A DNA stretch of 64,000 nt from Propionispira arboris (GTDB taxonomy: Bacteria > Bacillota > Negativicutes > Selenomonadales > Selenomonadaceae): NCBI RefSeq assembly GCF_900109225.1, contig NZ_FNZK01000012.1, positions 1 through 64,000 on the forward strand, read 5' to 3'. The first letter of the stretch is position 1; every line of letters starts with the position of its first letter. The notes under the pieces are model-generated. The model worked only from the letters and a program-made list of their open reading frames with translations, did no database searches and was not told the DNA's origin. A program made the position numbers and the translations under genes. Positions 1 through 64,000 of this stretch are shown here, in pieces.

Positions 1-219
1 CATAAATCCGAATAAGATTGTTTTCAACATGCTGGTCGGGTTATACCTGATACGTCCAGCAAAGTGAGCTGGAACATTTTTCAGGTATTTCTCCAAGTCG
101 ATTTCCTCCATAAATCGGTCAAAAACCAGCACGGGATCACAGATATTCAGATAATCTGAAATAAACAGTGGCAAAACTGCCTGTTTTGTTTTAAAATAAT
201 GTATGTTTGAATTTTTCAT
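1..219 (-). mobile_element. IS1182-family transposase, N-terminal part (cut by window edge)
   Basis: The minus strand is open from an ATG at 219 to base 1, giving 73 codons with no stop. The product begins MKNSNIHYFKTKQAVLPLF and continues with a DxFMEEIDLEKYL segment and RIRYNPTSMLKTILFGFM. This is the layout of the DUF772 (InsH N-terminal) region of IS1182/IS5-type DDE transposases: a 'GR.RYxPxxMLKxLLFGYM' core about 55 residues in. The catalytic domain would lie beyond the window. Upstream are two strong hairpins (241-320) and a palindromic element (331-447), so this is the 5' end of the insertion sequence. Whether the element is intact cannot be seen here. Confidence 0.8.
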
Positions 220-240
220 GTGCTATGTAAAATTTTAACA

Positions 241-290
241 CAAAAAGAGGATCAGCGGCTCTTTCGAGCTAGTGATCCTCTTTTGTTTTT
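241..290. terminator. Strong hairpin upstream of the transposase, T-rich on both sides
   Basis: Perfect 12-bp arms AAAAGAGGATCA (243-254) and TGATCCTCTTTT (273-284) enclose a second small hairpin (GGCTC-TTTC-GAGCT). The plus strand continues into TTTTGTTTTT and the minus strand also runs into a T-rich stretch, so it could terminate in both directions. Hairpins upstream of transposase genes commonly shield insertion sequences from outside transcription; that role is inferred here. Confidence 0.7.
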
Positions 291-292
291 AT

Positions 293-320
293 AGGGGCAT
301 TATTTCACAGCCCCTTTTTT
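293..320 (+). terminator. Rho-independent terminator-like hairpin
   Basis: AGGGGC (293-298) pairs with GCCCCT (310-315) across an 11-nt loop and is followed by six T. It reads on the plus strand, where no gene in the window precedes it. It may be the old terminator of a gene separated by the insertion sequence, or part of the element's own protection against read-through. Confidence 0.55.
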
Positions 321-330
321 GCTGTTATAT

Positions 331-447
331 TAAGTTGCATTAAATATCGTCATGAATGGGGTATTATAGGGCTCCGTGGCGTTATGTAGGAATCAAACGA
401 TGCCCTATACCCCATTCATGGCAGTCTAATAGGCTAGAGGCAACTTA
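331..447. repeat. 117-bp interrupted palindrome beside the insertion sequence
   Basis: The outer arms are TAAGTTGC (331-338) and GCAACTTA (440-447). The inner arms are CATGAATGGGGTAT plus TATAGGGC (351-372) and GCCCTATACCCCATTCATG (402-420), which pair almost completely with a short bulge. The loop is 373-401. The element ends 5 bases before the stop codon of the lptA-like gene. It has no T tail after its outer arm, so it looks more like a small mobile palindrome (MITE- or REP-like) than a simple terminator. Confidence 0.6.
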
Positions 448-451
448 TATA

Positions 452-931
452 TTATAAAATAGCATTGTCTTTTACGTTATAGCTTATATACGTAGCTGAA
501 GATTGTTGACCATTGTTATTTACGTTGACGTTATTATAAAACTCAGCAATTTTTGTATCCCAGTTATATGTTACAGAATCGGCTGTGATCGATAAACCAC
601 TTCGTTCGAGATCAACATTTCCTTTAATGGAAGCTTCTTTTTTACTGCCGTTGACGTAAACGCTATCGCCGGTAAAGGTAATATCATCTTGCAAAACGGT
701 AATGTTTCCCTGCCCCCATACTTCAAAAGAAGAAATATTCACTTGTGCTTTGTCGGCTGTAATGATACGAGAATCTGTGGCGATGCGGACATTGCCTTCA
801 AGAATATATCTGCCTGTATTAATATCAAGATAATTTGAATCAGACGTGATGGTCGGTTTGCTGGCAAAAGCTGCCGCCGTCATCAATGTTAGGATTGTAA
901 AGGTAAGAAAAAACAGTTTAATTGATTTCAT
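452..931 (-). CDS. LptA/OstA-like periplasmic protein
   Basis: This 159-aa protein has a clear signal peptide: a Lys-containing N-terminus, a hydrophobic core at residues 5-20 and a likely cut after AFA at residue 23. The rest is short beta-strand repeats such as YLDINTGRYILEGNV, ITADKAQVN and LSITADSVTYNW, typical of the OstA/LptA beta-jellyroll that carries lipopolysaccharide across the periplasm. Presence of such a protein implies an outer membrane. The start is supported by AAGGAGT seven bases upstream. It diverges from dgt and has its own promoter at 955-982. Its stop lies directly against the 331-447 palindrome, so the C-terminus may have been altered by that element. It could be LptA itself or a shorter OstA-domain relative. 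Confidence 0.75.
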   Translation of the reverse strand: MKSIKLFFLTFTILTLMTAAAFASKPTITSDSNYLDINTGRYILEGNVRIATDSRIITADKAQVNISSFEVWGQGNITVLQDDITFTGDSVYVNGSKKEASIKGNVDLERSGLSITADSVTYNWDTKIAEFYNNVNVNNNGQQSSATYISYNVKDNAIL

Positions 932-954
932 GTATTGACTCCTTTCTATCTCAG

Positions 955-982
955 ATTATATTATAACAGATCTAGGTTTCAA
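955..982 (-). promoter_or_regulatory. Sigma-A promoter of the lptA-like gene
   Basis: Read on the minus strand, TTGAAA (982-977) and TATAAT (960-955) are separated by 16 bases. The -10 lies about 24 bases before the start codon. Confidence 0.6.
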
Positions 983-1064
983 AAATATAGGTACAGTGAA
1001 CTAAAAATTTTCTTTCTTAGAATAGATGTTATATAATGAAAGAAAGACATTGGAGGTGTAAAGG

Positions 1065-2060
1065 TTGAATATACGTGAACGAACGGAGCAGCTTGAATAT
1101 GATATTTTATCGCCCTATGCCAGTAAGAGTAAAGAAGCAAAGCGAGTGACTCTGGAGATTGACTGTCAGTTTCGAACGAAATATCAACGAGATCGTGATC
1201 GTATTTTACATGCGAAGTCTTTTCGACGTTTGAAACATAAAACCCAAGTTTACATAGCTTCAGGTGACCATTATCGTACACGAATGACTCACAGCTTAGA
1301 GGTATCACAAATTTCTCGAACCATTGCCAGAGGTTTACAGCTTAACGAAGATTTAGTGGAAGCGATTGCTTTAGCTCATGATGTAGGGCATACACCATTT
1401 GGTCATGCCGGCGAAGAAACGATGCAGCGTTTAGTGGGCCATTTTTCGCATAATGAACAAAGTTTGCGTGTGATTGAATATTTAGAGAGAGATGGTAAAG
1501 GTCTTAATCTTACCGTCCAGGTTAAAGATGGGGTTGTGAATCACACAGGGAAAATAACACCGAAAACATTGGAAGGCCGTATTGTTAAAACAGCGGATCG
1601 TATTGCCTATCTATGCCATGATTATGATGATGGGATGCGGGCTGGAATGTTGAAAAGTGGAGATTTGCCGGCCGTTGTGAAAAAAACGTTAGGGATCGAT
1701 CCGTCTAAGATGATAACAGCAATGGTATCGGATATGATTGTTTCATCGATTGACCAAGCTGATATTTTTATGTCACCGGAATTCGTTGAGGTCATGAATA
1801 CCTTTCGAGCTTTTATGTTTGAAAATATTTATCATTCGAATATTCTGGCCAAAGAGCGTGCTCAGGCTGGTTTTGTCATTGAACAGCTTTATCTTTATTT
1901 TATGAAGCATTTTGATCGTTTGCCCAAAGAATTTTTACATCGCGAAGAGAATTGGGGTAAACAAATTGTAGTTGTTGATTATATAGCAGGCCTTACAGAT
2001 AGTTATTCGGTGCAGTTATTTAATGAAATTTTTATGCCGCCAATCTCGATTCGTTTATAA
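1065..2060 (+). CDS. dgt: dGTPase-like HD-domain phosphohydrolase
   Basis: This 331-aa protein has the metal-binding HD signature of dNTP triphosphohydrolases: H76 in MTHSLEV, H105-D106 in ALAHDVGHTPFGHAG, and a later Asp in IAYLCHDYDD. Enzymes of this family (COG0232) cleave dGTP and other dNTPs to the nucleoside and triphosphate, and are shorter than E. coli Dgt. The start is a TTG preceded by GGAGGTGT at 1052. A TATAAT at 1032-1037 could be the -10, but no good -35 is visible. The order dgt, dnaG, rpoD is common in Firmicutes. A strong terminator at 2092 separates it from dnaG, so it is probably not cotranscribed at high level with the replication and sigma genes. Confidence 0.88.
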   Translation: MNIRERTEQLEYDILSPYASKSKEAKRVTLEIDCQFRTKYQRDRDRILHAKSFRRLKHKTQVYIASGDHYRTRMTHSLEVSQISRTIARGLQLNEDLVEAIALAHDVGHTPFGHAGEETMQRLVGHFSHNEQSLRVIEYLERDGKGLNLTVQVKDGVVNHTGKITPKTLEGRIVKTADRIAYLCHDYDDGMRAGMLKSGDLPAVVKKTLGIDPSKMITAMVSDMIVSSIDQADIFMSPEFVEVMNTFRAFMFENIYHSNILAKERAQAGFVIEQLYLYFMKHFDRLPKEFLHREENWGKQIVVVDYIAGLTDSYSVQLFNEIFMPPISIRL

Positions 2061-2091
2061 AAAACAACAGATTGTTTTGAAAGATCGTGGG

Positions 2092-2125
2092 GAATGATTT
2101 TGCTAAAAAATCGTTCTTTTTTTTT
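2092..2125 (+). terminator. Rho-independent terminator of dgt
   Basis: GAATGATTTT (2092-2101) pairs with AAAATCGTTC (2107-2116; one G-T pair) across a 5-nt loop, followed by nine T. Confidence 0.85.
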
Positions 2126-2208
2126 GCTGAGAACAAAATTATAAAAGAATGTCAATAGGGAAAAAGGATATTGATGATTTATATTGAATATATTTAACAA
2201 AGAGTAAG

Positions 2209-2364
2209 ATGAAATCGCAAGATATTGGGTTAAAAAATATAGACTCACAGATATGCAGTTGTGAAAGTTGTTTGAAAAAAGCAGGAAAATATAAAATCTT
2301 AGCGAATTTAGGTTTAAGTATTTATATTTTGTTTGAAATAGAAGAATGTTTTCACAGCATATAA
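2209..2364 (+). CDS. Possible small Cys-containing protein, 51 aa
   Basis: An ATG at 2209 opens 51 codons ending at TAA 2362-2364, in the 337-base gap between dgt and dnaG. The peptide begins MKSQDIGLKNIDSQ and then has a C-x-C-x2-C cluster (residues 16, 18, 21). An amphipathic or hydrophobic stretch follows (YKILANLGLSIYILFEI), then a fourth Cys (residue 47). The ribosome binding site is weak (AAAGAGTAAG). The ORF fills the space after the dgt terminator and stops 33 bases before dnaG, on the same strand. I do not recognise a family. It may be a chance ORF; conservation in relatives would decide. Confidence 0.45.
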   Translation: MKSQDIGLKNIDSQICSCESCLKKAGKYKILANLGLSIYILFEIEECFHSI

Positions 2365-2397
2365 GTAAATCGAAGAGCGCAATGAAAGGTGAATTTA

Positions 2398-4188
2398 ATG
2401 GAAGGCAATATGATTTATGATGACTTTGTTGAACGTGTGCGCTCAGAATCTGATATCGTAGCAGCAATTTCTGAATATGTGGCTTTGAAGAAAAAGGGAA
2501 ATCGATATTGGGGCTGTTGTCCTTTTCATAGTGAAAAGACACCATCTTTTTCTGTACTGCCGGAGAAAGGCTTTTTTTATTGCTTTGGCTGCCATGCAGG
2601 CGGAAATGTTTTTAAATTTATTTCGATGATTGAGAATTTATCTTATTTTGATGCAATCAAATTCCAAGCAAATAAGCTGAATATACCATTGCCGCAACGG
2701 GAAAAAACCGAGCAGGAAGTAATCAGAGAACGTGAAATAGCAAAACTATATAAAGTTCATGAAATGGCTCGAGATTTTTTCCATGCCTGCCTGACAAAAA
2801 CGAAATATGGTATACAGGCCAAGACATATTTTTTACAGCGTGGAATCAATGAGAAAATTATTGCAGATTTCAAATTGGGGTTTGCCCCGCAGTCTTGGAG
2901 CAAATTGTCTGAGGCATTTCAAAAAAGAGGTATCAGCGATGAACTGCTAATTGAATCCGGCTTGGCAGCAGAACGATCATCAGGCGGTGTCTATGATCGC
3001 TTCCGCAACAGGGTTATCATTCCTATCTGCGATGAACGCAGTCGGGTTGTGGGGTTTGGCGGCAGAGTATTAGATGATAGTCAGCCTAAATATTTAAATT
3101 CGTCGGAAACGCTTATTTTTAATAAAAGGCGTCTTTTATTTGGTCTTGACCAAGCAGCAAAATCAATTAAAGAAAGCGGTTTTGTTATTGTAGTTGAAGG
3201 GTATATGGATGCTATAACAGCACATAATAGTGGGATTAAAAATGTAGTTGCTTCCTTGGGTACAGCATTTACATTGGAGCAATGTAAAAAAATACTTCGT
3301 TATGCACCAGAAATTCGTTTTGCTTATGATAGTGATAGTGCTGGACAAAATGCAACGATTCGGGCTCTTTCTATTATTCGTGGCAGTGGTGCAAATGTAA
3401 GGATTATTTCAATTCCTGATGGAAAAGATCCAGATGAATATATCCGTAAACATGGATCAGCACAGTTTCGTAAGTTGATTCAAGATGCATTGCCGTTGGT
3501 TGAATATCAAATGAAACGAGCTTTTAGTGAACATGACTATTCTACACTGGAAGGAAAAGTAGCGGTGGTTGAAAAACTCACACCGATATTGGCGGAGATG
3601 AATAATGCAGTTGAATTGAATGCATATATTACCCGTATATCACAAGTTATAGGTGTTGATGAAGGAGCCATTCGCAGTGAAATACACAAATCTTCAGGAT
3701 TGGCTCGTACGCGAATGGTAAAGCCATTAAATTCGAGTATGCGTACGATTGCTAAAAAAGTAGATAATGCCGTAATTCAAGCTGGTCGTCATGTTATCAA
3801 TACGGTATGGATGGATACTAGCATTCTGCCTTATTTGGATGCACAGCTAAGGGTGAATGAGTTTCAAACAGATATGCATCGCGAAATTATACAATTTTTA
3901 TCAGACAGCTACAAAAATAAGAAGACAATCAATGATCTTACAGCATCTTCGCATTTGAGTGAAAAAGCCAATGCGGAACTATCACATTGTCTGCTGGATG
4001 AATTGGAGTCTGAGGACAGACTGCAGTTACTGGATGATTGCATAAAAACAATTCATTTAGCATATTTAAGGAAATTATATGAAGAACATCGCTTGAAGGC
4101 AGATGAATTAGAACGTATGGGGGATGAGGGCTTTGTGCAGGAGCTTGCAGAAAGTCAGCGAATAAAAAATGAAATTGACAAAATATGA
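2398..4188 (+). CDS. dnaG: DNA primase
   Basis: DnaG makes the RNA primers for replication. Its N-terminal CHC2 zinc finger is complete: C41-x2-H44 in CPFHSEKTPSF and C62-x2-C65 in YCFGCHAGG. The TOPRIM core follows (VVVEGYMDAITAH, then FAYDSDSAGQ with the acidic metal ligands). The C-terminal third is the variable helicase-interaction domain. At 596 aa it has the usual length. The ATG at 2398 is preferred because AAAGGTG lies six bases upstream; a GTG nine bases earlier is in frame but overlaps that site. rpoD follows after 55 bases, recalling the classic primase-sigma operon. Confidence 0.95.
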   Translation: MEGNMIYDDFVERVRSESDIVAAISEYVALKKKGNRYWGCCPFHSEKTPSFSVLPEKGFFYCFGCHAGGNVFKFISMIENLSYFDAIKFQANKLNIPLPQREKTEQEVIREREIAKLYKVHEMARDFFHACLTKTKYGIQAKTYFLQRGINEKIIADFKLGFAPQSWSKLSEAFQKRGISDELLIESGLAAERSSGGVYDRFRNRVIIPICDERSRVVGFGGRVLDDSQPKYLNSSETLIFNKRRLLFGLDQAAKSIKESGFVIVVEGYMDAITAHNSGIKNVVASLGTAFTLEQCKKILRYAPEIRFAYDSDSAGQNATIRALSIIRGSGANVRIISIPDGKDPDEYIRKHGSAQFRKLIQDALPLVEYQMKRAFSEHDYSTLEGKVAVVEKLTPILAEMNNAVELNAYITRISQVIGVDEGAIRSEIHKSSGLARTRMVKPLNSSMRTIAKKVDNAVIQAGRHVINTVWMDTSILPYLDAQLRVNEFQTDMHREIIQFLSDSYKNKKTINDLTASSHLSEKANAELSHCLLDELESEDRLQLLDDCIKTIHLAYLRKLYEEHRLKADELERMGDEGFVQELAESQRIKNEIDKI

Positions 4189-4243
4189 TTTAAAGCAGTG
4201 GGAAAATTTAATAAGTGTAAGTATACGGAAAGGAGGTATGTAA

Positions 4244-5368
4244 ATGGCTGAAAAGAAACAACATTTGTCGGCGCACAGTGCAGAAATAATTGAAAAGCTA
4301 TTGAATAAAGCTAAAAAACGCGGTGCCGTTCTTACGTATACGGAAATTGTTGACGCTTTTCAAAGTGAAGAGCTGTCGCCAGAAGAAATCGATGATATGT
4401 ATGAGATCTTTACGGGAAAAGGTATCGATATTGTCGATGAAATTGCTGATTCAGATCACACGGATGATACGGATGTTCAGGGACTTGACAAAACTGACGG
4501 CGATGAAAATGAAATTGATTTAAGCATTCCGGAAGGTATCAGTATTGATGATCCGGTTCGTATGTATTTAAAGGAAATTGGTCGTGTACCTTTATTGACC
4601 GCAGAAGAAGAAGTCTTTTTAGCGAAACGCATGGAAGAGGGCGACGAAGAAGCAAAACGCAGGCTGGCCGAAGCAAATCTTCGTTTGGTTGTCAGCATTG
4701 CAAAACGGTATGTTGGTCGTGGAATGTTGTTTCTTGATTTAATTCAAGAAGGAAATCTTGGACTGATTAAGGCTGTAGAAAAATTCGACTATAATAAAGG
4801 CTATAAATTCAGTACGTATGCAACTTGGTGGATTCGTCAGGCCATTACCAGGGCTATTGCCGATCAAGCGCGAACGATTCGAATCCCTGTGCATATGGTT
4901 GAAACAATCAATAAATTGATTCGGGTATCCCGCCAGCTTTTACAAGAACTTGGCCGAGAACCCGCTCCAGAAGAAATTGCCAAAGAAATGGAAATTACAG
5001 TAGAACGGGTTCGCGAAATTATGAAAATTGCGCAAGAACCAGTATCGCTGGAAACGCCAATTGGTGAAGAAGAAGATTCCCATCTTGGTGATTTTATTGA
5101 AGATCAGGATGCACCGGCTCCAGCTGAAGCTGCCTCCTTTATGTTACTGAAGGAACAATTGGAAGAGGTTTTAGAAACCTTGACGCCGCGCGAGGAAAAA
5201 GTGCTTCGCCTGCGCTTTGGTCTTGATGATGGTCGGGCAAGAACGCTTGAAGAGGTTGGACAAAATTTTGGTGTGACGAGAGAACGTATTCGCCAGATCG
5301 AAGCGAAAGCCTTGCGAAAGCTTCGCCACCCAAGTCGTAGTAAGAAATTAAAGGATTTTCTTGAATAA
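4244..5368 (+). CDS. rpoD: Housekeeping RNA polymerase sigma factor (SigA/RpoD)
   Basis: This 374-aa primary sigma factor has an acidic region 1.1 (residues 1-80), region 1.2 ([17 protein letters not shown]), and region 2 with [17 protein letters not shown], which binds the -10 element. Region 3 and the region 4 helix-turn-helix ([23 protein letters not shown]), which reads the -35 box, complete it. An AAGGAGGT site precedes the ATG by five bases. The consensus TTGACA-N17-TATAAT promoters at 5384 and 11190 in this window fit its expected specificity. It sits directly after dnaG and before a tRNA pair that has its own promoter. Confidence 0.97.
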
Positions 5369-5383
5369 ATTTACAAATTTTTC

Positions 5384-5412
5384 TTGACATGATAAATGTC
5401 ATTTTGTATAAT
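5384..5412 (+). promoter_or_regulatory. Consensus sigma-A promoter of the tRNA pair
   Basis: TTGACA (5384-5389) and TATAAT (5407-5412) with a 17-base spacer match the consensus perfectly. The first tRNA starts 17 bases after the -10. Confidence 0.93.
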
Positions 5413-5429
5413 AGCTGATGTTGGCATAT

Positions 5430-5505
5430 TCCTTGATAGCTCAGTTGGTAGAGCAATCGGCTGTTAACCGATCGGTCGTAGGTTCGAGTCCTACTCAAGG
5501 AGCCA
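5430..5505 (+). tRNA. tRNA-Asn (anticodon GTT)
   Basis: A 76-nt cloverleaf. The acceptor stem is TCCTTGA (5430-5436) with TCAAGGA (5495-5501), followed by G and an encoded CCA. The anticodon loop CTGTTAA carries GTT at 5463-5465, and GGTTCGAGTCC forms the T arm. It is cotranscribed with the next tRNA. Confidence 0.97.
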
Positions 5506-5514
5506 TTTTTTTAA

Positions 5515-5589
5515 GGGCCTATAGCTCAGCGGTAGAGCAACCGGCTCATAACCGGTCGGTCCCTGGTTCAATCCCAGGTGGGCCCACCA
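5515..5589 (+). tRNA. tRNA with CAT anticodon (elongator Met, or Ile-CAT)
   Basis: A 75-nt cloverleaf. The acceptor stem is GGGCCTA with TGGGCCC (one G-T pair), with an encoded ACCA end. The anticodon loop CTCATAA gives CAT. All acceptor pairs including 1-72 are Watson-Crick or wobble, so it is not an initiator, which has a mismatch at 1-72. Elongator Met is most likely, but an Ile-CAT tRNA modified by TilS cannot be excluded by eye. Confidence 0.9.
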
Positions 5590-5603
5590 TTTTATAAAGA
5601 ATT

Positions 5604-5676
5604 TGGGTAATAGATTCGCTACGTGTATTTCTGCTTATTAAGCGGTTTCATAGCAGTTTTATTTTGGTATTACCCA
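5604..5676 (+). other. Long-range hairpin between the tRNAs and trmK
   Basis: TGGGTAATA (5604-5612) and TATTACCCA (5668-5676) are perfect inverted 9-mers with a 55-base interior. A small quasi-palindrome around CATCAATG follows at 5677-5697. It lies in the tRNA transcript's 3' trailer or the leader of trmK. Function unknown. Confidence 0.4.
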
Positions 5677-5693
5677 TCAATGTAATACATTTG

Positions 5694-5724
5694 ATGCAAA
5701 GCAGAGTCTGCTTTGCATTTTTTT
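5694..5724 (+). terminator. Rho-independent terminator after the tRNAs
   Basis: A perfect 11-bp stem, ATGCAAAGCAG (5694-5704) with CTGCTTTGCAT (5708-5718), has a 3-nt loop and a run of seven T. It ends 25 bases before trmK and therefore terminates the tRNA transcript. Confidence 0.92.
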
Positions 5725-5749
5725 ATATTTGAAAAATGGAGGAAGTATA

Positions 5750-6439
5750 ATGAATTTAGGACCGCGTTTATTATCGGTGGCAAAGTTTGTTCCCAAAGGT
5801 TCAGTGGTGGCAGATATTGGCACAGATCACGCTTATTTGCCTATTTCGTTGGTAGAAAATAAAATTGTGGATAAAGCCTTTGCTTGTGATATACATGCGG
5901 GACCTTATCAGGTGGCTCAAAAAACAATTTTAGCGGCGGGAGTATCGTCACAGATTGATGTTCGTTTTGGTGATGGTATTACTGTTTTGTCGCCAGGTGA
6001 AGTTGATGTGTTGACGATTGCGGGCATGGGGGGAGCTTTGATGGTTGATATTTTAAGCAAATGTCCCCGTGTTACAGCTGATTTAAAAGGAGTGGTTTTG
6101 CAGCCGATGAATGGAGCAGCACTTCTGCGTTCCTGGCTCTACCAAAATGGCTGGAAAATCGATGAGGAAGATCTTGTTTTTGATGAAGGCCGCTTGTATG
6201 AAGTGATGCATGCTGTTCATGGGCATACCGCAATGCCAGAAGATATTTTAATGGAAATTGGTCCAATGCTATGGCAAAGCCATCATACTTTATTGCGTCA
6301 GCATATTGAAAATTTGCTTTTTCAAAGCAAACGTGTTTTAACGGGAATGGCAAGCAGTGAACAGGCAAAACAAAGTGAAAAATATTCCTTTGTTTTAGAA
6401 AAAATAAAAGAATTGGAGGCTCGAATGCAATGTCTGTAA
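5750..6439 (+). CDS. trmK: tRNA (adenine22-N1)-methyltransferase, TrmK family
   Basis: This 229-aa class I SAM-dependent methyltransferase (COG2384) has its SAM-binding motif I in VADIGTDHAYLP (about residues 21-33) and the catalytic-loop signature TIAGMGGALM. A helical C-terminal coiled coil follows. TrmK methylates N1 of A22 in the D-loop of tRNAs in Gram-positive bacteria. The ATG at 5750 has GGAGGAAG eight bases upstream; a longer frame back to 5729 would swallow that site. Its last 10 bases overlap the next gene, the usual trmK-yqfO pairing of Firmicutes near rpoD. Confidence 0.88.
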   Translation: MNLGPRLLSVAKFVPKGSVVADIGTDHAYLPISLVENKIVDKAFACDIHAGPYQVAQKTILAAGVSSQIDVRFGDGITVLSPGEVDVLTIAGMGGALMVDILSKCPRVTADLKGVVLQPMNGAALLRSWLYQNGWKIDEEDLVFDEGRLYEVMHAVHGHTAMPEDILMEIGPMLWQSHHTLLRQHIENLLFQSKRVLTGMASSEQAKQSEKYSFVLEKIKELEARMQCL

Positions 6440-7548
6440 AATGTCAGGTTGTAATGGATATCATGGATAAGGTTGCACCACGTATTCTTGCTGAAAGCTG
6501 GGATAATGTTGGGCTATTAATTGGCAGTCCGGCACAAAATATTGAGAGAATATTGGTTTGTCTCGATGTAAGTGAAGCGGTTATTGAGCGGGCTGTGCAG
6601 GAAAACTATGATTTAATTATCGCGCATCATCCACTAATCTTTAAACCAATAAAAAATCTGCGAACGGATCTTCCCTTGGGCCGCATGATTGGCAGACTTT
6701 TGAAACATGACATTGCTGTATATGCGGCACATACGAATCTTGATACTGTCCGTGGTGGTGTGAATGATGTTTTGGCTGAACTTTTGCTTTTGAAGAATGT
6801 GAAGCCATTAGACATTAGCTATGAAGAAGAACTTGTCAAGCTAGCGGTATTTGTTCCTATGGAGTATAAGGATGTTGTACAGACGGCAATTGGCAATGCT
6901 GGGGCAGGTCAGATTGGCAATTATTCACATTGTAGTTTTTCGGTGATTGGTGTGGGGCAATTTTTGCCGCTTTCGGAGGCAAAGCCGTTTAAGGGGAACT
7001 GTGGTATTTTGGAAACCGTAAATGAAATTCGTCTGGAGACGATTTTGCCAGCTAAAATTTTAAATAAAGTTGTTAAGGCTATGCTGAAGGTACATCCTTA
7101 TGAATCGGTGGGGTATGATGTATATTCACTTAAAAATAAAGGCAACTTGGAAGGTATGGGACGAATTGGTGAACTAAACGAACCCACTACCATTGATGAG
7201 TTTGCTAAAATTGTAAAAAATGCTTTGTCGACAAATCAATTACGCGTTGTAAAAAGTGGCAATAAAGTCGTTCGGAAAGTAGCTCTGTGCAGCGGCAGCG
7301 GGGCTGAATTTATCGGGAAAGCAGCCTATGCTGGTGCGGATGTATTTGTTACCGGTGATGTTAAATATCATGAAGCACAAAAAGCGGTTGAACAGGGAAT
7401 TCACCTTATTGATGCTGGACATTTTGGCACAGAGATGCCCGTGGTACAAGTTTTGGCGGAACGATTGCGTTCTTGTATGGAAAAGCAAGGCCGTCAGGTC
7501 GAAATTATTGCCGATGATACGAGTCGGGATTTTTTTACTGTAATTTGA
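6430..7548 (+). CDS. Nif3-like dinuclear metal centre protein (YqfO)
   Basis: A 372-aa member of the Nif3/DUF34 family. The first metal-binding part has DLIIAHHPLIF (H66-H67) and AAHTNLD. A CutA/PII-like insert occupies roughly residues 130-230. The second part ends with the conserved IDAGHFGTEMPVV. Such proteins form toroidal hexamers with two metals per subunit. They are often annotated as GTP cyclohydrolase type 2, but the cellular role is unsettled. Translation is coupled to trmK by a 10-base overlap. The insert makes it the long B. subtilis YqfO type rather than the short E. coli YbgI type. Confidence 0.88.
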   Translation: MSVKCQVVMDIMDKVAPRILAESWDNVGLLIGSPAQNIERILVCLDVSEAVIERAVQENYDLIIAHHPLIFKPIKNLRTDLPLGRMIGRLLKHDIAVYAAHTNLDTVRGGVNDVLAELLLLKNVKPLDISYEEELVKLAVFVPMEYKDVVQTAIGNAGAGQIGNYSHCSFSVIGVGQFLPLSEAKPFKGNCGILETVNEIRLETILPAKILNKVVKAMLKVHPYESVGYDVYSLKNKGNLEGMGRIGELNEPTTIDEFAKIVKNALSTNQLRVVKSGNKVVRKVALCSGSGAEFIGKAAYAGADVFVTGDVKYHEAQKAVEQGIHLIDAGHFGTEMPVVQVLAERLRSCMEKQGRQVEIIADDTSRDFFTVI

Positions 7549-7551
7549 TGA

Positions 7552-7580
7552 TTGACGTAGCTGAAAAAAAGAGTTAAACT
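7552..7580 (+). promoter_or_regulatory. Likely promoter of the thiamine operon
   Basis: TTGACG (7552-7557), a 17-base spacer and TAAACT (7575-7580) lie immediately upstream of the TPP aptamer. Confidence 0.5.
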
Positions 7581-7611
7581 AAATTTGTTACAGAGAATTT
7601 GTGTAACACAA

Positions 7612-7708
7612 TAGATTGCTAGGGAGCTCATGTTATGGGCTGAGAAAGGGCTATTAAGCACCTGACCTGTTACCTGATCGGGATAATGCCCGCGTAGGAA
7701 GTGCAAAT
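7612..7708 (+). promoter_or_regulatory. TPP (thiamine pyrophosphate) riboswitch aptamer
   Basis: The conserved THI-box parts are present in order: GGGAGCT, the pyrimidine-sensing GGGCTGAGAAAGGGC (about 7637-7651), then ACCTGATCGGGATAATGCC and CGCGTAGGAAG (about 7672-7701). The closing P1 stem uses ATTGC and GCAAAT. It controls the thiSGHFE genes, with a terminator hairpin directly downstream as expression platform, so high TPP should cause premature termination. Confidence 0.96.
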
Positions 7709-7720
7709 GTGTATTATATA

Positions 7721-7752
7721 CGCCTATCCTATATGGATAGGCGTTATTTTTT
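7721..7752 (+). terminator. Riboswitch-controlled terminator
   Basis: CGCCTATCC (7721-7729) and GGATAGGCG (7735-7743) form a perfect 9-bp stem with a 5-nt loop, followed by TTATTTTTT. It starts 13 bases after the TPP aptamer and before thiS, fitting an OFF switch. Confidence 0.9.
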
Positions 7753-7801
7753 GCTCACTATGTTCAGGCGGCATGAAAATACGAAGAGAGCTGGTGTTGA
7801 C

Positions 7802-8002
7802 ATGGAGATTGTAGTAAATGGGAAAGAAAATATCATTCAGGAAAATATGAGTTTAGGTGATTTTTTGCTGGGAAAAGGTTTTTTGCCTAAAAAAGTCGTG
7901 GTTGAACATAATGGTACAATTATTGCAAACAAACATTGGTATGAAATTATCTTAAGCCCACAAGATCGCTTGGAAATTGTTACCTTTGTAGGGGGTGGCT
8001 GA
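7802..8002 (+). CDS. thiS: Sulfur carrier protein ThiS
   Basis: A 66-aa ubiquitin-fold protein ending in the required Gly-Gly tail (TFVGGG). The C-terminal glycine is adenylated by ThiF, thiocarboxylated, and gives its sulfur to the thiazole ring made by Thi[10 protein letters not shown] is the typical first strand. The ATG at 7802 gives the family length; a longer frame upstream runs into the riboswitch terminator and is not real. The ribosome binding site is poor (GAGCTGGTG). The stop is just ahead of the thiG start. Confidence 0.93.
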
Positions 8003-8003
8003 A

Positions 8004-8789
8004 ATGGAAGATCTATTTACGATTGGCAATACACAACTACAGAGTCGGTTATTAATTGGTACAGGAAAATTTTCTTCCAATAAAGATATGCCAGGGGCAA
8101 TAGAAGCAGCGGCTGCCAAGATTGTTACCGTGGCGCTGCGTCGGGCGGATAGTGCTTATGAAGCAGAAAATATTTTAAATTACATTCCGAAAACTTGTAT
8201 TTTGATGCCAAATACTTCAGGTGCCAGAACGGCAGAGGAAGCGGTTCGGATTGCTCATATGGCACGAGCTATGGGGTGTGGAGATTGGATTAAAATCGAA
8301 GTTATTTCCGATAATCGCTATCTTTTACCGGATAATCAAGAAACAATTAAAGCAACAGAGATCTTGGCAAACGAGGGTTTTATTGTTTTGCCATATATGA
8401 GCCCAGATCTAATGAGTGCGAAACGTTTGGTAGATGCTGGGGCGGCAGCGGTAATGCCGCTGGGCGCACCGATTGGCAGTAACCGTGGCTTGCAAACAAT
8501 TGAACTGCTTCGAATCTTGATTGATGAAATTGATCTGCCGATTATTGTAGATGCCGGAATTGGCAGACCGTCAGAGGCTGCTGCTGCTATGGAAATGGGA
8601 GCTGCAGGCGTTTTAGTCAATACGGCAATTGCTACAGCTACAGATCCGGCAACGATGGCTCATGCCTTTAATCTGGCTGTACAGGCGGGACGTAGCGCTT
8701 ATTTGGCTGGCTTGGGGAGAGTTATGCCAAGTGGAGCGGCCGCATCTTCACCGCTTACTGGTTTTTTGCGTGATGGGGAGGTTCTTTGA
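8004..8789 (+). CDS. thiG: Thiazole synthase ThiG
   Basis: ThiG condenses deoxyxylulose 5-phosphate, dehydroglycine and ThiS-bound sulfur into thiazole phosphate. The 261-aa TIM barrel shows LLIGTGKF near the N-terminus, the Schiff-base lysine K97 in WIKIEVI, and the phosphate-binding [13 protein letters not shown] and GVLVNTAIA motifs. The ATG at 8004 has AGGGGGTGG five bases upstream; a GTG at 7995 lies inside that site. ThiS ends one base before this start, so the two are translationally linked. Confidence 0.96.
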
Positions 8790-8790
8790 A

Positions 8791-9894
8791 ATGAGCTTTT
8801 TGCAAGAAATGGAAAAGTATAAGGATCTGGATTTGCCGGAGTTTTTTTCGAAAATCAAAGATCAGGATGTTTTGTCTGCTTTAAGGAAAGAAAAATTGAA
8901 TTGTTATGATTATTTAACGCTATTGTCACCAGCAGCAGAAAGTCATTTAGAGGCGATGGCGCAGCGTGCTCGGAGAATGACAATCCAAAATTTTGGTAAA
9001 GTAATGCAGCTTTTTACACCGATGTATATTGCGAATTATTGTGACAATCTTTGCGTTTATTGTGGCTTTAACCATGATAATGTGCTGGAACGAAAACAAC
9101 TTACCATGGCGGAAGTCGAAGCAGAAGCTCAAAAAATTTCGGAAACGGGACTCAAGCATATCCTGATTCTTACGGGAGAGTCACAAAAATACAGTTCCAT
9201 AGAGTATATTTTAGCAGCAGTACAGATCCTTAAAAAATTTTTTACAAGCATTAGTGTAGAAATCTATTCCTTGACGGAAGAAGAATATGTAAGAGCCGTT
9301 CAATCTGGTGTGGATGGCATGACAATGTTCCAAGAAGTTTACGACAGCTCGATATACAAAGAACTTCATTTGGCTGGTCCGAAAAGTATTTACGAATTTC
9401 GCCTGGATGCACCGGAACGGGCTTGCCGGGCCGGAATGCGCAATGTCAATATCGGAGCACTTTTGGGGCTGAATGACTGGCGTAAAGAGGCTTTTTTTAC
9501 AGGTGTTCACGCCGATTATTTGCAACATGCTTATAAAGATGTGGAAGTTGCAGTGTCGACACCGCGCATGCGTCCTTGTGCAGCCGGATTTTCACCGCGT
9601 GTTATTGTTAATGATGTAAATCTTGTTCAGTATATTACGGCTTATCGTATATTTATGCCACGTAGCGGTATTACTTTGTCATCCAGAGAAAGTCGCATGA
9701 TGCGGGATCATTTGGTGAAGCTTGGTGTGACAAAAATTTCCGGTGGTGTGACCACTGCTGTTGGCGGACATACAAAAGGTGAAGATTCAAGCCAGTTTGA
9801 TATTTCCGATACGCGGTCGATTGAGGATATGGCGCAGATGCTCTACAGCGAAGGCTATCAACCAGTTTATAAAGATTGGCAGGGATTGTATTGA
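8791..9894 (+). CDS. thiH: 2-iminoacetate synthase (tyrosine lyase) ThiH
   Basis: ThiH is the oxygen-sensitive radical-SAM enzyme that cleaves tyrosine to dehydroglycine for ThiG, in place of the aerobic oxidase ThiO. The cluster-binding C84-x3-C88-x2-C91 ([11 protein letters not shown]) is intact, followed by ILTGES and the barrel. At 367 aa it has the normal length. The ATG at 8791 has GGGGAGG upstream and directly follows the thiG stop. Using ThiH fits an anaerobic life. Confidence 0.95.
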
Positions 9895-10493
9895 ATGCAT
9901 TTGAAGCAGGCCTAAAAAAATATTTATCGACTGAACAAATTGTTAAAATTCAAAGGACTACGGTTGGTGTTGCCGGAGCTGGCGGACTTGGTTCAAATTG
10001 CGCTAATATGCTTGTTCGATCGGGTTTTAAAAAAATAACGATCGTTGATATGGATGAAATTGAAGCTAGTAATTTAAACAGGCAGAATTATTTTTTTAAA
10101 CAAGTCGGAACAGCAAAGGTGGAAGCTTTGGCAGAACTTTTGTATAAGATTAATCCAGATCTTGAACTTAATATTATCAATAAAAAAGTGGGTGAAGCAA
10201 ATATTAACGAGCTATTTCATGGTTGTAGTATTTTAATAGAAGCATTTGATAAACCGGCATATAAAACTCTATTTGTCGAAACGTTTGTGGGTAAAAAAGA
10301 CTTTGTCGTAGCGGTATCAGGATTAGCAGGTTTTGGCAATAGTGATCGAATTAAAACTCATAAAATCCGCAATGATTTTTATATAGTGGGAGACCTTACC
10401 AGCGGCATTGATCATTTTCCGCCGCTGGCACCCGGCGTAACGATTGCAGCTGCGAAACAGGTGGATTTGGTGTTGGAACATGTTATTGGATAA
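9891..10493 (+). CDS. thiF: ThiS adenylyltransferase ThiF, short form
   Basis: A 200-aa E1-like enzyme that adenylates the ThiS C-terminus. It has the nucleotide-binding GxGGxG loop (residues 29-34), the following Asp of IVDMD, and NLNRQ, which includes the catalytic Arg. It lacks the four zinc cysteines of E. coli ThiF and matches the compact clostridial type (ThiF family 2). The TTG at 9891 is preferred: AGGGA lies five bases upstream, and TTGA overlaps the thiH stop by four bases. A perfect 13-bp tandem duplication straddles its stop codon. Confidence 0.87.
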
Positions 10494-10506
10494 TGTTATT
10501 GGATAA
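10481..10506 (+). repeat. 13-bp perfect tandem duplication at the thiF stop
   Basis: TGTTATTGGATAA occurs twice in direct succession (10481-10493, 10494-10506). The first copy contains the thiF stop codon. The second lies in the thiF-thiE spacer just before the thiE ribosome binding site. Confidence 0.9.
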
Positions 10507-10519
10507 TGGGGGAATACGT

Positions 10520-11173
10520 ATGCGCTCTTTAGGAATGGAAAATTTCAAAAAAACAAAGATTTATGCTTTAACGGATGAAGCTTTGTCAAAAGGTCGCAGT
10601 AATTTAGAGGTTGTAGATCAACTAATTCAAGCAGGTATTACGTTTTTGCAATATCGTGAAAAAGAAAAAACAGCTAGAGAAATGTATGAACAGTGCACTG
10701 CCATACGTAAAATGACACGTGCCGCCAACGTTACCTTTGTTATTGATGATTTTGTTGATTTGGCATTGGCCGTCGATGCGGATGGTGTTCATATTGGACA
10801 AGATGATCTACCCGTACAGAGCGTGCGCAAACTGATTGGACCAGATAAAATATTGGGGCTGTCGACGCATTGCCTCGCACAGCTTCATCTGGCTGAAAAA
10901 TCAGGTTTTGTTGATTATATAGGTGTAGGTCCTGTTTTTGCCACACAAACAAAAAAGAATGTCAGTGCACCAGTGGGCTTGGATTTTGTTAAATATGCAG
11001 CGACTCAGGGGAAACTTCCTTTTGTTGCAATTGGGGGCATAAAAGAGCATAATATTGCAGAGGTATGTGGTGCGGGTGCTCAAACTATGGCAGTTGTTTC
11101 AGCGATTGTTGGTGCAGAAGATATTGGAGCAAAAGTCAAGAGTTTGCAAAGCCTTATGAATATTTCATGTTAG
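10520..11173 (+). CDS. thiE: Thiamine-phosphate synthase ThiE
   Basis: ThiE joins hydroxymethylpyrimidine pyrophosphate and thiazole phosphate to thiamine phosphate. The 217-aa TIM barrel has LQYREK, VIDDFVDLA, DGVHIGQDDLP and the phosphate-binding VAIGGI loop. The ATG at 10520 has GGGGGAA seven bases upstream; an in-frame ATG at 10493 would overlap thiF but has no ribosome site. It ends the operon. The pyrimidine-branch genes thiC and thiD are not in the window, so that half of the pathway is encoded elsewhere. Confidence 0.93.
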   Translation: MRSLGMENFKKTKIYALTDEALSKGRSNLEVVDQLIQAGITFLQYREKEKTAREMYEQCTAIRKMTRAANVTFVIDDFVDLALAVDADGVHIGQDDLPVQSVRKLIGPDKILGLSTHCLAQLHLAEKSGFVDYIGVGPVFATQTKKNVSAPVGLDFVKYAATQGKLPFVAIGGIKEHNIAEVCGAGAQTMAVVSAIVGAEDIGAKVKSLQSLMNISC

Positions 11174-11189
11174 CAGTATGAAACTTAGT

Positions 11190-11218
11190 TTGACATCTAT
11201 TTAGCCGAGTGATATAAT
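11190..11218 (+). promoter_or_regulatory. Consensus promoter of rnpB
   Basis: TTGACA (11190-11195), a 17-base spacer and TATAAT (11213-11218) form a perfect consensus promoter. The RNA should begin about seven bases later. Confidence 0.93.
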
Positions 11219-11225
11219 CACATAG

Positions 11226-11600
11226 TTATCAAACGACTGTGAGTATGAAAAATAATCGCGAGTGCCTCGAGGCATTTGAGGAAAGTCCGGGCTCCATAGG
11301 GCAATGTGCTGGATAACGTCCAGCGAGGGTGACCTTAGGGAAAGTGCTATAGAAATTTAAACCGCCTGATTTTATCAGGTAAGGATGGAAAGGTGCGGTA
11401 AGAGCGCACCAGCAGTTAGGTGACTAACTGGCTAGGTAAACCCCACACGGAGCAAGACCGAATAGGGAAGGGATGATGCTGCCCGCGGAACCTTCCGGGT
11501 TGTGTCGCTTGAATCAGTTGGCAACGGCTGATCTAGATAAATGATTATTGCCGCGTAAGCGGAACAAAACTCGGCTTAATGATTGCTCATAGTTTGCTTA
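11226..11600 (+). ncRNA. rnpB: RNase P RNA, bacterial class A
   Basis: Catalytic RNA that trims 5' leaders from pre-tRNAs. The universally conserved blocks are present in order: GAGGAAAGTCCGGGCTCC near the 5' end, GGAAAGGTGCGGTAAGAGCGCACCAG in two parts, AGGTAAACCCC, AGACCGAATAGG, and a 3' GAACAAAACTCGGCTTA. Helix P1 pairs ACTGTGAG near 11232 with CTCATAGT near 11587, fixing both ends. It has its own promoter and terminator. Confidence 0.97.
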
Positions 11601-11609
11601 ACAAAAATT

Positions 11610-11638
11610 AAACTGTCGGATTTTCCGGCAGTTTTTTT
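11610..11638 (+). terminator. Terminator of rnpB
   Basis: AAACTGTCGGA (11610-11620) pairs with TCCGGCAGTTT (11624-11634; one T-G pair) over a 3-nt loop and continues in T. Confidence 0.9.
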
Positions 11639-11796
11639 ATGCAGTTTTGCTAAGATAAAGCCGGAAACGTAAGCAAAAGTGCTTTTATAAAAAACAGAAT
11701 ATTTTTAATACGTAAGAAAAAAGTTGAAGAAATACAAAAAATATCCTTAAAAGAAGGATAAATGTATTTATTGTCGAATTGAGTAGGCTGAGGATA

Positions 11797-11941
11797 AATA
11801 AGCCGAATCTAACTCAGGAACGGGGAAACCAATTTGTGTTTTGGGGTGAATTTTGTTGCTTTCATAAGGAGTTATGAATATAACAGCAAGGGTGGTCTTC
11901 TTCTCTACCCTAACCCGTCAGCTAACCTCGTAGGCTAATTA
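11797..11941 (+). promoter_or_regulatory. Cyclic di-AMP riboswitch (ydaO/yuaA class)
   Basis: The leader of the NlpC/P60 gene carries ydaO hallmarks in order: AAGCCGAATCTAACTCAGG, GAACGGGGAAACCAAT, TTGGGGTGAA, a variable hairpin (ATAAGGAGTTAT), GCAAGGGTGG, then CCCGTCAGCTAACCTCGTAG and GGCT closing on AGCC. ydaO RNAs bind c-di-AMP and usually switch off cell-wall hydrolases and osmolyte or K+ transporters. I see no terminator hairpin between aptamer and gene, and the ribosome site GAGAGGAGTG follows within a few bases. Control by occlusion of translation initiation is therefore possible. Confidence 0.93.
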
Positions 11942-11957
11942 AGAGAGGAGTGACCTT

Positions 11958-12620
11958 TTGAGTAAAGTGTTACGTATTTTAATGCTGTCTTTAGTGATGG
12001 TGTGCTGGTTTTCGATTGCAAATGCATCCGCATTTCGCATTGGTGACCAGGGCGATGAGGTAGCAGGAATCCAAGGGGAATTAGCAAATTTAGGTTATGA
12101 TGTAGTAGCGGATGGTGCTTTTGGACCAGCTACAGCAGCCGCGATCAAAGAATTTCAGCGATCTAGAGGTTTGTCTGTGGATGGACTTGTCGGAGATTCA
12201 ACATATCGTGCGTTGATGGGGCGTTCCATTCCAGAAGTCAGCCGTGGATCAAACTACATTTCACGTCGCGTGATTCAATCATCACTGCAATATGTGGGGG
12301 TTCCTTATGTTTTTGGAGGAACTTCACCAAATGGTTTTGATTGTTCGGGCTATGTGAGTTATGTTTTTGCTAATGCCGGTATTTCTTTACCACGCACAGC
12401 AGACGCACAATATGAAGTTGGCAGTCCAGTTTCGTATGGTGATCTGATACCAGGAGATTTGGTGTTTTTTTCTACATATGACTACGGGGTTTCCCATGTT
12501 GGCATATATCTTGGGAATGGAAATTTCATCAATGCATCTTCCAGTCGTGGTGTTGCGGTTGATTCTTTGTCGAGTTCCTATTGGAGTTCATGTTATGTTG
12601 GGGCACGTCGAGTGCTTTGA
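11958..12620 (+). CDS. Secreted peptidoglycan hydrolase (PG-binding + NlpC/P60)
   Basis: A 220-aa exported cell-wall hydrolase. The signal peptide covers about residues 1-23 (cut after ANA). A PG_binding_1 repeat (RIGDQGDEVAGIQGEL ... FGPATAAAIKEFQ) spans roughly 27-88. The C-terminal NlpC/P60 domain has catalytic C129 (FDCSGYV) and H180 (VSHVGIYLG), and probably cleaves D-Glu-diamino-acid peptide bonds. The TTG at 11958 follows GAGAGGAGTG. The ydaO-type riboswitch just upstream ties its expression to c-di-AMP, as for B. subtilis wall hydrolases. It is a single-gene unit closed by a terminator at 12628. Confidence 0.92.
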   Translation: MSKVLRILMLSLVMVCWFSIANASAFRIGDQGDEVAGIQGELANLGYDVVADGAFGPATAAAIKEFQRSRGLSVDGLVGDSTYRALMGRSIPEVSRGSNYISRRVIQSSLQYVGVPYVFGGTSPNGFDCSGYVSYVFANAGISLPRTADAQYEVGSPVSYGDLIPGDLVFFSTYDYGVSHVGIYLGNGNFINASSSRGVAVDSLSSSYWSSCYVGARRVL

Positions 12621-12627
12621 TTGTTGT

Positions 12628-12654
12628 GAGGAGACAGATGTCTCCTCTTTTTTT
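12628..12654 (+). terminator. Terminator of the NlpC/P60 gene
   Basis: GAGGAGAC (12628-12635) and GTCTCCTC (12640-12647) form a perfect stem with a 4-nt loop and a run of seven T. Confidence 0.92.
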
Positions 12655-12658
12655 ATGC

Positions 12659-12696
12659 AAAAAAACACCGTAGCCATAAATGGTGCGGTGCTTTTT
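12659..12696 (-). terminator. Terminator of the minus-strand nicotinate operon
   Basis: CACCG (12666-12670) and CGGTG (12686-12690) with an inner CCAT/ATGG form a stem. Reading leftwards it ends in seven T on the minus strand. It closes the convergent transcript coming from 13877. Confidence 0.75.
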
Positions 12697-12710
12697 GAGG
12701 CACATTGTTC

Positions 12711-12800
12711 TTAATTTGTAAAAATTGTATCCCAAAAAGAATAGGTAAATACAAGTACAATTAAAAAAAACAGAAATATATCACCAAGAGAAATTTCCAT
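12711..12800 (-). CDS. Small single-pass membrane peptide, 29 aa
   Basis: A 29-codon minus-strand ORF starts at ATG 12800-12798 and stops at TAA 12713-12711. It has an excellent ribosome binding site (AAGGAGGC, nine bases before the ATG). The product begins MEISLGD, followed by one hydrophobic span of about 15 residues (IFLFFLIVLVFTYSF) and a short polar end (WDTIFTN). It starts 24 bases after the nicotinate phosphoribosyltransferase stop and is followed by a terminator on the same strand, so it should be the second cistron of that operon. No family is recognised. Such peptides often bind or stabilise membrane complexes, but nothing here shows its role. Confidence 0.65.
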   Translation of the reverse strand: MEISLGDIFLFFLIVLVFTYSFWDTIFTN

Positions 12801-12824
12801 CTATAAGAGCCTCCTTTAGAAAAT

Positions 12825-13877
12825 TTACTCCACAAATTCCAATCGTGGATTTAAAATAAAATGACGACCAGCTTTAGCACATGGCTTGCCATCGACTAAA
12901 ACAATATCAGCGGTAAAGTCAACGCTGGTAGCAAAGATACTGCTGCCGACAGCATAGACATCAACTGGTACATTTTTTTCTTCAAACATACGAATCCGTT
13001 CGGGGTTAAACCCACCGGAAACCATGATTTTCACGTGTTGAAATCCTTCTTTATCAAGTGCTTCACGAACATTACGTACAAGTTGTTCGTTCACGCCAGT
13101 TGGTTTAAAGTGTCCCATTTGTCCGATCAAGGAAACATCGACCATTTTATCGGATGTATCTAAACGCACGCCATAAAGTTTATTGCCTAGTTCTCTGGCG
13201 ACAGCAAGGCTTGTATTGACACAGTCATTATTAAAGTCAACAAGTGCAACGCGGCTGATATTTGGATCCATATATTTATCAAAAGCACGTGTTGCTTTTA
13301 AGGTATCGCCGCCACAGGCAGCAATGAGAGAATGTGGAATCGTTCCGGCTGCTTCGATACCCCAGGAAACGGCGTTGGCAGGTGTGGAAATGCCGCTCAT
13401 GCCACCAATTTTAGCAGCATAGCCATCTGATTCTTGGACTGCATAATGATCGAATCTTGATGGAAAAAATAAAACTGGTTTTCCGTTAGCTGCCTCGACG
13501 GTACGTCTGGTATTGGTTGCTACCTTTGTTTGCCTGGCTAGTGTGCCCAGGTAAACTGTTTCGAGATGGGAGAAATCAGCAAGATCACCTTCAATGGTCA
13601 TAACTGTTTCCCAGGGAACGATTTGATCGCCGTCATGCAGGGCTTTGATTGTGAGCTTTTCAGGGTGATACGCACAACGTTTAATGATAGCGATTGCCTC
13701 ATCTATACCGCACAAGGTGGCATAATCACGCTGGAAAATCTGCACCGTAACACGAGGGTGATGATCGGCTTGATTTAAGATTTCCTGTGTTCGTAAAAAA
13801 TAAATATCGCTGTAGAATCCACTGCGGATTTTTTCGACAGGAAAATCGAATGAGTTTGGATCTAATCTTTTTTTCAT
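12825..13877 (-). CDS. pncB: Nicotinate phosphoribosyltransferase (short form)
   Basis: This 350-aa enzyme makes nicotinate mononucleotide from nicotinate and PRPP in the NAD salvage pathway. Recognisable parts are SGFYSDIYFLRT near the start, FPSRFDHYAVQESDGYAA, the substrate and phosphate loops around GTIPHSLIAACGGDT, RLDTSDKMVDVS, IMVSGGFNPERI and VDVYAVGSS. It is shorter than E. coli PncB (about 400 aa) and resembles the compact clostridial and archaeal type. The ATG at 13877 has AGGAGG upstream on the minus strand. It diverges from folP and is followed by a 29-aa membrane ORF. Confidence 0.85.
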   Translation of the reverse strand: MKKRLDPNSFDFPVEKIRSGFYSDIYFLRTQEILNQADHHPRVTVQIFQRDYATLCGIDEAIAIIKRCAYHPEKLTIKALHDGDQIVPWETVMTIEGDLADFSHLETVYLGTLARQTKVATNTRRTVEAANGKPVLFFPSRFDHYAVQESDGYAAKIGGMSGISTPANAVSWGIEAAGTIPHSLIAACGGDTLKATRAFDKYMDPNISRVALVDFNNDCVNTSLAVARELGNKLYGVRLDTSDKMVDVSLIGQMGHFKPTGVNEQLVRNVREALDKEGFQHVKIMVSGGFNPERIRMFEEKNVPVDVYAVGSSIFATSVDFTADIVLVDGKPCAKAGRHFILNPRLEFVE

Positions 13878-13993
13878 TTTAAAATTCCTCCTGGAAATGA
13901 TATGCGTAAATATATTTGATTTGCAAAGATTTAATTATGTATCCTAGTTATGATACAATAAAAGTGTATTGAGTAGCAATAGGGGGAGCGAAA

Positions 13994-15202
13994 TTGGTGG
14001 AAAATATACAAATTAATATTTTAGAAATATGTAGTTTGAAACAGGCCGTTACTGAGCTGAAAAAGATTGACTGTGACCCTGCGGGAGTAAAACTTATGCA
14101 GGATAAAGCCGTTTTTAAAATAATTAAGATTGAAAAAATGAAATGCAAGGCGGCTAATATATTAAAGCAGACTTTTTTGGGAAAAGGCGGCGATGTGGCA
14201 GTGTCTGGTCATTCTGCGGATTTAAGCAAGGAGTATACATCCGTGCTGATTATGGCAACTTTAAAGCAGTATAAGCAGGCACTTATTCAATTGAAAATGC
14301 AGCCATGGGGTCTTAAACAGATTGGTGAAAAAATAGAAAACATTTTAAAAAATGTCAATACCTTACCAAAACGTATTTATTCATGGAAAGATCGGCAGCT
14401 GGTTTTAGACGGTGAGATAAGTCTCGTCATGGGTATTTTGAATCTTACGCCAGATTCTTTTTCGGATGGTGGTTCATATAATGAACTAGATACAGCGATT
14501 CGTCATGTCGAAAAAATGCAAGCAGATGGAGCTGATATAATTGATATTGGTGCTGAATCAACGCGTCCTTACGATGGTGGACAAAAAATTTCAGCAGCAG
14601 AAGAAATGGACCGTCTTTTGCCTTTTTTGCAAAAAATTTTGCCGCATTGTAGTGTACCTGTGTCGATTGATACCTACAAAGCAGAAGTAGCAGAAGCAGC
14701 TCTTGCCATGGGGGCGCATATAATCAATGATATTTGGGGACTGCAACAAGATGTTTTAATGTCTTCTGTTGTGGCAAAATATGATGTTCCGGTTATTGTT
14801 ATGCATAATAAAACGGAAATTTCTTATCCAATGGGTGTAATGGCTGATATCCAGCAATTTTTAAGCAGGAGTATTGCAATTGGTATAGAAAAAGGAATTA
14901 AGGGCGAAAATATAATCATTGATCCTGGTATTGGTTTTGCTAAAACAGTTGAAGACAATATTGAAATCATGGGTCATCTGGATCAATTCCAAAATTTAGG
15001 CTGTCCAATATTACTGGGAGCTTCGCGAAAAAAATTTATTGGACATGTTTTGGAGTTACCTGTCAATGAACGCCTTGAGGGAACGATTGCTGCTTCGGCG
15101 CTTGGTAAAATCAAGGGTGTGCAAATCCATAGAGTTCACGATGTCAAAGCTGTGAAACGTACTTTGATGATGATGGATGCAATGATAAGGAGTGAAATAT
15201 AA
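13994..15202 (+). CDS. folP: Dihydropteroate synthase with N-terminal extension
   Basis: DHPS joins p-aminobenzoate to hydroxymethyl-dihydropterin pyrophosphate and is the sulfonamide target. The TIM barrel begins only at about residue 136 (GEISLVMGILNLTPDSFSDGG) and has IDIGAESTRP, IDTYKAEVAEAA, IINDIW, IDPGIGFAKT, LLGASRKKF and IHRVHDV. The first 130 residues form an extra domain found in several clostridial FolP proteins; I cannot assign it a function. The start is TTG 13994 (or GTG 13997) after AGGGGGAG. It overlaps folB by one base (TAATG). Confidence 0.93.
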   Translation: MVENIQINILEICSLKQAVTELKKIDCDPAGVKLMQDKAVFKIIKIEKMKCKAANILKQTFLGKGGDVAVSGHSADLSKEYTSVLIMATLKQYKQALIQLKMQPWGLKQIGEKIENILKNVNTLPKRIYSWKDRQLVLDGEISLVMGILNLTPDSFSDGGSYNELDTAIRHVEKMQADGADIIDIGAESTRPYDGGQKISAAEEMDRLLPFLQKILPHCSVPVSIDTYKAEVAEAALAMGAHIINDIWGLQQDVLMSSVVAKYDVPVIVMHNKTEISYPMGVMADIQQFLSRSIAIGIEKGIKGENIIIDPGIGFAKTVEDNIEIMGHLDQFQNLGCPILLGASRKKFIGHVLELPVNERLEGTIAASALGKIKGVQIHRVHDVKAVKRTLMMMDAMIRSEI

Positions 15203-15564
15203 TGACAAAAATATTAATGAGTAATCTTATGTTTTATGGGTTCCATGGGGTATATGAATATGAAAGAGAACAAGGACAAAAATTTTATTTTGATGTGGAA
15301 ATGACGACAGAAAACGATAAAGCTTCGTTAACTGATGATTTAAAAGATGCCGTAGATTATGCGTCGGTATATCAGTTTGTCAAAGAAATAGTTGAAAATA
15401 AACGATTTCAATTATTGGAAGCATTAACAGGGCATATTGATGATGAAATATTAAAAGTCTATTCGGTGGTTCGTTCGGTGACAACACGTGTGCGAAAACC
15501 ATCTGTTCCAATATCAGGCCCAATTGATTTTGTTCAAGTAGAAACGACGCGGAGCCGTAAATAA
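15202..15564 (+). CDS. folB: Dihydroneopterin aldolase
   Basis: A 120-aa small tunnelling-fold enzyme that splits dihydroneopterin into hydroxymethyl-dihydropterin and glycolaldehyde. FYGFHGVYEYEREQGQKFYFDVEM holds the family's substrate-binding start, then DAVDYASVY, the lysine/glutamate region LLEALTGHI, and RVRKPSVPI near the end. The start overlaps the folP stop by one base and the stop is immediately followed by folK, so the three genes are tightly coupled. Confidence 0.95.
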   Translation: MTKILMSNLMFYGFHGVYEYEREQGQKFYFDVEMTTENDKASLTDDLKDAVDYASVYQFVKEIVENKRFQLLEALTGHIDDEILKVYSVVRSVTTRVRKPSVPISGPIDFVQVETTRSRK

Positions 15565-16050
15565 ATGATTTTTTTAGGATTGGGTTCTAACATTGGAAAT
15601 CGAGAAGAAAATATTAAGCTGGCAATTCGCAGTTTGTCTCAAAATCCCAATGTTACAGTTGTACACAGTTCATCCTTGTACGAGACGGAACCGGTTGGTT
15701 ATGTTGAACAGGCATCTTTTTTGAATGCGGTTGTTCAAATTGACAGTTGTTTATCACCGCGGAAAATTTTGACCATTTGCCAGAAAATAGAAGCACAAAT
15801 GGGGCGTGAGCGAATAATCCATTGGGGTCCCAGAAACATTGATATAGATTTACTGAGTTACGACGGTATTATACTAAATACAGCAGATTTGATTTTACCG
15901 CATCCTTTTTTAGCCGAGCGCCGCTTTGTCTTGGTCCCCTTGGCTGAAATTAGTGAAAGTGTAATTTTAGATACTTTTACAGCGAAAGATTTACTTCTGA
16001 GGTGCAAAGATCCTGGAGAAGTGAGAATCTATAAGACGGAAAATTTCTAA
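15565..16050 (+). CDS. folK: Hydroxymethyl-dihydropterin pyrophosphokinase (HPPK)
   Basis: A 161-aa kinase giving the activated pterin used by FolP. It has the start IFLGLGSNIGNREENI, the YETEPVGY loop, the ATP-binding QKIEAQMGRERIIHWGPRNIDIDLL with both magnesium Asp residues, and PHPFLAERRFVLVPLAEI. The ATG follows the folB stop with no spacer. It ends the folPBK operon, closed by the long hairpin at 16067. Confidence 0.96.
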   Translation: MIFLGLGSNIGNREENIKLAIRSLSQNPNVTVVHSSSLYETEPVGYVEQASFLNAVVQIDSCLSPRKILTICQKIEAQMGRERIIHWGPRNIDIDLLSYDGIILNTADLILPHPFLAERRFVLVPLAEISESVILDTFTAKDLLLRCKDPGEVRIYKTENF

Positions 16051-16066
16051 ATTTTTCTATGAATTT

Positions 16067-16133
16067 ACAAAAGCACTCTTTTTCTTCTGAGTAATTAAGT
16101 ATCACTAGAGAAAAAAGAGTGCTTTTGTTTTAT
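16067..16133 (+). terminator. Terminator of folPBK
   Basis: ACAAAAGCACTCTTTTTCT (16067-16085) pairs with AGAAAAAAGAGTGCTTTTGT (16109-16128) over a 23-nt loop with a single bulge, followed by T-rich sequence. It could also work on the opposite strand. Confidence 0.88.
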
Positions 16134-16248
16134 CTGTGATTTTATTTTCGGCAGGCTAATTTTAGTAAAAAAATATTAACAAAAGATTCAGAATAGACAA
16201 TAATGCAATTATAATATGAAAATTAATGAAAAAATATCCATTCGTGTG

Positions 16249-16277
16249 TTGCAAATTATGCAAGTTCTTTGTATTAT
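16249..16277 (+). promoter_or_regulatory. Likely promoter of the dprA-topA-trmFO-hslVU genes
   Basis: TTGCAA (16249-16254), a 17-base spacer and TATTAT (16272-16277) lie 62 bases before the preferred dprA start. The 115 bases between the folK terminator and this promoter show no gene or clear structure. Confidence 0.55.
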
Positions 16278-16339
16278 AAGATAATGCCATAAATTTTAGT
16301 GGGTAAATAAATGTAGTGGAAAAATATTGCTGGGCGGCG

Positions 16340-17440
16340 ATGAGCTTGGAAAAAATGTTTTTGGCGATGTTACAGATGATACCCGGGATAGGTAATGCGC
16401 GTTTACGCAAACTGGTTTCTTATTTTGGCAATGGAGAAAAGATTTGGAAAAGTTCGGTGCAAGATGTATGGCAGAGCAAATGTTTGGATCGTGGCAGTTA
16501 TGAAAATTTTTGCGAGTTTAAGAAAAATCCAATCGATATAGATCTGCTGGCGGAAAAATGGTACAAGAAAAAAATAAAATTGTGTACATACCTAGATGCA
16601 GAATATCCAGAACTATTAAAAAATATATTTAATCCACCTTCTGTTTTATTTTATCGAGGCATATTGTCTGGAGAAAAACAAAGAGTCGCAATTGTTGGCT
16701 CACGAAAAACTTCTGCATATGGCAAAGCTGCCGCAGAAAATCTAGCTGGTGATCTGGCTGAGACGGGTATAGAAATAATAAGTGGTGCAGCGCGCGGTAT
16801 TGATACGGCAGCGCATACAGGTGCATTGAAAAAAGGGCGGACAATTGCCGTATTAGGTTGTGGTGTTGATGTCGCTTATCCAATAGAAAATAAACATTTA
16901 TTAGAAGAAATTGTGGAAGCGGGTCTGGTTGTATCTGAATATCCACCAGGAACGACCCCGAATGCTAAGTTTTTTCCGGCTAGAAATCGTATTATCAGCG
17001 GCTTGTCCAGGGGTGTTATCGTCGTTGAAGCGGCAATTAAAAGTGGGTCACTGATTACAGCTGAAATGGCGCTTAGTGAAGGCCGGGATGTATTTGCCGT
17101 GCCAGGGAGTATTTATTCTGAGCAAAGCAAAGGCTGTCACAAGCTGATTCAACAAGGGGCGAAACTTGTTTCTTGTGCGAAAGATGTTTTGGAAGAATAT
17201 TCATGGAATGAATCGAAATGTAATATAGATAAGAATGTGATAAATTTATCAAATGAAGAAAAAGCTGTTTATGAAAATTTATCATATGATCAGCCATTGT
17301 CAATTGATGAAATTATTTTAAAATCAAGAAGTGATGCATCTAATATCACTTGTATATTATTACAAATGGAATTGCGTGGTTTAGTGGTAGAGCACGCCCC
17401 GCATTGTTATGTTCGTGCTGTTAAGGAGGGCGTTTTGTGA
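16340..17440 (+). CDS. dprA: DNA processing protein DprA
   Basis: DprA (Smf) loads RecA on incoming single-stranded DNA during natural transformation, and is also found in bacteria not known to be competent. The 366-aa protein has an N-terminal helix-hairpin-helix (MIPGIGNARLRKLV) and the Rossmann core with VAIVGSRKTSAYG, SGAARGIDTAAHTGAL, LGCGVDVAYP, FPARNRIISGLSRGVIVVEA and VPGSI. A C-terminal winged-helix remnant ends it. ATG 16340 gives the usual N-terminus; GTG 16316 is in frame and cannot be excluded because neither has a strong ribosome site. dprA before topA is the standard Firmicute order. Confidence 0.93.
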   Translation: MSLEKMFLAMLQMIPGIGNARLRKLVSYFGNGEKIWKSSVQDVWQSKCLDRGSYENFCEFKKNPIDIDLLAEKWYKKKIKLCTYLDAEYPELLKNIFNPPSVLFYRGILSGEKQRVAIVGSRKTSAYGKAAAENLAGDLAETGIEIISGAARGIDTAAHTGALKKGRTIAVLGCGVDVAYPIENKHLLEEIVEAGLVVSEYPPGTTPNAKFFPARNRIISGLSRGVIVVEAAIKSGSLITAEMALSEGRDVFAVPGSIYSEQSKGCHKLIQQGAKLVSCAKDVLEEYSWNESKCNIDKNVINLSNEEKAVYENLSYDQPLSIDEIILKSRSDASNITCILLQMELRGLVVEHAPHCYVRAVKEGVL

Positions 17441-19716
17441 GTAAATCACAGGAAAAAACACTGGTTGTTGTTGAATCACCAGCAAAGGCCAAAACTATAG
17501 AAAAATATTTAGGAAAAAATTATATTGTAAGGGCATCCATGGGACATTTGCGTGATTTGCCGAAAAGTCAGTTCGGCATTGATGTCGAAAATGATTTTAT
17601 GCCTAAATATATTAATATTCGTGGCAAAGGTGATTTAATTAAGTCATTAAAGAAAGAAGCCAAACATGCCGATAAAGTATATCTGGCATCCGATCCGGAT
17701 CGTGAAGGTGAAGCGATTGCCTGGCATTTGGCACATATATTGAATATAGAAGAACATGAAGCCTGCCGAATTGTGTTTAATGAAATTACAAAACCAGCGA
17801 TTCAAGAAGCTATAAAAAGCCCGCATCCGATTAATTTAGATCGTGTTGATGCGCAGCAGGCAAGAAGAATGCTGGACCGAATTGTTGGCTATAAGCTTAG
17901 CCCATTGCTTTGGCGTAAGATAAGAAAAGGTCTTAGCGCGGGGCGTGTACAATCTGTAACGGTTAAGTTAATCTGCGACCGCGAAAAAGAAGTACAAAAC
18001 TTTATATCAGAAGAATATTGGACAATTGGTGTTCAGCTTCGCGAAAAACCTAAATCTATTCTATTTGATGCGGAATTGATTACGGCTCAGGGTGAAAAAC
18101 TGGCAATTGGCAATGAAGAACAAGCAGCAATTGTTACAGATGCTTTGGAAAAAGAAATATTTTGTGTTCAGGAAATAAAAAAACGGCAGCGACAGCGTAA
18201 AGCGGCACCACCGTTTATTACGAGCAGTCTGCAGCAGGATGCATCGCGTAAACTTGGTTTTACATCTAGAAAAACGATGATGCTGGCGCAGCAGCTTTAT
18301 GAAGGCATTGATCTTGGTCGTAAAGGTCCGGTTGGTTTAATTACTTATATGCGTACAGATTCAACACGGGTTTCTGAAATTGCGCAAAAAGAAGCTAGAG
18401 ACTATATTGAACAGGAATTTGGTATAGACTATGTGCCTGAAAAGCCACCAGTTTATGCGGTGGGGAAAAAGTCGCAGGATGCACATGAGGCTATCAGGCC
18501 AACAAGTATCGAATTTATACCGGCTGAAATCAGCAAATATTTAGCTAAAGATCAACTGAAAATTTATACATTAATTTGGGAACGTTTCATTGCCAGTCAA
18601 ATGAATCCGGCTATTTATGATACATTGACAATTGCAATCAAGGCAGGAGAATATGGACTAAGGGCAGCGGGGTCGCAGCTTATATTCCCAGGTTTTACGG
18701 CAGTTTATACAGAAGGTAAAGAAAAGAAAGATAAGGATGTATTTTTACCAGAACTGAAAATTGATCAGAAGCTTATGCTGCAAGAAGTTTTGCCAAAACA
18801 GCATTTTACTGAACCACCACCACGTTATAATGAAGCTTCTCTGGTTAAAATTCTGGAAGAAAAAGAGATTGGCCGCCCAAGTACGTATTCGCCGATTATC
18901 GAAACGATTTTGGCACGTGGTTATGTTGTACGTGTGGAAAAGAAATTTGAACCGACAGAACTAGGTTTTGTTGTGATTGATATGTTGGAAGAATATTTCA
19001 AGTCTATTGTTGATGCAAAATTTACGGCAACGCTAGAGAATGAATTGGATGAAATTGCTGAAGGAAAAGTGGAAAAAAACCATTTATTAAGGGAATTTTA
19101 TGGCCCATTTGCCAAAACATTAGAACATGCTGAAGAAGCCATTGGTCATGTTGAGCTTCCTGTTGAAGTATCGGATATACCTTGTGAATTATGTGGTCGT
19201 ATGTTGGTTGTAAAACAAGGCCGTTATGGCAAGTTTTTAGCGTGTCCGGGTTTTCCAGAGTGCCGTAATACAAAACCACTATTAAAGGAAATGGGCGTAT
19301 CTTGCCCGAAATGTGGTGGGAATATTGTGGAACGTCGTACAAAACGAGGTCGTGTATTCTTTGGCTGCAAAAATTATCCTGATTGTGATTATGTTACCTG
19401 GGATACGCCGCTGAAAGAGAATTGTCCCACTTGTACGTCATTTATGTTGAAACATCATTACAAAAATGGCAGGGCATTGCTGTATTGCAGTAATGAAGCT
19501 TGTGAAACCCGCGTGGATCATCCAATTAATAAAGAACTTGAAAAACTTCGTGAAAAAGCAACGGCAAAAGAGGCAGCTAAGAGAGAGCCTGAGTCCGCTA
19601 CTGTGCCTGTAAAGGCAGCCCCCAAAAAAACGAGAAGTAAAGCAAAAAAAACAACTGCGAAAAAACCAGTTAGTAAGAAGCCGATACTAAAGAAAAAAAT
19701 TGAAATAAAAGAATAA
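17437..19716 (+). CDS. topA: DNA topoisomerase I
   Basis: A 759-aa type IA topoisomerase that relaxes negative supercoils. The TOPRIM domain (VVVESPAKAKTIEKYLG; SDPDREGEAIAWH) is followed by the active-site tyrosine Y304 in TYMRTDSTRVS. After the core come three C-terminal four-Cys zinc ribbons (CELCGRM...CPGFPEC; CPKCGG...CKNYPDC; CPTC...CSNEAC). A Lys/Ala-rich tail of about 60 residues, probably for DNA binding, ends the protein. GTG 17437 overlaps the dprA stop by four bases and has AAGGAGGGC upstream. Confidence 0.97.
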   Translation: MSKSQEKTLVVVESPAKAKTIEKYLGKNYIVRASMGHLRDLPKSQFGIDVENDFMPKYINIRGKGDLIKSLKKEAKHADKVYLASDPDREGEAIAWHLAHILNIEEHEACRIVFNEITKPAIQEAIKSPHPINLDRVDAQQARRMLDRIVGYKLSPLLWRKIRKGLSAGRVQSVTVKLICDREKEVQNFISEEYWTIGVQLREKPKSILFDAELITAQGEKLAIGNEEQAAIVTDALEKEIFCVQEIKKRQRQRKAAPPFITSSLQQDASRKLGFTSRKTMMLAQQLYEGIDLGRKGPVGLITYMRTDSTRVSEIAQKEARDYIEQEFGIDYVPEKPPVYAVGKKSQDAHEAIRPTSIEFIPAEISKYLAKDQLKIYTLIWERFIASQMNPAIYDTLTIAIKAGEYGLRAAGSQLIFPGFTAVYTEGKEKKDKDVFLPELKIDQKLMLQEVLPKQHFTEPPPRYNEASLVKILEEKEIGRPSTYSPIIETILARGYVVRVEKKFEPTELGFVVIDMLEEYFKSIVDAKFTATLENELDEIAEGKVEKNHLLREFYGPFAKTLEHAEEAIGHVELPVEVSDIPCELCGRMLVVKQGRYGKFLACPGFPECRNTKPLLKEMGVSCPKCGGNIVERRTKRGRVFFGCKNYPDCDYVTWDTPLKENCPTCTSFMLKHHYKNGRALLYCSNEACETRVDHPINKELEKLREKATAKEAAKREPESATVPVKAAPKKTRSKAKKTTAKKPVSKKPILKKKIEIKE

Positions 19717-19741
19717 CATTTATGCAGATGGAGGAAACTGA

Positions 19742-21052
19742 GTGAAGAAAGTAATTGTGATTGGTGCTGGCCTCGCCGGCAGCGAGGCTTCCTGGCAGAT
19801 TGCCAATAGCGGTACACAAGTTGATTTATATGAAATGCGTCCTGAAAAATCTACACCGGCCCATAAAACAGCTGGTTTTGCTGAGCTTGTTTGCAGTAAT
19901 TCTCTTCGTGGGGCCGGGCTTGAAAATGCAGTGGGTTTGCTAAAAGAAGAAATGCGCCAAATGGACTCATTGATTATAGAAGCAGCGGATGCTACGAAAG
20001 TTCCGGCTGGCGGCGCTTTAGCGGTCGACCGTGAAGGGTTTAGTACGTATGTTACCGACAAATTGATGAATCATCCATTGGTTAATGTCATTCACCAAGA
20101 AATAAATGATATTCCACAGACCGATGAGGCAATTGTTTTGATTGCCTCAGGTCCGCTTACAGCACCAACGCTTTCGGAAAAAATTGCTGCGTTTTTAGGG
20201 CAGGAATATCTTTATTTTTATGATGCAGCAGCACCAATTGTTATGAAGGATTCTTTGAATATGGATAAAGCTTATAAAGCGTCGCGCTATGGCAAAGGTG
20301 ATGATGATTATATAAATTGTCCAATGAATAAAGAAGAATATGAATATTTTTGGCAGGAATTGGTGAATTCAGAAAAAACACAGACGAAAAACTTTGAAAA
20401 AGAAATTTTCTTTGAGGGCTGTATGCCGGTAGAAGAAATGGCTAGTCGTGGCATTGATACTCTTTTATATGGCCCCTTAAAGCCGGTTGGCCTTGAACAT
20501 CCGGTAACGGGTGTTCGTCCTCATGCTGTCGTGCAGCTTCGACAGGATAACTCTGCAGCCAGTCTTTACAATATTGTTGGTTTTCAGACACATTTGAAAT
20601 GGCCTGAACAAAAAAGAGTTTTTGGTTTGATCCCGGGACTCGATACAGCAGAGTTTGTTCGTTATGGTGTCATGCATCGTAATACGTTTATAAATTCACC
20701 ACAAGTCTTGTTGCCAACGATGCAAAGTAAGACCAATCCAATGCTTTTTTTTGCCGGGCAGATGACAGGTGTTGAAGGATATGTTGAATCAGCAGCCTCT
20801 GGACTTGTAGCTGGGCTAAATGCCTGCCGCTTGATACAAGGGAAGCCAACGGTTGTTTTTCCTCAGGAAACAGCACATGGAGCTCTTTGTCATTACATTA
20901 CAAGTGCAGATATGAAGCATTTTCAACCGATGAACGTCAATTTTGGCTTGCTGCCGGAATTGGGCGAGCGGATGAAAGATAAAAAACTTAAAAAACAGGC
21001 GATATCTGAACGAGCTTTGCAATCTATCGCTGCCTTTAAAACACGGTTATAA
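19742..21052 (+). CDS. trmFO: tRNA uracil-54 C5-methyltransferase TrmFO
   Basis: This 436-aa flavoprotein uses methylenetetrahydrofolate and FADH2 to make ribothymidine at position 54 of tRNA. It has the FAD-binding GAGLAGSEA at residues 7-15, YEMRP, the cysteine-containing VCSNSLRG loop, and [21 protein letters not shown] and [10 protein letters not shown]. The start is GTG with GGAGG upstream. TrmFO is the Gram-positive replacement for SAM-dependent TrmA. It lies between topA and hslV as in B. subtilis, but the recombinase gene xerC/codV usually found next is absent. Confidence 0.96.
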
Positions 21053-21098
21053 AGCGGAGCTCATTTTACTTGTGTCTTGAAATAGGAGGAATGATTTT

Positions 21099-21632
21099 AT
21101 GTTTCATGCTACAACGATTGTTGCTGTAAAACATAAGGGGAAGACAGCAATAGCTGGTGACGGGCAAGTTACCTTTGGTCAAAATACTATTATGAAAGCC
21201 AATGCAAGAAAGGTTCGCCGACTTTATCACGGCACTGTTCTGGCAGGTTTTGCCGGATCGGTGGCCGATGCATTTACCTTGTTTGAAAAGTTTGAAACAA
21301 AATTGGAAGAATTTAATGGAAATCTGATGCGAGCTGCGGTTGAACTGGCGAAAGACTGGCGTACGGATCGTGTGCTGCGTAAATTGGAAGCTCTTTTGAT
21401 TGTTGTTAATAATGAAACGATGCTTATTTTATCAGGTAATGGGGAAGTAATTGAACCTGATGGAGGTGTGACTGCAATTGGTTCCGGCGGATTTTATGCA
21501 TTGGCGGCAGCAAGAGCAATGGTAAAACATTCACAGCTTTCAGCAGCTGAAATTGCACAAGAAGCATTAGAAATTGCTGCTGATATATGTGTGTATACAA
21601 ATCATAATATCAAAGTTGAAGAATTGGATTAG
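21099..21632 (+). CDS. hslV: ATP-dependent protease subunit HslV (ClpQ)
   Basis: A 177-aa proteasome-like peptidase subunit. After a four-residue propeptide (MFHA) the mature chain starts with the catalytic T5 in [11 protein letters not shown], followed by AGDGQVT and [24 protein letters not shown]. Mature HslV forms a double hexamer opened by HslU. AGGAGG lies eight bases upstream of the ATG. An N-terminal Thr, rather than the Ser of B. subtilis ClpQ, makes this the E. coli-like type. Confidence 0.96.
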
Positions 21633-21645
21633 GGGGTTATTCAGC

Positions 21646-23031
21646 TTGAATGAACAGACACCAAGAGAAATTGTGAAAGAACTCGATAAATATATTGTCG
21701 GGCAGATACAGGCAAAACGGGCAGTTGCTGTTGCACTGCGTAATCGCTGGCGTAGTAAACGGCTGCCAGAATCAATGAAGGAAGATATAATTCCTAAAAA
21801 TATTCTGATGATTGGCTCGACTGGTGTGGGGAAAACAGAAATTGCCAGGCGATTGGCTAAGCTGGTTAAAGCACCTTTTGTAAAAGTTGAAGCGACCAAG
21901 TTTACCGAAGTTGGCTATGTTGGACGTGACGTGGAATCCATGGTACGCGATTTAGCTGAAGTGGCAGTCCGAATGCTCAAAAAAGAAAGAATGGCCGCTG
22001 TTGATGATAAAGCGCAAGAATTAGCTGAAGTACGAATCTTAGATTACTTTGTTCCAGATCAGACAACAAAAAACAAAAATCCATTAGCCCAGTTATTCAA
22101 CAAAGAAACCGCAGATGCTCAGCCGGATCCGCAGCAGGAAGAGAAACCAAAATATCAGGCTGGTCGTGACTGGTGCAAAAAACGTCTGGCTGCCGGCGAC
22201 ATGGAGAAAGAAATCATCGAAATTGATGTAGAAGATACTGCTCCGATGGTGGGGATGTTTGCCGGATCCGGTATTGAAGACATGGGCAGCAATATTCAAG
22301 ATATGCTGGGCAGTATATTACCAAAAAAGAAAAAAACGCGTAAGGTGACCGTCGAAAACGCACGCAAGGTTTTCATTCAGGAAGAAGCGCAAAAGTTGAT
22401 TGATATGGATGAGATTACAACAGATGCGATTCAAATGGCAGAAAACAGCGGGATTATTTTTCTCGATGAAATTGATAAGGTAGCAGGCCGAGGCAACTCT
22501 TCTGGCCCGGATGTATCTAGAGAAGGTGTCCAGCGCGATATTTTGCCAATTGTCGAGGGGTCGACCGTTGTTACGAAATATGGTCCGCTTAAAACAGATC
22601 ATGTACTGTTTATTGCAGCTGGTGCATTCCATACAACTAAGCCGTCGGATTTGATTCCTGAATTACAGGGGCGTTTTCCAATTCGAGTTGAACTTACGGC
22701 ATTGTCGAAAGACGATTTTAAGCGGATTTTGACGGAACCGGCTAATGCGTTACTTAAGCAATATGCTGCTTTACTTGAAACAGAAGGTCTGACGATTGAG
22801 TTTACGGCTGAGGCCATTGACGAATTGGCTGATATAGCCTGTAAGGTCAATGAACAGACAGAAAACATCGGCGCGAGACGTCTGCATACGATTTTAGAAA
22901 AGCTGCTGGAAGATTTAGCGTTTGATGCACCAGAACTTGAAGAAAAACATATCGAAATTGATGTGGATTATGTGCAGAGTAAATTGGGTCATATTGTGGT
23001 GGATCAAGACTTGAGTCATTTCATTTTATAA
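21646..23031 (+). CDS. hslU: HslU (ClpY) ATPase of the HslVU protease
   Basis: A 461-aa AAA+ unfoldase that feeds substrates to HslV. Walker A is GSTGVGKT (residues 57-64), Walker B FLDEIDK, the I domain covers roughly 110-240, and the sensor region NIGARRLHT is intact. It ends in DLSHFIL, the C-terminal tail that inserts into HslV to activate it. The TTG at 21646 is the start, with AGGGGGTT eight bases upstream; a longer open frame upstream lies within hslV and is not used. Confidence 0.96.
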
Positions 23032-23058
23032 AACGGGGTAAATTGTATAGTTTGCACG

Positions 23059-23073
23059 AATTTTCAAAAAATT
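23059..23073 (+). promoter_or_regulatory. CodY box upstream of codY
   Basis: AATTTTCAAAAAATT differs from the Firmicute CodY-binding consensus AATTTTCWGAAAATT at one of 15 positions. It is 117 bases before the codY start and upstream of an extended -10 (TGATAAAAT, 23117-23125), a good position for autoregulation. Confidence 0.65.
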
Positions 23074-23116
23074 TATAAATAATAACACTACTTATCTATA
23101 ATTGTATAGAAAAGTA

Positions 23117-23125
23117 TGATAAAAT
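23117..23125 (+). promoter_or_regulatory. Extended -10 promoter element of codY
   Basis: TG-A-TAAAAT is an extended -10 box with no good -35. It would give a leader of about 60 bases before the codY ATG. Confidence 0.45.
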
Positions 23126-23189
23126 AGAAAATAATAAGTATGAATTGAGCGTATCTATTGACGTTGAAGTTTGAAAGGAAGATTTATTT

Positions 23190-23969
23190 ATGTCAAGTGC
23201 ATTATTAGAAAGAACAAGAAAAATTAATAAATTATTACAAAAATCCGAGAGCGTGGAATATGATGGGATTTCTCGTGTGCTCAGCAATGTTATAGGGGCG
23301 AATGTCTATATTGCCAGCAAAAAAGGTAAAATTTTTGGCTATGCATTTATTGATGATTTTGAATGTGATCTTATGATCGATAAAGTCATTACACCGGGAG
23401 AATTTCCGAAGCATTATGTAAATTGGTTGTTAAAGGTGGATGAAACATCACCGAATCTTCGAACTAAAAGTGGTATGTGTGCTTTTAGCGAAGAAACACA
23501 ATGCATATGTAATGGAAAAAATACAACGATTGTACCGATTTATGGTGTTGGGGAACGTATTGGAACGTTGATTGTAGCGAAGTACAATGAGGTGTTTACC
23601 GATGAAGATTTGATTTTGGCTGAATATGGCGCAACTGTCGTCGGCATGGAGATGCTTAGGGACCATACACAAAAAATTGAAGTGGAAGCTCGCAAAAAAG
23701 CTACAGTACAAATTGCTTTGGCGACATTGTCATATTCCGAAGTCGAAGCGGCTATTAACATCCTTGGTGAGCTTGATGGGACTGAAGGCCTACTTGTGGC
23801 ATCGAAAATTGCCGATCGTGTAGGGATTACGAGATCGGTTATTGTAAATGCGCTTAGAAAGTTTGAATCGGCGGGAGTTATTGAATCCAAATCTCTTGGC
23901 ATGAAAGGCACCTATATCAAAGTTTTGAATGAACATCTTTTGGAAGAAGTTCAAAAATTAAAACGATAA
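23190..23969 (+). CDS. codY: GTP- and branched-chain-amino-acid-sensing regulator CodY
   Basis: A 259-aa global regulator of low-GC Gram-positives. The N-terminal GAF domain (about 1-155) binds Ile, Leu or Val; the C-terminal winged helix has SKIADRVGITRSVIVNALRKFESAGVIESKS and the typical LGMKGTYIKVLN wing. CodY responds to GTP and branched-chain amino acids and represses starvation genes; in B. subtilis these include flagellar and chemotaxis genes. It follows hslVU but is separated by 158 bases holding a CodY box and its own promoter element. AAAGGAAG lies upstream of the ATG. Confidence 0.97.
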   Translation: MSSALLERTRKINKLLQKSESVEYDGISRVLSNVIGANVYIASKKGKIFGYAFIDDFECDLMIDKVITPGEFPKHYVNWLLKVDETSPNLRTKSGMCAFSEETQCICNGKNTTIVPIYGVGERIGTLIVAKYNEVFTDEDLILAEYGATVVGMEMLRDHTQKIEVEARKKATVQIALATLSYSEVEAAINILGELDGTEGLLVASKIADRVGITRSVIVNALRKFESAGVIESKSLGMKGTYIKVLNEHLLEEVQKLKR

Positions 23970-23981
23970 ATTTTAAAATAC

Positions 23982-24027
23982 CAGAAAGAGAGTACCATGA
24001 AATTGATGGTGCTCTCTTTCTGTTTTT
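23982..24027 (+). terminator. Terminator of codY
   Basis: CAGAAAGAGAGTACCAT (23982-23998) pairs with ATGGTGCTCTCTTTCTG (24006-24022; one mismatch) over a 7-nt loop, followed by five T. It separates the codY transcript from the flagellar cluster. Confidence 0.93.
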
Positions 24028-24089
24028 CTTGAAAAAGTAGTCTTTTTGATTTGAATCTGGAAAAACTTAGGACGAATTAACTATGGAGT

Positions 24090-24117
24090 TTTACTCTGAA
24101 TTTAGCGACAATATAAA
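24090..24117 (+). promoter_or_regulatory. Likely promoter of the flagellar cluster
   Basis: TTTACT (24090-24095), a 16-base spacer and TATAAA (24112-24117) would give a leader of about 140 bases before flgB. No sigma-28 box was seen. Downstream is a symmetric site AAAATT-TGCG-AATTTT (24124-24139) that could be an operator. Confidence 0.45.
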
Positions 24118-24262
24118 TAGGAAAAAATTTGCGAATTTTAAAGGTATTTTAGCTAAAAATAGGGAAAGGTAGAAACTTATATAGATAAATTTGTTTTTTG
24201 GACTATTATCGCTATGCACTTATATGTTATGTAAATCAATATGTTGGAGATGGAGGAAAAAC

Positions 24263-24679
24263 ATGATAAATGAAGTCGTTGGTTCATCAACCATCAATAT
24301 ATTAGCACAAGGGCTGCATGCCGCCAATATGAGACACCAGGTTATCAGTAATAATATTGCCAATGTCAATACGCCTGGTTTTAAAAAGAGCGAAGTCACA
24401 TTTGAAAGTTTATTGGCAAAACAGCTTGATCCGGGTAGTGGAGATTTAGATGTAGTGCGGACAAATGATAAGCATTTACCGATGGGTTCATTAAATGGTG
24501 AGATTGCTCCGCAAATTAAAGAAATAGGAACAACTACGATGCGTACGGATGGCAATAATGTCGATGTTGATATAGAAATGGCAGATCTTGCTAAAAATAA
24601 TATTTATTATAATGCGATGGTCAGGCAGATTGGCGATTACATGTCTAGTTTGAAGTCAGTCATTGCTGGACAAAAATAA
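24263..24679 (+). CDS. flgB: Flagellar basal-body rod protein FlgB
   Basis: A 138-aa proximal rod protein built into the flagellar drive shaft after export by the flagellar type III system. It has the rod/hook family N-terminal signature HQVISNNIANVNTPGFKKSEV and C-terminal helix MVRQIGDYMSSLKSVI. The ATG at 24263 has GGAGG upstream; the frame extends further 5' but without a ribosome site. It is the first gene of the fla/che cluster, as in B. subtilis. Confidence 0.96.
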   Translation: MINEVVGSSTINILAQGLHAANMRHQVISNNIANVNTPGFKKSEVTFESLLAKQLDPGSGDLDVVRTNDKHLPMGSLNGEIAPQIKEIGTTTMRTDGNNVDVDIEMADLAKNNIYYNAMVRQIGDYMSSLKSVIAGQK

Positions 24680-24699
24680 ATCAAGGAGGAGGGTATTAT

Positions 24700-25143
24700 A
24701 TGAGTATGTTTGGAGCAATTGACGCTTCTGCGTCTGGTATGACTGCTGAACGTTTACGAATGGATGTTATATCGAATAATATTGCAAATGCGAATACAAC
24801 ACGAACAACCGAGGGTGGTGCATACCGTCGGAAATTTGTCGTGTTCGAACCGCGAACTGGTAATGAAGACTCATTTGCTAATATTCTGTCAAGTACGGCC
24901 GATAGCCAAAAAGGTGATGGCGTAAGAGCAGTTGGGATTGAAGCGGATACAACGCCTGGACGTCTCGTTTACGATCCTTCAAATCCGGATGCAAAAGCAA
25001 ATGGATATGTTGAAATGCCAAATTTGAACATTGTTTCAGAAATGGTCGATATGATTACGGCTTCCCGAGCTTATGAGGCCAATGTTACGGCTGTTAATGC
25101 AGCGAAAAGTATGGCAATGAAAGCGCTTGATATTGGAAAATGA
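24700..25143 (+). CDS. flgC: Flagellar basal-body rod protein FlgC
   Basis: A 147-aa rod protein. The N-terminal motif MDVISNNIANANTTRT and C-terminal MVDMITASRAYEANVTAVNAAKSMAMKALDIGK are the family hallmarks. AAGGAGGAGG lies before the ATG, 20 bases after flgB. Confidence 0.97.
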   Translation: MSMFGAIDASASGMTAERLRMDVISNNIANANTTRTTEGGAYRRKFVVFEPRTGNEDSFANILSSTADSQKGDGVRAVGIEADTTPGRLVYDPSNPDAKANGYVEMPNLNIVSEMVDMITASRAYEANVTAVNAAKSMAMKALDIGK

Positions 25144-25158
25144 TGAGGTGTGAAAAAC

Positions 25159-25458
25159 ATGCAGATTGAGGCGTTAAAGTTAACACCGGTAGCGATGAGC
25201 GCAGTAAGTCATCTCGGTGAAAATCAGCAGGTTGTACAGAAAAGTTTTGGACAGTTTTTAGGCGATGCGCTACAAAAGACAAATGATCTGCAGCATCAGG
25301 CTATTGCTGCAGATAAAGCTTTAGCGGCTGGACAGGTTCAGGATATTTCACAAGTTGTTATAGCTACGGAAAAAGCTAATATTGCTTTACAACTTACAAT
25401 GCAGGTACGTAACAAAGCAGTAGAGGCTTATCAAGAAATTATGCGTATGCAGGTTTAA
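25159..25458 (+). CDS. fliE: Flagellar hook-basal body protein FliE
   Basis: A 99-aa adaptor between the MS ring and the rod. Its C-terminal helix (VVIATEKANIALQLTMQVRNKAVEAYQEIMRMQV region) is the FliE signature. The ATG at 25159 has GAGGTG nine bases upstream; a GTG at 25150 is in frame but sits against that site. Confidence 0.95.
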   Translation: MQIEALKLTPVAMSAVSHLGENQQVVQKSFGQFLGDALQKTNDLQHQAIAADKALAAGQVQDISQVVIATEKANIALQLTMQVRNKAVEAYQEIMRMQV

Positions 25459-25492
25459 TTGATACTTTTTATTGGGCGAAAGGATTGAGACG

Positions 25493-27076
25493 ATGGCAGA
25501 CTGGAAGGAACAGTATCTGCAACTTTGGAATAAACTAAGTAAACGACAACGTTATACGATTATCGGCGTGGCAGCACTTTTAATGATATCACTCTTGGGA
25601 TGGAGTTATTGGTATGGCAGCAAGCCAGATATGGTTCCGCTGTTTACTGGTATGGAAACCAAAGACGCAGGTGAAGTAGCAGCTAAACTTAAAGAGTCAA
25701 AGGTTGCTTATGAAGTACAGGAAAGTCCAAATGGTACAGCAATTTTAGTTTCGTCGAAAGACGTTCATAATGCTAGGTTGAACTTAGCAACGCAGGGTCT
25801 TCCTCGAGGTCAAAAAGGTTTTGAGATTTTTGAGGATACGAAGCTTGGGGTTACAGAATTTCAAAATAAAGTAAATTATTTACAGGCCTTACAGGGTGAA
25901 TTGACCAGGACGATTGAGCAGCTTGAAGAAGTTGATAAAGTAAGAGTCCATATTGTTTTGCAGGAAGACAGTTTATATAAAAAAAATGAAAAACCAGCAA
26001 CGGCTTCCATTATGTTAAAATTGAAACCAAATGCACAGTTATCCAAAAGTCAGGTAAAGGGGATTGTTAATTTAGTCGCTCATAGTGTTCAAGGGTTACA
26101 GGCAGAAAATATTACGATTGTTGATAATATGGGGAAAATCTTGAATGACCCGGATGAAAGTGATGAGAAAAATGTAGGCAATACTACATTGACGCAAATT
26201 GATATGGCTAAAAAAGTGCAGGATCAATTGCAAAAAAATGTGCAAACCTTACTTGATCAGGCATTAGGTGAAGGAAAAGCAGTTGTTCGTTTGAATGTAG
26301 AACTGGATTTTGATCAAAAAACAACAGATAAGCAGACGTTTACACCAGTCGTAGATGATTCGGGTATTATTCGCAGCTCGCAAGAAACAGCAGAAACATA
26401 TAATGGCACTTCCGGGGCCCCTGGTGGACCTGCGGGTACTACTTCTAATATACCAGGTTATGTTGCAGCTAATAATGCGCAGTCTCAGTATGAAAAAAAA
26501 GAAGCGACAAAAAATTATGAAATAAATGAAGAAAAACAAAAAATCATTGCATCGCCCGGGACTGTAAAGCGTCTGACGATTGCTGTTCTTGTTGACGATC
26601 AGGTTACTGGAGCGCAGCAAGATAGTATTTCACGGGTTGTATCTTCGGCTGTAGGTTTAAATACAGTGCGCGGTGATACAATTTCGGTCGAAACATTGCC
26701 ATTTAGCACTGAAATGATGGATAAAAGAGCCAAAGAAGAACAAGATCAGCGTGATAAAGAACAGCGGATATTCTACTTACAGATTGCGGCTGTTGTCTTA
26801 GTTTTAGCACTTATCGCTACAGCAATATATCTGTATCGTCGTAAAAAACGTCTTGAATTGGAAGCTGTTGAAGAAGCAGCTCGACAAGAAGCGGAGGCGA
26901 TCAGAATCTCTGAAGAAAAACGTGCTGCAGCAATTGCCGCTGGCAAGGTTACTGATAGTGATTTGACTGAAGAAGAACAGACACAAATGACAGAACGTCA
27001 GGCGCTCGAAGAATTGATCAGGAACAAACCGGATGAAATGGCTCAATTGGTCAAGACCTGGTTGTCGGAAGACTAA
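25493..27076 (+). CDS. fliF: Flagellar MS-ring protein FliF
   Basis: A 527-aa inner-membrane protein that forms the MS ring on which the motor assembles. It has a transmembrane helix at about residues 22-42, the secretin-like ring region with GLPRGQKGFEIF and the ELTRTIEQLEEVDKVRVHIVL motif, and a second helix at about 425-445. The charged C-terminal tail ends in LVKTWLSED, the FliG-binding segment. ATG 25493 has AAAGGA upstream. It is followed by its partner FliG. Confidence 0.96.
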   Translation: MADWKEQYLQLWNKLSKRQRYTIIGVAALLMISLLGWSYWYGSKPDMVPLFTGMETKDAGEVAAKLKESKVAYEVQESPNGTAILVSSKDVHNARLNLATQGLPRGQKGFEIFEDTKLGVTEFQNKVNYLQALQGELTRTIEQLEEVDKVRVHIVLQEDSLYKKNEKPATASIMLKLKPNAQLSKSQVKGIVNLVAHSVQGLQAENITIVDNMGKILNDPDESDEKNVGNTTLTQIDMAKKVQDQLQKNVQTLLDQALGEGKAVVRLNVELDFDQKTTDKQTFTPVVDDSGIIRSSQETAETYNGTSGAPGGPAGTTSNIPGYVAANNAQSQYEKKEATKNYEINEEKQKIIASPGTVKRLTIAVLVDDQVTGAQQDSISRVVSSAVGLNTVRGDTISVETLPFSTEMMDKRAKEEQDQRDKEQRIFYLQIAAVVLVLALIATAIYLYRRKKRLELEAVEEAARQEAEAIRISEEKRAAAIAAGKVTDSDLTEEEQTQMTERQALEELIRNKPDEMAQLVKTWLSED

Positions 27077-27101
27077 TTTGATAATATGGGTGTGAGCAAA
27101 T

Positions 27102-28118
27102 ATGTATGAAGCTAGTTCCAAAGAAATGACAAATCAACAAAAGGCGGCAATACTTTTTATTGCATTAGGATCTGAAAATTCAGCCGTTTTGTTTCAACAT
27201 CTCAGTGAAGATGAAATAGAAAAACTTACGTTGGAAATAGCCAACCAAAGAAAAGTGACGCAAGAGCAAAAAACACAAGTTATAAGCGAATTTTATCAAT
27301 TAGCAATGGCTAGAAGTTATATTTCAGCTGGTGGTCTGGATTACGCTCGAAGTGTACTCGAAAAAGCTTTGGGGGCAGAAAAAGCGTTAAATATTATCAA
27401 TCGTTTGACAAGTAGTTTGCAAATCAGACCTTTCGATTTTGTACGTAAGACAGATCCAAGTCAATTGCTGAATTTTATTCAAAATGAACATCCACAAACG
27501 ATTGCTTTAATCATGGCTTATCTCGATCCAGACCAAGCGGCCACTATTATAGCCTCTTTATCCCCGGAACGCCAAGTTGAAGTGGCACGACGGATTGCTA
27601 CCATGGATCGAACATCACCGGATGTTTTGCGTGATGTGGAACGCGTTTTGGAAAAGAAACTTTCTTCACTGGTTAATCAAGACTTTACAACAGCTGGTGG
27701 TATTGGCTCGATCGTTGAAGTATTGAATCGTGTGGATAGAACAACCGAACGCACAATTATTGAAAGTCTCGAAGTTGATAATCCGGAACTTGCTGAAGAA
27801 ATCAAACGTCTTATGTTTGTATTTGAAGATATTGTAATGATTGATGATCGTTCACTGCAAATGGTTTTGCGAGAAGTCGATACCAAAGACTTATCACTGG
27901 CACTCAAAGCAACTGCTCCGGAAGTTGGCGAAAAAGTTTATAAAAATATGTCAAAACGTGGAGCCGATATGCTGAGAGAAGAAATTGAATTTATGGGACC
28001 TGTCAAGATTCGCGATGTAGAAGAAGCACAGCAAAAAGTGGTAAATGTCATCCGGAGTCTTGAAGAAAAAGGTGAAATTGTTGTAGCACGCGGCAAGGGA
28101 GACGAAATGATTGTCTAG
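27102..28118 (+). CDS. fliG: Flagellar motor switch protein FliG
   Basis: A 338-aa rotor protein. The N-terminal domain binds FliF; the middle domain (EHPQTIALIMAYL, the EHPQR-type motif) binds FliM. The C-terminal domain carries the charged torque helix (MSKRGADMLREEIEFMGPVKIRDVEEAQ) that meets the stator. Length and ends are normal and the coding frame is intact. Its last eight bases overlap fliH. FliG's partner FliM, 9 kb downstream, is interrupted. Confidence 0.97.
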   Translation: MYEASSKEMTNQQKAAILFIALGSENSAVLFQHLSEDEIEKLTLEIANQRKVTQEQKTQVISEFYQLAMARSYISAGGLDYARSVLEKALGAEKALNIINRLTSSLQIRPFDFVRKTDPSQLLNFIQNEHPQTIALIMAYLDPDQAATIIASLSPERQVEVARRIATMDRTSPDVLRDVERVLEKKLSSLVNQDFTTAGGIGSIVEVLNRVDRTTERTIIESLEVDNPELAEEIKRLMFVFEDIVMIDDRSLQMVLREVDTKDLSLALKATAPEVGEKVYKNMSKRGADMLREEIEFMGPVKIRDVEEAQQKVVNVIRSLEEKGEIVVARGKGDEMIV

Positions 28119-28887
28119 GGTAATTAAAGGTGCTGTATGGCATGAAGAACCACGACTTGTAAAAAACCCGGCTGTAACTCATATGGCAGCTGGGTTAGAG
28201 AAAGCCACGGATCTATCAACCGCTGCTCAGCTTTTTGTGTTGGAAGAAGAACGAAAGGCACAAAAAGTACTTGAAAATGCAGAACTGGAACGTAATGCAA
28301 TGATTGCAGAGGCACAGCGCCACGTTGAATCCCTCCTTGCACAAGCTGCACTTGAAGCTGAAGAGATGAAACAAGCAGCACAGGCAGCTGGACAAGCAGA
28401 TGGTTATAACAAGGGACACAACGAAGGCTACGAAGCTGCTGTAAAAGAACAACAGGGTATTATTGAGACGGCTAATAAAAAAGCAGAAGCGACCATTGCT
28501 TTAGCAGAAACCGAAAAAGAAAATTGTGTACAACAAGCAGAAAAACAAATTATCGAGCTGGTTATGGCAATTGCTGATAAAGTACTGCCACAGCATTTTA
28601 TTGATGCACCACAGCTTATCCTGCCGATGGTTCGGTCTGCACTTAATAAAGTGAAAGACCAAAACAATATTGTTATTCGCGTGTCGCCACCCAATTATGA
28701 GTTTGTTCTAATGGGAAAAAATGAATTTCAGTCTATGCTTGAAGGACAAGGAACTTTGAAAATTTCCTCGGACCCGGCACTTGGCGATAGTGACTGCATT
28801 ATTGAATCAGCCAATGGCAATGTGGATGCAAGACTAGCTACACAGCTTGAAATCGTAAAAAAATCAATTCAGGAAGTTTTACAATGA
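28111..28887 (+). CDS. fliH: Flagellar export ATPase regulator FliH
   Basis: A 258-aa peripheral-stalk protein that binds the ATPase FliI and links it to the C ring. It has the long Ala/Glu-rich coiled coil (about 40-140) and a compact C-terminal domain (ELVMAIADKVLPQHF ... IVIRVSPPNYEFVLMG ... DSDCIIESANGNVDA). TTG 28111 overlaps the fliG stop, implying coupled translation, and its stop overlaps the fliI ATG (ATGA). Confidence 0.9.
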   Translation: MSRVIKGAVWHEEPRLVKNPAVTHMAAGLEKATDLSTAAQLFVLEEERKAQKVLENAELERNAMIAEAQRHVESLLAQAALEAEEMKQAAQAAGQADGYNKGHNEGYEAAVKEQQGIIETANKKAEATIALAETEKENCVQQAEKQIIELVMAIADKVLPQHFIDAPQLILPMVRSALNKVKDQNNIVIRVSPPNYEFVLMGKNEFQSMLEGQGTLKISSDPALGDSDCIIESANGNVDARLATQLEIVKKSIQEVLQ

Positions 28888-30194
28888 TGGAAATGAATAC
28901 GAAAAAATTTATGGATGCTATTCAGTCGTGTGAATCAATTAAAATGAATGGTAAGATTACACAAGTTATTGGGCTGGTCATTGAGTCGCAGGGACCAAAT
29001 GTAAGTCTTGGTGAGTTATGTTACGTTTGTTCACGTCTCGATAATGTAGAGCCGATTCCCGCTGAAGTGGTAGGCTTTCGTGGTGGTTTTGTTTTATTGA
29101 TGCCAATTGGTGAAATGCAGGGGATTGGACCAGGCTGTGAAGTTATCTCTGCTCAGAAAGTTCTTAAAGTTAAGGTTGGCAAGCAGCTATTAGGTCGTAT
29201 CGTAGATGGTTTAGGCAATCCTATGGATGGCAAAGGTCCTCTAAGTGCAGCTCAGGAATATCCGCTGCATGCGATACCGCCGCATCCATTGTCCAGACCA
29301 CGCATCACAGAGTCCCTTTATGTTGGGGTTCGAGCTATTGATGGTGCAATGACTATCGGTTCTGGACAGCGTATTGGTATTATGGCAGGCAGTGGTGTTG
29401 GAAAATCAACGCTTTTAAGTATGGTTGCAAGAAATACGGAAGCCGATGTCAGCGTCATTGCTTTGATTGGTGAACGTGGTCGTGAAGTGAAGGAATTTAT
29501 TGAGCGTGATTTAGGTGAAGAAGGGCTTAAACGATCTGTAGTGGTAGTTGCTACATCAGATCAACCAGCGTTGGTTCGTATTAAAGGTGCGATGACAGCA
29601 ACAGCAATTGCTGAATATTTCCGCGATCAAGGCATGAAAGTTATTTTGATGATGGATTCTGTCACTCGTTTTGCAATGGCCCAGCGTGAGGTTGGGCTTA
29701 CGATAGGTGAACCACCAGCGACACGTGGTTATACACCATCTGTTTTTGCTTTACTCCCAAGACTTTTAGAGCGGGCAGGGACGAATGATAAGGGGTCAAT
29801 TACGGGGATTTATACGGTACTCGTTGATGGGGATGATATGAATGAACCGATTGCCGATGCTGTACGAAGTATTCTGGATGGACATATTGTTCTTTCACGA
29901 GCGATTGCCGCACAAAATCATTATCCGGCAATTGATGTTTTATCGAGTGTCAGCAGGGTTATGATGGAAGTTGTCTCCAAAGAACATTATCAGGCAGCCC
30001 AGCAATTGCGTTCTACAATGGCAGTTTATCGCGAAGCAGCTGATTTGATTAATATTGGAGCCTATGTAGCTGGTTCTAATCCGCAAATTGATCGTGCTAT
30101 TCAAAAAATAGAGGGAATCAATCAATTTTTATGCCAGGATGTTTTTGAAATTAATACATTTGAGGAAACAAAACAGGCATTGCTTACTTTGTAA
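28884..30194 (+). CDS. fliI: Flagellum-specific ATPase FliI
   Basis: A 436-aa F1-like ATPase that drives or unfolds export substrates. Walker A is AGSGVGKS; IALIGERGREVKEFI and VILMMDSVTRFAMAQREVGL, with YTPSVFALLPRLLERAG, mark the type III export branch. ATGATG start overlapping the fliH stop. FliJ follows. Confidence 0.97.
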   Translation: MMEMNTKKFMDAIQSCESIKMNGKITQVIGLVIESQGPNVSLGELCYVCSRLDNVEPIPAEVVGFRGGFVLLMPIGEMQGIGPGCEVISAQKVLKVKVGKQLLGRIVDGLGNPMDGKGPLSAAQEYPLHAIPPHPLSRPRITESLYVGVRAIDGAMTIGSGQRIGIMAGSGVGKSTLLSMVARNTEADVSVIALIGERGREVKEFIERDLGEEGLKRSVVVVATSDQPALVRIKGAMTATAIAEYFRDQGMKVILMMDSVTRFAMAQREVGLTIGEPPATRGYTPSVFALLPRLLERAGTNDKGSITGIYTVLVDGDDMNEPIADAVRSILDGHIVLSRAIAAQNHYPAIDVLSSVSRVMMEVVSKEHYQAAQQLRSTMAVYREAADLINIGAYVAGSNPQIDRAIQKIEGINQFLCQDVFEINTFEETKQALLTL

Positions 30195-30219
30195 TTTGGA
30201 AGTAAGCTGAGGTTATATC

Positions 30220-30669
30220 ATGAAAAAATTTAAATTCCAATTAGCAGCATTACTCAAAGTCACAAAAATGAACAAAGATAAATCAGAGGTTAAGCTGGCG
30301 CAAGCTACGCAGCATTTAATAAATCAAAAAAACGCATTAACAAATCTTGAAAAAGAAATGCAGGCTGGATTGCAAGAGTATGAAGTAATGACAGCTCGTA
30401 CGAAAATAAACATTACGGTGCTTACGACATATAGCAGCTTTTTTGCTTGGAAACGGTCGCAAATAGAACAGCAAAAGCAAGCAATAATCAAAGCAGAGCA
30501 AGAAAGAATGCAAAGACTTGAAGAACTTAAGATTGTTATGAATAAACTTAAAAGTATTGAACAACTTCGGGAAAAACGGTTTGATGAATTTAAACAACAA
30601 GCTTTAGCCGAAGAACAAAAACAGCTTGATGAAATAGGTTTGCAAATTTATACAAGAGCAGCAAAGTAG
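30220..30669 (+). CDS. fliJ: Flagellar export chaperone FliJ
   Basis: A 149-aa, almost entirely alpha-helical coiled-coil protein rich in Lys, Glu and Gln. It is the central stalk in the FliI hexamer and couples it to FlhA. Sequence alone is not distinctive, but the start MKKFKFQLAALLKVTKMNKDK, the size and the place directly after fliI support the call. Confidence 0.88.
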   Translation: MKKFKFQLAALLKVTKMNKDKSEVKLAQATQHLINQKNALTNLEKEMQAGLQEYEVMTARTKINITVLTTYSSFFAWKRSQIEQQKQAIIKAEQERMQRLEELKIVMNKLKSIEQLREKRFDEFKQQALAEEQKQLDEIGLQIYTRAAK

Positions 30670-30680
30670 GGTGAAGAAGA

Positions 30681-31259
30681 GTGGATATGGGTAGTAGTGG
30701 TGTTACACAAATTATTCAGCGGATCCAGAATATACAAGCACGTTTTGGTTCCGCAGCAGTGGGAACTGCTAATTTTTCAAAATTACTTGAATCTGAACTA
30801 CAAACAAAAACAGGGGAATTTGGTGGCGTGGTAAATTCTACGACTGGCAAAAAAAATGGATCATCGGGTCAACTTACGAGTCCGGGAGCCAATATCAGCG
30901 GCTTGATTTCAGCTTCTGCCAACAAATATGGACTTGATCCAAAACTTGTTTCGGCGGTGGCGCAGGCTGAATCTGGGTATCGCGCGGATGCAGTTTCAGG
31001 TTCTGGAGCAGTGGGCGTCATGCAGTTGATGCCAGAAACTGCCGCAGAACTTGGCGTCAATAATGTCTATGATCCTGCGCAAAATATTGATGGTGGAGCT
31101 AAATATTTAAAACAAATGCTGACGACATTTCATGGTGATGTTTCCAAAGCGGTAGCGGCATATAATGCAGGACCTCAAGCCGTGAAAAATTATAATGGTG
31201 TTCCGCCTTATGCAGAAACTCAAAATTATGTAAGTAAAGTATTGGATCTTTACCAATAA
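30681..31259 (+). CDS. Lytic transglycosylase (SLT domain) in the flagellar cluster
   Basis: A 192-aa protein with a flexible N-terminal part (1-72) and a Slt70-type domain from about 73. It includes the catalytic E97 (AVAQAESGYRADAVSG), GVMQLMPETAAELG, the YDPAQNIDGGAKYLKQML loop and AVAAYNAGP. Such enzymes cut the glycan strand to let the rod pass through peptidoglycan, a job done by FlgJ in proteobacteria. No signal peptide is visible, so it may leave through the flagellar export route. The start is GTG 30681 or ATG 30687. Confidence 0.9.
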   Translation: MDMGSSGVTQIIQRIQNIQARFGSAAVGTANFSKLLESELQTKTGEFGGVVNSTTGKKNGSSGQLTSPGANISGLISASANKYGLDPKLVSAVAQAESGYRADAVSGSGAVGVMQLMPETAAELGVNNVYDPAQNIDGGAKYLKQMLTTFHGDVSKAVAAYNAGPQAVKNYNGVPPYAETQNYVSKVLDLYQ

Positions 31260-31287
31260 GCTATAATCCCCGAAAGTAGGTAGTGAA

Positions 31288-31944
31288 ATGGCAGTGAAAA
31301 AAGTTAGTCAACCTGCAGCGTCAGCAATCTCAGCTGGTCCGTCAGGCAACGCAGGAAAAAAACCAAGTAAATTCAAAAAAATCTTAAAAATTAGTTCCAT
31401 AGCGCTACTGCTTTTGATTTTAATTGTAGGAGGATTTTTTTTAGGAATCTACCTTAGAATTTTTGATGCCAATGCGATCAATGAAAAAATGGAACTCTAT
31501 AAATATCCGATTATTGGTGATTATTTTGTTAAACCAGCTGGAACATCTAAGGATAGCAGTACAGAGAAACAAACGGATATGAAAGTTGATACAACAGCAA
31601 AAACAGATGGTAAAGTTACGGATGCTAAACTGAATACGGATTCTAAATTAGAACCATCGAAACCGGTCGTTTTGAGTAAGGATGAAGTTGAAAAACAAAT
31701 GAAACTTCGTCAGGCTGAAGAAAAAAAACGTATTTCAAAATTAGCTCGTTTATATGAACAGATGAAACCTAAAGATGCGGTGGCTATTCTTGATGATTTA
31801 AATGATGATATGATCATTGAAATCCTGCAAAAGATGGATGAGTCGCAATCAGCTAAAATTTTAGCTGGATTTGATCCATCAAAAAGTGCAAGACTTACGC
31901 AAAGTATGTATAATGGCAAGCCACCAGTTACACAGATTCAATAA
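31288..31944 (+). CDS. MotE/YlxF-like flagellar protein (MgtE-N-like C-terminus)
   Basis: A 218-aa protein with a basic N-terminus and one transmembrane helix at about residues 33-54. A Thr/Lys/Asp-rich linker and coiled coil follow (about 85-150). The C-terminal helical segment resembles the MgtE N-domain (RISKLARLYEQMKPKDAVAIL, MIIEILQKMDESQSAKIL). Proteins of this kind, YlxF in Bacillus or MotE, lie between fliJ and fliK and act as chaperone or stator-related factors. The precise role here is inferred from position. Confidence 0.75.
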   Translation: MAVKKVSQPAASAISAGPSGNAGKKPSKFKKILKISSIALLLLILIVGGFFLGIYLRIFDANAINEKMELYKYPIIGDYFVKPAGTSKDSSTEKQTDMKVDTTAKTDGKVTDAKLNTDSKLEPSKPVVLSKDEVEKQMKLRQAEEKKRISKLARLYEQMKPKDAVAILDDLNDDMIIEILQKMDESQSAKILAGFDPSKSARLTQSMYNGKPPVTQIQ

Positions 31945-31981
31945 GTGCAGTTTGTATAGTAAAGAAAGGAGGTGAATACGA

Positions 31982-33772
31982 ATGAATGCAGCAACGAATT
32001 TGAGTAGTTCTGTCTCGGCTGCAAATGATACGCCTGTGACAGTAACTAGTCCAAAAGCAAAAAACAATGTATCAAGTACAAATGACAAAAAAAATGGCAA
32101 AAATTTTAGTGATATACTAGGTAAGGCACAGCAACAAAAATCAGATTCTGATCAAACTCAAGATACGGATAAAACGGATGTAAAGACGCTACCCAATGAC
32201 ACAAAAGATCAGCCCAAAGGACAGAGTGCTGACAATCTGCTTGCGCAACAAGCTGTTTTAATGGTTAATGTAGCATCATTGCCGAATGTGCAGATTCTTG
32301 CCGAGTCAAATCCAGCAGATTTAGCACAACCGAATGAACAGGGCCGTAGTAAGGTAAAGGCTATGTCTACGGTGGATTTTTCTAAATTTCTACAGACAAG
32401 TACGACGGCAGCATCTGGGATAAATTTATCATCCATTGAGCAGCTTTTGCCAAAGAATGGTGAAGTACAGATTCCCAATCAAGACCTGATGAATATGCTG
32501 AATGGGAAAAATGTACGCAGCACATTGACAGCAGATATAGCACAGCAAAGTCAAGCCGGAGCTACTTCAGATGGTACTAAAACGGCAGTAGGCGTTGTAG
32601 TACAAAATGATCAACAATCTCTGTTCAATATGCTAAATGGCAAACTAAGTGCGACTTCGGCACTGGATCAAAAACAAGCATTGTCTGCCCTTTCTGCTAC
32701 GAATCTTGCGTCTAATCCAGTTGTGTCAACAAAGATGGAAACAATAGATCAGCAGCAAGTCTTGCCAGGTGTTTCTGCTACAGCGAATCTTGCAGCTAAT
32801 CCAGTCGTGTCGACAAAGATGGAAACAATAGCTCAACAGCAAATTTTGCCAACCACTGCCCAAGATACACAAAAAACAGCCGGACAGGCTATGCTGAATG
32901 CGGTGACTGGAAAAACAGAGGATAGTACGATTCCTATAATCAATACAGCGCTCATGGAAAAAATCAGCAAGTTAACCAGTAATGCTGCCAGTGGAAAACC
33001 GGACAAAAAGACAGATGTGCCGTCAACAGCAAGTAATGCTGATAAAACAACTATATTGACGAAGTCAAGCCTGGATTCAGCGAATCCGATGCAGGTAGTT
33101 GCAACGGATGCTGGACAATCTAAGCCGAATATACCAATGGAAGTAAGTACGCTGGAGAAACCAGTTGAAAAAATTTCTTTAATGGTAAATGAAGCACCGC
33201 ATGATAAGCAGCAAGTCCCAGCTAATCCAGAGACAAAAACATCGCCAGCATTTGAACAATTGTTTTTAAACTCATTAAATACCACAGCAGCGGCTGGACC
33301 TGCAGTAAATGCAGCAACAACGGAGACCCAACAACTGGTAAAATACGATATTCCTGGACAAATCGTGGATCAAGCTCGTTTAATTAAGACAACAGAAGAT
33401 ACACAGATGGTTATAAAACTAAGTCCGGAACATCTTGGTGATTTAACACTTAAAGTATCCGTGGCAAATGGTGGTGCAGTGACAGCCAGCTTCCATAGCG
33501 ATAATGCCCAAGTCAGAACCATACTGGAGAATTCCATGATACAGCTAAAACAGGAGCTTGAGGCCAAAGGCATGAAAGTGGACAATGTTGAGGTTTATGC
33601 AGGGCTTGGTGATTTTATGTCGAATGGACAAAATAATCAGACCAATAGCCAGCAGCAAAATACACATTTTAAAAATCAAAAAATTAATTTAGCTGATTTT
33701 GAAGAAGAAGCAGGTAAAATCAATCTGACCAATGGAAATATTACAGAAGACAGTGTAGATTATCGAATTTAA
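31982..33772 (+). CDS. fliK: Flagellar hook-length control protein FliK
   Basis: A 596-aa secreted molecular ruler. The long N-terminal part is low-complexity, rich in Gln, Thr, Ala and Asn. The conserved switch domain is near the C-terminus (about residues 470-545: TQMVIKLSPEHLGDL, VRTILENSMIQLKQELEAKGM, VEVYAG). FliK measures the hook and makes FlhB switch export to filament proteins. AAAGGAGGTG precedes the ATG. A 27/28-residue tandem duplication lies at residues 238-292. Ruler length sets hook length, so the duplication may matter. Confidence 0.93.
   Translation: MNAATNLSSSVSAANDTPVTVTSPKAKNNVSSTNDKKNGKNFSDILGKAQQQKSDSDQTQDTDKTDVKTLPNDTKDQPKGQSADNLLAQQAVLMVNVASLPNVQILAESNPADLAQPNEQGRSKVKAMSTVDFSKFLQTSTTAASGINLSSIEQLLPKNGEVQIPNQDLMNMLNGKNVRSTLTADIAQQSQAGATSDGTKTAVGVVVQNDQQSLFNMLNGKLSATSALDQKQALSALSATNLASNPVVSTKMETIDQQQVLPGVSATANLAANPVVSTKMETIAQQQILPTTAQDTQKTAGQAMLNAVTGKTEDSTIPIINTALMEKISKLTSNAASGKPDKKTDVPSTASNADKTTILTKSSLDSANPMQVVATDAGQSKPNIPMEVSTLEKPVEKISLMVNEAPHDKQQVPANPETKTSPAFEQLFLNSLNTTAAAGPAVNAATTETQQLVKYDIPGQIVDQARLIKTTEDTQMVIKLSPEHLGDLTLKVSVANGGAVTASFHSDNAQVRTILENSMIQLKQELEAKGMKVDNVEVYAGLGDFMSNGQNNQTNSQQQNTHFKNQKINLADFEEEAGKINLTNGNITEDSVDYRI
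32693..32857 (+). repeat. In-frame tandem duplication inside fliK
   Basis: Two adjacent units, 32693-32773 and 32774-32857, encode near-identical peptides sharing ANPVVSTKMETI and QQQ-LP. The units differ by several synonymous and a few conservative changes and by one inserted Ala codon, so the duplication is not brand new. Confidence 0.85.
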
Positions 33773-33787
33773 AAGGAGGGATTTTCT

Positions 33788-34261
33788 ATGGCAACTACAA
33801 TTGATAATACCGCATTAAATACCGTTAATGGCGTAGCTGCATCGAGTGCAACGAAATCAACAAAATCAACTACTGCGGGGGGGACCTTGGATAAAGATAC
33901 TTTTTTGCAATTGCTCGTAACGCAGATGGGAAATCAAGATCCGCTCAATCCACAAGATAATTCAGAGCAAATTGCGCAGCTGGCACAGTTTTCATCTTTG
34001 GAACAGATGACAAATATGGTTACGGCTATAACAAAGGTGGGGGCGCTGGTGCAAAATATGGATACCTCTGTATTAGTTGGACAGGTAAGTTCCATGATTG
34101 GGAAAACCGTAACGTGGACAGATGACGCGGGCAAAACATCTTCAACTGGCATCGTGCAGAGTGTGAGTCTTGCTGGTAGTGTACCAACGATTTTAACGAA
34201 AGTTACTGGCGATGATACAGAACATGAAGTCGCGATTGGTAATATTACAAAAATCAGTTAA
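33788..34261 (+). CDS. flgD: Flagellar hook capping protein FlgD
   Basis: A 157-aa scaffold that caps the growing hook. It has the canonical segment LDKDTFLQLLVTQMGNQDPLNPQDNSEQIAQLAQFSSLEQM and then only a short C-terminal part, so it is the compact Gram-positive type (YlxG-like) lacking the Tudor/FnIII domains of E. coli FlgD. AAAGGAGGG lies upstream of the ATG. Confidence 0.95.
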   Translation: MATTIDNTALNTVNGVAASSATKSTKSTTAGGTLDKDTFLQLLVTQMGNQDPLNPQDNSEQIAQLAQFSSLEQMTNMVTAITKVGALVQNMDTSVLVGQVSSMIGKTVTWTDDAGKTSSTGIVQSVSLAGSVPTILTKVTGDDTEHEVAIGNITKIS

Positions 34262-34313
34262 ATGGTAAGAGGAAAAACACAGATTATGCAGTTTTGAAAA
34301 GGGGATAAAGGGT

Positions 34314-34712
34314 ATGGCTGATCATATGATATATCTTCAAACACAGCCGCTGATGCCCATTGGCAATTCAACTGTAAACCAACATACCAATGTACATGGG
34401 TCAAATATTAAAAGTTCTGAGAAAAATCAATTTGCGTTGCTTTTAGCAAAAGAAACGGATAAATTGACGTTTTCACAGCATGCAATCGAACGACTTCGCA
34501 GCCGTAATTTACAATTAAGTGATCAGGATTTAACAAAAATCAATGATGCAGTCAAGCGGGCTGCCCAAAAAGGTGCGAAAGAATCGCTCGTTTATTGCAA
34601 TGATATTGCATTGGTTGTAAGTGTGCAAAATAAAACAGTGATTACCGCCATGGATGGCAACAGTGCAAGAAATACAATATTTACAAATATAGATAGTGCA
34701 GTAATCATCTAA
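34314..34712 (+). CDS. Flagellar operon protein (TIGR02530-like)
   Basis: A 132-aa protein with the family signature LTFSQHAIERLRSRNLQLSDQDL and AAQKGAKESLVYCNDIALVVSVQNKTVITAMD. It matches the small 'flagellar operon protein' family placed between flgD and flgE in Firmicutes. Its role is not established; co-location suggests a hook-assembly or export-chaperone function. No signal peptide or membrane segment. Confidence 0.82.
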   Translation: MADHMIYLQTQPLMPIGNSTVNQHTNVHGSNIKSSEKNQFALLLAKETDKLTFSQHAIERLRSRNLQLSDQDLTKINDAVKRAAQKGAKESLVYCNDIALVVSVQNKTVITAMDGNSARNTIFTNIDSAVII

Positions 34713-34792
34713 ACTGGACCTTCGGGAAGTTTAAGACTGTGGATTGACAGAAGCAGTCTTGCTGCACATATTAAGAGGAGAGTGGATTCATT

Positions 34793-36583
34793 ATGATGCG
34801 TTCTTTATATTCCGGTGTATCTGGACTAAAGGCTTATACGACGGGAATGGATGTAACTGGTAATAATATATCCAATATCAACACAACAGGTTTTAAGGCA
34901 GGCCGGGTAACTTATCAAGATACATTCAATCAGATGCTGGCTTCTGCATCGGGAAGCAGTGGAGCACTGGGCGGTACAAATCCTAAACAGGTCGGTTTGG
35001 GAGTCGGTGTTGCCAGTATTGATACAATCTTTACCGATGGGAATGTGCAGGCGACTAGTGCCAATACAGATTTGTGCATATCTAAAGCCGGATTCTTTAT
35101 TGTATCTGATGGGTCAAATCAATCGTATACCCGTAATGGTGCTTTTCAGTTTGATACGAATGGCAATTATGGTGTAACGGGAACTGGTTTGAAAGTGCAA
35201 GGCTGGATGGCTGATTCAACGGGGAAAATTGATCCAACGGGTGCTACACAAGATCTTGTTGTTAAAATGGGACAATCGATGCCTGCAACGGCCACAACCT
35301 ATGTAAACTATGGCAAAAATTTATCAGCAGCATCGGCAAATCCTACGATTACGTTATCTGATGGAAAAAAAGTGACTTATAATTCATTGACAACGACGTA
35401 TGCAAAAGGTGACACTTATACGGGTGCTACCATCAAGTCACTTGATAGTGCTTCATACACCTTGTCCAATGGAACGACGGTAACAGATGCATCAGGTGGA
35501 TTGTCTGCTAATGCTTTCCCAACAACTGCAGTTCCACTTACAATTGCAAGTGGATCCGCAGGGAATTACACATTATCAGATGGTTCAACCGTTACAGGCG
35601 CGACATCTGGGCTGGCTGTTGGTTCTACGTACCCGGATACTACTGGTGTTACATTTACTTCGGCAACCGCATTATCAAATGGTGCTACGGTTACCCCGGT
35701 AACGGGGATAACGTATACTAATGGCGATTCCTTTACAGCCAAGATAAAAACAGTAAATTCTCGAACCTACACGTTAAGTGATGGCGCAAGTGTCACAGAT
35801 ACAACAACACCAGCTACGGTTCTAGCTGTTGGGGCTACGTATCCGTTGACAATTACGGGCGTGGCGCAAACGGATGTCTCTTCTACGATTAGTGCCTATG
35901 AGACAGTCAAGGGGGTGGAACATAAGATTCCTGTAACGATGACTAAGGTCGCAGATAATACCTGGACGGTGAAAAGCAGTGGAAAAACAGATACGGGCTA
36001 CGATGTATCTGGTTTGAATTATAAACTTGTTTTTGATACTGCCGGTAAATACAGTACAGGTTCGACTTGGGATGCAACGAGCAGTTCTTATAAAACAGGT
36101 ATCAGCGCGGCTTCGTTCACAACGACGCAGGCTGGGACTGTTAATATGACAATGGACTTCTCAGCTGTAACCCAAAACTCAGGATCGACTGAAGCGCAAG
36201 TTACCGACCAGGATGGTAATGCAGCGGGATCGCTTACGTCGGTATCGATTGATGTCAATGGTTATCTTATTGGGTCTTATGATAATTCTAAAACAAAAAA
36301 AGAAGGGCAGATTGCCCTTGCCGTATTTAATAATCCGGCTGGTCTTACCAAATCAGGCTCAAGTCTTTATGCAGAGTCACAAAATTCAGGCAAATCTCAA
36401 GTGACAACAGTTGGTCATGGTGGTGCAGGTACATTGACTCCATACGCTTTGGAAATGTCAAATGTTGACTTGTCCACCGAGTTTAGTAATATGATTGTGA
36501 CGCAGCGTGCCTTCCAATCCAATTCTAAAATGATCACGGTAGCCGATGAAATGATTGAAACGCTGGTAAATATGAAACGATAA
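34793..36583 (+). CDS. flgE: Flagellar hook protein FlgE with repetitive insert
   Basis: A 596-aa structural protein of the hook. The N-terminus (MRSLYSGVSGLKAYTTGMDVTGNNISNINTTGFKAG region) and C-terminus (ALEMSNVDLSTEFSNMIVTQRAFQSNSKMITVADEM region) are standard. The middle, about residues 195-350, has diverged copies of a module with the core YTLSxGxxVT (near residues 222, 259, 291 and 326), each followed by a Thr/Ser/Gly-rich stretch ending in Y/FP. This part is surface-exposed in the hook and makes the protein longer than many FlgE. The ATGATG start has AAGAGGAG upstream. Confidence 0.94.
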   Translation: MMRSLYSGVSGLKAYTTGMDVTGNNISNINTTGFKAGRVTYQDTFNQMLASASGSSGALGGTNPKQVGLGVGVASIDTIFTDGNVQATSANTDLCISKAGFFIVSDGSNQSYTRNGAFQFDTNGNYGVTGTGLKVQGWMADSTGKIDPTGATQDLVVKMGQSMPATATTYVNYGKNLSAASANPTITLSDGKKVTYNSLTTTYAKGDTYTGATIKSLDSASYTLSNGTTVTDASGGLSANAFPTTAVPLTIASGSAGNYTLSDGSTVTGATSGLAVGSTYPDTTGVTFTSATALSNGATVTPVTGITYTNGDSFTAKIKTVNSRTYTLSDGASVTDTTTPATVLAVGATYPLTITGVAQTDVSSTISAYETVKGVEHKIPVTMTKVADNTWTVKSSGKTDTGYDVSGLNYKLVFDTAGKYSTGSTWDATSSSYKTGISAASFTTTQAGTVNMTMDFSAVTQNSGSTEAQVTDQDGNAAGSLTSVSIDVNGYLIGSYDNSKTKKEGQIALAVFNNPAGLTKSGSSLYAESQNSGKSQVTTVGHGGAGTLTPYALEMSNVDLSTEFSNMIVTQRAFQSNSKMITVADEMIETLVNMKR

Positions 36584-36597
36584 AATAGATTGAAATA

Positions 36598-36634
36598 GAG
36601 GGGGAATTATAACTTCTCCCCCTCTTATTTTAAA
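36598..36634 (+). other. Intercistronic hairpin between flgE and flbD
   Basis: GAGGGGGA (36598-36605) and TCCCCCTC (36617-36624) form a perfect GC-rich 8-bp stem with an 11-nt loop, followed by TTATTTT. It resembles an attenuator or an mRNA-stability element that would lower expression downstream of the abundant hook gene. Confidence 0.55.
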
Positions 36635-36651
36635 ATAAGGAGTGAAATTTC

Positions 36652-36849
36652 ATGATAAAATTAACAAAGTTTAACTCTGAGGATAAAAAAGGTGAATTTA
36701 TTTTAAATGCTGAGATTATCGAAACAATCGAACAGACACCTGATACTGTGGTAACTTTAATTAATGGGAAAAAGCTTATTGTTGAAGAAAGTATGGAAGA
36801 GGTTGTACGACAGGTGATGACATATCGTCGGGCTCTACATAAATTTTAA
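36652..36849 (+). CDS. flbD: Flagellar protein FlbD (YlzI/SwrD family)
   Basis: A 65-aa protein with the family features MIKLTKFN at the start, ILNAEIIETIEQTPDTVVTLINGKK and VEESMEEVVRQVMTYRR. In Bacillus the homologue (SwrD) increases motor torque. AAGGAG precedes the ATG. In many genomes motA and motB follow; here fliL comes next. Confidence 0.92.
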   Translation: MIKLTKFNSEDKKGEFILNAEIIETIEQTPDTVVTLINGKKLIVEESMEEVVRQVMTYRRALHKF

Positions 36850-36939
36850 AATTGAAGAATCAATGCTTTTGAATAAAATTTTTAATGGCATTTTTATAAA
36901 ATAAAGTTGCAAAGGGACATCATGGAGGTGTAGAGAGAC

Positions 36940-37419
36940 GTGGCTGACGAAGAGGTTGAAAAAAAGAAAAAATCACCCATTCTACTGATTATCGTTTTAG
37001 TTGTTATTGGTCTCATTTTTGCAGGAGGCATATCTTATTTTGTGACAACAAAAGTTATGACGGATTCTGTGGGGAAAGTACAAAGAAAAGATCCAGGTAT
37101 TTTTGTTAAGCTTGGTGATGCAAAGGATGGTATTATTGTCAATGTCGGTGGAGTGAAGTCCGGGCGCTTTTTAAAAGTTGGTATTGTACTGGAAATGAAC
37201 CCTGGTAATGAGAAAAATCTCAAAGACGGTAAAATTATACCAGCGGTGGAAACAAAAGTACTGGATACAGTGTTACAGATTTTACGCTCTCAAAAAGTAG
37301 AGGAATTTGATCCAGCGAAACAAGATTCTTTGAAGTCTTTAATTAAGGATCAGGTGAACCAGACGATTGGTGATGGATCAGTATATGATGTATATATAAC
37401 AAACTTTGTTTTACAATGA
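36940..37419 (+). CDS. fliL: Flagellar basal-body protein FliL
   Basis: A 159-aa membrane protein that forms rings around stator units. It has a Lys/Glu-rich cytoplasmic start, one transmembrane helix (about residues 13-34, ILLIIVLVVIGLIFAGG) and an extracytoplasmic stomatin-like domain ending in VNQTIGDGSVYDVYITNFVLQ. The start is GTG 36940, with GGAGGTG nine bases upstream. The 90 bases before it are AT-rich and show no feature. Confidence 0.93.
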   Translation: MADEEVEKKKKSPILLIIVLVVIGLIFAGGISYFVTTKVMTDSVGKVQRKDPGIFVKLGDAKDGIIVNVGGVKSGRFLKVGIVLEMNPGNEKNLKDGKIIPAVETKVLDTVLQILRSQKVEEFDPAKQDSLKSLIKDQVNQTIGDGSVYDVYITNFVLQ

Positions 37420-37479
37420 TAGTTTCAGTAATACAATATAATAACAAATATGATAAAGGGTATGAAAGGAGGAAAACGA

Positions 37480-38142
37480 TTGTCAGGGGCTGATGTATTA
37501 TCGCAATCTGAAATAGACCAACTATTATCAGCATTGTCTACAGGTGTTGTTTCAGCACAAGAAATGAAAGATGAAGAATTACAAAAAAAAGTTAAGATGT
37601 ATGATTTTAAACGCCCTGATAAGTTTTCGAAGGATCAGATCCGCACATTATATATGCTGCATGAAAACTTTGCCCGCCTTTTGAATACTTATTTATCAAC
37701 GTATTTACGAGCAATGATCAATGTTGACGTGGCTTCGGTAGAACAACTGACATATGAAGAATTTGTCCGTTCTTTATCGAACCCGAGTGTTATTGGCGTT
37801 TTAACGGTTCCACCATTGAAGGGAAATGTCATAATGGAAATCAATCCAAGTATTGCATTTGCCATTATTGATCGCCTGTTCGGTGGCACTGGCGAAACGA
37901 TTATGAAGATTAGAGCGTTGACGGAAATTGAAGAAGCGGTGATACGTAAAATTCTAAATAAAGCGATTGAAAATTTCCGTGATGCCTGGGCGAATGTTAT
38001 CAAATTAAAACCTCAATTGGAAACTATCGAGACAAACCCTCAATTCACACAAATTGTTCCGCCAAGCGATATGGTTGTCATTGTTACTTTACAGGTTAAA
38101 ATTGGTAAAGTTGAAGGTCTTATAAATGTCTGTATTCCATAA
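37480..38142 (+). CDS. fliM: Motor switch protein FliM, N-terminal part (gene interrupted by TAA)
   Basis: The first 220 residues of FliM. They include the CheY-P-binding N-terminus (DVLSQSEIDQLLSALS), the middle CheC-like domain (YEEFVRSLSNPSVIGVLTVPPLKGNVIMEINPSIAFAIIDRLFGG) and the start of the SpoA region (INVCIP). A TAA at 38140-38142 then replaces the codon where relatives have an aromatic residue in CIP-Y-xVLEPI. The same frame continues at once with LVLEPIMSKL for 115 codons. The start is TTG 37480 behind AAAGGAGG. As read, the protein lacks the C-terminal domain that pairs with FliN/FliY, so the switch should not assemble. The stop lies in a perfect 26-bp palindrome. Confidence 0.93.
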   Translation: MSGADVLSQSEIDQLLSALSTGVVSAQEMKDEELQKKVKMYDFKRPDKFSKDQIRTLYMLHENFARLLNTYLSTYLRAMINVDVASVEQLTYEEFVRSLSNPSVIGVLTVPPLKGNVIMEINPSIAFAIIDRLFGGTGETIMKIRALTEIEEAVIRKILNKAIENFRDAWANVIKLKPQLETIETNPQFTQIVPPSDMVVIVTLQVKIGKVEGLINVCIP

Positions 38143-38163
38143 TTGGTTCTAGAACCAATTATG
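38138..38163. repeat. Perfect 26-bp palindrome around the fliM stop
   Basis: The half-site CATAATTGGTTCT (38138-38150) is followed directly by its exact complement (38151-38163) with no spacer. The premature TAA is at 38140-38142. If codon 221 was TAT or TAC, the original sequence would have had one mismatch in the palindrome, at 38142. Confidence 0.97.
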
Positions 38164-38487
38164 TCGAAACTTACTACGACATTTTGGGTGGCTTCTTCCG
38201 TTGCAAAACAAGATCATCCTGAACAAATTGAACTTTTGCAGGCAAAGATTCGCAAGACAGTGGTTCCCGTGAGTATTGAACTTGGTTCTATTAATATTAC
38301 GATTCAAGAATTTTTGACTTTGGGTTTTGGTGATGTTTTGCAATTGGATACAAAAGTAAGTGATGAGTTGAAGCTTTTTGTTGGTAAAAGACCAAAGTTT
38401 TTTTGTAGGCCTGGAACCTCAGGGAAAAAGGCGGCAGTACAGATTACCAGAGTGATGACGGAAGGAGATGAGGGCGACGATGAATGA
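38143..38487 (+). CDS. fliM: Motor switch protein FliM, C-terminal part (after the in-frame stop)
   Basis: This 115-codon frame starts with the codon immediately after the TAA and is in the same phase as the N-terminal part. It encodes the rest of the FliM C-terminus: LVLEPIMSKLTTTFWVASS, then the SpoA domain (RKTVVPVSIELGSINITIQEFLTLGFGDVLQLD) and CRPGTSGKKAAVQI. The first codon is TTG, and an ATG comes at 38161. There is no Shine-Dalgarno sequence, though a terminating ribosome could restart here. Its end overlaps fliY by eight bases. Codon composition is not decayed, so the lesion is recent or not real. Confidence 0.9.
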   Translation: MVLEPIMSKLTTTFWVASSVAKQDHPEQIELLQAKIRKTVVPVSIELGSINITIQEFLTLGFGDVLQLDTKVSDELKLFVGKRPKFFCRPGTSGKKAAVQITRVMTEGDEGDDE

Positions 38488-39661
38488 TGATTTTATTTCT
38501 CAAGAAGAGATAGATGCATTACTTAAAGGTGGAATTGATAACAACGATTCAGCGTCTGCAGATACGAGTTCCAATTCGGATGTAGCAGAACGGCTCTCTG
38601 ATATAGAGCGAGATGCCTTAGGGGAAATAGGAAACATATCAATGGGAAGTGCGGCAACAACTTTGTCCGTTTTATTAGGTCATCGTGTTTCCATTACGAC
38701 ACCGCAAGTTTCAATTGATACGTTAGCTTCGATTAAGGATCATTATCCAATGCCATATTTAATTGTCGAAGTTGGCTATACACATGGAATTGAAGGTAAT
38801 AATATTCTGGCAATTCAGGCTCAGGATGCTTTGATTATTGCCGATTTGATGATGGGGGGAGAGGGAACAGCACCTCCTGAGGAATTAAATGAACTGCACA
38901 TGAGTGCAGTTGGTGAAGCAATGAACCAAATGATGGGGGCTGTTTCGACGTCCTTATCAACGATGTTTAATAAAAAAATTGATATTTCACCACCGAAAGT
39001 TAATTTAATCGATCTTGCTAAAGAAGATAAAGTAACGGACCTTGTTGGTAGTGAAGAAAAAGTCGTCAGAGTTTCTTTCCGCATGGAAGTAGAGGGCTTA
39101 ATTGACAGTGAAATTATGCAGATTTTACCGATTGATATATCTAAGGATATGGTAAGTAATTTAATGTCCGGATCAATGGAAGAGTCTGCACCTGAGCCAG
39201 CAGTGACTGCACCACCAGTAATGCAGCAGCCTGTGCAGGCTCCACAGGAAGCTTACGCAGCACCACCTCAACAGCAGCCAGCAGCGCAGCAGCAAACTTA
39301 TGCAACTGTGCCTATGCAGCAGCAGGCACGAGTGGCTTCGAATATACCGGTTCAACCAGCACAATTTTCACCACTTTCCACAGAGCCGGTAACGGTTAAT
39401 GATGCTAATATTGGACTTATTTTAGATGTACCACTTCAAGTCACGGTTGAATTAGGTCGAACTAAAAAACGAATTCGTGATATTTTAGAGTTGGCAAATG
39501 GTTCTATTATTGAACTTGATAAATTAGCTGGTGAACCGGTTGATATTTTGGTCAATGGTAAGTTATTAGCCAAAGGTGAAGTGGTCGTTATTGACGAAAA
39601 CTTTGGTGTTCGCATTACTGATATCGTAAGCCCAATGGAAAGAGCACAAAATCTACAGTGA
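38480..39661 (+). CDS. fliY: Flagellar motor switch phosphatase FliY
   Basis: A 393-aa protein combining CheC-type CheY-P phosphatase modules with a FliN-like end. The N-terminus has SQEEIDALLKGG (the CheY-P-binding peptide shared with FliM). Both phosphatase motifs are present (DALGEIGNISMGSAATTLS; MSAVGEAMNQMMGAVS). A Gln/Pro/Ala-rich linker covers about 230-305, and the SpoA/FliN domain (LDVPLQVTVELGRTKKRIRDILELANGSIIELD) closes it. ATG 38480 is preferred over 38468, which abuts the ribosome site GAAGGAG. It removes phosphate from CheY and forms the C ring with FliM. Confidence 0.95.
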   Translation: MNDDFISQEEIDALLKGGIDNNDSASADTSSNSDVAERLSDIERDALGEIGNISMGSAATTLSVLLGHRVSITTPQVSIDTLASIKDHYPMPYLIVEVGYTHGIEGNNILAIQAQDALIIADLMMGGEGTAPPEELNELHMSAVGEAMNQMMGAVSTSLSTMFNKKIDISPPKVNLIDLAKEDKVTDLVGSEEKVVRVSFRMEVEGLIDSEIMQILPIDISKDMVSNLMSGSMEESAPEPAVTAPPVMQQPVQAPQEAYAAPPQQQPAAQQQTYATVPMQQQARVASNIPVQPAQFSPLSTEPVTVNDANIGLILDVPLQVTVELGRTKKRIRDILELANGSIIELDKLAGEPVDILVNGKLLAKGEVVVIDENFGVRITDIVSPMERAQNLQ

Positions 39662-39677
39662 GCCAGTGTGAATTGTG

Positions 39678-39706
39678 TTGAGTAAATTGTATTGTTACTA
39701 TATAAT
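39678..39706 (+). promoter_or_regulatory. Internal sigma-A promoter before cheY
   Basis: TTGAGT (39678-39683), a 17-base spacer and TATAAT (39701-39706) lie 62 bases before the cheY start. This 106-base gap is among the larger ones inside the cluster, so cheY and the export genes may have a second transcription start. Confidence 0.6.
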
Positions 39707-39767
39707 TGGTATAGATAGCCAATAGTTTCATTATGAAAACAAAATTAATTATGAGGAGAGATGCACG

Positions 39768-40130
39768 ATGGCAATAAAAGTTTTAGTTGTAGATGATGCA
39801 GCATTCATGAGAATGATGGTAAAGGATATTTTAAGTAAGAACGGATATGAGGTAGTTGGTGAAGCAGAAAATGGCTTGAAAGCCTTGGAAAAGTATCAAG
39901 AGCTTAAACCAGATTTAACTACGATGGATATTACTATGCCTGAAATGGACGGTATTAGTGCAGTAAAAGAAATTAAAAAGATTGACCCGAATGCAAAAGT
40001 TATTATGTGCAGTGCTATGGGGCAGCAAGCCATGGTTATTGAAGCAATACAGGCTGGAGCACGTGACTTTATTGTAAAACCATTCCAACCAGATCGCGTT
40101 TTAGAAGCAGTGCGTAAAGCTGTAGGGTAA
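39768..40130 (+). CDS. cheY: Chemotaxis response regulator CheY
   Basis: A 120-aa single receiver domain. The acidic pocket is VVDDAAFMR, the phosphorylated residue D54 (TTMDITMPEMDG), with the switch Ser/Thr in MCSAMGQQ and the conserved Lys in FIVKPF. Phosphorylated by CheA, it binds FliM/FliY to change rotation. AGGAGAG precedes the ATG, and its stop overlaps the next start by one base. Confidence 0.96.
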   Translation: MAIKVLVVDDAAFMRMMVKDILSKNGYEVVGEAENGLKALEKYQELKPDLTTMDITMPEMDGISAVKEIKKIDPNAKVIMCSAMGQQAMVIEAIQAGARDFIVKPFQPDRVLEAVRKAVG

Positions 40131-40690
40131 TGAATAAACAGAAATATAGGTGTTGCTTTTGTCTCTTGATTGCACTTCTTGTCTTTTGTGTAGAACCAAC
40201 TTTTGCACAATCAATACAGGAAGCCTCTTCGGGTAGTGGTGGTTATCTGTCGGCATATCAAGTCAATGATGCTAAGCCGACACCATCGTCTTGGTGGTCT
40301 ACCATGGCATATCTGTTAAGTTTGATAGTGGTGTTTGCCTTTGTTTTAGGACTTGCTTATTTTGTTTCTCGATTTTTGGGTGGTAAATACGCAAAAATCG
40401 GGATAGAGAGTGAAGGGAAAATTCTTGATAATTTGCCCTTAGGACCCAATCGAGCGGTTTGCGTAATTGAAATTGCGGGAAAAGTAATGGTGATGGGGGT
40501 AACAGATCATTCTATTACTTTATTGCAAGAAATTACGGATGAATTTGAAATTCAGCAACTGCACAGCAAAGCGGTTGATAAAAGAGTAAATAAAGAGCTG
40601 CAAACTATTTTCTCACAGCAATTATCTTCACTTGAGCAAATATCGCGACGAATTCCTGCAATTTTTAAAGATAAAAGAGATCCTAGATAA
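40130..40690 (+). CDS. fliO: Flagellar biosynthetic protein FliO/FliZ
   Basis: A 186-aa membrane protein. An N-terminal signal-like segment (LLIALLVFCVEPTFA) is followed by a transmembrane helix at about residues 57-80 (LLSLIVVFAFVLGLAYFVSRFL). The FliO core has ILDNLPLGPNRAVCVIEIAGKVMVMGVTDHSITLL. FliO helps the FliPQR export gate assemble, and fliP follows directly. Confidence 0.88.
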   Translation: MNKQKYRCCFCLLIALLVFCVEPTFAQSIQEASSGSGGYLSAYQVNDAKPTPSSWWSTMAYLLSLIVVFAFVLGLAYFVSRFLGGKYAKIGIESEGKILDNLPLGPNRAVCVIEIAGKVMVMGVTDHSITLLQEITDEFEIQQLHSKAVDKRVNKELQTIFSQQLSSLEQISRRIPAIFKDKRDPR

Positions 40691-40707
40691 GGGAAGAGGT
40701 TGTTTTG

Positions 40708-41466
40708 GTGTTCAAACAACAACATGTTGTTTTTATAGCAGGGGTTCTGCTTTTGATTTTATGTATACCGGAGGGCGCTTTTGCAGCGCCTTTAGTTCCA
40801 AGTGTTAATATTGGTTTAGGCACATCTGATAATCCAAAAGATTTTGCCCTTACGCTGCAAATTATGGCAGGACTTACAATTTTAACAATTGCACCATCAA
40901 TTTTGATTATGACGACGTCGTTTATTCGGATTGTTGTAGTTTTATCTTTTTTACGAAATGCCTTATCAACACAAAATGTTCCGTCAAATCAGATTATTAT
41001 TGCACTATCGATGTTTATAACGTTTTATATTATGTCGCCGTATTGGAGCCAGGCGAATGATAATGGGCTTCAGCCTTATTTAGCTGGAACTATTACCCAG
41101 GAAGAGGCTCTGACGCAAGTGGTAAATCCCTTGCGGGATTTTATGTTTAAGCAGACTCGTGAATCCGATTTAGCGTTGTTTGTTAATCTATCTCAGGCAG
41201 AGCGCCCTGAAACACAAGAACAGGTTTCGACGTTCACATTGATTCCAGCTTATATTATCAGTGAGCTTAAAACAGCATTTCAGATTGGCTTTATGATTTA
41301 TATTCCCTTTATTGTTATTGATATGATTGTAGCAAGTACACTGATGTCAATGGGGATGATGATGCTGCCGCCAGTTATGATTTCGTTGCCATTTAAGATT
41401 TTATTATTTGTCATGGTAGATGGCTGGCATCTTTTAATACATTCATTAATTGTAAGTTTTAAATAG
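40708..41466 (+). CDS. fliP: Flagellar export gate protein FliP
   Basis: A 252-aa membrane protein of the export-gate pentamer. After a cleavable signal peptide (about 1-25), the family core has LQIMAGLTILTIAPSILIMTTSFIRIVVVLSFLRNAL, NPLRDFMFKQT and the C-terminal helix pair with FQIGFMIYIPFIVIDMIVASTLMSMGMMMLPP. GTG 40708 or TTG 40705 may start it; GGGAAGAGG lies upstream. Confidence 0.96.
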   Translation: MFKQQHVVFIAGVLLLILCIPEGAFAAPLVPSVNIGLGTSDNPKDFALTLQIMAGLTILTIAPSILIMTTSFIRIVVVLSFLRNALSTQNVPSNQIIIALSMFITFYIMSPYWSQANDNGLQPYLAGTITQEEALTQVVNPLRDFMFKQTRESDLALFVNLSQAERPETQEQVSTFTLIPAYIISELKTAFQIGFMIYIPFIVIDMIVASTLMSMGMMMLPPVMISLPFKILLFVMVDGWHLLIHSLIVSFK

Positions 41467-41477
41467 GAGATGAGAAA

Positions 41478-41747
41478 ATGTCTGGTGATCTTGTAATACA
41501 GATTGGGCAGGAAGCCTTGATGATGGTAATGCTGATTTCCGCACCGATGCTGGGCTTGGGCTTATTAGTTGGGTTACTAGTAAGTGTTTTTCAGGCGACA
41601 ACTTCTATTCAGGAACAGACATTAGCCTTTATTCCAAAAATCGTAGCTGTATTTGTTGCTATTTTGGTATTTGGACCATGGATGCTTCGTTTAATGGTTG
41701 ATTATGTGATAAATATCTTTTCAAATTTGCCCGCATATATTGGCTGA
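41478..41747 (+). CDS. fliQ: Flagellar export gate protein FliQ
   Basis: An 89-aa protein with two transmembrane helices (about 15-40 and 50-78). It has the hallmark segment LLVSVFQATTSIQEQTLAFIPKIVA. It encircles FliP/FliR in the gate. Spacing to fliP is 11 bases. Confidence 0.97.
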   Translation: MSGDLVIQIGQEALMMVMLISAPMLGLGLLVGLLVSVFQATTSIQEQTLAFIPKIVAVFVAILVFGPWMLRLMVDYVINIFSNLPAYIG

Positions 41748-41762
41748 TAAGGGGAAAATAAG

Positions 41763-42545
41763 TTGGATTTGTATGATATAATGCAAAATCATGTAGGTTT
41801 ATTCTTCTTGATTTTGACAAGAATCAGCGGCGTATTTATGATCGCACCTTTCTTCGGCAGTATAAATATTCCTATTTATCTCCGAGTTGGTGCGAGTTTT
41901 GCTATTTCGTTAGTTTTATTTCCGATTGTTGATGCACAAAGTTCCCTGCAGATTCCAGAAACTTTATTGGGCTATGCCCTTGCTGTGATTACAGAATTGA
42001 TTGTTGGGTGGCTCATTGGTTTCTCAGCGATGATTATTTTTTCTGCAATTAATATGGCTGGAAAATTATTGGATATGCAGGTTGGTTTTGCGATTGTAAA
42101 TGTGGTGGATCCTACATCCGGTCAGCAAATACCGTTGATTGCAAGTTTTAAGTATAATTTAGGACTTATTATTTTTTTGGTAACGAATAGTCATCATTTA
42201 GTTTTGTCAGGGTTGTTTGAGAGCTTTAACTTAGTTCCTGTTTTAGGTGCTACTTTTAATCTTAGTTTGACAGCTATCATTGTCGATTTAACATGGGGGA
42301 TTTTCATAACCGGTATGAAGATTGCCTTACCAGTTTTGTTTGCGATTTTATTGACGGATGTTGGCTTGGGAGTGCTCGCACGGACTATGCCGCAAATGAA
42401 TATTTATGTTGTAGGGATACCAGCCAAAATTATCATTGGTTTATTTGTATTGTCGATGGCCTTGCCATTTTATATTTTGTTTTTGGGCGTGATGTTTAAT
42501 GAAATGTATGCGAATATCTTCCTTGTTTTACGAGCTTTGCAATAA
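41763..42545 (+). CDS. fliR: Flagellar export gate protein FliR
   Basis: A 260-aa, largely hydrophobic protein with about six membrane helices. It carries typical FliR text: RISGVFMIAPFFGS, AVITELIVGWLIGFSAMIIFSAINMAGKLLDMQVGFAI, VVDPTSGQQIPL, ARTMPQMNIYVVGIPAKI. The start is TTG at 41763 after GGGGAAA. Its 3' end overlaps flhB by 47 bases. Confidence 0.95.
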   Translation: MDLYDIMQNHVGLFFLILTRISGVFMIAPFFGSINIPIYLRVGASFAISLVLFPIVDAQSSLQIPETLLGYALAVITELIVGWLIGFSAMIIFSAINMAGKLLDMQVGFAIVNVVDPTSGQQIPLIASFKYNLGLIIFLVTNSHHLVLSGLFESFNLVPVLGATFNLSLTAIIVDLTWGIFITGMKIALPVLFAILLTDVGLGVLARTMPQMNIYVVGIPAKIIIGLFVLSMALPFYILFLGVMFNEMYANIFLVLRALQ

Positions 42546-43650
42546 GCATTTCCCTGTAGCAAATAAATCCATAGATAAAAAATTTGATTTACAGCTTTTC
42601 GCTGGTGAGAAAACAGAAGATCCGACAGCTAAAAAACAATCCGATGCTAAAAGCAAAGGGCAGGTCGGAAAAAGTCAGGAAATTAATTCAACATTTGTTA
42701 TTTTGAGTGGATTTTTGGCCCTTAAAGTATTTGGCGGTTCGATTTATAATGAAATTGTTGGGTATATGATTTATATTTTTAGTCATCTTGATCAACCCGT
42801 AGATGTTGAATCTGTGATGCATTTATTTTTAGGAATGTTATTGGTTTTGGCAAAAACAGCTCTGCCGATTATGGCAGTTATTACAATCACAGGGCTTACT
42901 ATAAATTATTTTCAAGTTGGTATTATATTTTCTACAGAGGCTATAGGATTCAAATTGGAAAAATTGAATCCTATTACTGGATTTGGCCGAATGTTTTCGA
43001 AACGATCACTGGTTGAATTAGCAAAGTCTATTCTAAAAATTCTTGTTGTTGGTTTTTTTATTTATCGATATTTAGCAAAAGAAATCACACAGCTGCCAAA
43101 ATTAATTTATGCGGATCTTAACTCTGTTTTGCATTTAACCTCTGATCTCGTGTTTACGCTGGCTTTTCAAATTTGTGGTGTTATGTTTGTGCTAGCTGTT
43201 ATTGATTATATGTATCAAAAATGGGAGCATCTGCAGGGACTGAAAATGAGTAAGCAAGATGTAAAAGATGAAAACAAACAGTCAGAAGGAGATCCTCAAA
43301 TCAAAGGGAAAATCAAGCAGAAACAGCGCGAAATGGCGATGCAGCGCATGATGCAGGAAGTGCCTAAAGCAGATGTTATTATCACAAACCCTACACATTT
43401 TGCCGTAGCGCTTAAATATGAGCAAGGAATGACCGCACCAGTTATTGTGGCAAAAGGAAAAGATTTGATTGCTCAGAGAATCAAGGAAATTGCCAAAGAA
43501 GCCAGGGTTGTTATTGTAGAAAACAGACCACTGGCAAGAGCATTATATGCAACTGCTGATATAGGCGATGTTGTACCGCAAGATTTATATAAATCAGTGG
43601 CGGAAGTCTTAGCTTATGTGTATCGTTTGAAAAATAAAAAATTGGCTTAA
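42499..43650 (+). CDS. flhB: Flagellar export switch protein FlhB
   Basis: A 383-aa membrane protein that selects export substrates. After the membrane part (four helices, about 60-245) the cytoplasmic domain has the autocleavage site N297-P298-T299-H300 (ITNPTHFAVALKYE). The recognisable FlhB start DLQLFAGEKTEDPT lies about 30 residues in. The preceding residues run inside the fliR end because there is no in-frame start codon nearer; ATG 42499 or 42508 must be used. FliK (31982) acts on it. Confidence 0.95.
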   Translation: MKCMRISSLFYELCNKHFPVANKSIDKKFDLQLFAGEKTEDPTAKKQSDAKSKGQVGKSQEINSTFVILSGFLALKVFGGSIYNEIVGYMIYIFSHLDQPVDVESVMHLFLGMLLVLAKTALPIMAVITITGLTINYFQVGIIFSTEAIGFKLEKLNPITGFGRMFSKRSLVELAKSILKILVVGFFIYRYLAKEITQLPKLIYADLNSVLHLTSDLVFTLAFQICGVMFVLAVIDYMYQKWEHLQGLKMSKQDVKDENKQSEGDPQIKGKIKQKQREMAMQRMMQEVPKADVIITNPTHFAVALKYEQGMTAPVIVAKGKDLIAQRIKEIAKEARVVIVENRPLARALYATADIGDVVPQDLYKSVAEVLAYVYRLKNKKLA

Positions 43651-43687
43651 ACATTTTTTGTAATCAGTAAAATAAGGAGCGTACAGG

Positions 43688-45754
43688 ATGACAGTACAAA
43701 CGTCTTCAATTGGAGGAGCTATAAAAAAGTACAGTGATATAGTAATTGCTTTAGCAATTATTATGATTGTAATCATGATGATTATTCCGTTGCCAACGAT
43801 ATTACTGGATTTATTATTATGTCTTAATATTACGTTAGCTTTGGTTGTTCTCATGGTTTCTGTTTATAATGTGGAGCCGTTGGATTTTTCCGTGTTTCCA
43901 TCTTTATTGTTGGTTACAACATTATTTCGTTTAGCATTAAATGTATCATCGACTCGTTTGATTTTGTTAGAAGGCTATGCTGGCGAAGTCATCATGTCAT
44001 TTGGTAATTTCGTTGTTGGTGGTAATGCTGTAATAGGGTTTATCATTTTTGTTATTTTAATTATTATTCAGTTTATCGTTATCACAAAAGGGGCCGAACG
44101 TGTGGCCGAAGTTTCGGCACGTTTTACTTTGGATGCAATGCCTGGTAAGCAGATGTCAATTGATGCAGATTTGAATCAAGGTGCCATCACAGATCTTGAA
44201 GCAAAAGATCGTCGTATTAAAATTCAGCGTGAAGCTGATTTTTATGGTGCCATGGATGGTGCCAGTAAATTCGTCAAGGGGGATGCGGTCGCCGCTATCA
44301 TCATTATTATTATCAATATTCTTGGCGGATTTATTATTGGTATGGTTCAACGTAATTTAGATGTGACTCAAGCGTTGCAGACTTATACGTTATTGACGGT
44401 AGGCGAAGGACTGGTCAATCAAATCCCAGCCCTCTTGGTATCAACAGCTACTGGTATTATTGTTACGCGTGCTGCGTCAGATGAAAACTTAGGGCATGAC
44501 TTAGTTACACAGCTTTTTAAAAATTCTCGTATTTTCTTTATTATAGCTGGCGTTCTTACACTTATGGCAATTGTGCCAGGACTACCTGGAATACCATTTT
44601 TTTCTTTAGCAGTTATTGCTGCTGTGATTGCTTATAATTTACGACAATCAGAGCAAGAATCAGTGGAAACGGAATCTGTGCAAAAAGAAGAACAGGAAAA
44701 AGAAGATATTAAAAAACCAGAAAACATTATTTCCCTTTTACAGGTTGATCCGATGGAGCTTGAAATCGGCTATAGTTTGATTCCTTTAGTAGACACAGGT
44801 CAAGGCGGAGATTTATTAGAACGTATTGTTATGATTCGTCGTCAATGTGCACTGGAATTAGGACTTGTCGTTCCTACAATTCGCATCAGGGATAATATTC
44901 AAATAAAACCGAATGCATATATTATAAAATTAAAAGGAATTGAAATAGCTAAGGGAGAATTATTACTTGATCACTATTTAGCAATGAATTCAGGTACAGT
45001 CTTTGAAGAAGTTGCCGGAATTGATACCGTTGAGCCAGCATTTGGTCTGCCGGCACTTTGGATACCAGAGGCCGAGCGTGAACAAGCAGAGCTTAATGGC
45101 TATACGGTTGTCGATGCGGTTTCGGTGTTGGCAACGCATTTGACAGAAGTGATCAAATCGCATGCGGATGAAATTTTAGGACGTCAGGAAACACAGAATC
45201 TGGTTGACAATGTTAAGAAAACAAGTGCTTCTGTCGTAGAAGAACTTGTTCCAACTTTGATGTCGGTTGGGGAGATACAAAAAGTCTTGGCAAATTTACT
45301 CAGCGAAAGGGTTTCAATTCGTGACATGGCAACCATTTTAGAAGTTTTAGCTGATTATGCCAGAGCAACGAAAGACACTGACATTTTAACAGAATATGTG
45401 AGACATGCTTTGGCTCGTCAGATTACTCAACAGAACCTCCAAAATAATGTTTTACCTTGTATTACGGTGGATCCTCAGGTGGAAAATATGATTGCCGCAG
45501 CTGTGCAACGGACAGAGCATGGTTCTTATGTGAACTTAGAACCGGACAGTATGAAGCGACTGCTGAATGCCCTTAATGAAGAATTGCAAAAATTAACAAG
45601 TATGGGCTATCAGGCGATTGTTTTAACAAGTCCAGCGGTACGCTTGTATTTTCGAAAACTAGTTGAAAGATCTGTCCCAGGTATTATCATATTGTCGCAT
45701 GCAGAAATAGAACAAAGTGTAGAGATACAGGTTCTAGGGGTGGTGAAAATATAA
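43688..45754 (+). CDS. flhA: Flagellar export channel protein FlhA
   Basis: A 688-aa protein whose nonamer forms the export channel and docking platform. It has about eight membrane helices in the first 330 residues, including the conserved FHIPEP-type loop (SARFTLDAMPGKQMSIDADLNQG) and VKGDAVAAIIIIIINILGG. The C-terminal cytoplasmic domain begins near 350 (ISLLQVDPMELEIGYSLIPL) and ends at EIQVLGVVKI. AAGGAGCG lies before the ATG. It is adjacent to flhF with no spacer. Confidence 0.97.
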   Translation: MTVQTSSIGGAIKKYSDIVIALAIIMIVIMMIIPLPTILLDLLLCLNITLALVVLMVSVYNVEPLDFSVFPSLLLVTTLFRLALNVSSTRLILLEGYAGEVIMSFGNFVVGGNAVIGFIIFVILIIIQFIVITKGAERVAEVSARFTLDAMPGKQMSIDADLNQGAITDLEAKDRRIKIQREADFYGAMDGASKFVKGDAVAAIIIIIINILGGFIIGMVQRNLDVTQALQTYTLLTVGEGLVNQIPALLVSTATGIIVTRAASDENLGHDLVTQLFKNSRIFFIIAGVLTLMAIVPGLPGIPFFSLAVIAAVIAYNLRQSEQESVETESVQKEEQEKEDIKKPENIISLLQVDPMELEIGYSLIPLVDTGQGGDLLERIVMIRRQCALELGLVVPTIRIRDNIQIKPNAYIIKLKGIEIAKGELLLDHYLAMNSGTVFEEVAGIDTVEPAFGLPALWIPEAEREQAELNGYTVVDAVSVLATHLTEVIKSHADEILGRQETQNLVDNVKKTSASVVEELVPTLMSVGEIQKVLANLLSERVSIRDMATILEVLADYARATKDTDILTEYVRHALARQITQQNLQNNVLPCITVDPQVENMIAAAVQRTEHGSYVNLEPDSMKRLLNALNEELQKLTSMGYQAIVLTSPAVRLYFRKLVERSVPGIIILSHAEIEQSVEIQVLGVVKI

Positions 45755-47014
45755 TTGCGAATTAAAGTGTTTAAGGCTGCTACAATACAGGCAGCAATGC
45801 TTCAAGTTAAATCAGAATTGGGAATAGATGCAGTAATTCTGCATACAAAAAAATATCACAAAGGTGGATTTTTGGGGTACAAAGGAAAAGAGATTGTTGA
45901 GTTAACAGCAGCTGTTGATGATGTACCAAGGAAAGCATTACCGAAAAGAGAAAATAAAAATTTTACAGGTAATGAAACGAATCAAGCTGATAGAGTTTTT
46001 AGCCAAGATCCAATTGTACCGCGCAATATCGTTACGCAATATAAATCAGCGGGTAATCTTGATCGAATGTCGGACAGCGAAACTGTACCGAGTACGAAGC
46101 TGCAAAAAAATACAGGGCAAAATGGTTTTTTGCCTACAGTGAACGATGATTTGCAAGAGCAAAAAATCAAACAGTTAGAAGCAGAGTTAAGTCAGATTAA
46201 AATGATGCTGCAACAGACCCTGCCAGATCCGATAAATTCGTCTCAATTTGTTTCCGTACCTGAAATTTTGGCTGAGCATGAAGTGGCCGATACGATTATT
46301 CATGATATATTAAAAGGCATTTCAGAAAAACAAATGTTACAAAACAAAGACGCACCCGAAGTTTTAGAACACCTAACGACATACTTTGATCGTATAATGC
46401 ATTCTGGCAACGATATTATCATAAAACCTCAAAAAACAAAAATTATTGCTTTGATTGGTGCAACTGGTGTTGGAAAAACGACGACTTTAGCAAAGCTTGC
46501 TGCTCGTTTTGTCTTAGAAAAAGAAATGAATGTTGCATTGATTACAGCAGATACATACCGCATTTCAGCGGTAGAACAATTAAAAACATATTCCGATATT
46601 ATAGGTTTAACACTGGAGACAGTATATTCTCCTACTGATCTTAAAGCTGCTATAGACAAACATCGCGATAAACAGCTGATTTTAATTGATACAGCAGGTC
46701 GCAGTCAGCATAATGATTTCCAGCTCAATGAATTGCGTGAATTATTGGCTGTTGATCCAAATATTGAAAAACATCTTGTGCTTAGTGCCACTACAAAATA
46801 TAAAGATGCAGTAGATATTATCCGAAAATTTTCTTTGTGTGCACCAGATCGAGTTTTGTTTACAAAAGTAGATGAAACGAGTAGTATTGGCACAGTAGTT
46901 AATTTAATTCATGAATATCCGATTACACTATCCTATTTTACGAATGGGCAGAGTGTACCAGATGATATAATTCCTGCTAGTTCTCGTGGCCTGGCAGAGT
47001 TATTGTTGAGGTAA
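45755..47014 (+). CDS. flhF: Flagellar placement GTPase FlhF
   Basis: A 419-aa SRP-type GTPase that sets flagellum position and number. The basic N-terminal B domain starts MRIKVFKAATIQAAMLQVKSELG. A linker spans about 75-175, then the NG domain with G1 GATGVGKT (235-242), RISAVEQLKTYSDI, DTAGRSQHN and the guanine-specificity region FTKVDETSSIG. The TTG start directly follows the flhA stop with AGGGGTGG upstream. Its partner FlhG is next. Confidence 0.95.
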   Translation: MRIKVFKAATIQAAMLQVKSELGIDAVILHTKKYHKGGFLGYKGKEIVELTAAVDDVPRKALPKRENKNFTGNETNQADRVFSQDPIVPRNIVTQYKSAGNLDRMSDSETVPSTKLQKNTGQNGFLPTVNDDLQEQKIKQLEAELSQIKMMLQQTLPDPINSSQFVSVPEILAEHEVADTIIHDILKGISEKQMLQNKDAPEVLEHLTTYFDRIMHSGNDIIIKPQKTKIIALIGATGVGKTTTLAKLAARFVLEKEMNVALITADTYRISAVEQLKTYSDIIGLTLETVYSPTDLKAAIDKHRDKQLILIDTAGRSQHNDFQLNELRELLAVDPNIEKHLVLSATTKYKDAVDIIRKFSLCAPDRVLFTKVDETSSIGTVVNLIHEYPITLSYFTNGQSVPDDIIPASSRGLAELLLR

Positions 47015-47018
47015 CTGC

Positions 47019-47924
47019 ATGCATGATCAGGCAGCAATGCTCAGAAAATTAGTGGAGAGTAAACAGTCTTTTAATCAGCAGGCTATTTTTGAAAATATTC
47101 CAGAGCTGAATTTAAATGATCAAAAAACAAGGATTATCGCTGTTACAAGTGGCAAAGGCGGTGTTGGTAAAACCAATTTAACGGTCAATCTAGCGATTTC
47201 ATTATCGATGATAGGAAAAAAAGTTTTAATTATTGACGCTGATCTTGGTATGGCAAATGTGGATGTTGTACTGGGGGCAGTCGCCAAATATAATTTAATG
47301 CATCTGCTTCGTGATGATATCACAATACGGGATGTTTTATCGGCGGGTCCATATGGTGTTAATTTTATTTCAGGTGGGTCCGGTATTGAGCAACTGACTA
47401 ATTTGTCCGAAACAGATCGAAAAAAAATAATGGGAAAATTATATGACTGTGATAAATTTGCTGATATCATTTTAGTGGATACCGGTGCTGGACTGGGTCA
47501 CAATGTTCTTGATTTTCTGGTGGCAGCGGATGAGGTTGTTTTGGTAACAACACCAGAGCCTACAGCTATGACGGATGCATATGCAGTCATGAAAGCCTAT
47601 AGTATTTATGCTGCTCAGCGGAATATAAAATTGGTTGTAAACCGTGTGTATGATGAATACGAAGGGAAAGATGTAATACTAAAACTTGTGAAAACAGCAA
47701 GACGATTTCTTAATTTAGATGTTGAAGTTTTAGGGGAAATTTACGAAGATCGAAACATGATGAATGCAGTCAAGAGGCAAAATCCGCTGATGATTTCTTA
47801 TCCTAATACCCTTGCAGCGAAATGTATTAGGGCGATTGCCATTAGTTTACTTCATGGCGGGACCATAACAATTACTAGAGGTTGGAAAAATTTTTTACAA
47901 AAATTTATTGTTTTTCCCCGCTAG
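47019..47924 (+). CDS. flhG: Flagellar number regulator FlhG (MinD-like ATPase)
   Basis: A 301-aa ParA/MinD-type ATPase that activates FlhF and limits flagellar number. The N-terminal DQAAMLRKLVESKQ helix resembles the FlhF-activating segment. A deviant Walker A follows (TSGKGGVGKTNLTVNLA), then IIDADLGMANVDVVLG, LVDTGAGLG and TTPEPTAMTDAYAVMKA. The C-terminus should end in an amphipathic membrane helix; here it is basic and aromatic (GWKNFLQKFIVF). Confidence 0.94.
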   Translation: MHDQAAMLRKLVESKQSFNQQAIFENIPELNLNDQKTRIIAVTSGKGGVGKTNLTVNLAISLSMIGKKVLIIDADLGMANVDVVLGAVAKYNLMHLLRDDITIRDVLSAGPYGVNFISGGSGIEQLTNLSETDRKKIMGKLYDCDKFADIILVDTGAGLGHNVLDFLVAADEVVLVTTPEPTAMTDAYAVMKAYSIYAAQRNIKLVVNRVYDEYEGKDVILKLVKTARRFLNLDVEVLGEIYEDRNMMNAVKRQNPLMISYPNTLAAKCIRAIAISLLHGGTITITRGWKNFLQKFIVFPR

Positions 47925-47964
47925 AAGTACTAGCAAATAAGATGTATTTTGGAGGTCTTTACTT

Positions 47965-48642
47965 GTGGGTGAAAATGATAAAATGAAATTAAATCAGGTA
48001 TTGCTCATTGGCAAAAAAGTGGATTTGTTTGTGGGTGATGCGGAAATGTCCTATGCAAGCAGAATTGAAGATTTGGATGAAAAACATTTAATTTTAGCAA
48101 TGCCAATGGACGAAAAGCGGCGACCCATTATTCCTCTTGCTGGAACTTCCATCTCAGGACGTGTTGCAGCAAAGTACAGCATGTATAAATTTAATACTGT
48201 ATATCAGGATAAAGCATCTGAGCCGATTCCGGTATGGATTGTTTCTATGCCGCAAAAAATTGAAAAACATCAAACGAGAGAATTTGTCAGGATTCCGATA
48301 ACCTTTCCCCTGCAAGTTCAGGTGGAAGATGTTGAAAGTGGTGACTGGATGCCCCCATATCGTACAAAGAGTATCGATGTTAGTGGCAATGGAATTCGAT
48401 TTTTTATGAATCGCCATATTTCGCAGGGAACAAAAGTCTTGATTAAAACGGAAGATTTGCCTATTGTAGGCTCTGTCCAAGCTTGCTGCGAAGTGGTACG
48501 TTCGGAAAAACCACGTTTTGATGAACCTGTTTTTTGGATAGCCAGTAAGTTCATATCATTGCCAAAAAAAACGCAGTTGAGTTTGATTCGCTTTATTTTT
48601 CAAAAACAACGAGAAATGATTGCAAAAGGTATAAGCGAGTAA
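47965..48642 (+). CDS. PilZ-domain c-di-GMP-binding flagellar brake (YcgR-like)
   Basis: A 225-aa two-domain protein. The N-terminal YcgR-like domain (about 8-100) has LIGKKVDLFVG ... YASRIEDLDEKHLILAMPM. The C-terminal PilZ domain (about 104-220) carries the c-di-GMP motif R-x3-R (REFVRIP) and DVSGNGIRFFM. YcgR/YpfA proteins slow motors when c-di-GMP rises, so a brake at the end of the export genes fits. The start is GTG 47965 with GGAGGT upstream. Confidence 0.92.
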   Translation: MGENDKMKLNQVLLIGKKVDLFVGDAEMSYASRIEDLDEKHLILAMPMDEKRRPIIPLAGTSISGRVAAKYSMYKFNTVYQDKASEPIPVWIVSMPQKIEKHQTREFVRIPITFPLQVQVEDVESGDWMPPYRTKSIDVSGNGIRFFMNRHISQGTKVLIKTEDLPIVGSVQACCEVVRSEKPRFDEPVFWIASKFISLPKKTQLSLIRFIFQKQREMIAKGISE

Positions 48643-48655
48643 ATGGGGTGAGCAA

Positions 48656-49750
48656 ATGATTAAAATGATAATTGCGGATGATTCGGCTTTTATGAGGAAG
48701 TTATTGTCGGATTTATTCACACAGCAAAAGGATTTTATGGTTATAGATACAGCTCGCAATGGTAAAGAAGCAATTGAAAAGATTCGTGAACTTAAACCTG
48801 ATTTAGTTACGATGGATGTTAATATGCCGATAATGGATGGATTGGAAGCCCTTGAAATATTGATGAAAGAGTGCCGAATTCCAGTTGTTATGATTAGCAG
48901 CTTAACGAAGACAGGGACTGATGCAACAATTAAAGCTCTGTCACTTGGAGCCGTTGATTTTATAGAGAAAGTTTCCGGACCAATTTCGAGTATAACAAAG
49001 ATTCAAACTGAGATTTTAGAAAAATGCAGAGCTGCAGTGACGGCAAATGTAAGAAATTATTTGCAAGCAAGCAGCTTACGTTTGTATCCTCCAGCTACTG
49101 TACTAAAACCACCAAATCCAACTTATACTAAATTTCCGGTTGATGTAAATATATTTAAAAAGGGTGTTAATGGATTGGATGGTGAAAAAATAATTGCCAT
49201 TGGTACTTCTACAGGAGGACCAAGAGCTTTGCAGCAGGTTATTACAAAATTACCTCGTGATTTACCTTGCGGGGTAGTGATTGTCCAGCATATGCCGGCT
49301 GGTTTTACAAAATCTTTAGCAGAGCGGCTTAATTCACTTTCAGATGTCGAAGTGAAAGAAGCAGAACATAATGATGTCGTTGCTCCGGGAAAAGTTTATA
49401 TAGCGCCGGGCAATTATCACATGACTGTTGAACTGCAAGGCAGGTCAAGGGTTATTGCTTTAAATCAAAACCCACCACTATCTAGTCATAGACCGGCTGT
49501 AGACATTTTATTTGATTCTGTTGCGAAACTTGGCAATCGGGTTGTATCGGTTATTTTGACAGGGATGGGATCAGATGGTGCCAAAGGTATGACTAAGATA
49601 AAATCGACTGGTGGTTATATAATCGCTGAAGATGAAACAACGTCTGTAGTCTATGGGATGCCAAAAGCTGTTGTTGAACTTGGTATAGCGGATCAGGTAT
49701 TACCAGTGGATCAAATTGCTGATGTGTTAGTCAATGTAGTGAAAAAATAA
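48656..49750 (+). CDS. cheB: Chemotaxis methylesterase CheB
   Basis: A 364-aa receiver-esterase. The receiver domain has D54 (TMDVNMPIMDG) and VMISSLTKTGTDATIKALSLGAVDFIEK. The C-terminal domain has the catalytic Ser in AIGTSTGGPRAL, His in VQHMPAGFT and Asp in MGSDGAKGM. It removes methyl groups and deamidates receptor glutamines. Its counterpart cheR is not in the window. Confidence 0.96.
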   Translation: MIKMIIADDSAFMRKLLSDLFTQQKDFMVIDTARNGKEAIEKIRELKPDLVTMDVNMPIMDGLEALEILMKECRIPVVMISSLTKTGTDATIKALSLGAVDFIEKVSGPISSITKIQTEILEKCRAAVTANVRNYLQASSLRLYPPATVLKPPNPTYTKFPVDVNIFKKGVNGLDGEKIIAIGTSTGGPRALQQVITKLPRDLPCGVVIVQHMPAGFTKSLAERLNSLSDVEVKEAEHNDVVAPGKVYIAPGNYHMTVELQGRSRVIALNQNPPLSSHRPAVDILFDSVAKLGNRVVSVILTGMGSDGAKGMTKIKSTGGYIIAEDETTSVVYGMPKAVVELGIADQVLPVDQIADVLVNVVKK

Positions 49751-49776
49751 TGAAGTAGAAAATAGGGGGAATAGAA

Positions 49777-50577
49777 ATGGACACAAATCAGTACATGGAA
49801 ATGTTTTTGGAAGAGTCTCGTGAACATTTACAATCACTGAATGACTGTCTGCTTGAGCTCGAGCATAACCCTGAGGATGCAGCGGTTTTAAATGAAATCT
49901 TTCGTAGTGCTCATACAATTAAAGGTATGTCGGCTACTATGGGGTTTACTGAAATTGCAGAGCTGACTCATGAGATGGAAAATGTTTTGGATTTGCTTCG
50001 TAAAGAGCAGTTGAAAGCCGATGAAGATATTGTAGATACTATTTTTAAATGTGTGGATACGCTGGAACAAATGATTGAAAATGTTGCTGGTGGAGAAAAT
50101 GGTAAAGTTGATGTGTCTACTTTGGTTAACAAATTAAATGCAATAGCCAATGGAGAAGCAGCTCCTAAAGCAGCAACTGTATCACCGGCTGATTCAGCTG
50201 CATTTGCAGCTTCGGTCTTAGCACAAACTACAAGCAATCAAAATACGATCAGTTTAAATACAACGGATCTTGCTGTGATTAACAGTGCACATATATCTGG
50301 TCTACAGGCAGTCCATATTACAGTTACTTTAGCAGAAAGCTGTCTTTTGAAATCTGCCAGAGCTTATATGGTCATGAATGCGCTGGATGAAGTGGGCGAA
50401 GTCGTTAAATCGGTTCCCCCAGCTGATGATCTTGAACAAGAAAAATTTGAGCATAGCTTTGATATTGTCTTTTTAACTGGCATGGAGACAAAAAAATTGA
50501 AGATATCTTATTATCTATTTCCGAAATTGAAACTGTTGCTACGGAAATTATCGAAGTTAATTCATCCACAGCGATAG
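49777..50577 (+). CDS. cheA: Chemotaxis histidine kinase CheA, N-terminal part (frameshifted)
   Basis: The first 240 codons are genuine CheA. The HPt (P1) domain has the phosphorylated H46 (FRSAHTIKGMSATMGF), then a linker and the P2 CheY-binding domain (VHITVTLAESCLLKSARAYMVMNALDEVGEVVKSVPP). After METKK the frame runs off at an A7 run (50490-50496) into 27 unrelated codons and a TGA. The correct continuation (IEDILLSISEIETVATEII) is in the -1 frame starting at base 50496. Alone, this piece would be a phosphotransfer and docking fragment with no kinase. GGGGGAAT precedes the ATG. Confidence 0.9.
   Translation: MDTNQYMEMFLEESREHLQSLNDCLLELEHNPEDAAVLNEIFRSAHTIKGMSATMGFTEIAELTHEMENVLDLLRKEQLKADEDIVDTIFKCVDTLEQMIENVAGGENGKVDVSTLVNKLNAIANGEAAPKAATVSPADSAAFAASVLAQTTSNQNTISLNTTDLAVINSAHISGLQAVHITVTLAESCLLKSARAYMVMNALDEVGEVVKSVPPADDLEQEKFEHSFDIVFLTGMETKKLKISYYLFPKLKLLLRKLSKLIHPQR
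50490..50496 (+). other. A7 homopolymer / slippery heptamer in cheA
   Basis: A run of seven A reads A-AAA-AAA in the zero frame (last base of ACA, then two Lys codons). A -1 slip here gives ATT-GAA-GAT and restores the CheA frame. Eight A would do the same. GGAG lies three bases upstream, closer than is usual for stimulating -1 shifts, and only a short AAGATATCTT palindrome follows. Confidence 0.85.
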
Positions 50578-51860
50578 ATTCCGCCGATAAAGCCGTTACT
50601 GCTGTTCCGGCACCCGAAAAGTCAGCTGTGAAAACAATCGAGAAATCAACTGAAAAAAAGGTGACAGCAAATTCTTCTAATAATGGAGCTCATGATAAAA
50701 AATTAAAAAGTGGACAATCCGTACGTGTAGATATTGATAAACTTGACTCTTTAATGAATTTAGTTGGAGAACTGGTAATCAATAAAACCAGACTGGAACA
50801 AATTGGTAACACACATCGTATAACGGAATTGGTAGAAACAATTGAACAAATGGATCGTGTTACGACAGATTTGCAGTCCGTTGTTATGAAAGTTCGGATG
50901 GTTCCAGTAGGTCAGGTCTTTAATCGTTTTCCTCGGATGGTTCGTGATTTGGCGAAGGAATTAAATAAAGAAATTAATTTGACAATTGAGGGAGAAGAAA
51001 CTGAGCTGGATCGGACTGTTATCGATGAAATTGGCGATCCGCTGGTTCATTTGATTCGTAATTCGCTCGATCATGGTGTTGAACATCCGGAAGATCGTCA
51101 AGCGAAAGGTAAACCAAAAGTTGGTGAAGTTGGGTTAGTTGCACGTCATGAAGGCAATAATGTTATTATAATGGTAACGGATGATGGTAAAGGGATTAAT
51201 CCAACAGTCATTAAAAATAAAGCTGCTGAAAAAGGGTTGATTACACAAGAAGATGCGGATGCTATGGATGATGCAGAAGCTGTACGGCTTGTATTTTTAG
51301 CAGGTTTTTCAACGGCGGATGTTGTTACGGATGTATCAGGTCGTGGTGTCGGTATGGATGTTGTTAGAAGCAAAATTGAAGCTTTGGGTGGTTTAATTGA
51401 TGTTGAAACAAAAATTGACGAAGGCAGTATTTTCAAAATAAAATTACCATTGACACTAGCAATCATCCAAGCACTGCTGGTCAAAGTACAAGAAGAAATT
51501 TATGCGATTCCACTTGGTTCGATTGATAGTACGATTAACATTACGCCAGATGATATTAAGACAGTACAAAATAAGGAAGTTATTTTGCTGCGTGGTCAAA
51601 TCATCCCGATTGTTCGGCTGGATAATGTATTAAATGTTCCACAGACACAAGAAAAATCCGGAGAAGATTTATTTGTTGTTGTTGTTCATATGGGTGAACG
51701 TAAATCAGGGATTATTGTCGACAATCTGATTGGGCAGCAAGAAATTGTTATTAAGACTTTAGGTAAGCTTTTATCAGGTCTCAAAGTGATTTCGGGTGCA
51801 ACTGTTTTAGGCAACGGACAAGTTGCATTGATTCTGGATGTTGGAACTTTAATGCAATAA
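50496..51860 (+). CDS. cheA: Chemotaxis histidine kinase CheA, kinase/regulatory part (shifted frame)
   Basis: From base 50496 this frame is open for 454 codons. It holds the end of P2, a linker, the dimerisation helices (RVDIDKLDSLMNLVGELVINKTRLEQI), and the HATPase domain with N box HLIRNSLDHGVEHPEDR, G1 VTDDGKGI and G2 GRGVGMDVV. The CheW-like P5 domain (LVKVQEEIYAIPLGSID ... GQIIPIVRLD) ends it. All motifs look intact. The nearest start on its own is a GTG at 50628 without a ribosome site, so a separate product is unlikely unless frameshifting or slippage joins it to the first part; the joined protein would be 694 aa. Confidence 0.9.
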   Translation: MEDILLSISEIETVATEIIEVNSSTAIDSADKAVTAVPAPEKSAVKTIEKSTEKKVTANSSNNGAHDKKLKSGQSVRVDIDKLDSLMNLVGELVINKTRLEQIGNTHRITELVETIEQMDRVTTDLQSVVMKVRMVPVGQVFNRFPRMVRDLAKELNKEINLTIEGEETELDRTVIDEIGDPLVHLIRNSLDHGVEHPEDRQAKGKPKVGEVGLVARHEGNNVIIMVTDDGKGINPTVIKNKAAEKGLITQEDADAMDDAEAVRLVFLAGFSTADVVTDVSGRGVGMDVVRSKIEALGGLIDVETKIDEGSIFKIKLPLTLAIIQALLVKVQEEIYAIPLGSIDSTINITPDDIKTVQNKEVILLRGQIIPIVRLDNVLNVPQTQEKSGEDLFVVVVHMGERKSGIIVDNLIGQQEIVIKTLGKLLSGLKVISGATVLGNGQVALILDVGTLMQ

Positions 51861-51879
51861 GTTGAGGAGGGATGCTATT

Positions 51880-52359
51880 ATGGAAAAAATGGAAAAAACA
51901 GATTCTGTGAATCAGGAAATCCAGATGGTTGCGTTTAAGTTAAAACGTGAAGAATATGGTGTAAGTATTTTAAATGTACAGGAAATTAAACGATTGACTG
52001 ATATAACCCGTGTTCCATTCACGCCTGACTTTTTTAAAGGCGTCATGAATTTACGCGGCAGTGTTTTGCCAGTTATTGATCTGAAAAAACGCTTGGGTCT
52101 GCCCGAAGGGGACTATTCTGAAGATACGAGAATTATTATTGTTAAAGTTGAAGAAATTTCCATTGGGATGATTGTTGATGCGGTTACAGAAGTGTTGACG
52201 ATTGGCATCGATCATATTGATGCACCAAAAACAGTTAGTGATAGCTCAGATAGTAAAGAAAATGGTAAATTTATTAGTGGTGTCGGTAATCTTGACAATC
52301 GGTTGGTAATCATGTTGAACTTGAATGAGATTGTTGGGTTGACTGGAGAATCAAAATAG
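51880..52359 (+). CDS. cheW: Chemotaxis coupling protein CheW
   Basis: A 159-aa SH3-like adaptor linking receptors to CheA. It has MVAFKLKREEYGVSILNVQEIKRLTDITRVP, FFKGVMNLRGSVLPVIDLKKRLGL and RIIIVKVEEISIGMIVDAVTEVL. GAGGAGG precedes the ATG at 51880. It follows cheA by 19 bases. Confidence 0.96.
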   Translation: MEKMEKTDSVNQEIQMVAFKLKREEYGVSILNVQEIKRLTDITRVPFTPDFFKGVMNLRGSVLPVIDLKKRLGLPEGDYSEDTRIIIVKVEEISIGMIVDAVTEVLTIGIDHIDAPKTVSDSSDSKENGKFISGVGNLDNRLVIMLNLNEIVGLTGESK

Positions 52360-52383
52360 GATGAAATAAATGAGGTGTCAATA

Positions 52384-53001
52384 GTGTCAGAGGATGTATT
52401 GAAATTATCAGCGATGCAATTGGATGCACTCAGGGAAATTGGCAATGTAGGGGCCGGTAATTCGGCCACTGCGCTGTCCCAAATTATCAATCGTAAGATT
52501 GATATGAATGTGCCTAAAGTGGCTATATTACCACTTGGGGATGTGCCGGATGTTGTCGGTGGCGCTGATGCTATGGTCGTAGGTGTTTTTTTAAGAGTAT
52601 ATGGGAAAGCACCAGGAAGCGTTCTTTTTTTGCTTCCCAAAGATAGTGCATTTTATTTAGTCGATACGCTGATGGGAAAAGAACGCGGCGTTACCAAAAC
52701 TTTGGATTTTATGGATGAATCTGCTTTGATGGAGATCGGGAATATTTTGGCGGGAGCGTATTTAAACGCGTTATCACATTTTACGAAGTTGACGCTTTTA
52801 CCATCAATTCCTGCATTGGCAATGGATATGGCTGGGGCTATTTTGAGTGTTGTATTAGTACAGCTTGGACAAATGGGAGATCATGCACTGGTTATTGAAA
52901 CTGAATTCTTATCAGAAGATGATGGCATAAAAGGGCATTTTTTCTTGGTCCCTGACCCTGGATCATTAGATACGATTTTGGGCGCGGTAGGAGTGAAATA
53001 A
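52384..53001 (+). CDS. cheC: CheY-P phosphatase CheC
   Basis: A 205-aa protein with both CheC phosphatase motifs: DALREIGNVGAGNSATALS and ESALMEIGNILAGAYLNALS (Glu and Asn in each). It dephosphorylates CheY and is stimulated by CheD. The start is GTG 52384, with TGAGGTG six bases upstream. The window therefore has two CheC-type phosphatases, CheC and FliY, as in B. subtilis. Confidence 0.95.
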   Translation: MSEDVLKLSAMQLDALREIGNVGAGNSATALSQIINRKIDMNVPKVAILPLGDVPDVVGGADAMVVGVFLRVYGKAPGSVLFLLPKDSAFYLVDTLMGKERGVTKTLDFMDESALMEIGNILAGAYLNALSHFTKLTLLPSIPALAMDMAGAILSVVLVQLGQMGDHALVIETEFLSEDDGIKGHFFLVPDPGSLDTILGAVGVK

Positions 53002-53003
53002 AT

Positions 53004-53489
53004 ATGTCAGAATTGATACGGGTAGGGATGGCTGATTATAAAGTTGGACGCGCGCCAGCATCGCTCATTAGTTATGGACTGGGGTCATGTGTAGGTGTTA
53101 CGCTATATGATCCAGCCATGAAAGTCGGAGGACTTTTGCATATCATGCTTCCAGATAGTACACAGGCACGATCCAATGAAAACCCAGCTAAATTTGCTGA
53201 TACTGGAATACCATTAATGCTTAAGGAAATCATAGCATTAGGTGCTGTGCGCTCTCGGGTGATAGCTAAAATTGCCGGTGGCTCGCAAATGTTTAAATTT
53301 GCGAATGCGACGGATATTATGCGTGTGGGAGAACGAAATTCACAAGCAGTGAAAGTTGTATTGAAAGACTTAAATATTCGAATCATAGCCGATGATACTG
53401 GTGGTAACTATGGACGAACTGTTGAGCTCCAATTAGACACGGGTGTGTATCGAATTAAAACAATTGATAAAGGTGAAAAAGAAATTTAA
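53004..53489 (+). CDS. cheD: Chemoreceptor glutamine deamidase CheD
   Basis: A 161-aa deamidase with the catalytic Cys in LGSCVGVTLYDP, His in LLHIMLPDS and the Thr-containing KFADTGIPLML. It also has KIAGGSQMF, GERNSQAV and DDTGGNYGRTVEL. It deamidates receptors and binds CheC. It starts two bases after cheC. Confidence 0.96.
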   Translation: MSELIRVGMADYKVGRAPASLISYGLGSCVGVTLYDPAMKVGGLLHIMLPDSTQARSNENPAKFADTGIPLMLKEIIALGAVRSRVIAKIAGGSQMFKFANATDIMRVGERNSQAVKVVLKDLNIRIIADDTGGNYGRTVELQLDTGVYRIKTIDKGEKEI

Positions 53490-53499
53490 GCAGGTGATC

Positions 53500-53871
53500 A
53501 TGGTGTTTAAAATATGGCTTGCTGTGGGTCTTGCTTCCGTTACGGCCTTGATCGTAATCTTTATGGGGATTTTGCATCAGGCTAGAATCGAAGTTATATT
53601 GTATCGTACTGCGATCACATTTTTTCTTATTGGGGTTTTATGGTATCTTGTGGAATCGTTTATTATACTGTATGTTGTCCCTTATTTTTTCAAAAAAAAC
53701 CAGGGGCAGCAGCAAGATGCTCAAGTAGAAAATAGTGATGCGTCCATTCAGCAAAAATTGGCCAATTCAGAAGAAGAAGTAAGTGAAGCTGTTTTGGATA
53801 CAGATACGGTCAATGAATTTGCCCCCTTGACCAAAGAGGATTTAGATCAAGTTTCAACACCGCGAGGATAA
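53500..53871 (+). CDS. Conserved-position membrane protein of the fla/che cluster
   Basis: A 123-aa protein I cannot assign to a named family. It has two transmembrane helices, about residues 4-24 (IWLAVGLASVTALIVIFMGIL) and 32-58 (ILYRTAITFFLIGVLWYLVESFIIL). A Gln/Glu/Asp-rich soluble tail of about 55 residues follows, ending VSTPRG. ATG 53500 with CAGGTG upstream; longer frames start inside cheD. It sits between cheD and fliA and is probably cotranscribed. Any motility role is inferred from place only. Confidence 0.8.
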   Translation: MVFKIWLAVGLASVTALIVIFMGILHQARIEVILYRTAITFFLIGVLWYLVESFIILYVVPYFFKKNQGQQQDAQVENSDASIQQKLANSEEEVSEAVLDTDTVNEFAPLTKEDLDQVSTPRG

Positions 53872-53893
53872 TTGGTAAGTGGAGGTATAGTTT

Positions 53894-54655
53894 ATGTTGG
53901 GATCAAATGCAAAAAAAATTGCTGTAGATATAGATCTCTTATGGAATGCTTACCAAAAAAATAGAAGCCCTGAAATTCGGGAAAAGTTAGTAGAAAATTA
54001 TTTGTCTTTGGTAAATACAATTGCCGGTCGTATTGCTATTAACTTACCGTCGCATGTAGATCGCGACGACTTGATTAGTAGTGGATTTTTTGGCTTACTG
54101 GATGCAATTGAACGTTATGATCCAGTACGGGGCAATAAATTCGAAACGTATGCAGGCGTAAGGATTCGAGGATCTATATTGGATTATCTTCGGTCAAAAG
54201 ACTGGATGCCGGTATCGCTTCGTCAAAAAATACGAAAATACGAACAAACAGTCAGTAGTTTGGAAGCAAAATTAGGCCGGGCAGCAAACGATCAAGAAAT
54301 TGCAAGTTCATTGGAAATAACTGTCGCTGATTTGAGTAATTTATTAAGTAACTTGAATATTGCAACAGTCATTCCTTTAGAAGAATACGCTCAGTTTGAA
54401 TCAATTTCTAATGGAATTCCCAGCCCTTCTGAAAACATTGAATATAAAGAAATGCAGCAATGTTTAGCAACGGCTATTGAAAAACTGCCAGAAAAAGAAA
54501 AATTAGTAATTTCTTTATATTATTATGAGGAATTAACATTGAAAGAAATTAGTTTAATTTTAAAATTGTCTGAAGCACGTATATCGCAGCTTCATACGAA
54601 GGCAGTTTTTCGTTTACGTGGATATTTATCTAGGATAAAATCTAGTTTATTATAA
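53894..54655 (+). CDS. fliA: Flagellar sigma factor FliA (sigma-28/SigD)
   Basis: A 253-aa sigma factor for late flagellar and chemotaxis genes. Region 2 has VDRDDLISSGFFGLLDAIERYDPVRGNKFETYAGVRIRGSILDYLRS in pieces, the FliA-specific DWMPVSLRQKIRKYE, region 3 and the region 4 helix-turn-helix (LTLKEISLILKLSEARISQLHTKAVFRLR). AGTGGAGG lies upstream. Its antagonist FlgM is not in the window. Confidence 0.96.
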   Translation: MLGSNAKKIAVDIDLLWNAYQKNRSPEIREKLVENYLSLVNTIAGRIAINLPSHVDRDDLISSGFFGLLDAIERYDPVRGNKFETYAGVRIRGSILDYLRSKDWMPVSLRQKIRKYEQTVSSLEAKLGRAANDQEIASSLEITVADLSNLLSNLNIATVIPLEEYAQFESISNGIPSPSENIEYKEMQQCLATAIEKLPEKEKLVISLYYYEELTLKEISLILKLSEARISQLHTKAVFRLRGYLSRIKSSLL

Positions 54656-54763
54656 TAAGAGCAGATGGCTCGCTACTCTTAGTATGTATATTTGTAAGAA
54701 CAACAAATTATACAAAAAAATGATTTTACTAATGCGTAAAAGGTTAAAAAGGAGGTTATCCTC

Positions 54764-56470
54764 ATGGACGAGAAAAATATGAGTTTGCCGATGGCTTCCG
54801 TTGGTGGCAAAGAGAAGGGTTATTTATTTGAATTTTTTCCAATGGGTGTATTTTTCACAGTGTATCCATATTCGGATACACAGATTTTGTTTGAGCTTAC
54901 AGATATTCAAAAATTATTAAAAGCATATGGTGTTAAAGTTTATGAAATAGAATTGTTGACAAAGACGATTCGTGAGGCTTCGAGTTTGCCAGTTAAAATA
55001 GCCGATCATTTTGATGAGCAGATGCTCATCAAAATGATCCGTGAAACAACTGGCCAAGAGTTGAATCTTCCTGAAGCTATTGTTGCAGCAGAAAAAGAAG
55101 ATTTTGCAGACTCACAAGTCAAGCTTGATATCAGCAAGAATAAAATGGAAGCTTCTATGCGTATTGAAATGAAAGAAAATTCAAAGAAACCAGATAAAAA
55201 TATGCTACTGGAACTCATCCAAAAGGCTGGTATTGTTTTTGGTATAAAGATGGAGGCACTTAATCAGCTTGTGCAGGGAACTCTAACCGATGCAATTGTA
55301 GCGGTAGGAAATCCACCAGTTAATGGCATCGATGCTGTGATCAAAAAGAAAAATAATATGGCAGATCGCGGTAAACCGTCTGATCTGGAATACAGCCGGG
55401 TTGATTATAAAAATTTGCACTGGTTTATTGTTGTTAAAAAGGGAGATATTTTGGCTGAACGAATTCCTCATACACACGGTATTCCGGGAATGGATATTCT
55501 GGGAGGGGTGGTTCCGGCAAAATCCGGTAAACCAAAACCGTTGCCAAATGGGAAAAACACAAAAATTGTAGATGAAAATATCATTGTGGCTGATTTAGAT
55601 GGGCAGCTTGTGGAAACTGGTAATAAAATCATGGTAGATCCGACAATTGAAATTAAAGGCGACGTAGATTTATCAACAGGCAATATCGATTTTAATGGTA
55701 GTGTGCTTATTAAAGGTAGTGTACAAGCCGGTTTTTCAGTTCGTGCTGATGGCGATGTTGAAATTCGCGGCACGATTAGTGGTGGAAATGTAGAAGCTAA
55801 AAATATTACTGTATTTGGTGGAGTTCAAGGAATGAATCGCGGGGTTATAACGGCGCAGGAAGATATTCGGGCTACATTTGCCGAAAATGCGAAAATGATT
55901 GCTGGAAGAGATATTCATATTGGCGATGTAATATTACACTCAAACCTAAGTGCTGGTGGGAAAATTTTTGTAGAAGAGCATCGGGGCCTGATTAATGGCG
56001 GTTCTATTGCGGCTGGTGAAGAAATTAGGGCAAAATGTGTAGGGAATCCTATGAATACTGCCACCAAATTAGAAGTTGGTGTGAACCCTATGCTAAGGGA
56101 AAAATACCAAAAAGTTAAAATAGATATAAGCAATACAAAAAAACAGCTGGATAAAGTGCAAAAAGCTCTGGCTGTTATGCAGCAAGTCGACAAGAGTAAA
56201 TTGTCACAAGATAAAAAAGAAAAATTGGCACAATTGATTCAGTCACAGTTTCCTTTGGCAGGAAAATTGCAACGGTACGAAGATGAACTTGTTACGATGC
56301 AAAATGCTTTTGAAGTTATGAAAAGCGGAAAAATCAGGATTTTGGATAAAATTTATCCTGGGGCAAAACTGGTTATGGGATCTTTGGTTAAAAATATTCA
56401 AAACGAAGCTCAGCACTGCGTGTTTTACGTAGATGAAGAAGATGCGACGATTAAGACCGGTGCTTATTGA
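54764..56470 (+). CDS. FapA family (DUF342) polymer-forming protein
   Basis: A 568-aa protein. The N-terminal part includes a region resembling nucleic-acid or cell-division adaptor domains, followed by a beta-helical core of short glycine-rich repeats (IEIKGDVDLSTGNIDFNGSVLIKGSVQ ... VEIRGTISGGNVEAKNITVFGGVQG). A coiled coil (about 455-520) and a C-terminal cap follow. This is the FapA/DUF342 layout often found after sigD in Firmicute motility clusters. The function is uncertain, probably polar or cell-surface scaffolding. AAAGGAGG lies upstream. Codons 81-92 are encoded by a perfect 36-bp inverted repeat. Confidence 0.85.
   Translation: MDEKNMSLPMASVGGKEKGYLFEFFPMGVFFTVYPYSDTQILFELTDIQKLLKAYGVKVYEIELLTKTIREASSLPVKIADHFDEQMLIKMIRETTGQELNLPEAIVAAEKEDFADSQVKLDISKNKMEASMRIEMKENSKKPDKNMLLELIQKAGIVFGIKMEALNQLVQGTLTDAIVAVGNPPVNGIDAVIKKKNNMADRGKPSDLEYSRVDYKNLHWFIVVKKGDILAERIPHTHGIPGMDILGGVVPAKSGKPKPLPNGKNTKIVDENIIVADLDGQLVETGNKIMVDPTIEIKGDVDLSTGNIDFNGSVLIKGSVQAGFSVRADGDVEIRGTISGGNVEAKNITVFGGVQGMNRGVITAQEDIRATFAENAKMIAGRDIHIGDVILHSNLSAGGKIFVEEHRGLINGGSIAAGEEIRAKCVGNPMNTATKLEVGVNPMLREKYQKVKIDISNTKKQLDKVQKALAVMQQVDKSKLSQDKKEKLAQLIQSQFPLAGKLQRYEDELVTMQNAFEVMKSGKIRILDKIYPGAKLVMGSLVKNIQNEAQHCVFYVDEEDATIKTGAY
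55004..55039. repeat. Perfect inverted repeat (17-bp arms) inside fapA
   Basis: GATCATTTTGATGAGCA (55004-55020), spacer GA, and the exact complement (55023-55039). It encodes DHFDEQMLIKMI within the protein's N-terminal region. No T run follows, so a terminator role is unlikely. Confidence 0.97.
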
Positions 56471-56504
56471 TTTTAAAATTTAAATTTTTTGGATGGTGAA
56501 AAAA

Positions 56505-56834
56505 ATGAATATCACGCCGATGAATTTACAAATTGTTGTTCCAAAAACAACAGATGCTGCTCACATTCAGCATAATAGGGATCGTCAGGAAGTTGTGCAG
56601 CAGGACATGGGAATGCTGCAAACAAAGCAGGAAGCAAATTTAAAACAAATGCAGGTTCAATCACGCGACAAAGCTGAAGATGGCAAAATTAAAGAAGACG
56701 AAGAACATCAAAAAAGACAAGGACAAAATAGCCAAAAACAAGCAAAAACTTCCAGTGACTCAGCGGAAGACGAGGAAAATATTCCCTTAGCAATCGACAC
56801 ATTTCGTGGTCGCAAGATTGATATAAAATTGTAA
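56505..56834 (+). CDS. Small charged hypothetical protein
   Basis: A 109-aa protein, highly charged and Gln/Lys/Glu/Asp-rich in the middle (about 20-85), probably a coiled coil or disordered. It has a hydrophobic start (ITPMNLQIVVPKT) and a conserved-looking end (IPLAIDTFRGRKIDIKL). No signal or membrane segment. ATG 56505 is chosen because GGTG lies six bases upstream; ATG 56493 has no ribosome site. It sits between fapA and the DUF6115-like gene on the same strand. Function unknown. Confidence 0.75.
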   Translation: MNITPMNLQIVVPKTTDAAHIQHNRDRQEVVQQDMGMLQTKQEANLKQMQVQSRDKAEDGKIKEDEEHQKRQGQNSQKQAKTSSDSAEDEENIPLAIDTFRGRKIDIKL

Positions 56835-56861
56835 TAGTCTTAGATTTAACAGAGGTGTACT

Positions 56862-57398
56862 ATGTTTACAGAATGGATAGGTTTTTTGATTATCATCGGT
56901 GTGATGATTGTCGTTATTATTCGTCGTCAGTTTTTTAATAAACAATTAGAAAAAGATGATTTTGGGACGGCCGCAACTCAGATGCAGCAACAGTTTGAAG
57001 AGACTGCTGATCAAATTATTGAACGAATTGGCAGTCAAATTGATCGTTTAGAATTTTTGATTCAGGCAGCGGATGATAAAATAATTCAATTGGATCAAAA
57101 ACTCAAGGCCTCGGACGCTCAGCAAAACATGACAGTTACACAACCGATAGAAAATCAAACGAAGAGTTTTGAAGAAGTTTTGCAAGAAAGCACACGCGAT
57201 GGTGAAATGATTGCAGAAGATTCGGTACAAGAAGTCTTTCCTAAACAAGTTAAACTGAAAGTTTCTAAAACAAATAAAATGGTATTTGAAATGTTGGAAC
57301 AGGGTGAGTCGATTGAATTGATTGCAAAAAAAACTGGAATTGGTAAAGGTGCAATTAATTTGATTAGAGAAATGTATAAATTGCAAAAAAAAGTCTAA
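56862..57398 (+). CDS. Membrane-anchored coiled-coil protein (DUF6115/SwrB-like)
   Basis: A 178-aa protein with an N-terminal transmembrane helix (about 5-21, WIGFLIIIGVMIVVIIRR). A coiled coil covers about 30-90, then an acidic linker, and a C-terminal helix-turn-helix-like segment (KMVFEMLEQGESIELIAKKTGIGKGAINLI). The same architecture is seen in proteins closing Firmicute flagellar clusters, such as SwrB/YlxL, which promote motor-export maturation. Assignment rests on layout and position, not on close identity. AGAGGTG precedes the ATG. Confidence 0.7.
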   Translation: MFTEWIGFLIIIGVMIVVIIRRQFFNKQLEKDDFGTAATQMQQQFEETADQIIERIGSQIDRLEFLIQAADDKIIQLDQKLKASDAQQNMTVTQPIENQTKSFEEVLQESTRDGEMIAEDSVQEVFPKQVKLKVSKTNKMVFEMLEQGESIELIAKKTGIGKGAINLIREMYKLQKKV

Positions 57399-57427
57399 CT
57401 ATAGAAAAATATTACATAGTATTGCTT

Positions 57428-57467
57428 AGCCGTTTCAAATTGTGGATGCATTTGTGCGGCTTATTTT
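57428..57467 (+). terminator. Weak terminator at the end of the flagellar cluster
   Basis: AGCCG (57428-57432) and CGGCT (57457-57461), with inner AAAT/ATTT, form an imperfect stem followed by TATTTTG. It is the only candidate between the last flagellar gene and the rpsB promoter. The rest of 57399-57556 is AT-rich with no visible gene. Confidence 0.4.
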
Positions 57468-57556
57468 GTTGGATGAATTTAGATTCTATTTTAATCTTTA
57501 TTTTTTATCGATCAGGAGCAATAGCATATCTAATCGAATGGCCACTTAAAAAATCA

Positions 57557-57585
57557 TTGTAATCATAAAACAAGTATGATATAAT
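57557..57585 (+). promoter_or_regulatory. Promoter of rpsB-tsf
   Basis: TTGTAA (57557-57562), a 17-base spacer and TATAAT (57580-57585), extended by TG-A. Transcription would start near 57592, leaving a leader of about 100 bases. Confidence 0.8.
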
Positions 57586-57591
57586 TTAAAA

Positions 57592-57693
57592 CGGTGTAAA
57601 AAACGCACGCGTTTGGATGTTTGTACTGTGCCTACTATGGTGAAAACAAACGATGAGAAATGCGGAGGAATAAAAAACAGGAGGTGCACCAAT
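57592..57693 (+). promoter_or_regulatory. Structured 5' leader of rpsB
   Basis: About 100 bases with competing complementarities: GTTTG near 57610 and GTTTGT near 57620 can both pair with ACAAAC near 57650. A strong ribosome site, CAGGAGGTG, lies just before rpsB. S2 autoregulates its own mRNA in other bacteria; whether this leader does so is unproven. Confidence 0.35.
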
Positions 57694-58440
57694 ATGGCAG
57701 TTATTTCAATGAAACAATTATTGGAAGCAGGTGTCCATTTCGGACATCAGACAAGAAGATGGAACCCTAAGATGGCTCCGTATATCTTTACAGAACGTAA
57801 TGGTATCTATATTATCGATTTACAGAAAACAGTAAAAAAAGTGGATGAAGCTTATAATTTTCTTCGTTCTGTCGCTGAAGCAGGCGAAACTGTTCTTTTC
57901 GTAGGGACGAAAAAACAGGCGCAAGAAGCTGTAAAAGACGAAGCTCTCAAAGCTGATATGTATTTTGTTAATGAAAGATGGTTGGGCGGAATGCTCACAA
58001 ACTTCCAGACAATCCAAAAACGTATTACTCGTTTGAAACAATTGGAAGCAATGGAAGAAGACGGTACATTTGAAGTTTTGACGAAAAAAGAAGTTTTGGC
58101 TCTTCGTCATGAAATGGAAAAATTACAGAAATTTTTGGGTGGTATCAAAACTATGAGCAAGCTTCCTGGAGCTTTGTTTATCGTAGATCCACGTAAAGAA
58201 AGAATTGCTGTAGCAGAAGCTAAAAAATTAGGTATTCCAATTGTTGGTATCGTGGATACAAATTGTGATCCTGATGAAATCGATTATGTAATTCCTGGTA
58301 ATGATGATGCAATTCGTGCAGTGAAACTTCTTACGGCTAGAATGGCTGATGCAGTTATTGAAGGTCGTCAAGGTGAAGCTGGCGAAGCAGAAGAAGCAGA
58401 AGAAGCAGAAAAAGCTATCGCAGAAAAAACTGCTGAATAA
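57694..58440 (+). CDS. rpsB: 30S ribosomal protein S2
   Basis: A 248-aa ribosomal protein with the S2 signatures [41 protein letters not shown] and [37 protein letters not shown] in pieces. It ends in an acidic Ala/Glu tail with [11 protein letters not shown] repeats. ATG 57694 follows CAGGAGGTG; a longer frame upstream lies in the leader. It is followed by the attenuator hairpin and tsf, as in most bacteria. Confidence 0.97.
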
Positions 58441-58474
58441 ATTATAATTTATTGGATAATTTTAAATAAGTAAA

Positions 58475-58506
58475 GAATGGTAAGGGATCTTTTTCCCTTA
58501 CCATTC
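58475..58506 (+). other. Attenuator-like hairpin between rpsB and tsf
   Basis: GAATGGTAAGGG (58475-58486) and CCCTTACCATTC (58495-58506) form a perfect 12-bp stem with an 8-nt loop. Only CTTTAG follows, so termination should be partial at most. It may stabilise the rpsB mRNA or set the S2 to EF-Ts ratio. Confidence 0.7.
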
Positions 58507-58529
58507 CTTTAGTCAATAGGAGGATTCAT

Positions 58530-59180
58530 ATGGCAAATATTACAGCTGCAATGGTAAAAGAGCTGCGTGAACTTACTGGCGCAGGTATGATGGATTGTAA
58601 AAAAGCGTTGACTCAAACCGATGGTGATAGAGATAAAGCAGTTGATTTCTTACGTGAAAAAGGGTTAGCAGCGGCGGCTAAAAAGGCAAGTCGTGTCGCG
58701 GCTGAAGGTACGGTTATTTCGTATATTCATGCTGGTGGAAGAATTGGTGTTCTTGTTGAAATCAATTGTGAAACTGACTTTGTTGCGAACACAGATGAAT
58801 TTAAAGACTTTGCGCGTGATATTGCTATGCAGATTGCAGCGGCAAATCCACTTTGCATTCGTCGTGAAGAAGTTGATCAAGCCAATATCGAACATGAACG
58901 TGTTGTGTTAAGGGAACAGGCTTTGAACGAAGGTAAACCAGAAAAAATCGTTGAAAAAATGGTTGAAGGTCGTATTGAAAAATATTATAAAGAAGTTTGC
59001 TTAATGGAACAAGGCTTTATTAAAGACCCTGATCAGACGATTAGTGCTTTAGTAAATGCTAAAATTGCTAAAGTTGGTGAAAACATCTCCATTAGAAGAT
59101 TTGTCAGATATCAATTAGGCGAAGGTATTGAGAAAAAAGCAGATGATTTTGCTGCCGAAGTAATGGCTGCAGCTAAATAA
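58530..59180 (+). CDS. tsf: Elongation factor Ts
   Basis: A 216-aa nucleotide-exchange factor for EF-Tu. It has the UBA-like start [26 protein letters not shown], the conserved [12 protein letters not shown] loop and a C-terminal segment [20 protein letters not shown]. It is shorter than the about 280-aa E. coli protein because it has only one full core subdomain, normal for many Firmicutes. AGGAGG precedes the ATG. Confidence 0.96.
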
Positions 59181-59183
59181 TAG

Positions 59184-59209
59184 AGAGAACACTTTGTGTT
59201 CTCTTTTTT
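59184..59209 (+). terminator. Terminator of rpsB-tsf
   Basis: AGAGAACAC (59184-59192) and GTGTTCTCT (59196-59204) form a perfect 9-bp stem over a 3-nt loop, followed by T. Confidence 0.93.
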
Positions 59210-59263
59210 AAAAATATATAATGACAGGAATATTGATGTTCTTGTCGAACTATAGCAAAGTAG

Positions 59264-60015
<752 letters not shown>

Positions 60016-60016
<1 letters not shown>

Positions 60017-60573
60017 TGGTAAAAGAAATTTTTGCTTCTCATACTGATCGTATGACTAAGTCGATGGAGTCATTGAAGCGTGAATATAGTTCACTTCGTG
60101 CTGGACGTGCTACACCAGCGTTATTGGATCGTGTTATGGTCGATTATTATGGTACACCTACACCAGTAAATCAGGTGGCTAATGTGTCCGTACCGGAGCC
60201 TAGAATGATTGTGATTCAACCGTGGGAAAAAACATTGCTGCATGATATCGAAAAAGCTATTATGAAGTCGGATCTTGGTCTTAATCCGAATAGTGATGGT
60301 ACGGCAATTCGCCTGTCGATTCCGCAATTAACACAGGAAAGACGTGCAGACTTAGTGAAGTCTGTCAATAAAAAAGCCGAAGATGCTAAGATAGCTATTC
60401 GCAATATTCGCCGTGATGCAAATGAAGCCATTAAAAAATTAGAAAAAAGCAAGGAAATCACGGAAGATGAAAATAAAAAGGCTCAAGAAGATATGCAGAA
60501 ATTGGTAGACCAATACATTAAAGATATTGATCGAATACGTGCAGCTAAAGAAACAGAAATCATGGAAGTATAA
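60016..60573 (+). CDS. frr: Ribosome recycling factor
   Basis: A 185-aa factor that splits post-termination ribosomes with EF-G. It has MTKSMESLKREYSSLRAGRATPALLDRV, VNQVANVSVPEPRM, IVIQPWEK, LNPNSDGTAIRLSIPQLTQERR and a C-terminal helical hairpin. One-base overlap with pyrH. Confidence 0.97.
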
Positions 60574-60577
60574 CCAA

Positions 60578-60781
60578 ATGAATGCTGTGGGACGCCGATT
60601 TGAGGTTGTAAAAAATGAATTAATAGTTGCAAAATGTCAATATACAGTTGAAAATACACTTCCTACGCGTGATTTTTTCAAAGTTGATGAAGATAATTTG
60701 TATGTAGTTCGTCAAAAAGAACTCGAAGACGGCTCATGGCAGTTTATTGTTGCAGCAAAAATGCGAAAGGAGGTGTCTTAA
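60578..60781 (+). CDS. Small hypothetical protein, 67 aa
   Basis: A 67-aa protein with a predicted beta-rich core (FEVVKNELIVAKCQYTVENTL; NLYVVRQKELEDGSWQFIVAAKM). One Cys (residue 20), no membrane segment. It begins four bases after the frr stop (ATG 60578, GGAAG nine bases upstream) and ends just before the ferredoxin, so it is embedded in a tight operon. No family recognised; it may assist the ferredoxin or be an unrelated passenger. Confidence 0.75.
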   Translation: MNAVGRRFEVVKNELIVAKCQYTVENTLPTRDFFKVDEDNLYVVRQKELEDGSWQFIVAAKMRKEVS

Positions 60782-60782
60782 T

Positions 60783-60953
60783 ATGGCTTACACAATAAGT
60801 GAAGAATGTATTTCTTGTGGCTCTTGTGCTGGAACATGTCCAGTGGGTGCTATTTCTGAAGGCGATTCTCGTTATGAGATTTCAGCTGATGATTGTGTTG
60901 AATGTGGTGCTTGCGCAGCAGTGTGCCCGGTAGGTGCTATTTCAGCTCCTTGA
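60783..60953 (+). CDS. 2[4Fe-4S] ferredoxin
   Basis: A 56-aa clostridial-type ferredoxin. Two C-x2-C-x2-C-x3-C-P clusters: C9, C12, C15, C19-P and C38, C41, C44, C48-P, each followed by VGAIS. It carries low-potential electrons between oxidoreductases in anaerobes. AAAGGAGGTG lies before the ATG. A terminator follows, so it closes the pyrH-frr unit. Next to isoprenoid genes it might feed the iron-sulfur enzymes of the MEP pathway (IspG, IspH), but this is conjecture. Confidence 0.96.
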   Translation: MAYTISEECISCGSCAGTCPVGAISEGDSRYEISADDCVECGACAAVCPVGAISAP

Positions 60954-60959
60954 TTTAAG

Positions 60960-60990
60960 CCCCCTCTTGCTAGAAGAGGGGGTTTGTTTC
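60960..60990 (+). terminator. Terminator after the ferredoxin gene
   Basis: CCCCCTCTT (60960-60968) pairs with AAGAGGGGG (60974-60982) over a 5-nt loop, followed by TTTGTTTCTT. Confidence 0.9.
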
Positions 60991-61016
60991 TTATATTTTA
61001 TAATTGGAGGTACGTT

Positions 61017-61793
61017 ATGTGGAAAAAAATATTTGGTACCGTAAAAAAAGAAACTTCAACAGATTTGTATGACCAAATTGATCAGAAGCGGCTACCAGCT
61101 CATATAGCGATTATCATGGATGGAAATGGCAGATGGGCTCAAAATAAAGGTCTCATGCGTACATTTGGTCATAAAGCTGGTGTGGATACTTTGAAAAAAA
61201 TTTTGAAGGCGGCCATTAAGTTGAATGTGAAGGTTCTAACAGTATATGCTTTTTCTACAGAAAACTGGAAGAGACCTCATAAAGAAGTTGATTTTTTAAT
61301 GGCGTTATTTGCGGAATACCTGGAACGCGAAATTAATGAAATGGATGAAGATAATGTAAAAATACAATTTTTGGGAAGACTTGATGAATTACCTACTACA
61401 TTGTATGGTCAGATTGAAAATGCTCAGACACGTACCAAGTCGAATACAGGAGTTCAATTTAATGTTGCTGTCAATTATGGCAGCCGCGATGAAATTACGC
61501 GTTCTGTTAAAATAATAGCGCAAAAAGTGCTTGATCAGAAGTTACCTGTAACTGAGATTACAGAAGAAATAATTGATGATAATTTATATACGGGTGGACA
61601 GGTACCTGTTGATTTAGTGATTCGCACCAGCGGCGACTTGCGCATGAGCAATTTTTTGTTATGGCAGGCCGCTTATGCTGAGTTTTGGTTTACAAAGGTC
61701 AATTGGCCAGATTTTACACCCGACTGTTTTTTTCAAGCCGTACTTGATTTTCAGAACCGTGATCGAAGATTTGGCGGTTTGTCAGAAAAATAA
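61017..61793 (+). CDS. uppS: Undecaprenyl diphosphate synthase
   Basis: A 258-aa cis-prenyltransferase that makes the C55 lipid carrier for cell-wall and LPS synthesis. It has AIIMDGNGRWAQ with catalytic D35, FGHKAGVDTL, VYAFSTENWKRP, NVAVNYGSRDEI and LVIRTSGDLRMSNFLLWQAAYAEFWF. GGAGG lies before the ATG at 61017. Farther upstream codons read into the preceding terminator. Confidence 0.96.
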   Translation: MWKKIFGTVKKETSTDLYDQIDQKRLPAHIAIIMDGNGRWAQNKGLMRTFGHKAGVDTLKKILKAAIKLNVKVLTVYAFSTENWKRPHKEVDFLMALFAEYLEREINEMDEDNVKIQFLGRLDELPTTLYGQIENAQTRTKSNTGVQFNVAVNYGSRDEITRSVKIIAQKVLDQKLPVTEITEEIIDDNLYTGGQVPVDLVIRTSGDLRMSNFLLWQAAYAEFWFTKVNWPDFTPDCFFQAVLDFQNRDRRFGGLSEK

Positions 61794-61814
61794 TATAGCA
61801 TAGTAGGTGGAGTA

Positions 61815-62642
61815 TTGTTAGTTAAAAGAATCATTACCGGACTCATTGGCATGATTACGGCCGTGTATGTGATAAATTTTGGTGATTGGGTTTTTAGTGC
61901 AGCTATTGTGATTTTAGCATTGACTGCTTGGCATGAATATTATCGGGCATTTTCCTATATGGGAATGAAACTTACTTATTTTGGTGGTATGGCGGCGGTT
62001 TTCTTTACGCTTGCCTGTGCCTGGCAGGGGAATTCGGATGAATTATTGGCAGTAATAATGTTTGCTACCTTGCTCATTTTAAGTAAAGCTGTTTTATACC
62101 ATGACAAATTTACGATACAGGAAGCTTGTATTTCCATTGCTGGAATTTGTTATGTTGCTTTATCTTTTTCACACTTAATCTTATTGCGTTTTACGGGTTC
62201 GGAAGTTTTCGTACATAGTACATTAGGGAATGTATCATTAGGTTGCTCTTTCATATGGTTGGCATTTATTGGCACGTGGGCAAGTGATACGTTTGCTTTT
62301 TTTGCGGGGTCACTTTTTGGAAAAACAAAATTGTGTCCGCAGATCAGCCCTGGAAAAACTGTGGAAGGCTTTATTGGGGGTGTTTTAGGGACATCTTTAT
62401 CATTAATGGGGCTTGGCATGTTGTTTAATTTTTCACTTATTCATATGGCGATCTTAGGTGTTTTGATTGCATTGGTTGCTACAGTTGGCGACCTGGTAGA
62501 ATCGTCTTTTAAACGGTTCACTGGTATTAAAGATTCTGGACAAATATTACCAGGGCATGGTGGCGTATTAGATCGGTTTGATAGTATAATGTTTACAGTT
62601 CCATTTGTTTATTATTATGTACAAATCTTTAAGATTTTTTAA
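61815..62642 (+). CDS. cdsA: Phosphatidate cytidylyltransferase
   Basis: A 275-aa integral membrane enzyme that makes CDP-diacylglycerol for phospholipid synthesis. About eight hydrophobic helices. The family signature is near the end: SPGKTVEGFIGG, then VGDLVESSFKRFTGIKDSGQILPGHGGVLDRFDS in parts. The TTG start follows GGTGGAG. The order uppS-cdsA-dxr-rseP is widespread. Confidence 0.95.
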   Translation: MLVKRIITGLIGMITAVYVINFGDWVFSAAIVILALTAWHEYYRAFSYMGMKLTYFGGMAAVFFTLACAWQGNSDELLAVIMFATLLILSKAVLYHDKFTIQEACISIAGICYVALSFSHLILLRFTGSEVFVHSTLGNVSLGCSFIWLAFIGTWASDTFAFFAGSLFGKTKLCPQISPGKTVEGFIGGVLGTSLSLMGLGMLFNFSLIHMAILGVLIALVATVGDLVESSFKRFTGIKDSGQILPGHGGVLDRFDSIMFTVPFVYYYVQIFKIF

Positions 62643-62654
62643 GGGGCATCCGTA

Positions 62655-63803
62655 ATGAAAAAAATAGCAATATTAGGGTCAACAGGATCTATTGGTACAC
62701 AAACGCTTGCTGTGGTTGCAGCTAACCGTGACAAGTTTCAAATTATGACATTAGCGGCAAATACGAATGATCAACTACTTGAACAGCAAATTAAAGAATT
62801 TGAACCGGAACTTGCAGTGCTGGTTGATCTGGCAGCAGCAAAACGCTTGCAAAAACGTTTTGTCGGAAAAACAAAAATTTTGGCTGGGCAGGAGGGTCTG
62901 CTACGGGCAGCAACCTATGAAGCCGTGGAGACTGTCGTTACATCAATGGTCGGTTTTGCTGGTTTAGAACCAACGATTGCAGCTATTGAAGCTGGAAAAG
63001 ATATTGCTCTAGCCAATAAGGAAACGCTGGTTGTTGCTGGTGAACTGGTAATGAAACTTGCTAAAGAAAAGAACGTATCCATCTTACCAGTCGACAGTGA
63101 GCACTGTGCAATATTTCAATGCTTGCAAGGTGAGGATAGATGTCAGGTTCATAAAATCCTGCTGACAGCATCAGGAGGACCGTTTCGTGGCAAAACACGC
63201 AAGGAGTTAGCGGCAGTTTCAATAAAAGACTGTCTTAACCATCCCACGTGGTCTATGGGGAAGAAAATCAGTATTGATTCAGCATCCCTTGTCAATAAGG
63301 GACTTGAAGTGATTGAGGCAAAATGGCTTTATGGTGTTGACTATAATCAAATCCAAGTTCTTGTTCATCCGCAGAGTATTGTTCATTCAATGGTTGAATA
63401 CATCGATGGTACTGTGATGGCACAACTCGGATCAACCGATATGAGACTTCCTATTCAGTATGCTTTGACATATCCGCAGCGAATTGACGCAAACTTCCCT
63501 AAACTCGATTTTTGGAACTGTAAAGACTTAACTTTTTCAAAACCGGATATGGATACATTTTTGGGATTGAAAATGGCTTATGAAGCTGGTCGGATTGGTG
63601 GAACGATGCCGTGTGCATTTAACGCCGCTAATGAAATTGCTGTCGAGGCATTTTTAAAGGAATCAATATCTTTTCTGCAGATTTATGATATAATTGAAAA
63701 AACAATGACGGCGCATCATGTGAAAATGAATCCGACATTACAAGACTTGTATGAAAATGATAGCTGGGCTCGATCCTATGCAGCTAATTTATTTAGTAAG
63801 TAA
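62655..63803 (+). CDS. dxr: 1-deoxy-D-xylulose 5-phosphate reductoisomerase
   Basis: A 382-aa enzyme of the MEP isoprenoid pathway (target of fosmidomycin). It has the NADPH-binding GSTGSIGTQTL, ALANKETLVVAGE, PVDSEHCAIFQCLQG with the metal-binding Asp and Glu, ASGGPFRG, NHPTWSMGKKISIDSASLVNKGLEVIEA in parts, VHPQSIVHSMVEY, and a C-terminal FNAANEIAV. It gives the precursors used by UppS upstream. Confidence 0.97.
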   Translation: MKKIAILGSTGSIGTQTLAVVAANRDKFQIMTLAANTNDQLLEQQIKEFEPELAVLVDLAAAKRLQKRFVGKTKILAGQEGLLRAATYEAVETVVTSMVGFAGLEPTIAAIEAGKDIALANKETLVVAGELVMKLAKEKNVSILPVDSEHCAIFQCLQGEDRCQVHKILLTASGGPFRGKTRKELAAVSIKDCLNHPTWSMGKKISIDSASLVNKGLEVIEAKWLYGVDYNQIQVLVHPQSIVHSMVEYIDGTVMAQLGSTDMRLPIQYALTYPQRIDANFPKLDFWNCKDLTFSKPDMDTFLGLKMAYEAGRIGGTMPCAFNAANEIAVEAFLKESISFLQIYDIIEKTMTAHHVKMNPTLQDLYENDSWARSYAANLFSK

Positions 63804-63829
63804 AAAATACAAAGTATGGAGGTGAGCAG

Positions 63830-64000
63830 ATGCTGCTTACAATTGTTTCAGCAGTTTTCGTTTTTGGATTGTTGGTTTTATTTCATGAATTAGGTCATTT
63901 TATTACAGCAAAAATGACTGGTATGCGTGTAGATGAATTTGCAATTGGGTTTGGTCCGAAATTAGTTGGCATAAAATATGGTGAAACAAGTTATTCGATT
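63830..64000 (+). CDS. RIP metalloprotease RasP/RseP, N-terminal part (cut by window edge)
   Basis: 57 codons are visible. A first membrane helix contains the zinc-binding HELGH (residues 19-23, in VLFHELGHFITAKMTGM), and then DEFAIGFGPKL. This is the start of site-2 proteases that cleave anti-sigma factors and remnant signal peptides within the membrane. TGGAGGTG precedes the ATG. Confidence 0.92.
   Translation, partial: MLLTIVSAVFVFGLLVLFHELGHFITAKMTGMRVDEFAIGFGPKLVGIKYGETSYSI

Follow-up and report, generated by a model that had tools for sequence, protein, structure and literature searches.

Background

Template switching at quasipalindromes is an established source of mutation in Escherichia coli: the nascent strand templates itself, and an imperfect repeat becomes more perfect (PMC7202029). 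The same correction is described for the E. coli thyA hotspot, the lacZ QP5 and QP6 reporters, T4 rIIB and yeast CYC1. The locus described here, the fliM gene of Propionispira arboris, likewise presents an imperfect repeat that became more perfect; it differs from those systems in that it was seen once, by comparison of natural genomes and not in a mutation assay, in that the loop is 0, and in that the outcome is a stop codon. Inverted-repeat template switching in the Saccharomyces cerevisiae lineage is a second parallel, with arms likewise homogenised in coding DNA and the events inferred from relatives; PMC8604942 deals with multinucleotide mutations and protein innovation, whereas in fliM a single base changed and the gene was probably lost. 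A third point of reference is Campylobacter jejuni NCTC 11168, of which reference-strain copies lost motility in laboratories (PMC6700657). That study compared many passaged copies, whereas one assembly is set against a sister species here, and the flagellar frameshift named there (in fliR) was carried by two hyper-motile isolates.

No paper on this fliM case was found in a search of the open-licence PMC literature. The kind of mutation is already known, and the case is a natural example with no new mechanism; knowledge of flagella and of template switching is left unchanged by it. Should the base be real, the locus offers a clean natural case of a palindrome-guided copying error that kills a gene, and one for which both the ancestral and the derived state are available.

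A stop codon within a perfect palindrome splits fliM

In the window, by which we mean the whole 64,000-nucleotide stretch of P. arboris DNA that was analysed, the plus-strand segment 37480-38487 is fliM, split by an in-frame TAA at 38140-38142 with both sides in frame. The locus comprises the following features:

37480..38139, plus strand: fliM upstream part, 220 codons from TTG 37480 or 230 from ATG 37450, with the N-terminus and most of the middle domain
38140..38142, plus strand: in-frame TAA where P. raffinosivorans has TAT for Tyr; within the palindrome, the two species differ at base 38142 alone
38138..38163, no strand assigned: perfect palindrome of 26 bp with a loop of 0, each arm being 13 bp long; P. 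raffinosivorans has 12 of the 13 pairs
38143..38487, plus strand: fliM downstream part, a FliM_C/FliN-like domain whose frame is still open
38468..39661, plus strand: fliY-like gene with CheC and FliMN_C domains, intact, overlapping the fliM end; 397 aa in both species

Profile searches assigned both parts to the same protein. Pfam FliM matched 37450-38139 (2.9e-67, profile positions 1-181 of 192), and Pfam FliMN_C matched the downstream part (2.3e-22). The NCBIfam model fliM_switch (320 positions) covered the upstream part with positions 1-215 (258 bits) and the downstream part with positions 218-319, thus running on across the TAA with two model positions unaligned. A single FliM match above the cut-off was present in the P. 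arboris genome, so a second fliM copy making up for the loss was rejected. Counted from TTG 37480, the stop is codon 221, the numbering used here; from ATG 37450 it is codon 231. TTG 37480 seems the likelier start of the two, because the relatives' alignment rows hold stops upstream of it (15 of 109 rows, at position 2, 9 or 10 in ATG-37450 numbering, all upstream of the TTG); the sequence AAAGGAGG was also noticed by eye directly upstream of this codon.

The palindrome at 38138-38163 (CATAATTGGTTCT/AGAACCAATTATG) is perfect and has no loop. An earlier note on this DNA had claimed that the in-frame TAA of fliM lies within such a palindrome, and both re-reading of the frames and a palindrome search bore this out. 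When up to 3 mismatches were allowed, its sequence had no further match anywhere in the window (0 were expected), and among the 12 perfect inverted repeats of the window with an arm of at least 11 bp and a half-span of at most 60, it is the only one with a loop of 0. Open reading frames (ORFs) sampled from P. arboris gave 101,618 in-frame 26-mers for comparison on the same axis and register, and none of these reached 12 of 13 pairs, while two reached 11; the fliM site itself lies outside this set because the stop terminates its ORF.

The longest perfect inverted repeats detected in the window are two with arms of 17 bp, at 55004-55039 (loop 2) and 16067-16128 (loop 28), and they are perhaps terminators. 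In the second of them, the two species differ on either side, and the differences compensate each other.

Codon 221 is a sense codon in the sister species and in more distant relatives

Among the 60 genomes searched, one belonged to the same genus, that of P. raffinosivorans DSM 20765, and its fliM is 99% identical. Identity to P. raffinosivorans is 97.8% over 63.7 kb of the window, and the 1200 bases around fliM differ at 11 sites. Ten substitutions fall within fliM, each in the third position of its codon. Nine of them leave the amino acid unchanged; the remaining one, T to A at 38142, turns TAT into TAA. The P. raffinosivorans gene is an uninterrupted 345-codon ORF, and protein identity is 100% on both sides of the P. 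arboris stop. Since both halves thus differ silently only, the stop appears to be recent, and it was perhaps acquired in culture. The earlier note had proposed looking for TAT or TAC between identical flanks in the closest strains; with such an ancestral codon, the ancestral palindrome would have had one mismatch, at 38142. P. raffinosivorans has TAT and precisely that mismatch, and the remainder of the palindrome and the flanks are identical in the two species. The new A pairs with the T at 38159, raising the count from 12 to 13 of 13 pairs.

For a broader view, 109 relatives' loci (105 distinct) were aligned, from 29 of the 49 other matching genomes and 80 of the 126 further relatives, with 20 weaker matches left out. 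Relatives had been expected to carry a sense codon at position 221, and all 105 distinct loci do so: 71 of them encode Tyr there, 30 encode Phe, two His and two Cys. None of the 109 aligned segments contains a stop downstream of the TTG start. With no exception among the 105 distinct loci, the polarity is clear, and the TAA is the derived state.

The question then arises whether the split gene could still yield a working FliM, by read-through of the stop or with a C-terminal domain made separately. SpaO/SctQ relatives make their C-terminal domain from an internal start, and the fliM locus has features that would suit such an arrangement: the downstream ORF is open, a TTG stands right behind the TAA, the domain is FliN-like, and its differences from P. 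raffinosivorans are silent only. Against it, no good ribosome-binding site was visible by eye ahead of TTG 38143 or ATG 38161, no stop occurs at codon 221 in the 105 distinct relatives' loci, and, given a normal ORF in P. raffinosivorans at 99% identity, a two-part design would have had little time to leave a trace. Of the three stop codons, moreover, UAA is generally the one least prone to leak, which counts against read-through. We therefore consider a working FliM of this kind very improbable, and the deliberate two-part FliM that the earlier note had listed as an alternative was rejected on account of the missing ribosome-binding site and the relatives' sense codons.

Probable template switching at the imperfect palindrome

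Judged from these comparisons, the fliM stop is probably a real mutation that broke the gene. Our preferred explanation, to which we assign a probability of about 0.6, is that it is a recent loss-of-function mutation caused by template switching at an imperfect palindrome in a single-copy gene. During replication, a nascent strand on which one arm had been copied would fold back through the central CTAG and prime on the six-pair inner stem; at the mismatch it would then take the opposite arm as its template before switching back. In P. raffinosivorans, the imperfect stem already folds as single-stranded DNA, with an inner stem of six pairs and a four-base loop. The hairpin energy of the single-stranded DNA is -8.9/-9.2 kcal/mol in P. 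arboris versus -5.6/-6.1 kcal/mol in P. raffinosivorans.

A FliM truncated in this way should not form a working switch, and flagella should probably fail as well, as follows from what is established about the protein. Missing from the product would be the last portion of the middle domain together with the whole FliN-like C-terminal domain; the C-ring should therefore fail, and flagella or rotation along with it.

In an intramolecular version of the event, a nascent minus strand would serve, as is implied by the position of the changed base in the left arm. The plus strand has a positive GC skew over its full length and is thus probably the leading one; in that case, an intramolecular correction of the left arm would have taken place on the lagging strand. 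Strand bias has been reported by studies cited in PMC7202029, and in the E. coli screen of that paper, most stimulators acted on the leading-strand reporter. The strand assignment thus argues mildly against an intramolecular switch, or else points to an intermolecular one.

Is the coincidence beyond chance?

The simplest alternative to template switching is an ordinary T-to-A point mutation that fell on the mismatched base by chance and was kept, motility being dispensable in culture. To weigh it, we used an alignment of the two species over 278,131 bases (four contigs each; 97.1% identity) with 8148 substitutions, 7123 of them coding. Stems were scored with a loop of at most 20 and at least four pairs inside and two outside the changed base; for coding substitutions, the P. 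arboris context alone was used in scoring either allele. The numbers of coding substitutions at which each allele forms a perfect stem are as follows:

Arm at least 7: P. arboris allele 32, P. raffinosivorans allele 25, null 24.5
Arm at least 9: P. arboris allele 6, P. raffinosivorans allele 6, null 4.65
Arm at least 11: P. arboris allele 3, P. raffinosivorans allele 2, null 0.7
Arm at least 12: P. arboris allele 2, P. raffinosivorans allele 1, null 0.25
Arm at least 13: P. arboris allele 1 (fliM, one event), P. raffinosivorans allele 0, null 0.05

The fliM arm of 13 is the longest perfect stem of either allele among the 7123 coding substitutions, and such a stem (arm at least 13) would result from 14 of the 941,529 possible single coding changes. 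Within fliM, 146 single changes could create a stop; two of them, to TAA and to TAG, lie at the mismatched base, and TAA alone completes the palindrome. Both proportions speak against a mutation placed at random. Exchanges between A and T are also a rare substitution class (457 of 8148). At arms of 7 to 10, however, coding DNA has no clear excess of palindrome-perfecting changes over the null, which favours the point mutation. Template switching, as the earlier note had proposed it, therefore fared unevenly: the coincidence is quantitatively unusual in coding DNA, but it is a single event, with no clear excess at shorter arms beside it. Taken together, the counts favour a palindrome-guided origin, on the strength of one event that was picked for its looks in retrospect, by a scan meant to find such coincidences, and we regard a chance point mutation as unlikely.

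With all sites included, the excess of stems is larger and is shared by both species. For arms of at least 9, the count is 21 for P. arboris and 22 for P. raffinosivorans alleles (null 7.3); for at least 13, it is 8 and 9 (null 0.7); and for at least 14, it is six and six (null 0.5), so that the fliM stem is not the longest in this set. Selection on RNA hairpins may explain this excess, because it lies mostly outside coding DNA and several cases are in compensating pairs. A genome-wide template-switch signature was rejected, since the all-site excess is no longer evident at arms of 7 to 10 once the count is limited to coding DNA.

A conserved protein motif partly underlies the near-palindrome

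The palindromic stretch of fliM encodes P-Y-L-V-L-E-P-I-M, and part of the near-symmetry comes with this motif. Under the codon usage sampled from P. arboris, random synonymous codings of the motif have a mean of 7.4 of 13 pairs, versus 3.4 for in-frame 26-mers. The motif thus makes near-palindromes common, a point in favour of a chance point mutation, and the near-palindrome is in part a by-product of conserved P-Y-LVLEPI-M. Among the 27,648 synonymous codings of the motif, two reach 12 pairs and none reaches 13, since codon 221 has its third base opposite the second base of an Ile/Val codon. That second base is T in 105 of 105 distinct loci. Pairing at the third base of codon 221 therefore demands A, which after TA gives TAA and is nonsense in the 71 loci with Tyr; as long as the motif is retained with Tyr at residue 221, no relative can combine a perfect palindrome with a sense codon, a case that the earlier note had envisaged. 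A conserved protein motif can in this way force a mutational hazard, in that perfecting that pair from the other arm can give only a stop codon. Correction of the right arm instead would change the Ile codon from ATT to AAT.

P. raffinosivorans stands at the maximum of 12 pairs, for which the probability under the sampled codon usage is 0.0005; this could reflect chance or earlier silent events. It is a speculative and, in our opinion, doubtful extension of the preferred explanation that the FliM motif is a protein-encoded quasipalindrome in AT-rich codons with a fuse, where repeated silent template switches would have ratcheted the site to the edge until a final one broke the gene, and fliM loss would be recurrent and in principle reversible in lineages of this kind.

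A distant FliM (49% identity) from Syntrophomonas sp. UBA1376 (L094) forms 11 of 13 pairs in the corresponding stretch, and the motif can therefore near a palindrome elsewhere.

Assembly quality and other broken genes

Another important question is whether the stop is an error of sequencing or assembly, with fold-back during end-repair or amplification, or dephasing, having put a perfect palindrome into the consensus. The strain was reportedly described as motile in 1982, which counts for an error. In Table 1 of PMC10491768, P. arboris is given no row on motility. Enzymatic fragmentation of libraries is documented to yield false variants centred on palindromes (PMC6941819). Such artefacts lie near read ends (PMC6941819) and have a low allele frequency (PMC10908179), so that they should rarely win the consensus. 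The fliM site is not close to the end of its contig, which has 134,609 bases.

The general quality of the consensus was assessed with 245 P. raffinosivorans ORFs that lie within aligned blocks and encode 100 aa or more; each was required to be covered to 90% by one P. arboris ORF. Four fell below this value. Three of them are clear breaks in P. arboris, namely fliM, cheA and an acyltransferase-like gene on C11, and the fourth, of 104 aa and located on C3, was taken as spurious. With three of 245 ORFs clearly broken, the consensus is generally good, and the idea that it is poor throughout was rejected. The two clear P. arboris breaks other than fliM are nevertheless homopolymer differences of 8 to 7, a classic error type, and this is a point in favour of an error at fliM as well. 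On balance, we consider an error in the consensus rather improbable.

The broken chemotaxis gene, which belongs to the same cluster as fliM, is arranged as follows:

49777..51860, plus strand: cheA, split into an Hpt and P2 part at 49777-50577 and a kinase and CheW part at 50628-51860

Compared with P. raffinosivorans, where cheA is a single 694-aa ORF, it has lost one base near 50497, where an A8 tract has become A7. Both species also have an open second gene of the CheA type, and kinase function may therefore not be lost altogether. The acyltransferase-like gene (assigned by eye; L142:3516-4595, G000:C11) has T7 at about 3552, whereas its P. raffinosivorans counterpart has T8 and is an unbroken ORF of 406 aa. 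With this frameshift outside motility, the view that the breaks are confined to motility genes was rejected.

In the reverse survey, three of 248 P. arboris ORFs were uncovered in P. raffinosivorans, one of them, fliK, being a clear break; the others were an ORF of 182 aa on C23 and one at window position 24191, which apparently reflects a different choice of start. The fliK gene (31982-33772) is open in P. arboris with an A8 tract at 32087-32094, while P. raffinosivorans (G001:C7) has A7. The frame of the latter is shifted near the N-terminus, and a 503-aa ORF restarts downstream. Five more ORFs have a single-base indel at most 50 bases from the predicted 5' end and were taken as start choices. 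Errors, slippage and phase variation are all conceivable sources of the homopolymer differences.

These breaks also bear on the chance point mutation: with fliM and cheA broken in P. arboris and fliK in P. raffinosivorans, loss of motility genes seems to be tolerated. The type-strain genomes of the genus thus carry broken motility genes, and one should not conclude from the presence of such genes that a strain is motile. General decay of motility genes in P. arboris was rejected, since six of six flagellin-type matches and 49 of 50 chemoreceptor matches in its genome have no internal stop (stops were counted, not frameshifts). Because these genes are without internal stops and the second CheA-type gene is open, the loss of fliM looks recent.

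Two further observations are minor. A short chemoreceptor-domain relic at G000:C36:146487-146690 contains one TAG and one TAA, and there is no counterpart row for P. raffinosivorans. At 34793-36583 of the window lies a flagellar hook-type gene (assigned by eye) in which small indels between the species, at 35489-35492 and 35902-35911, sum to whole codons.
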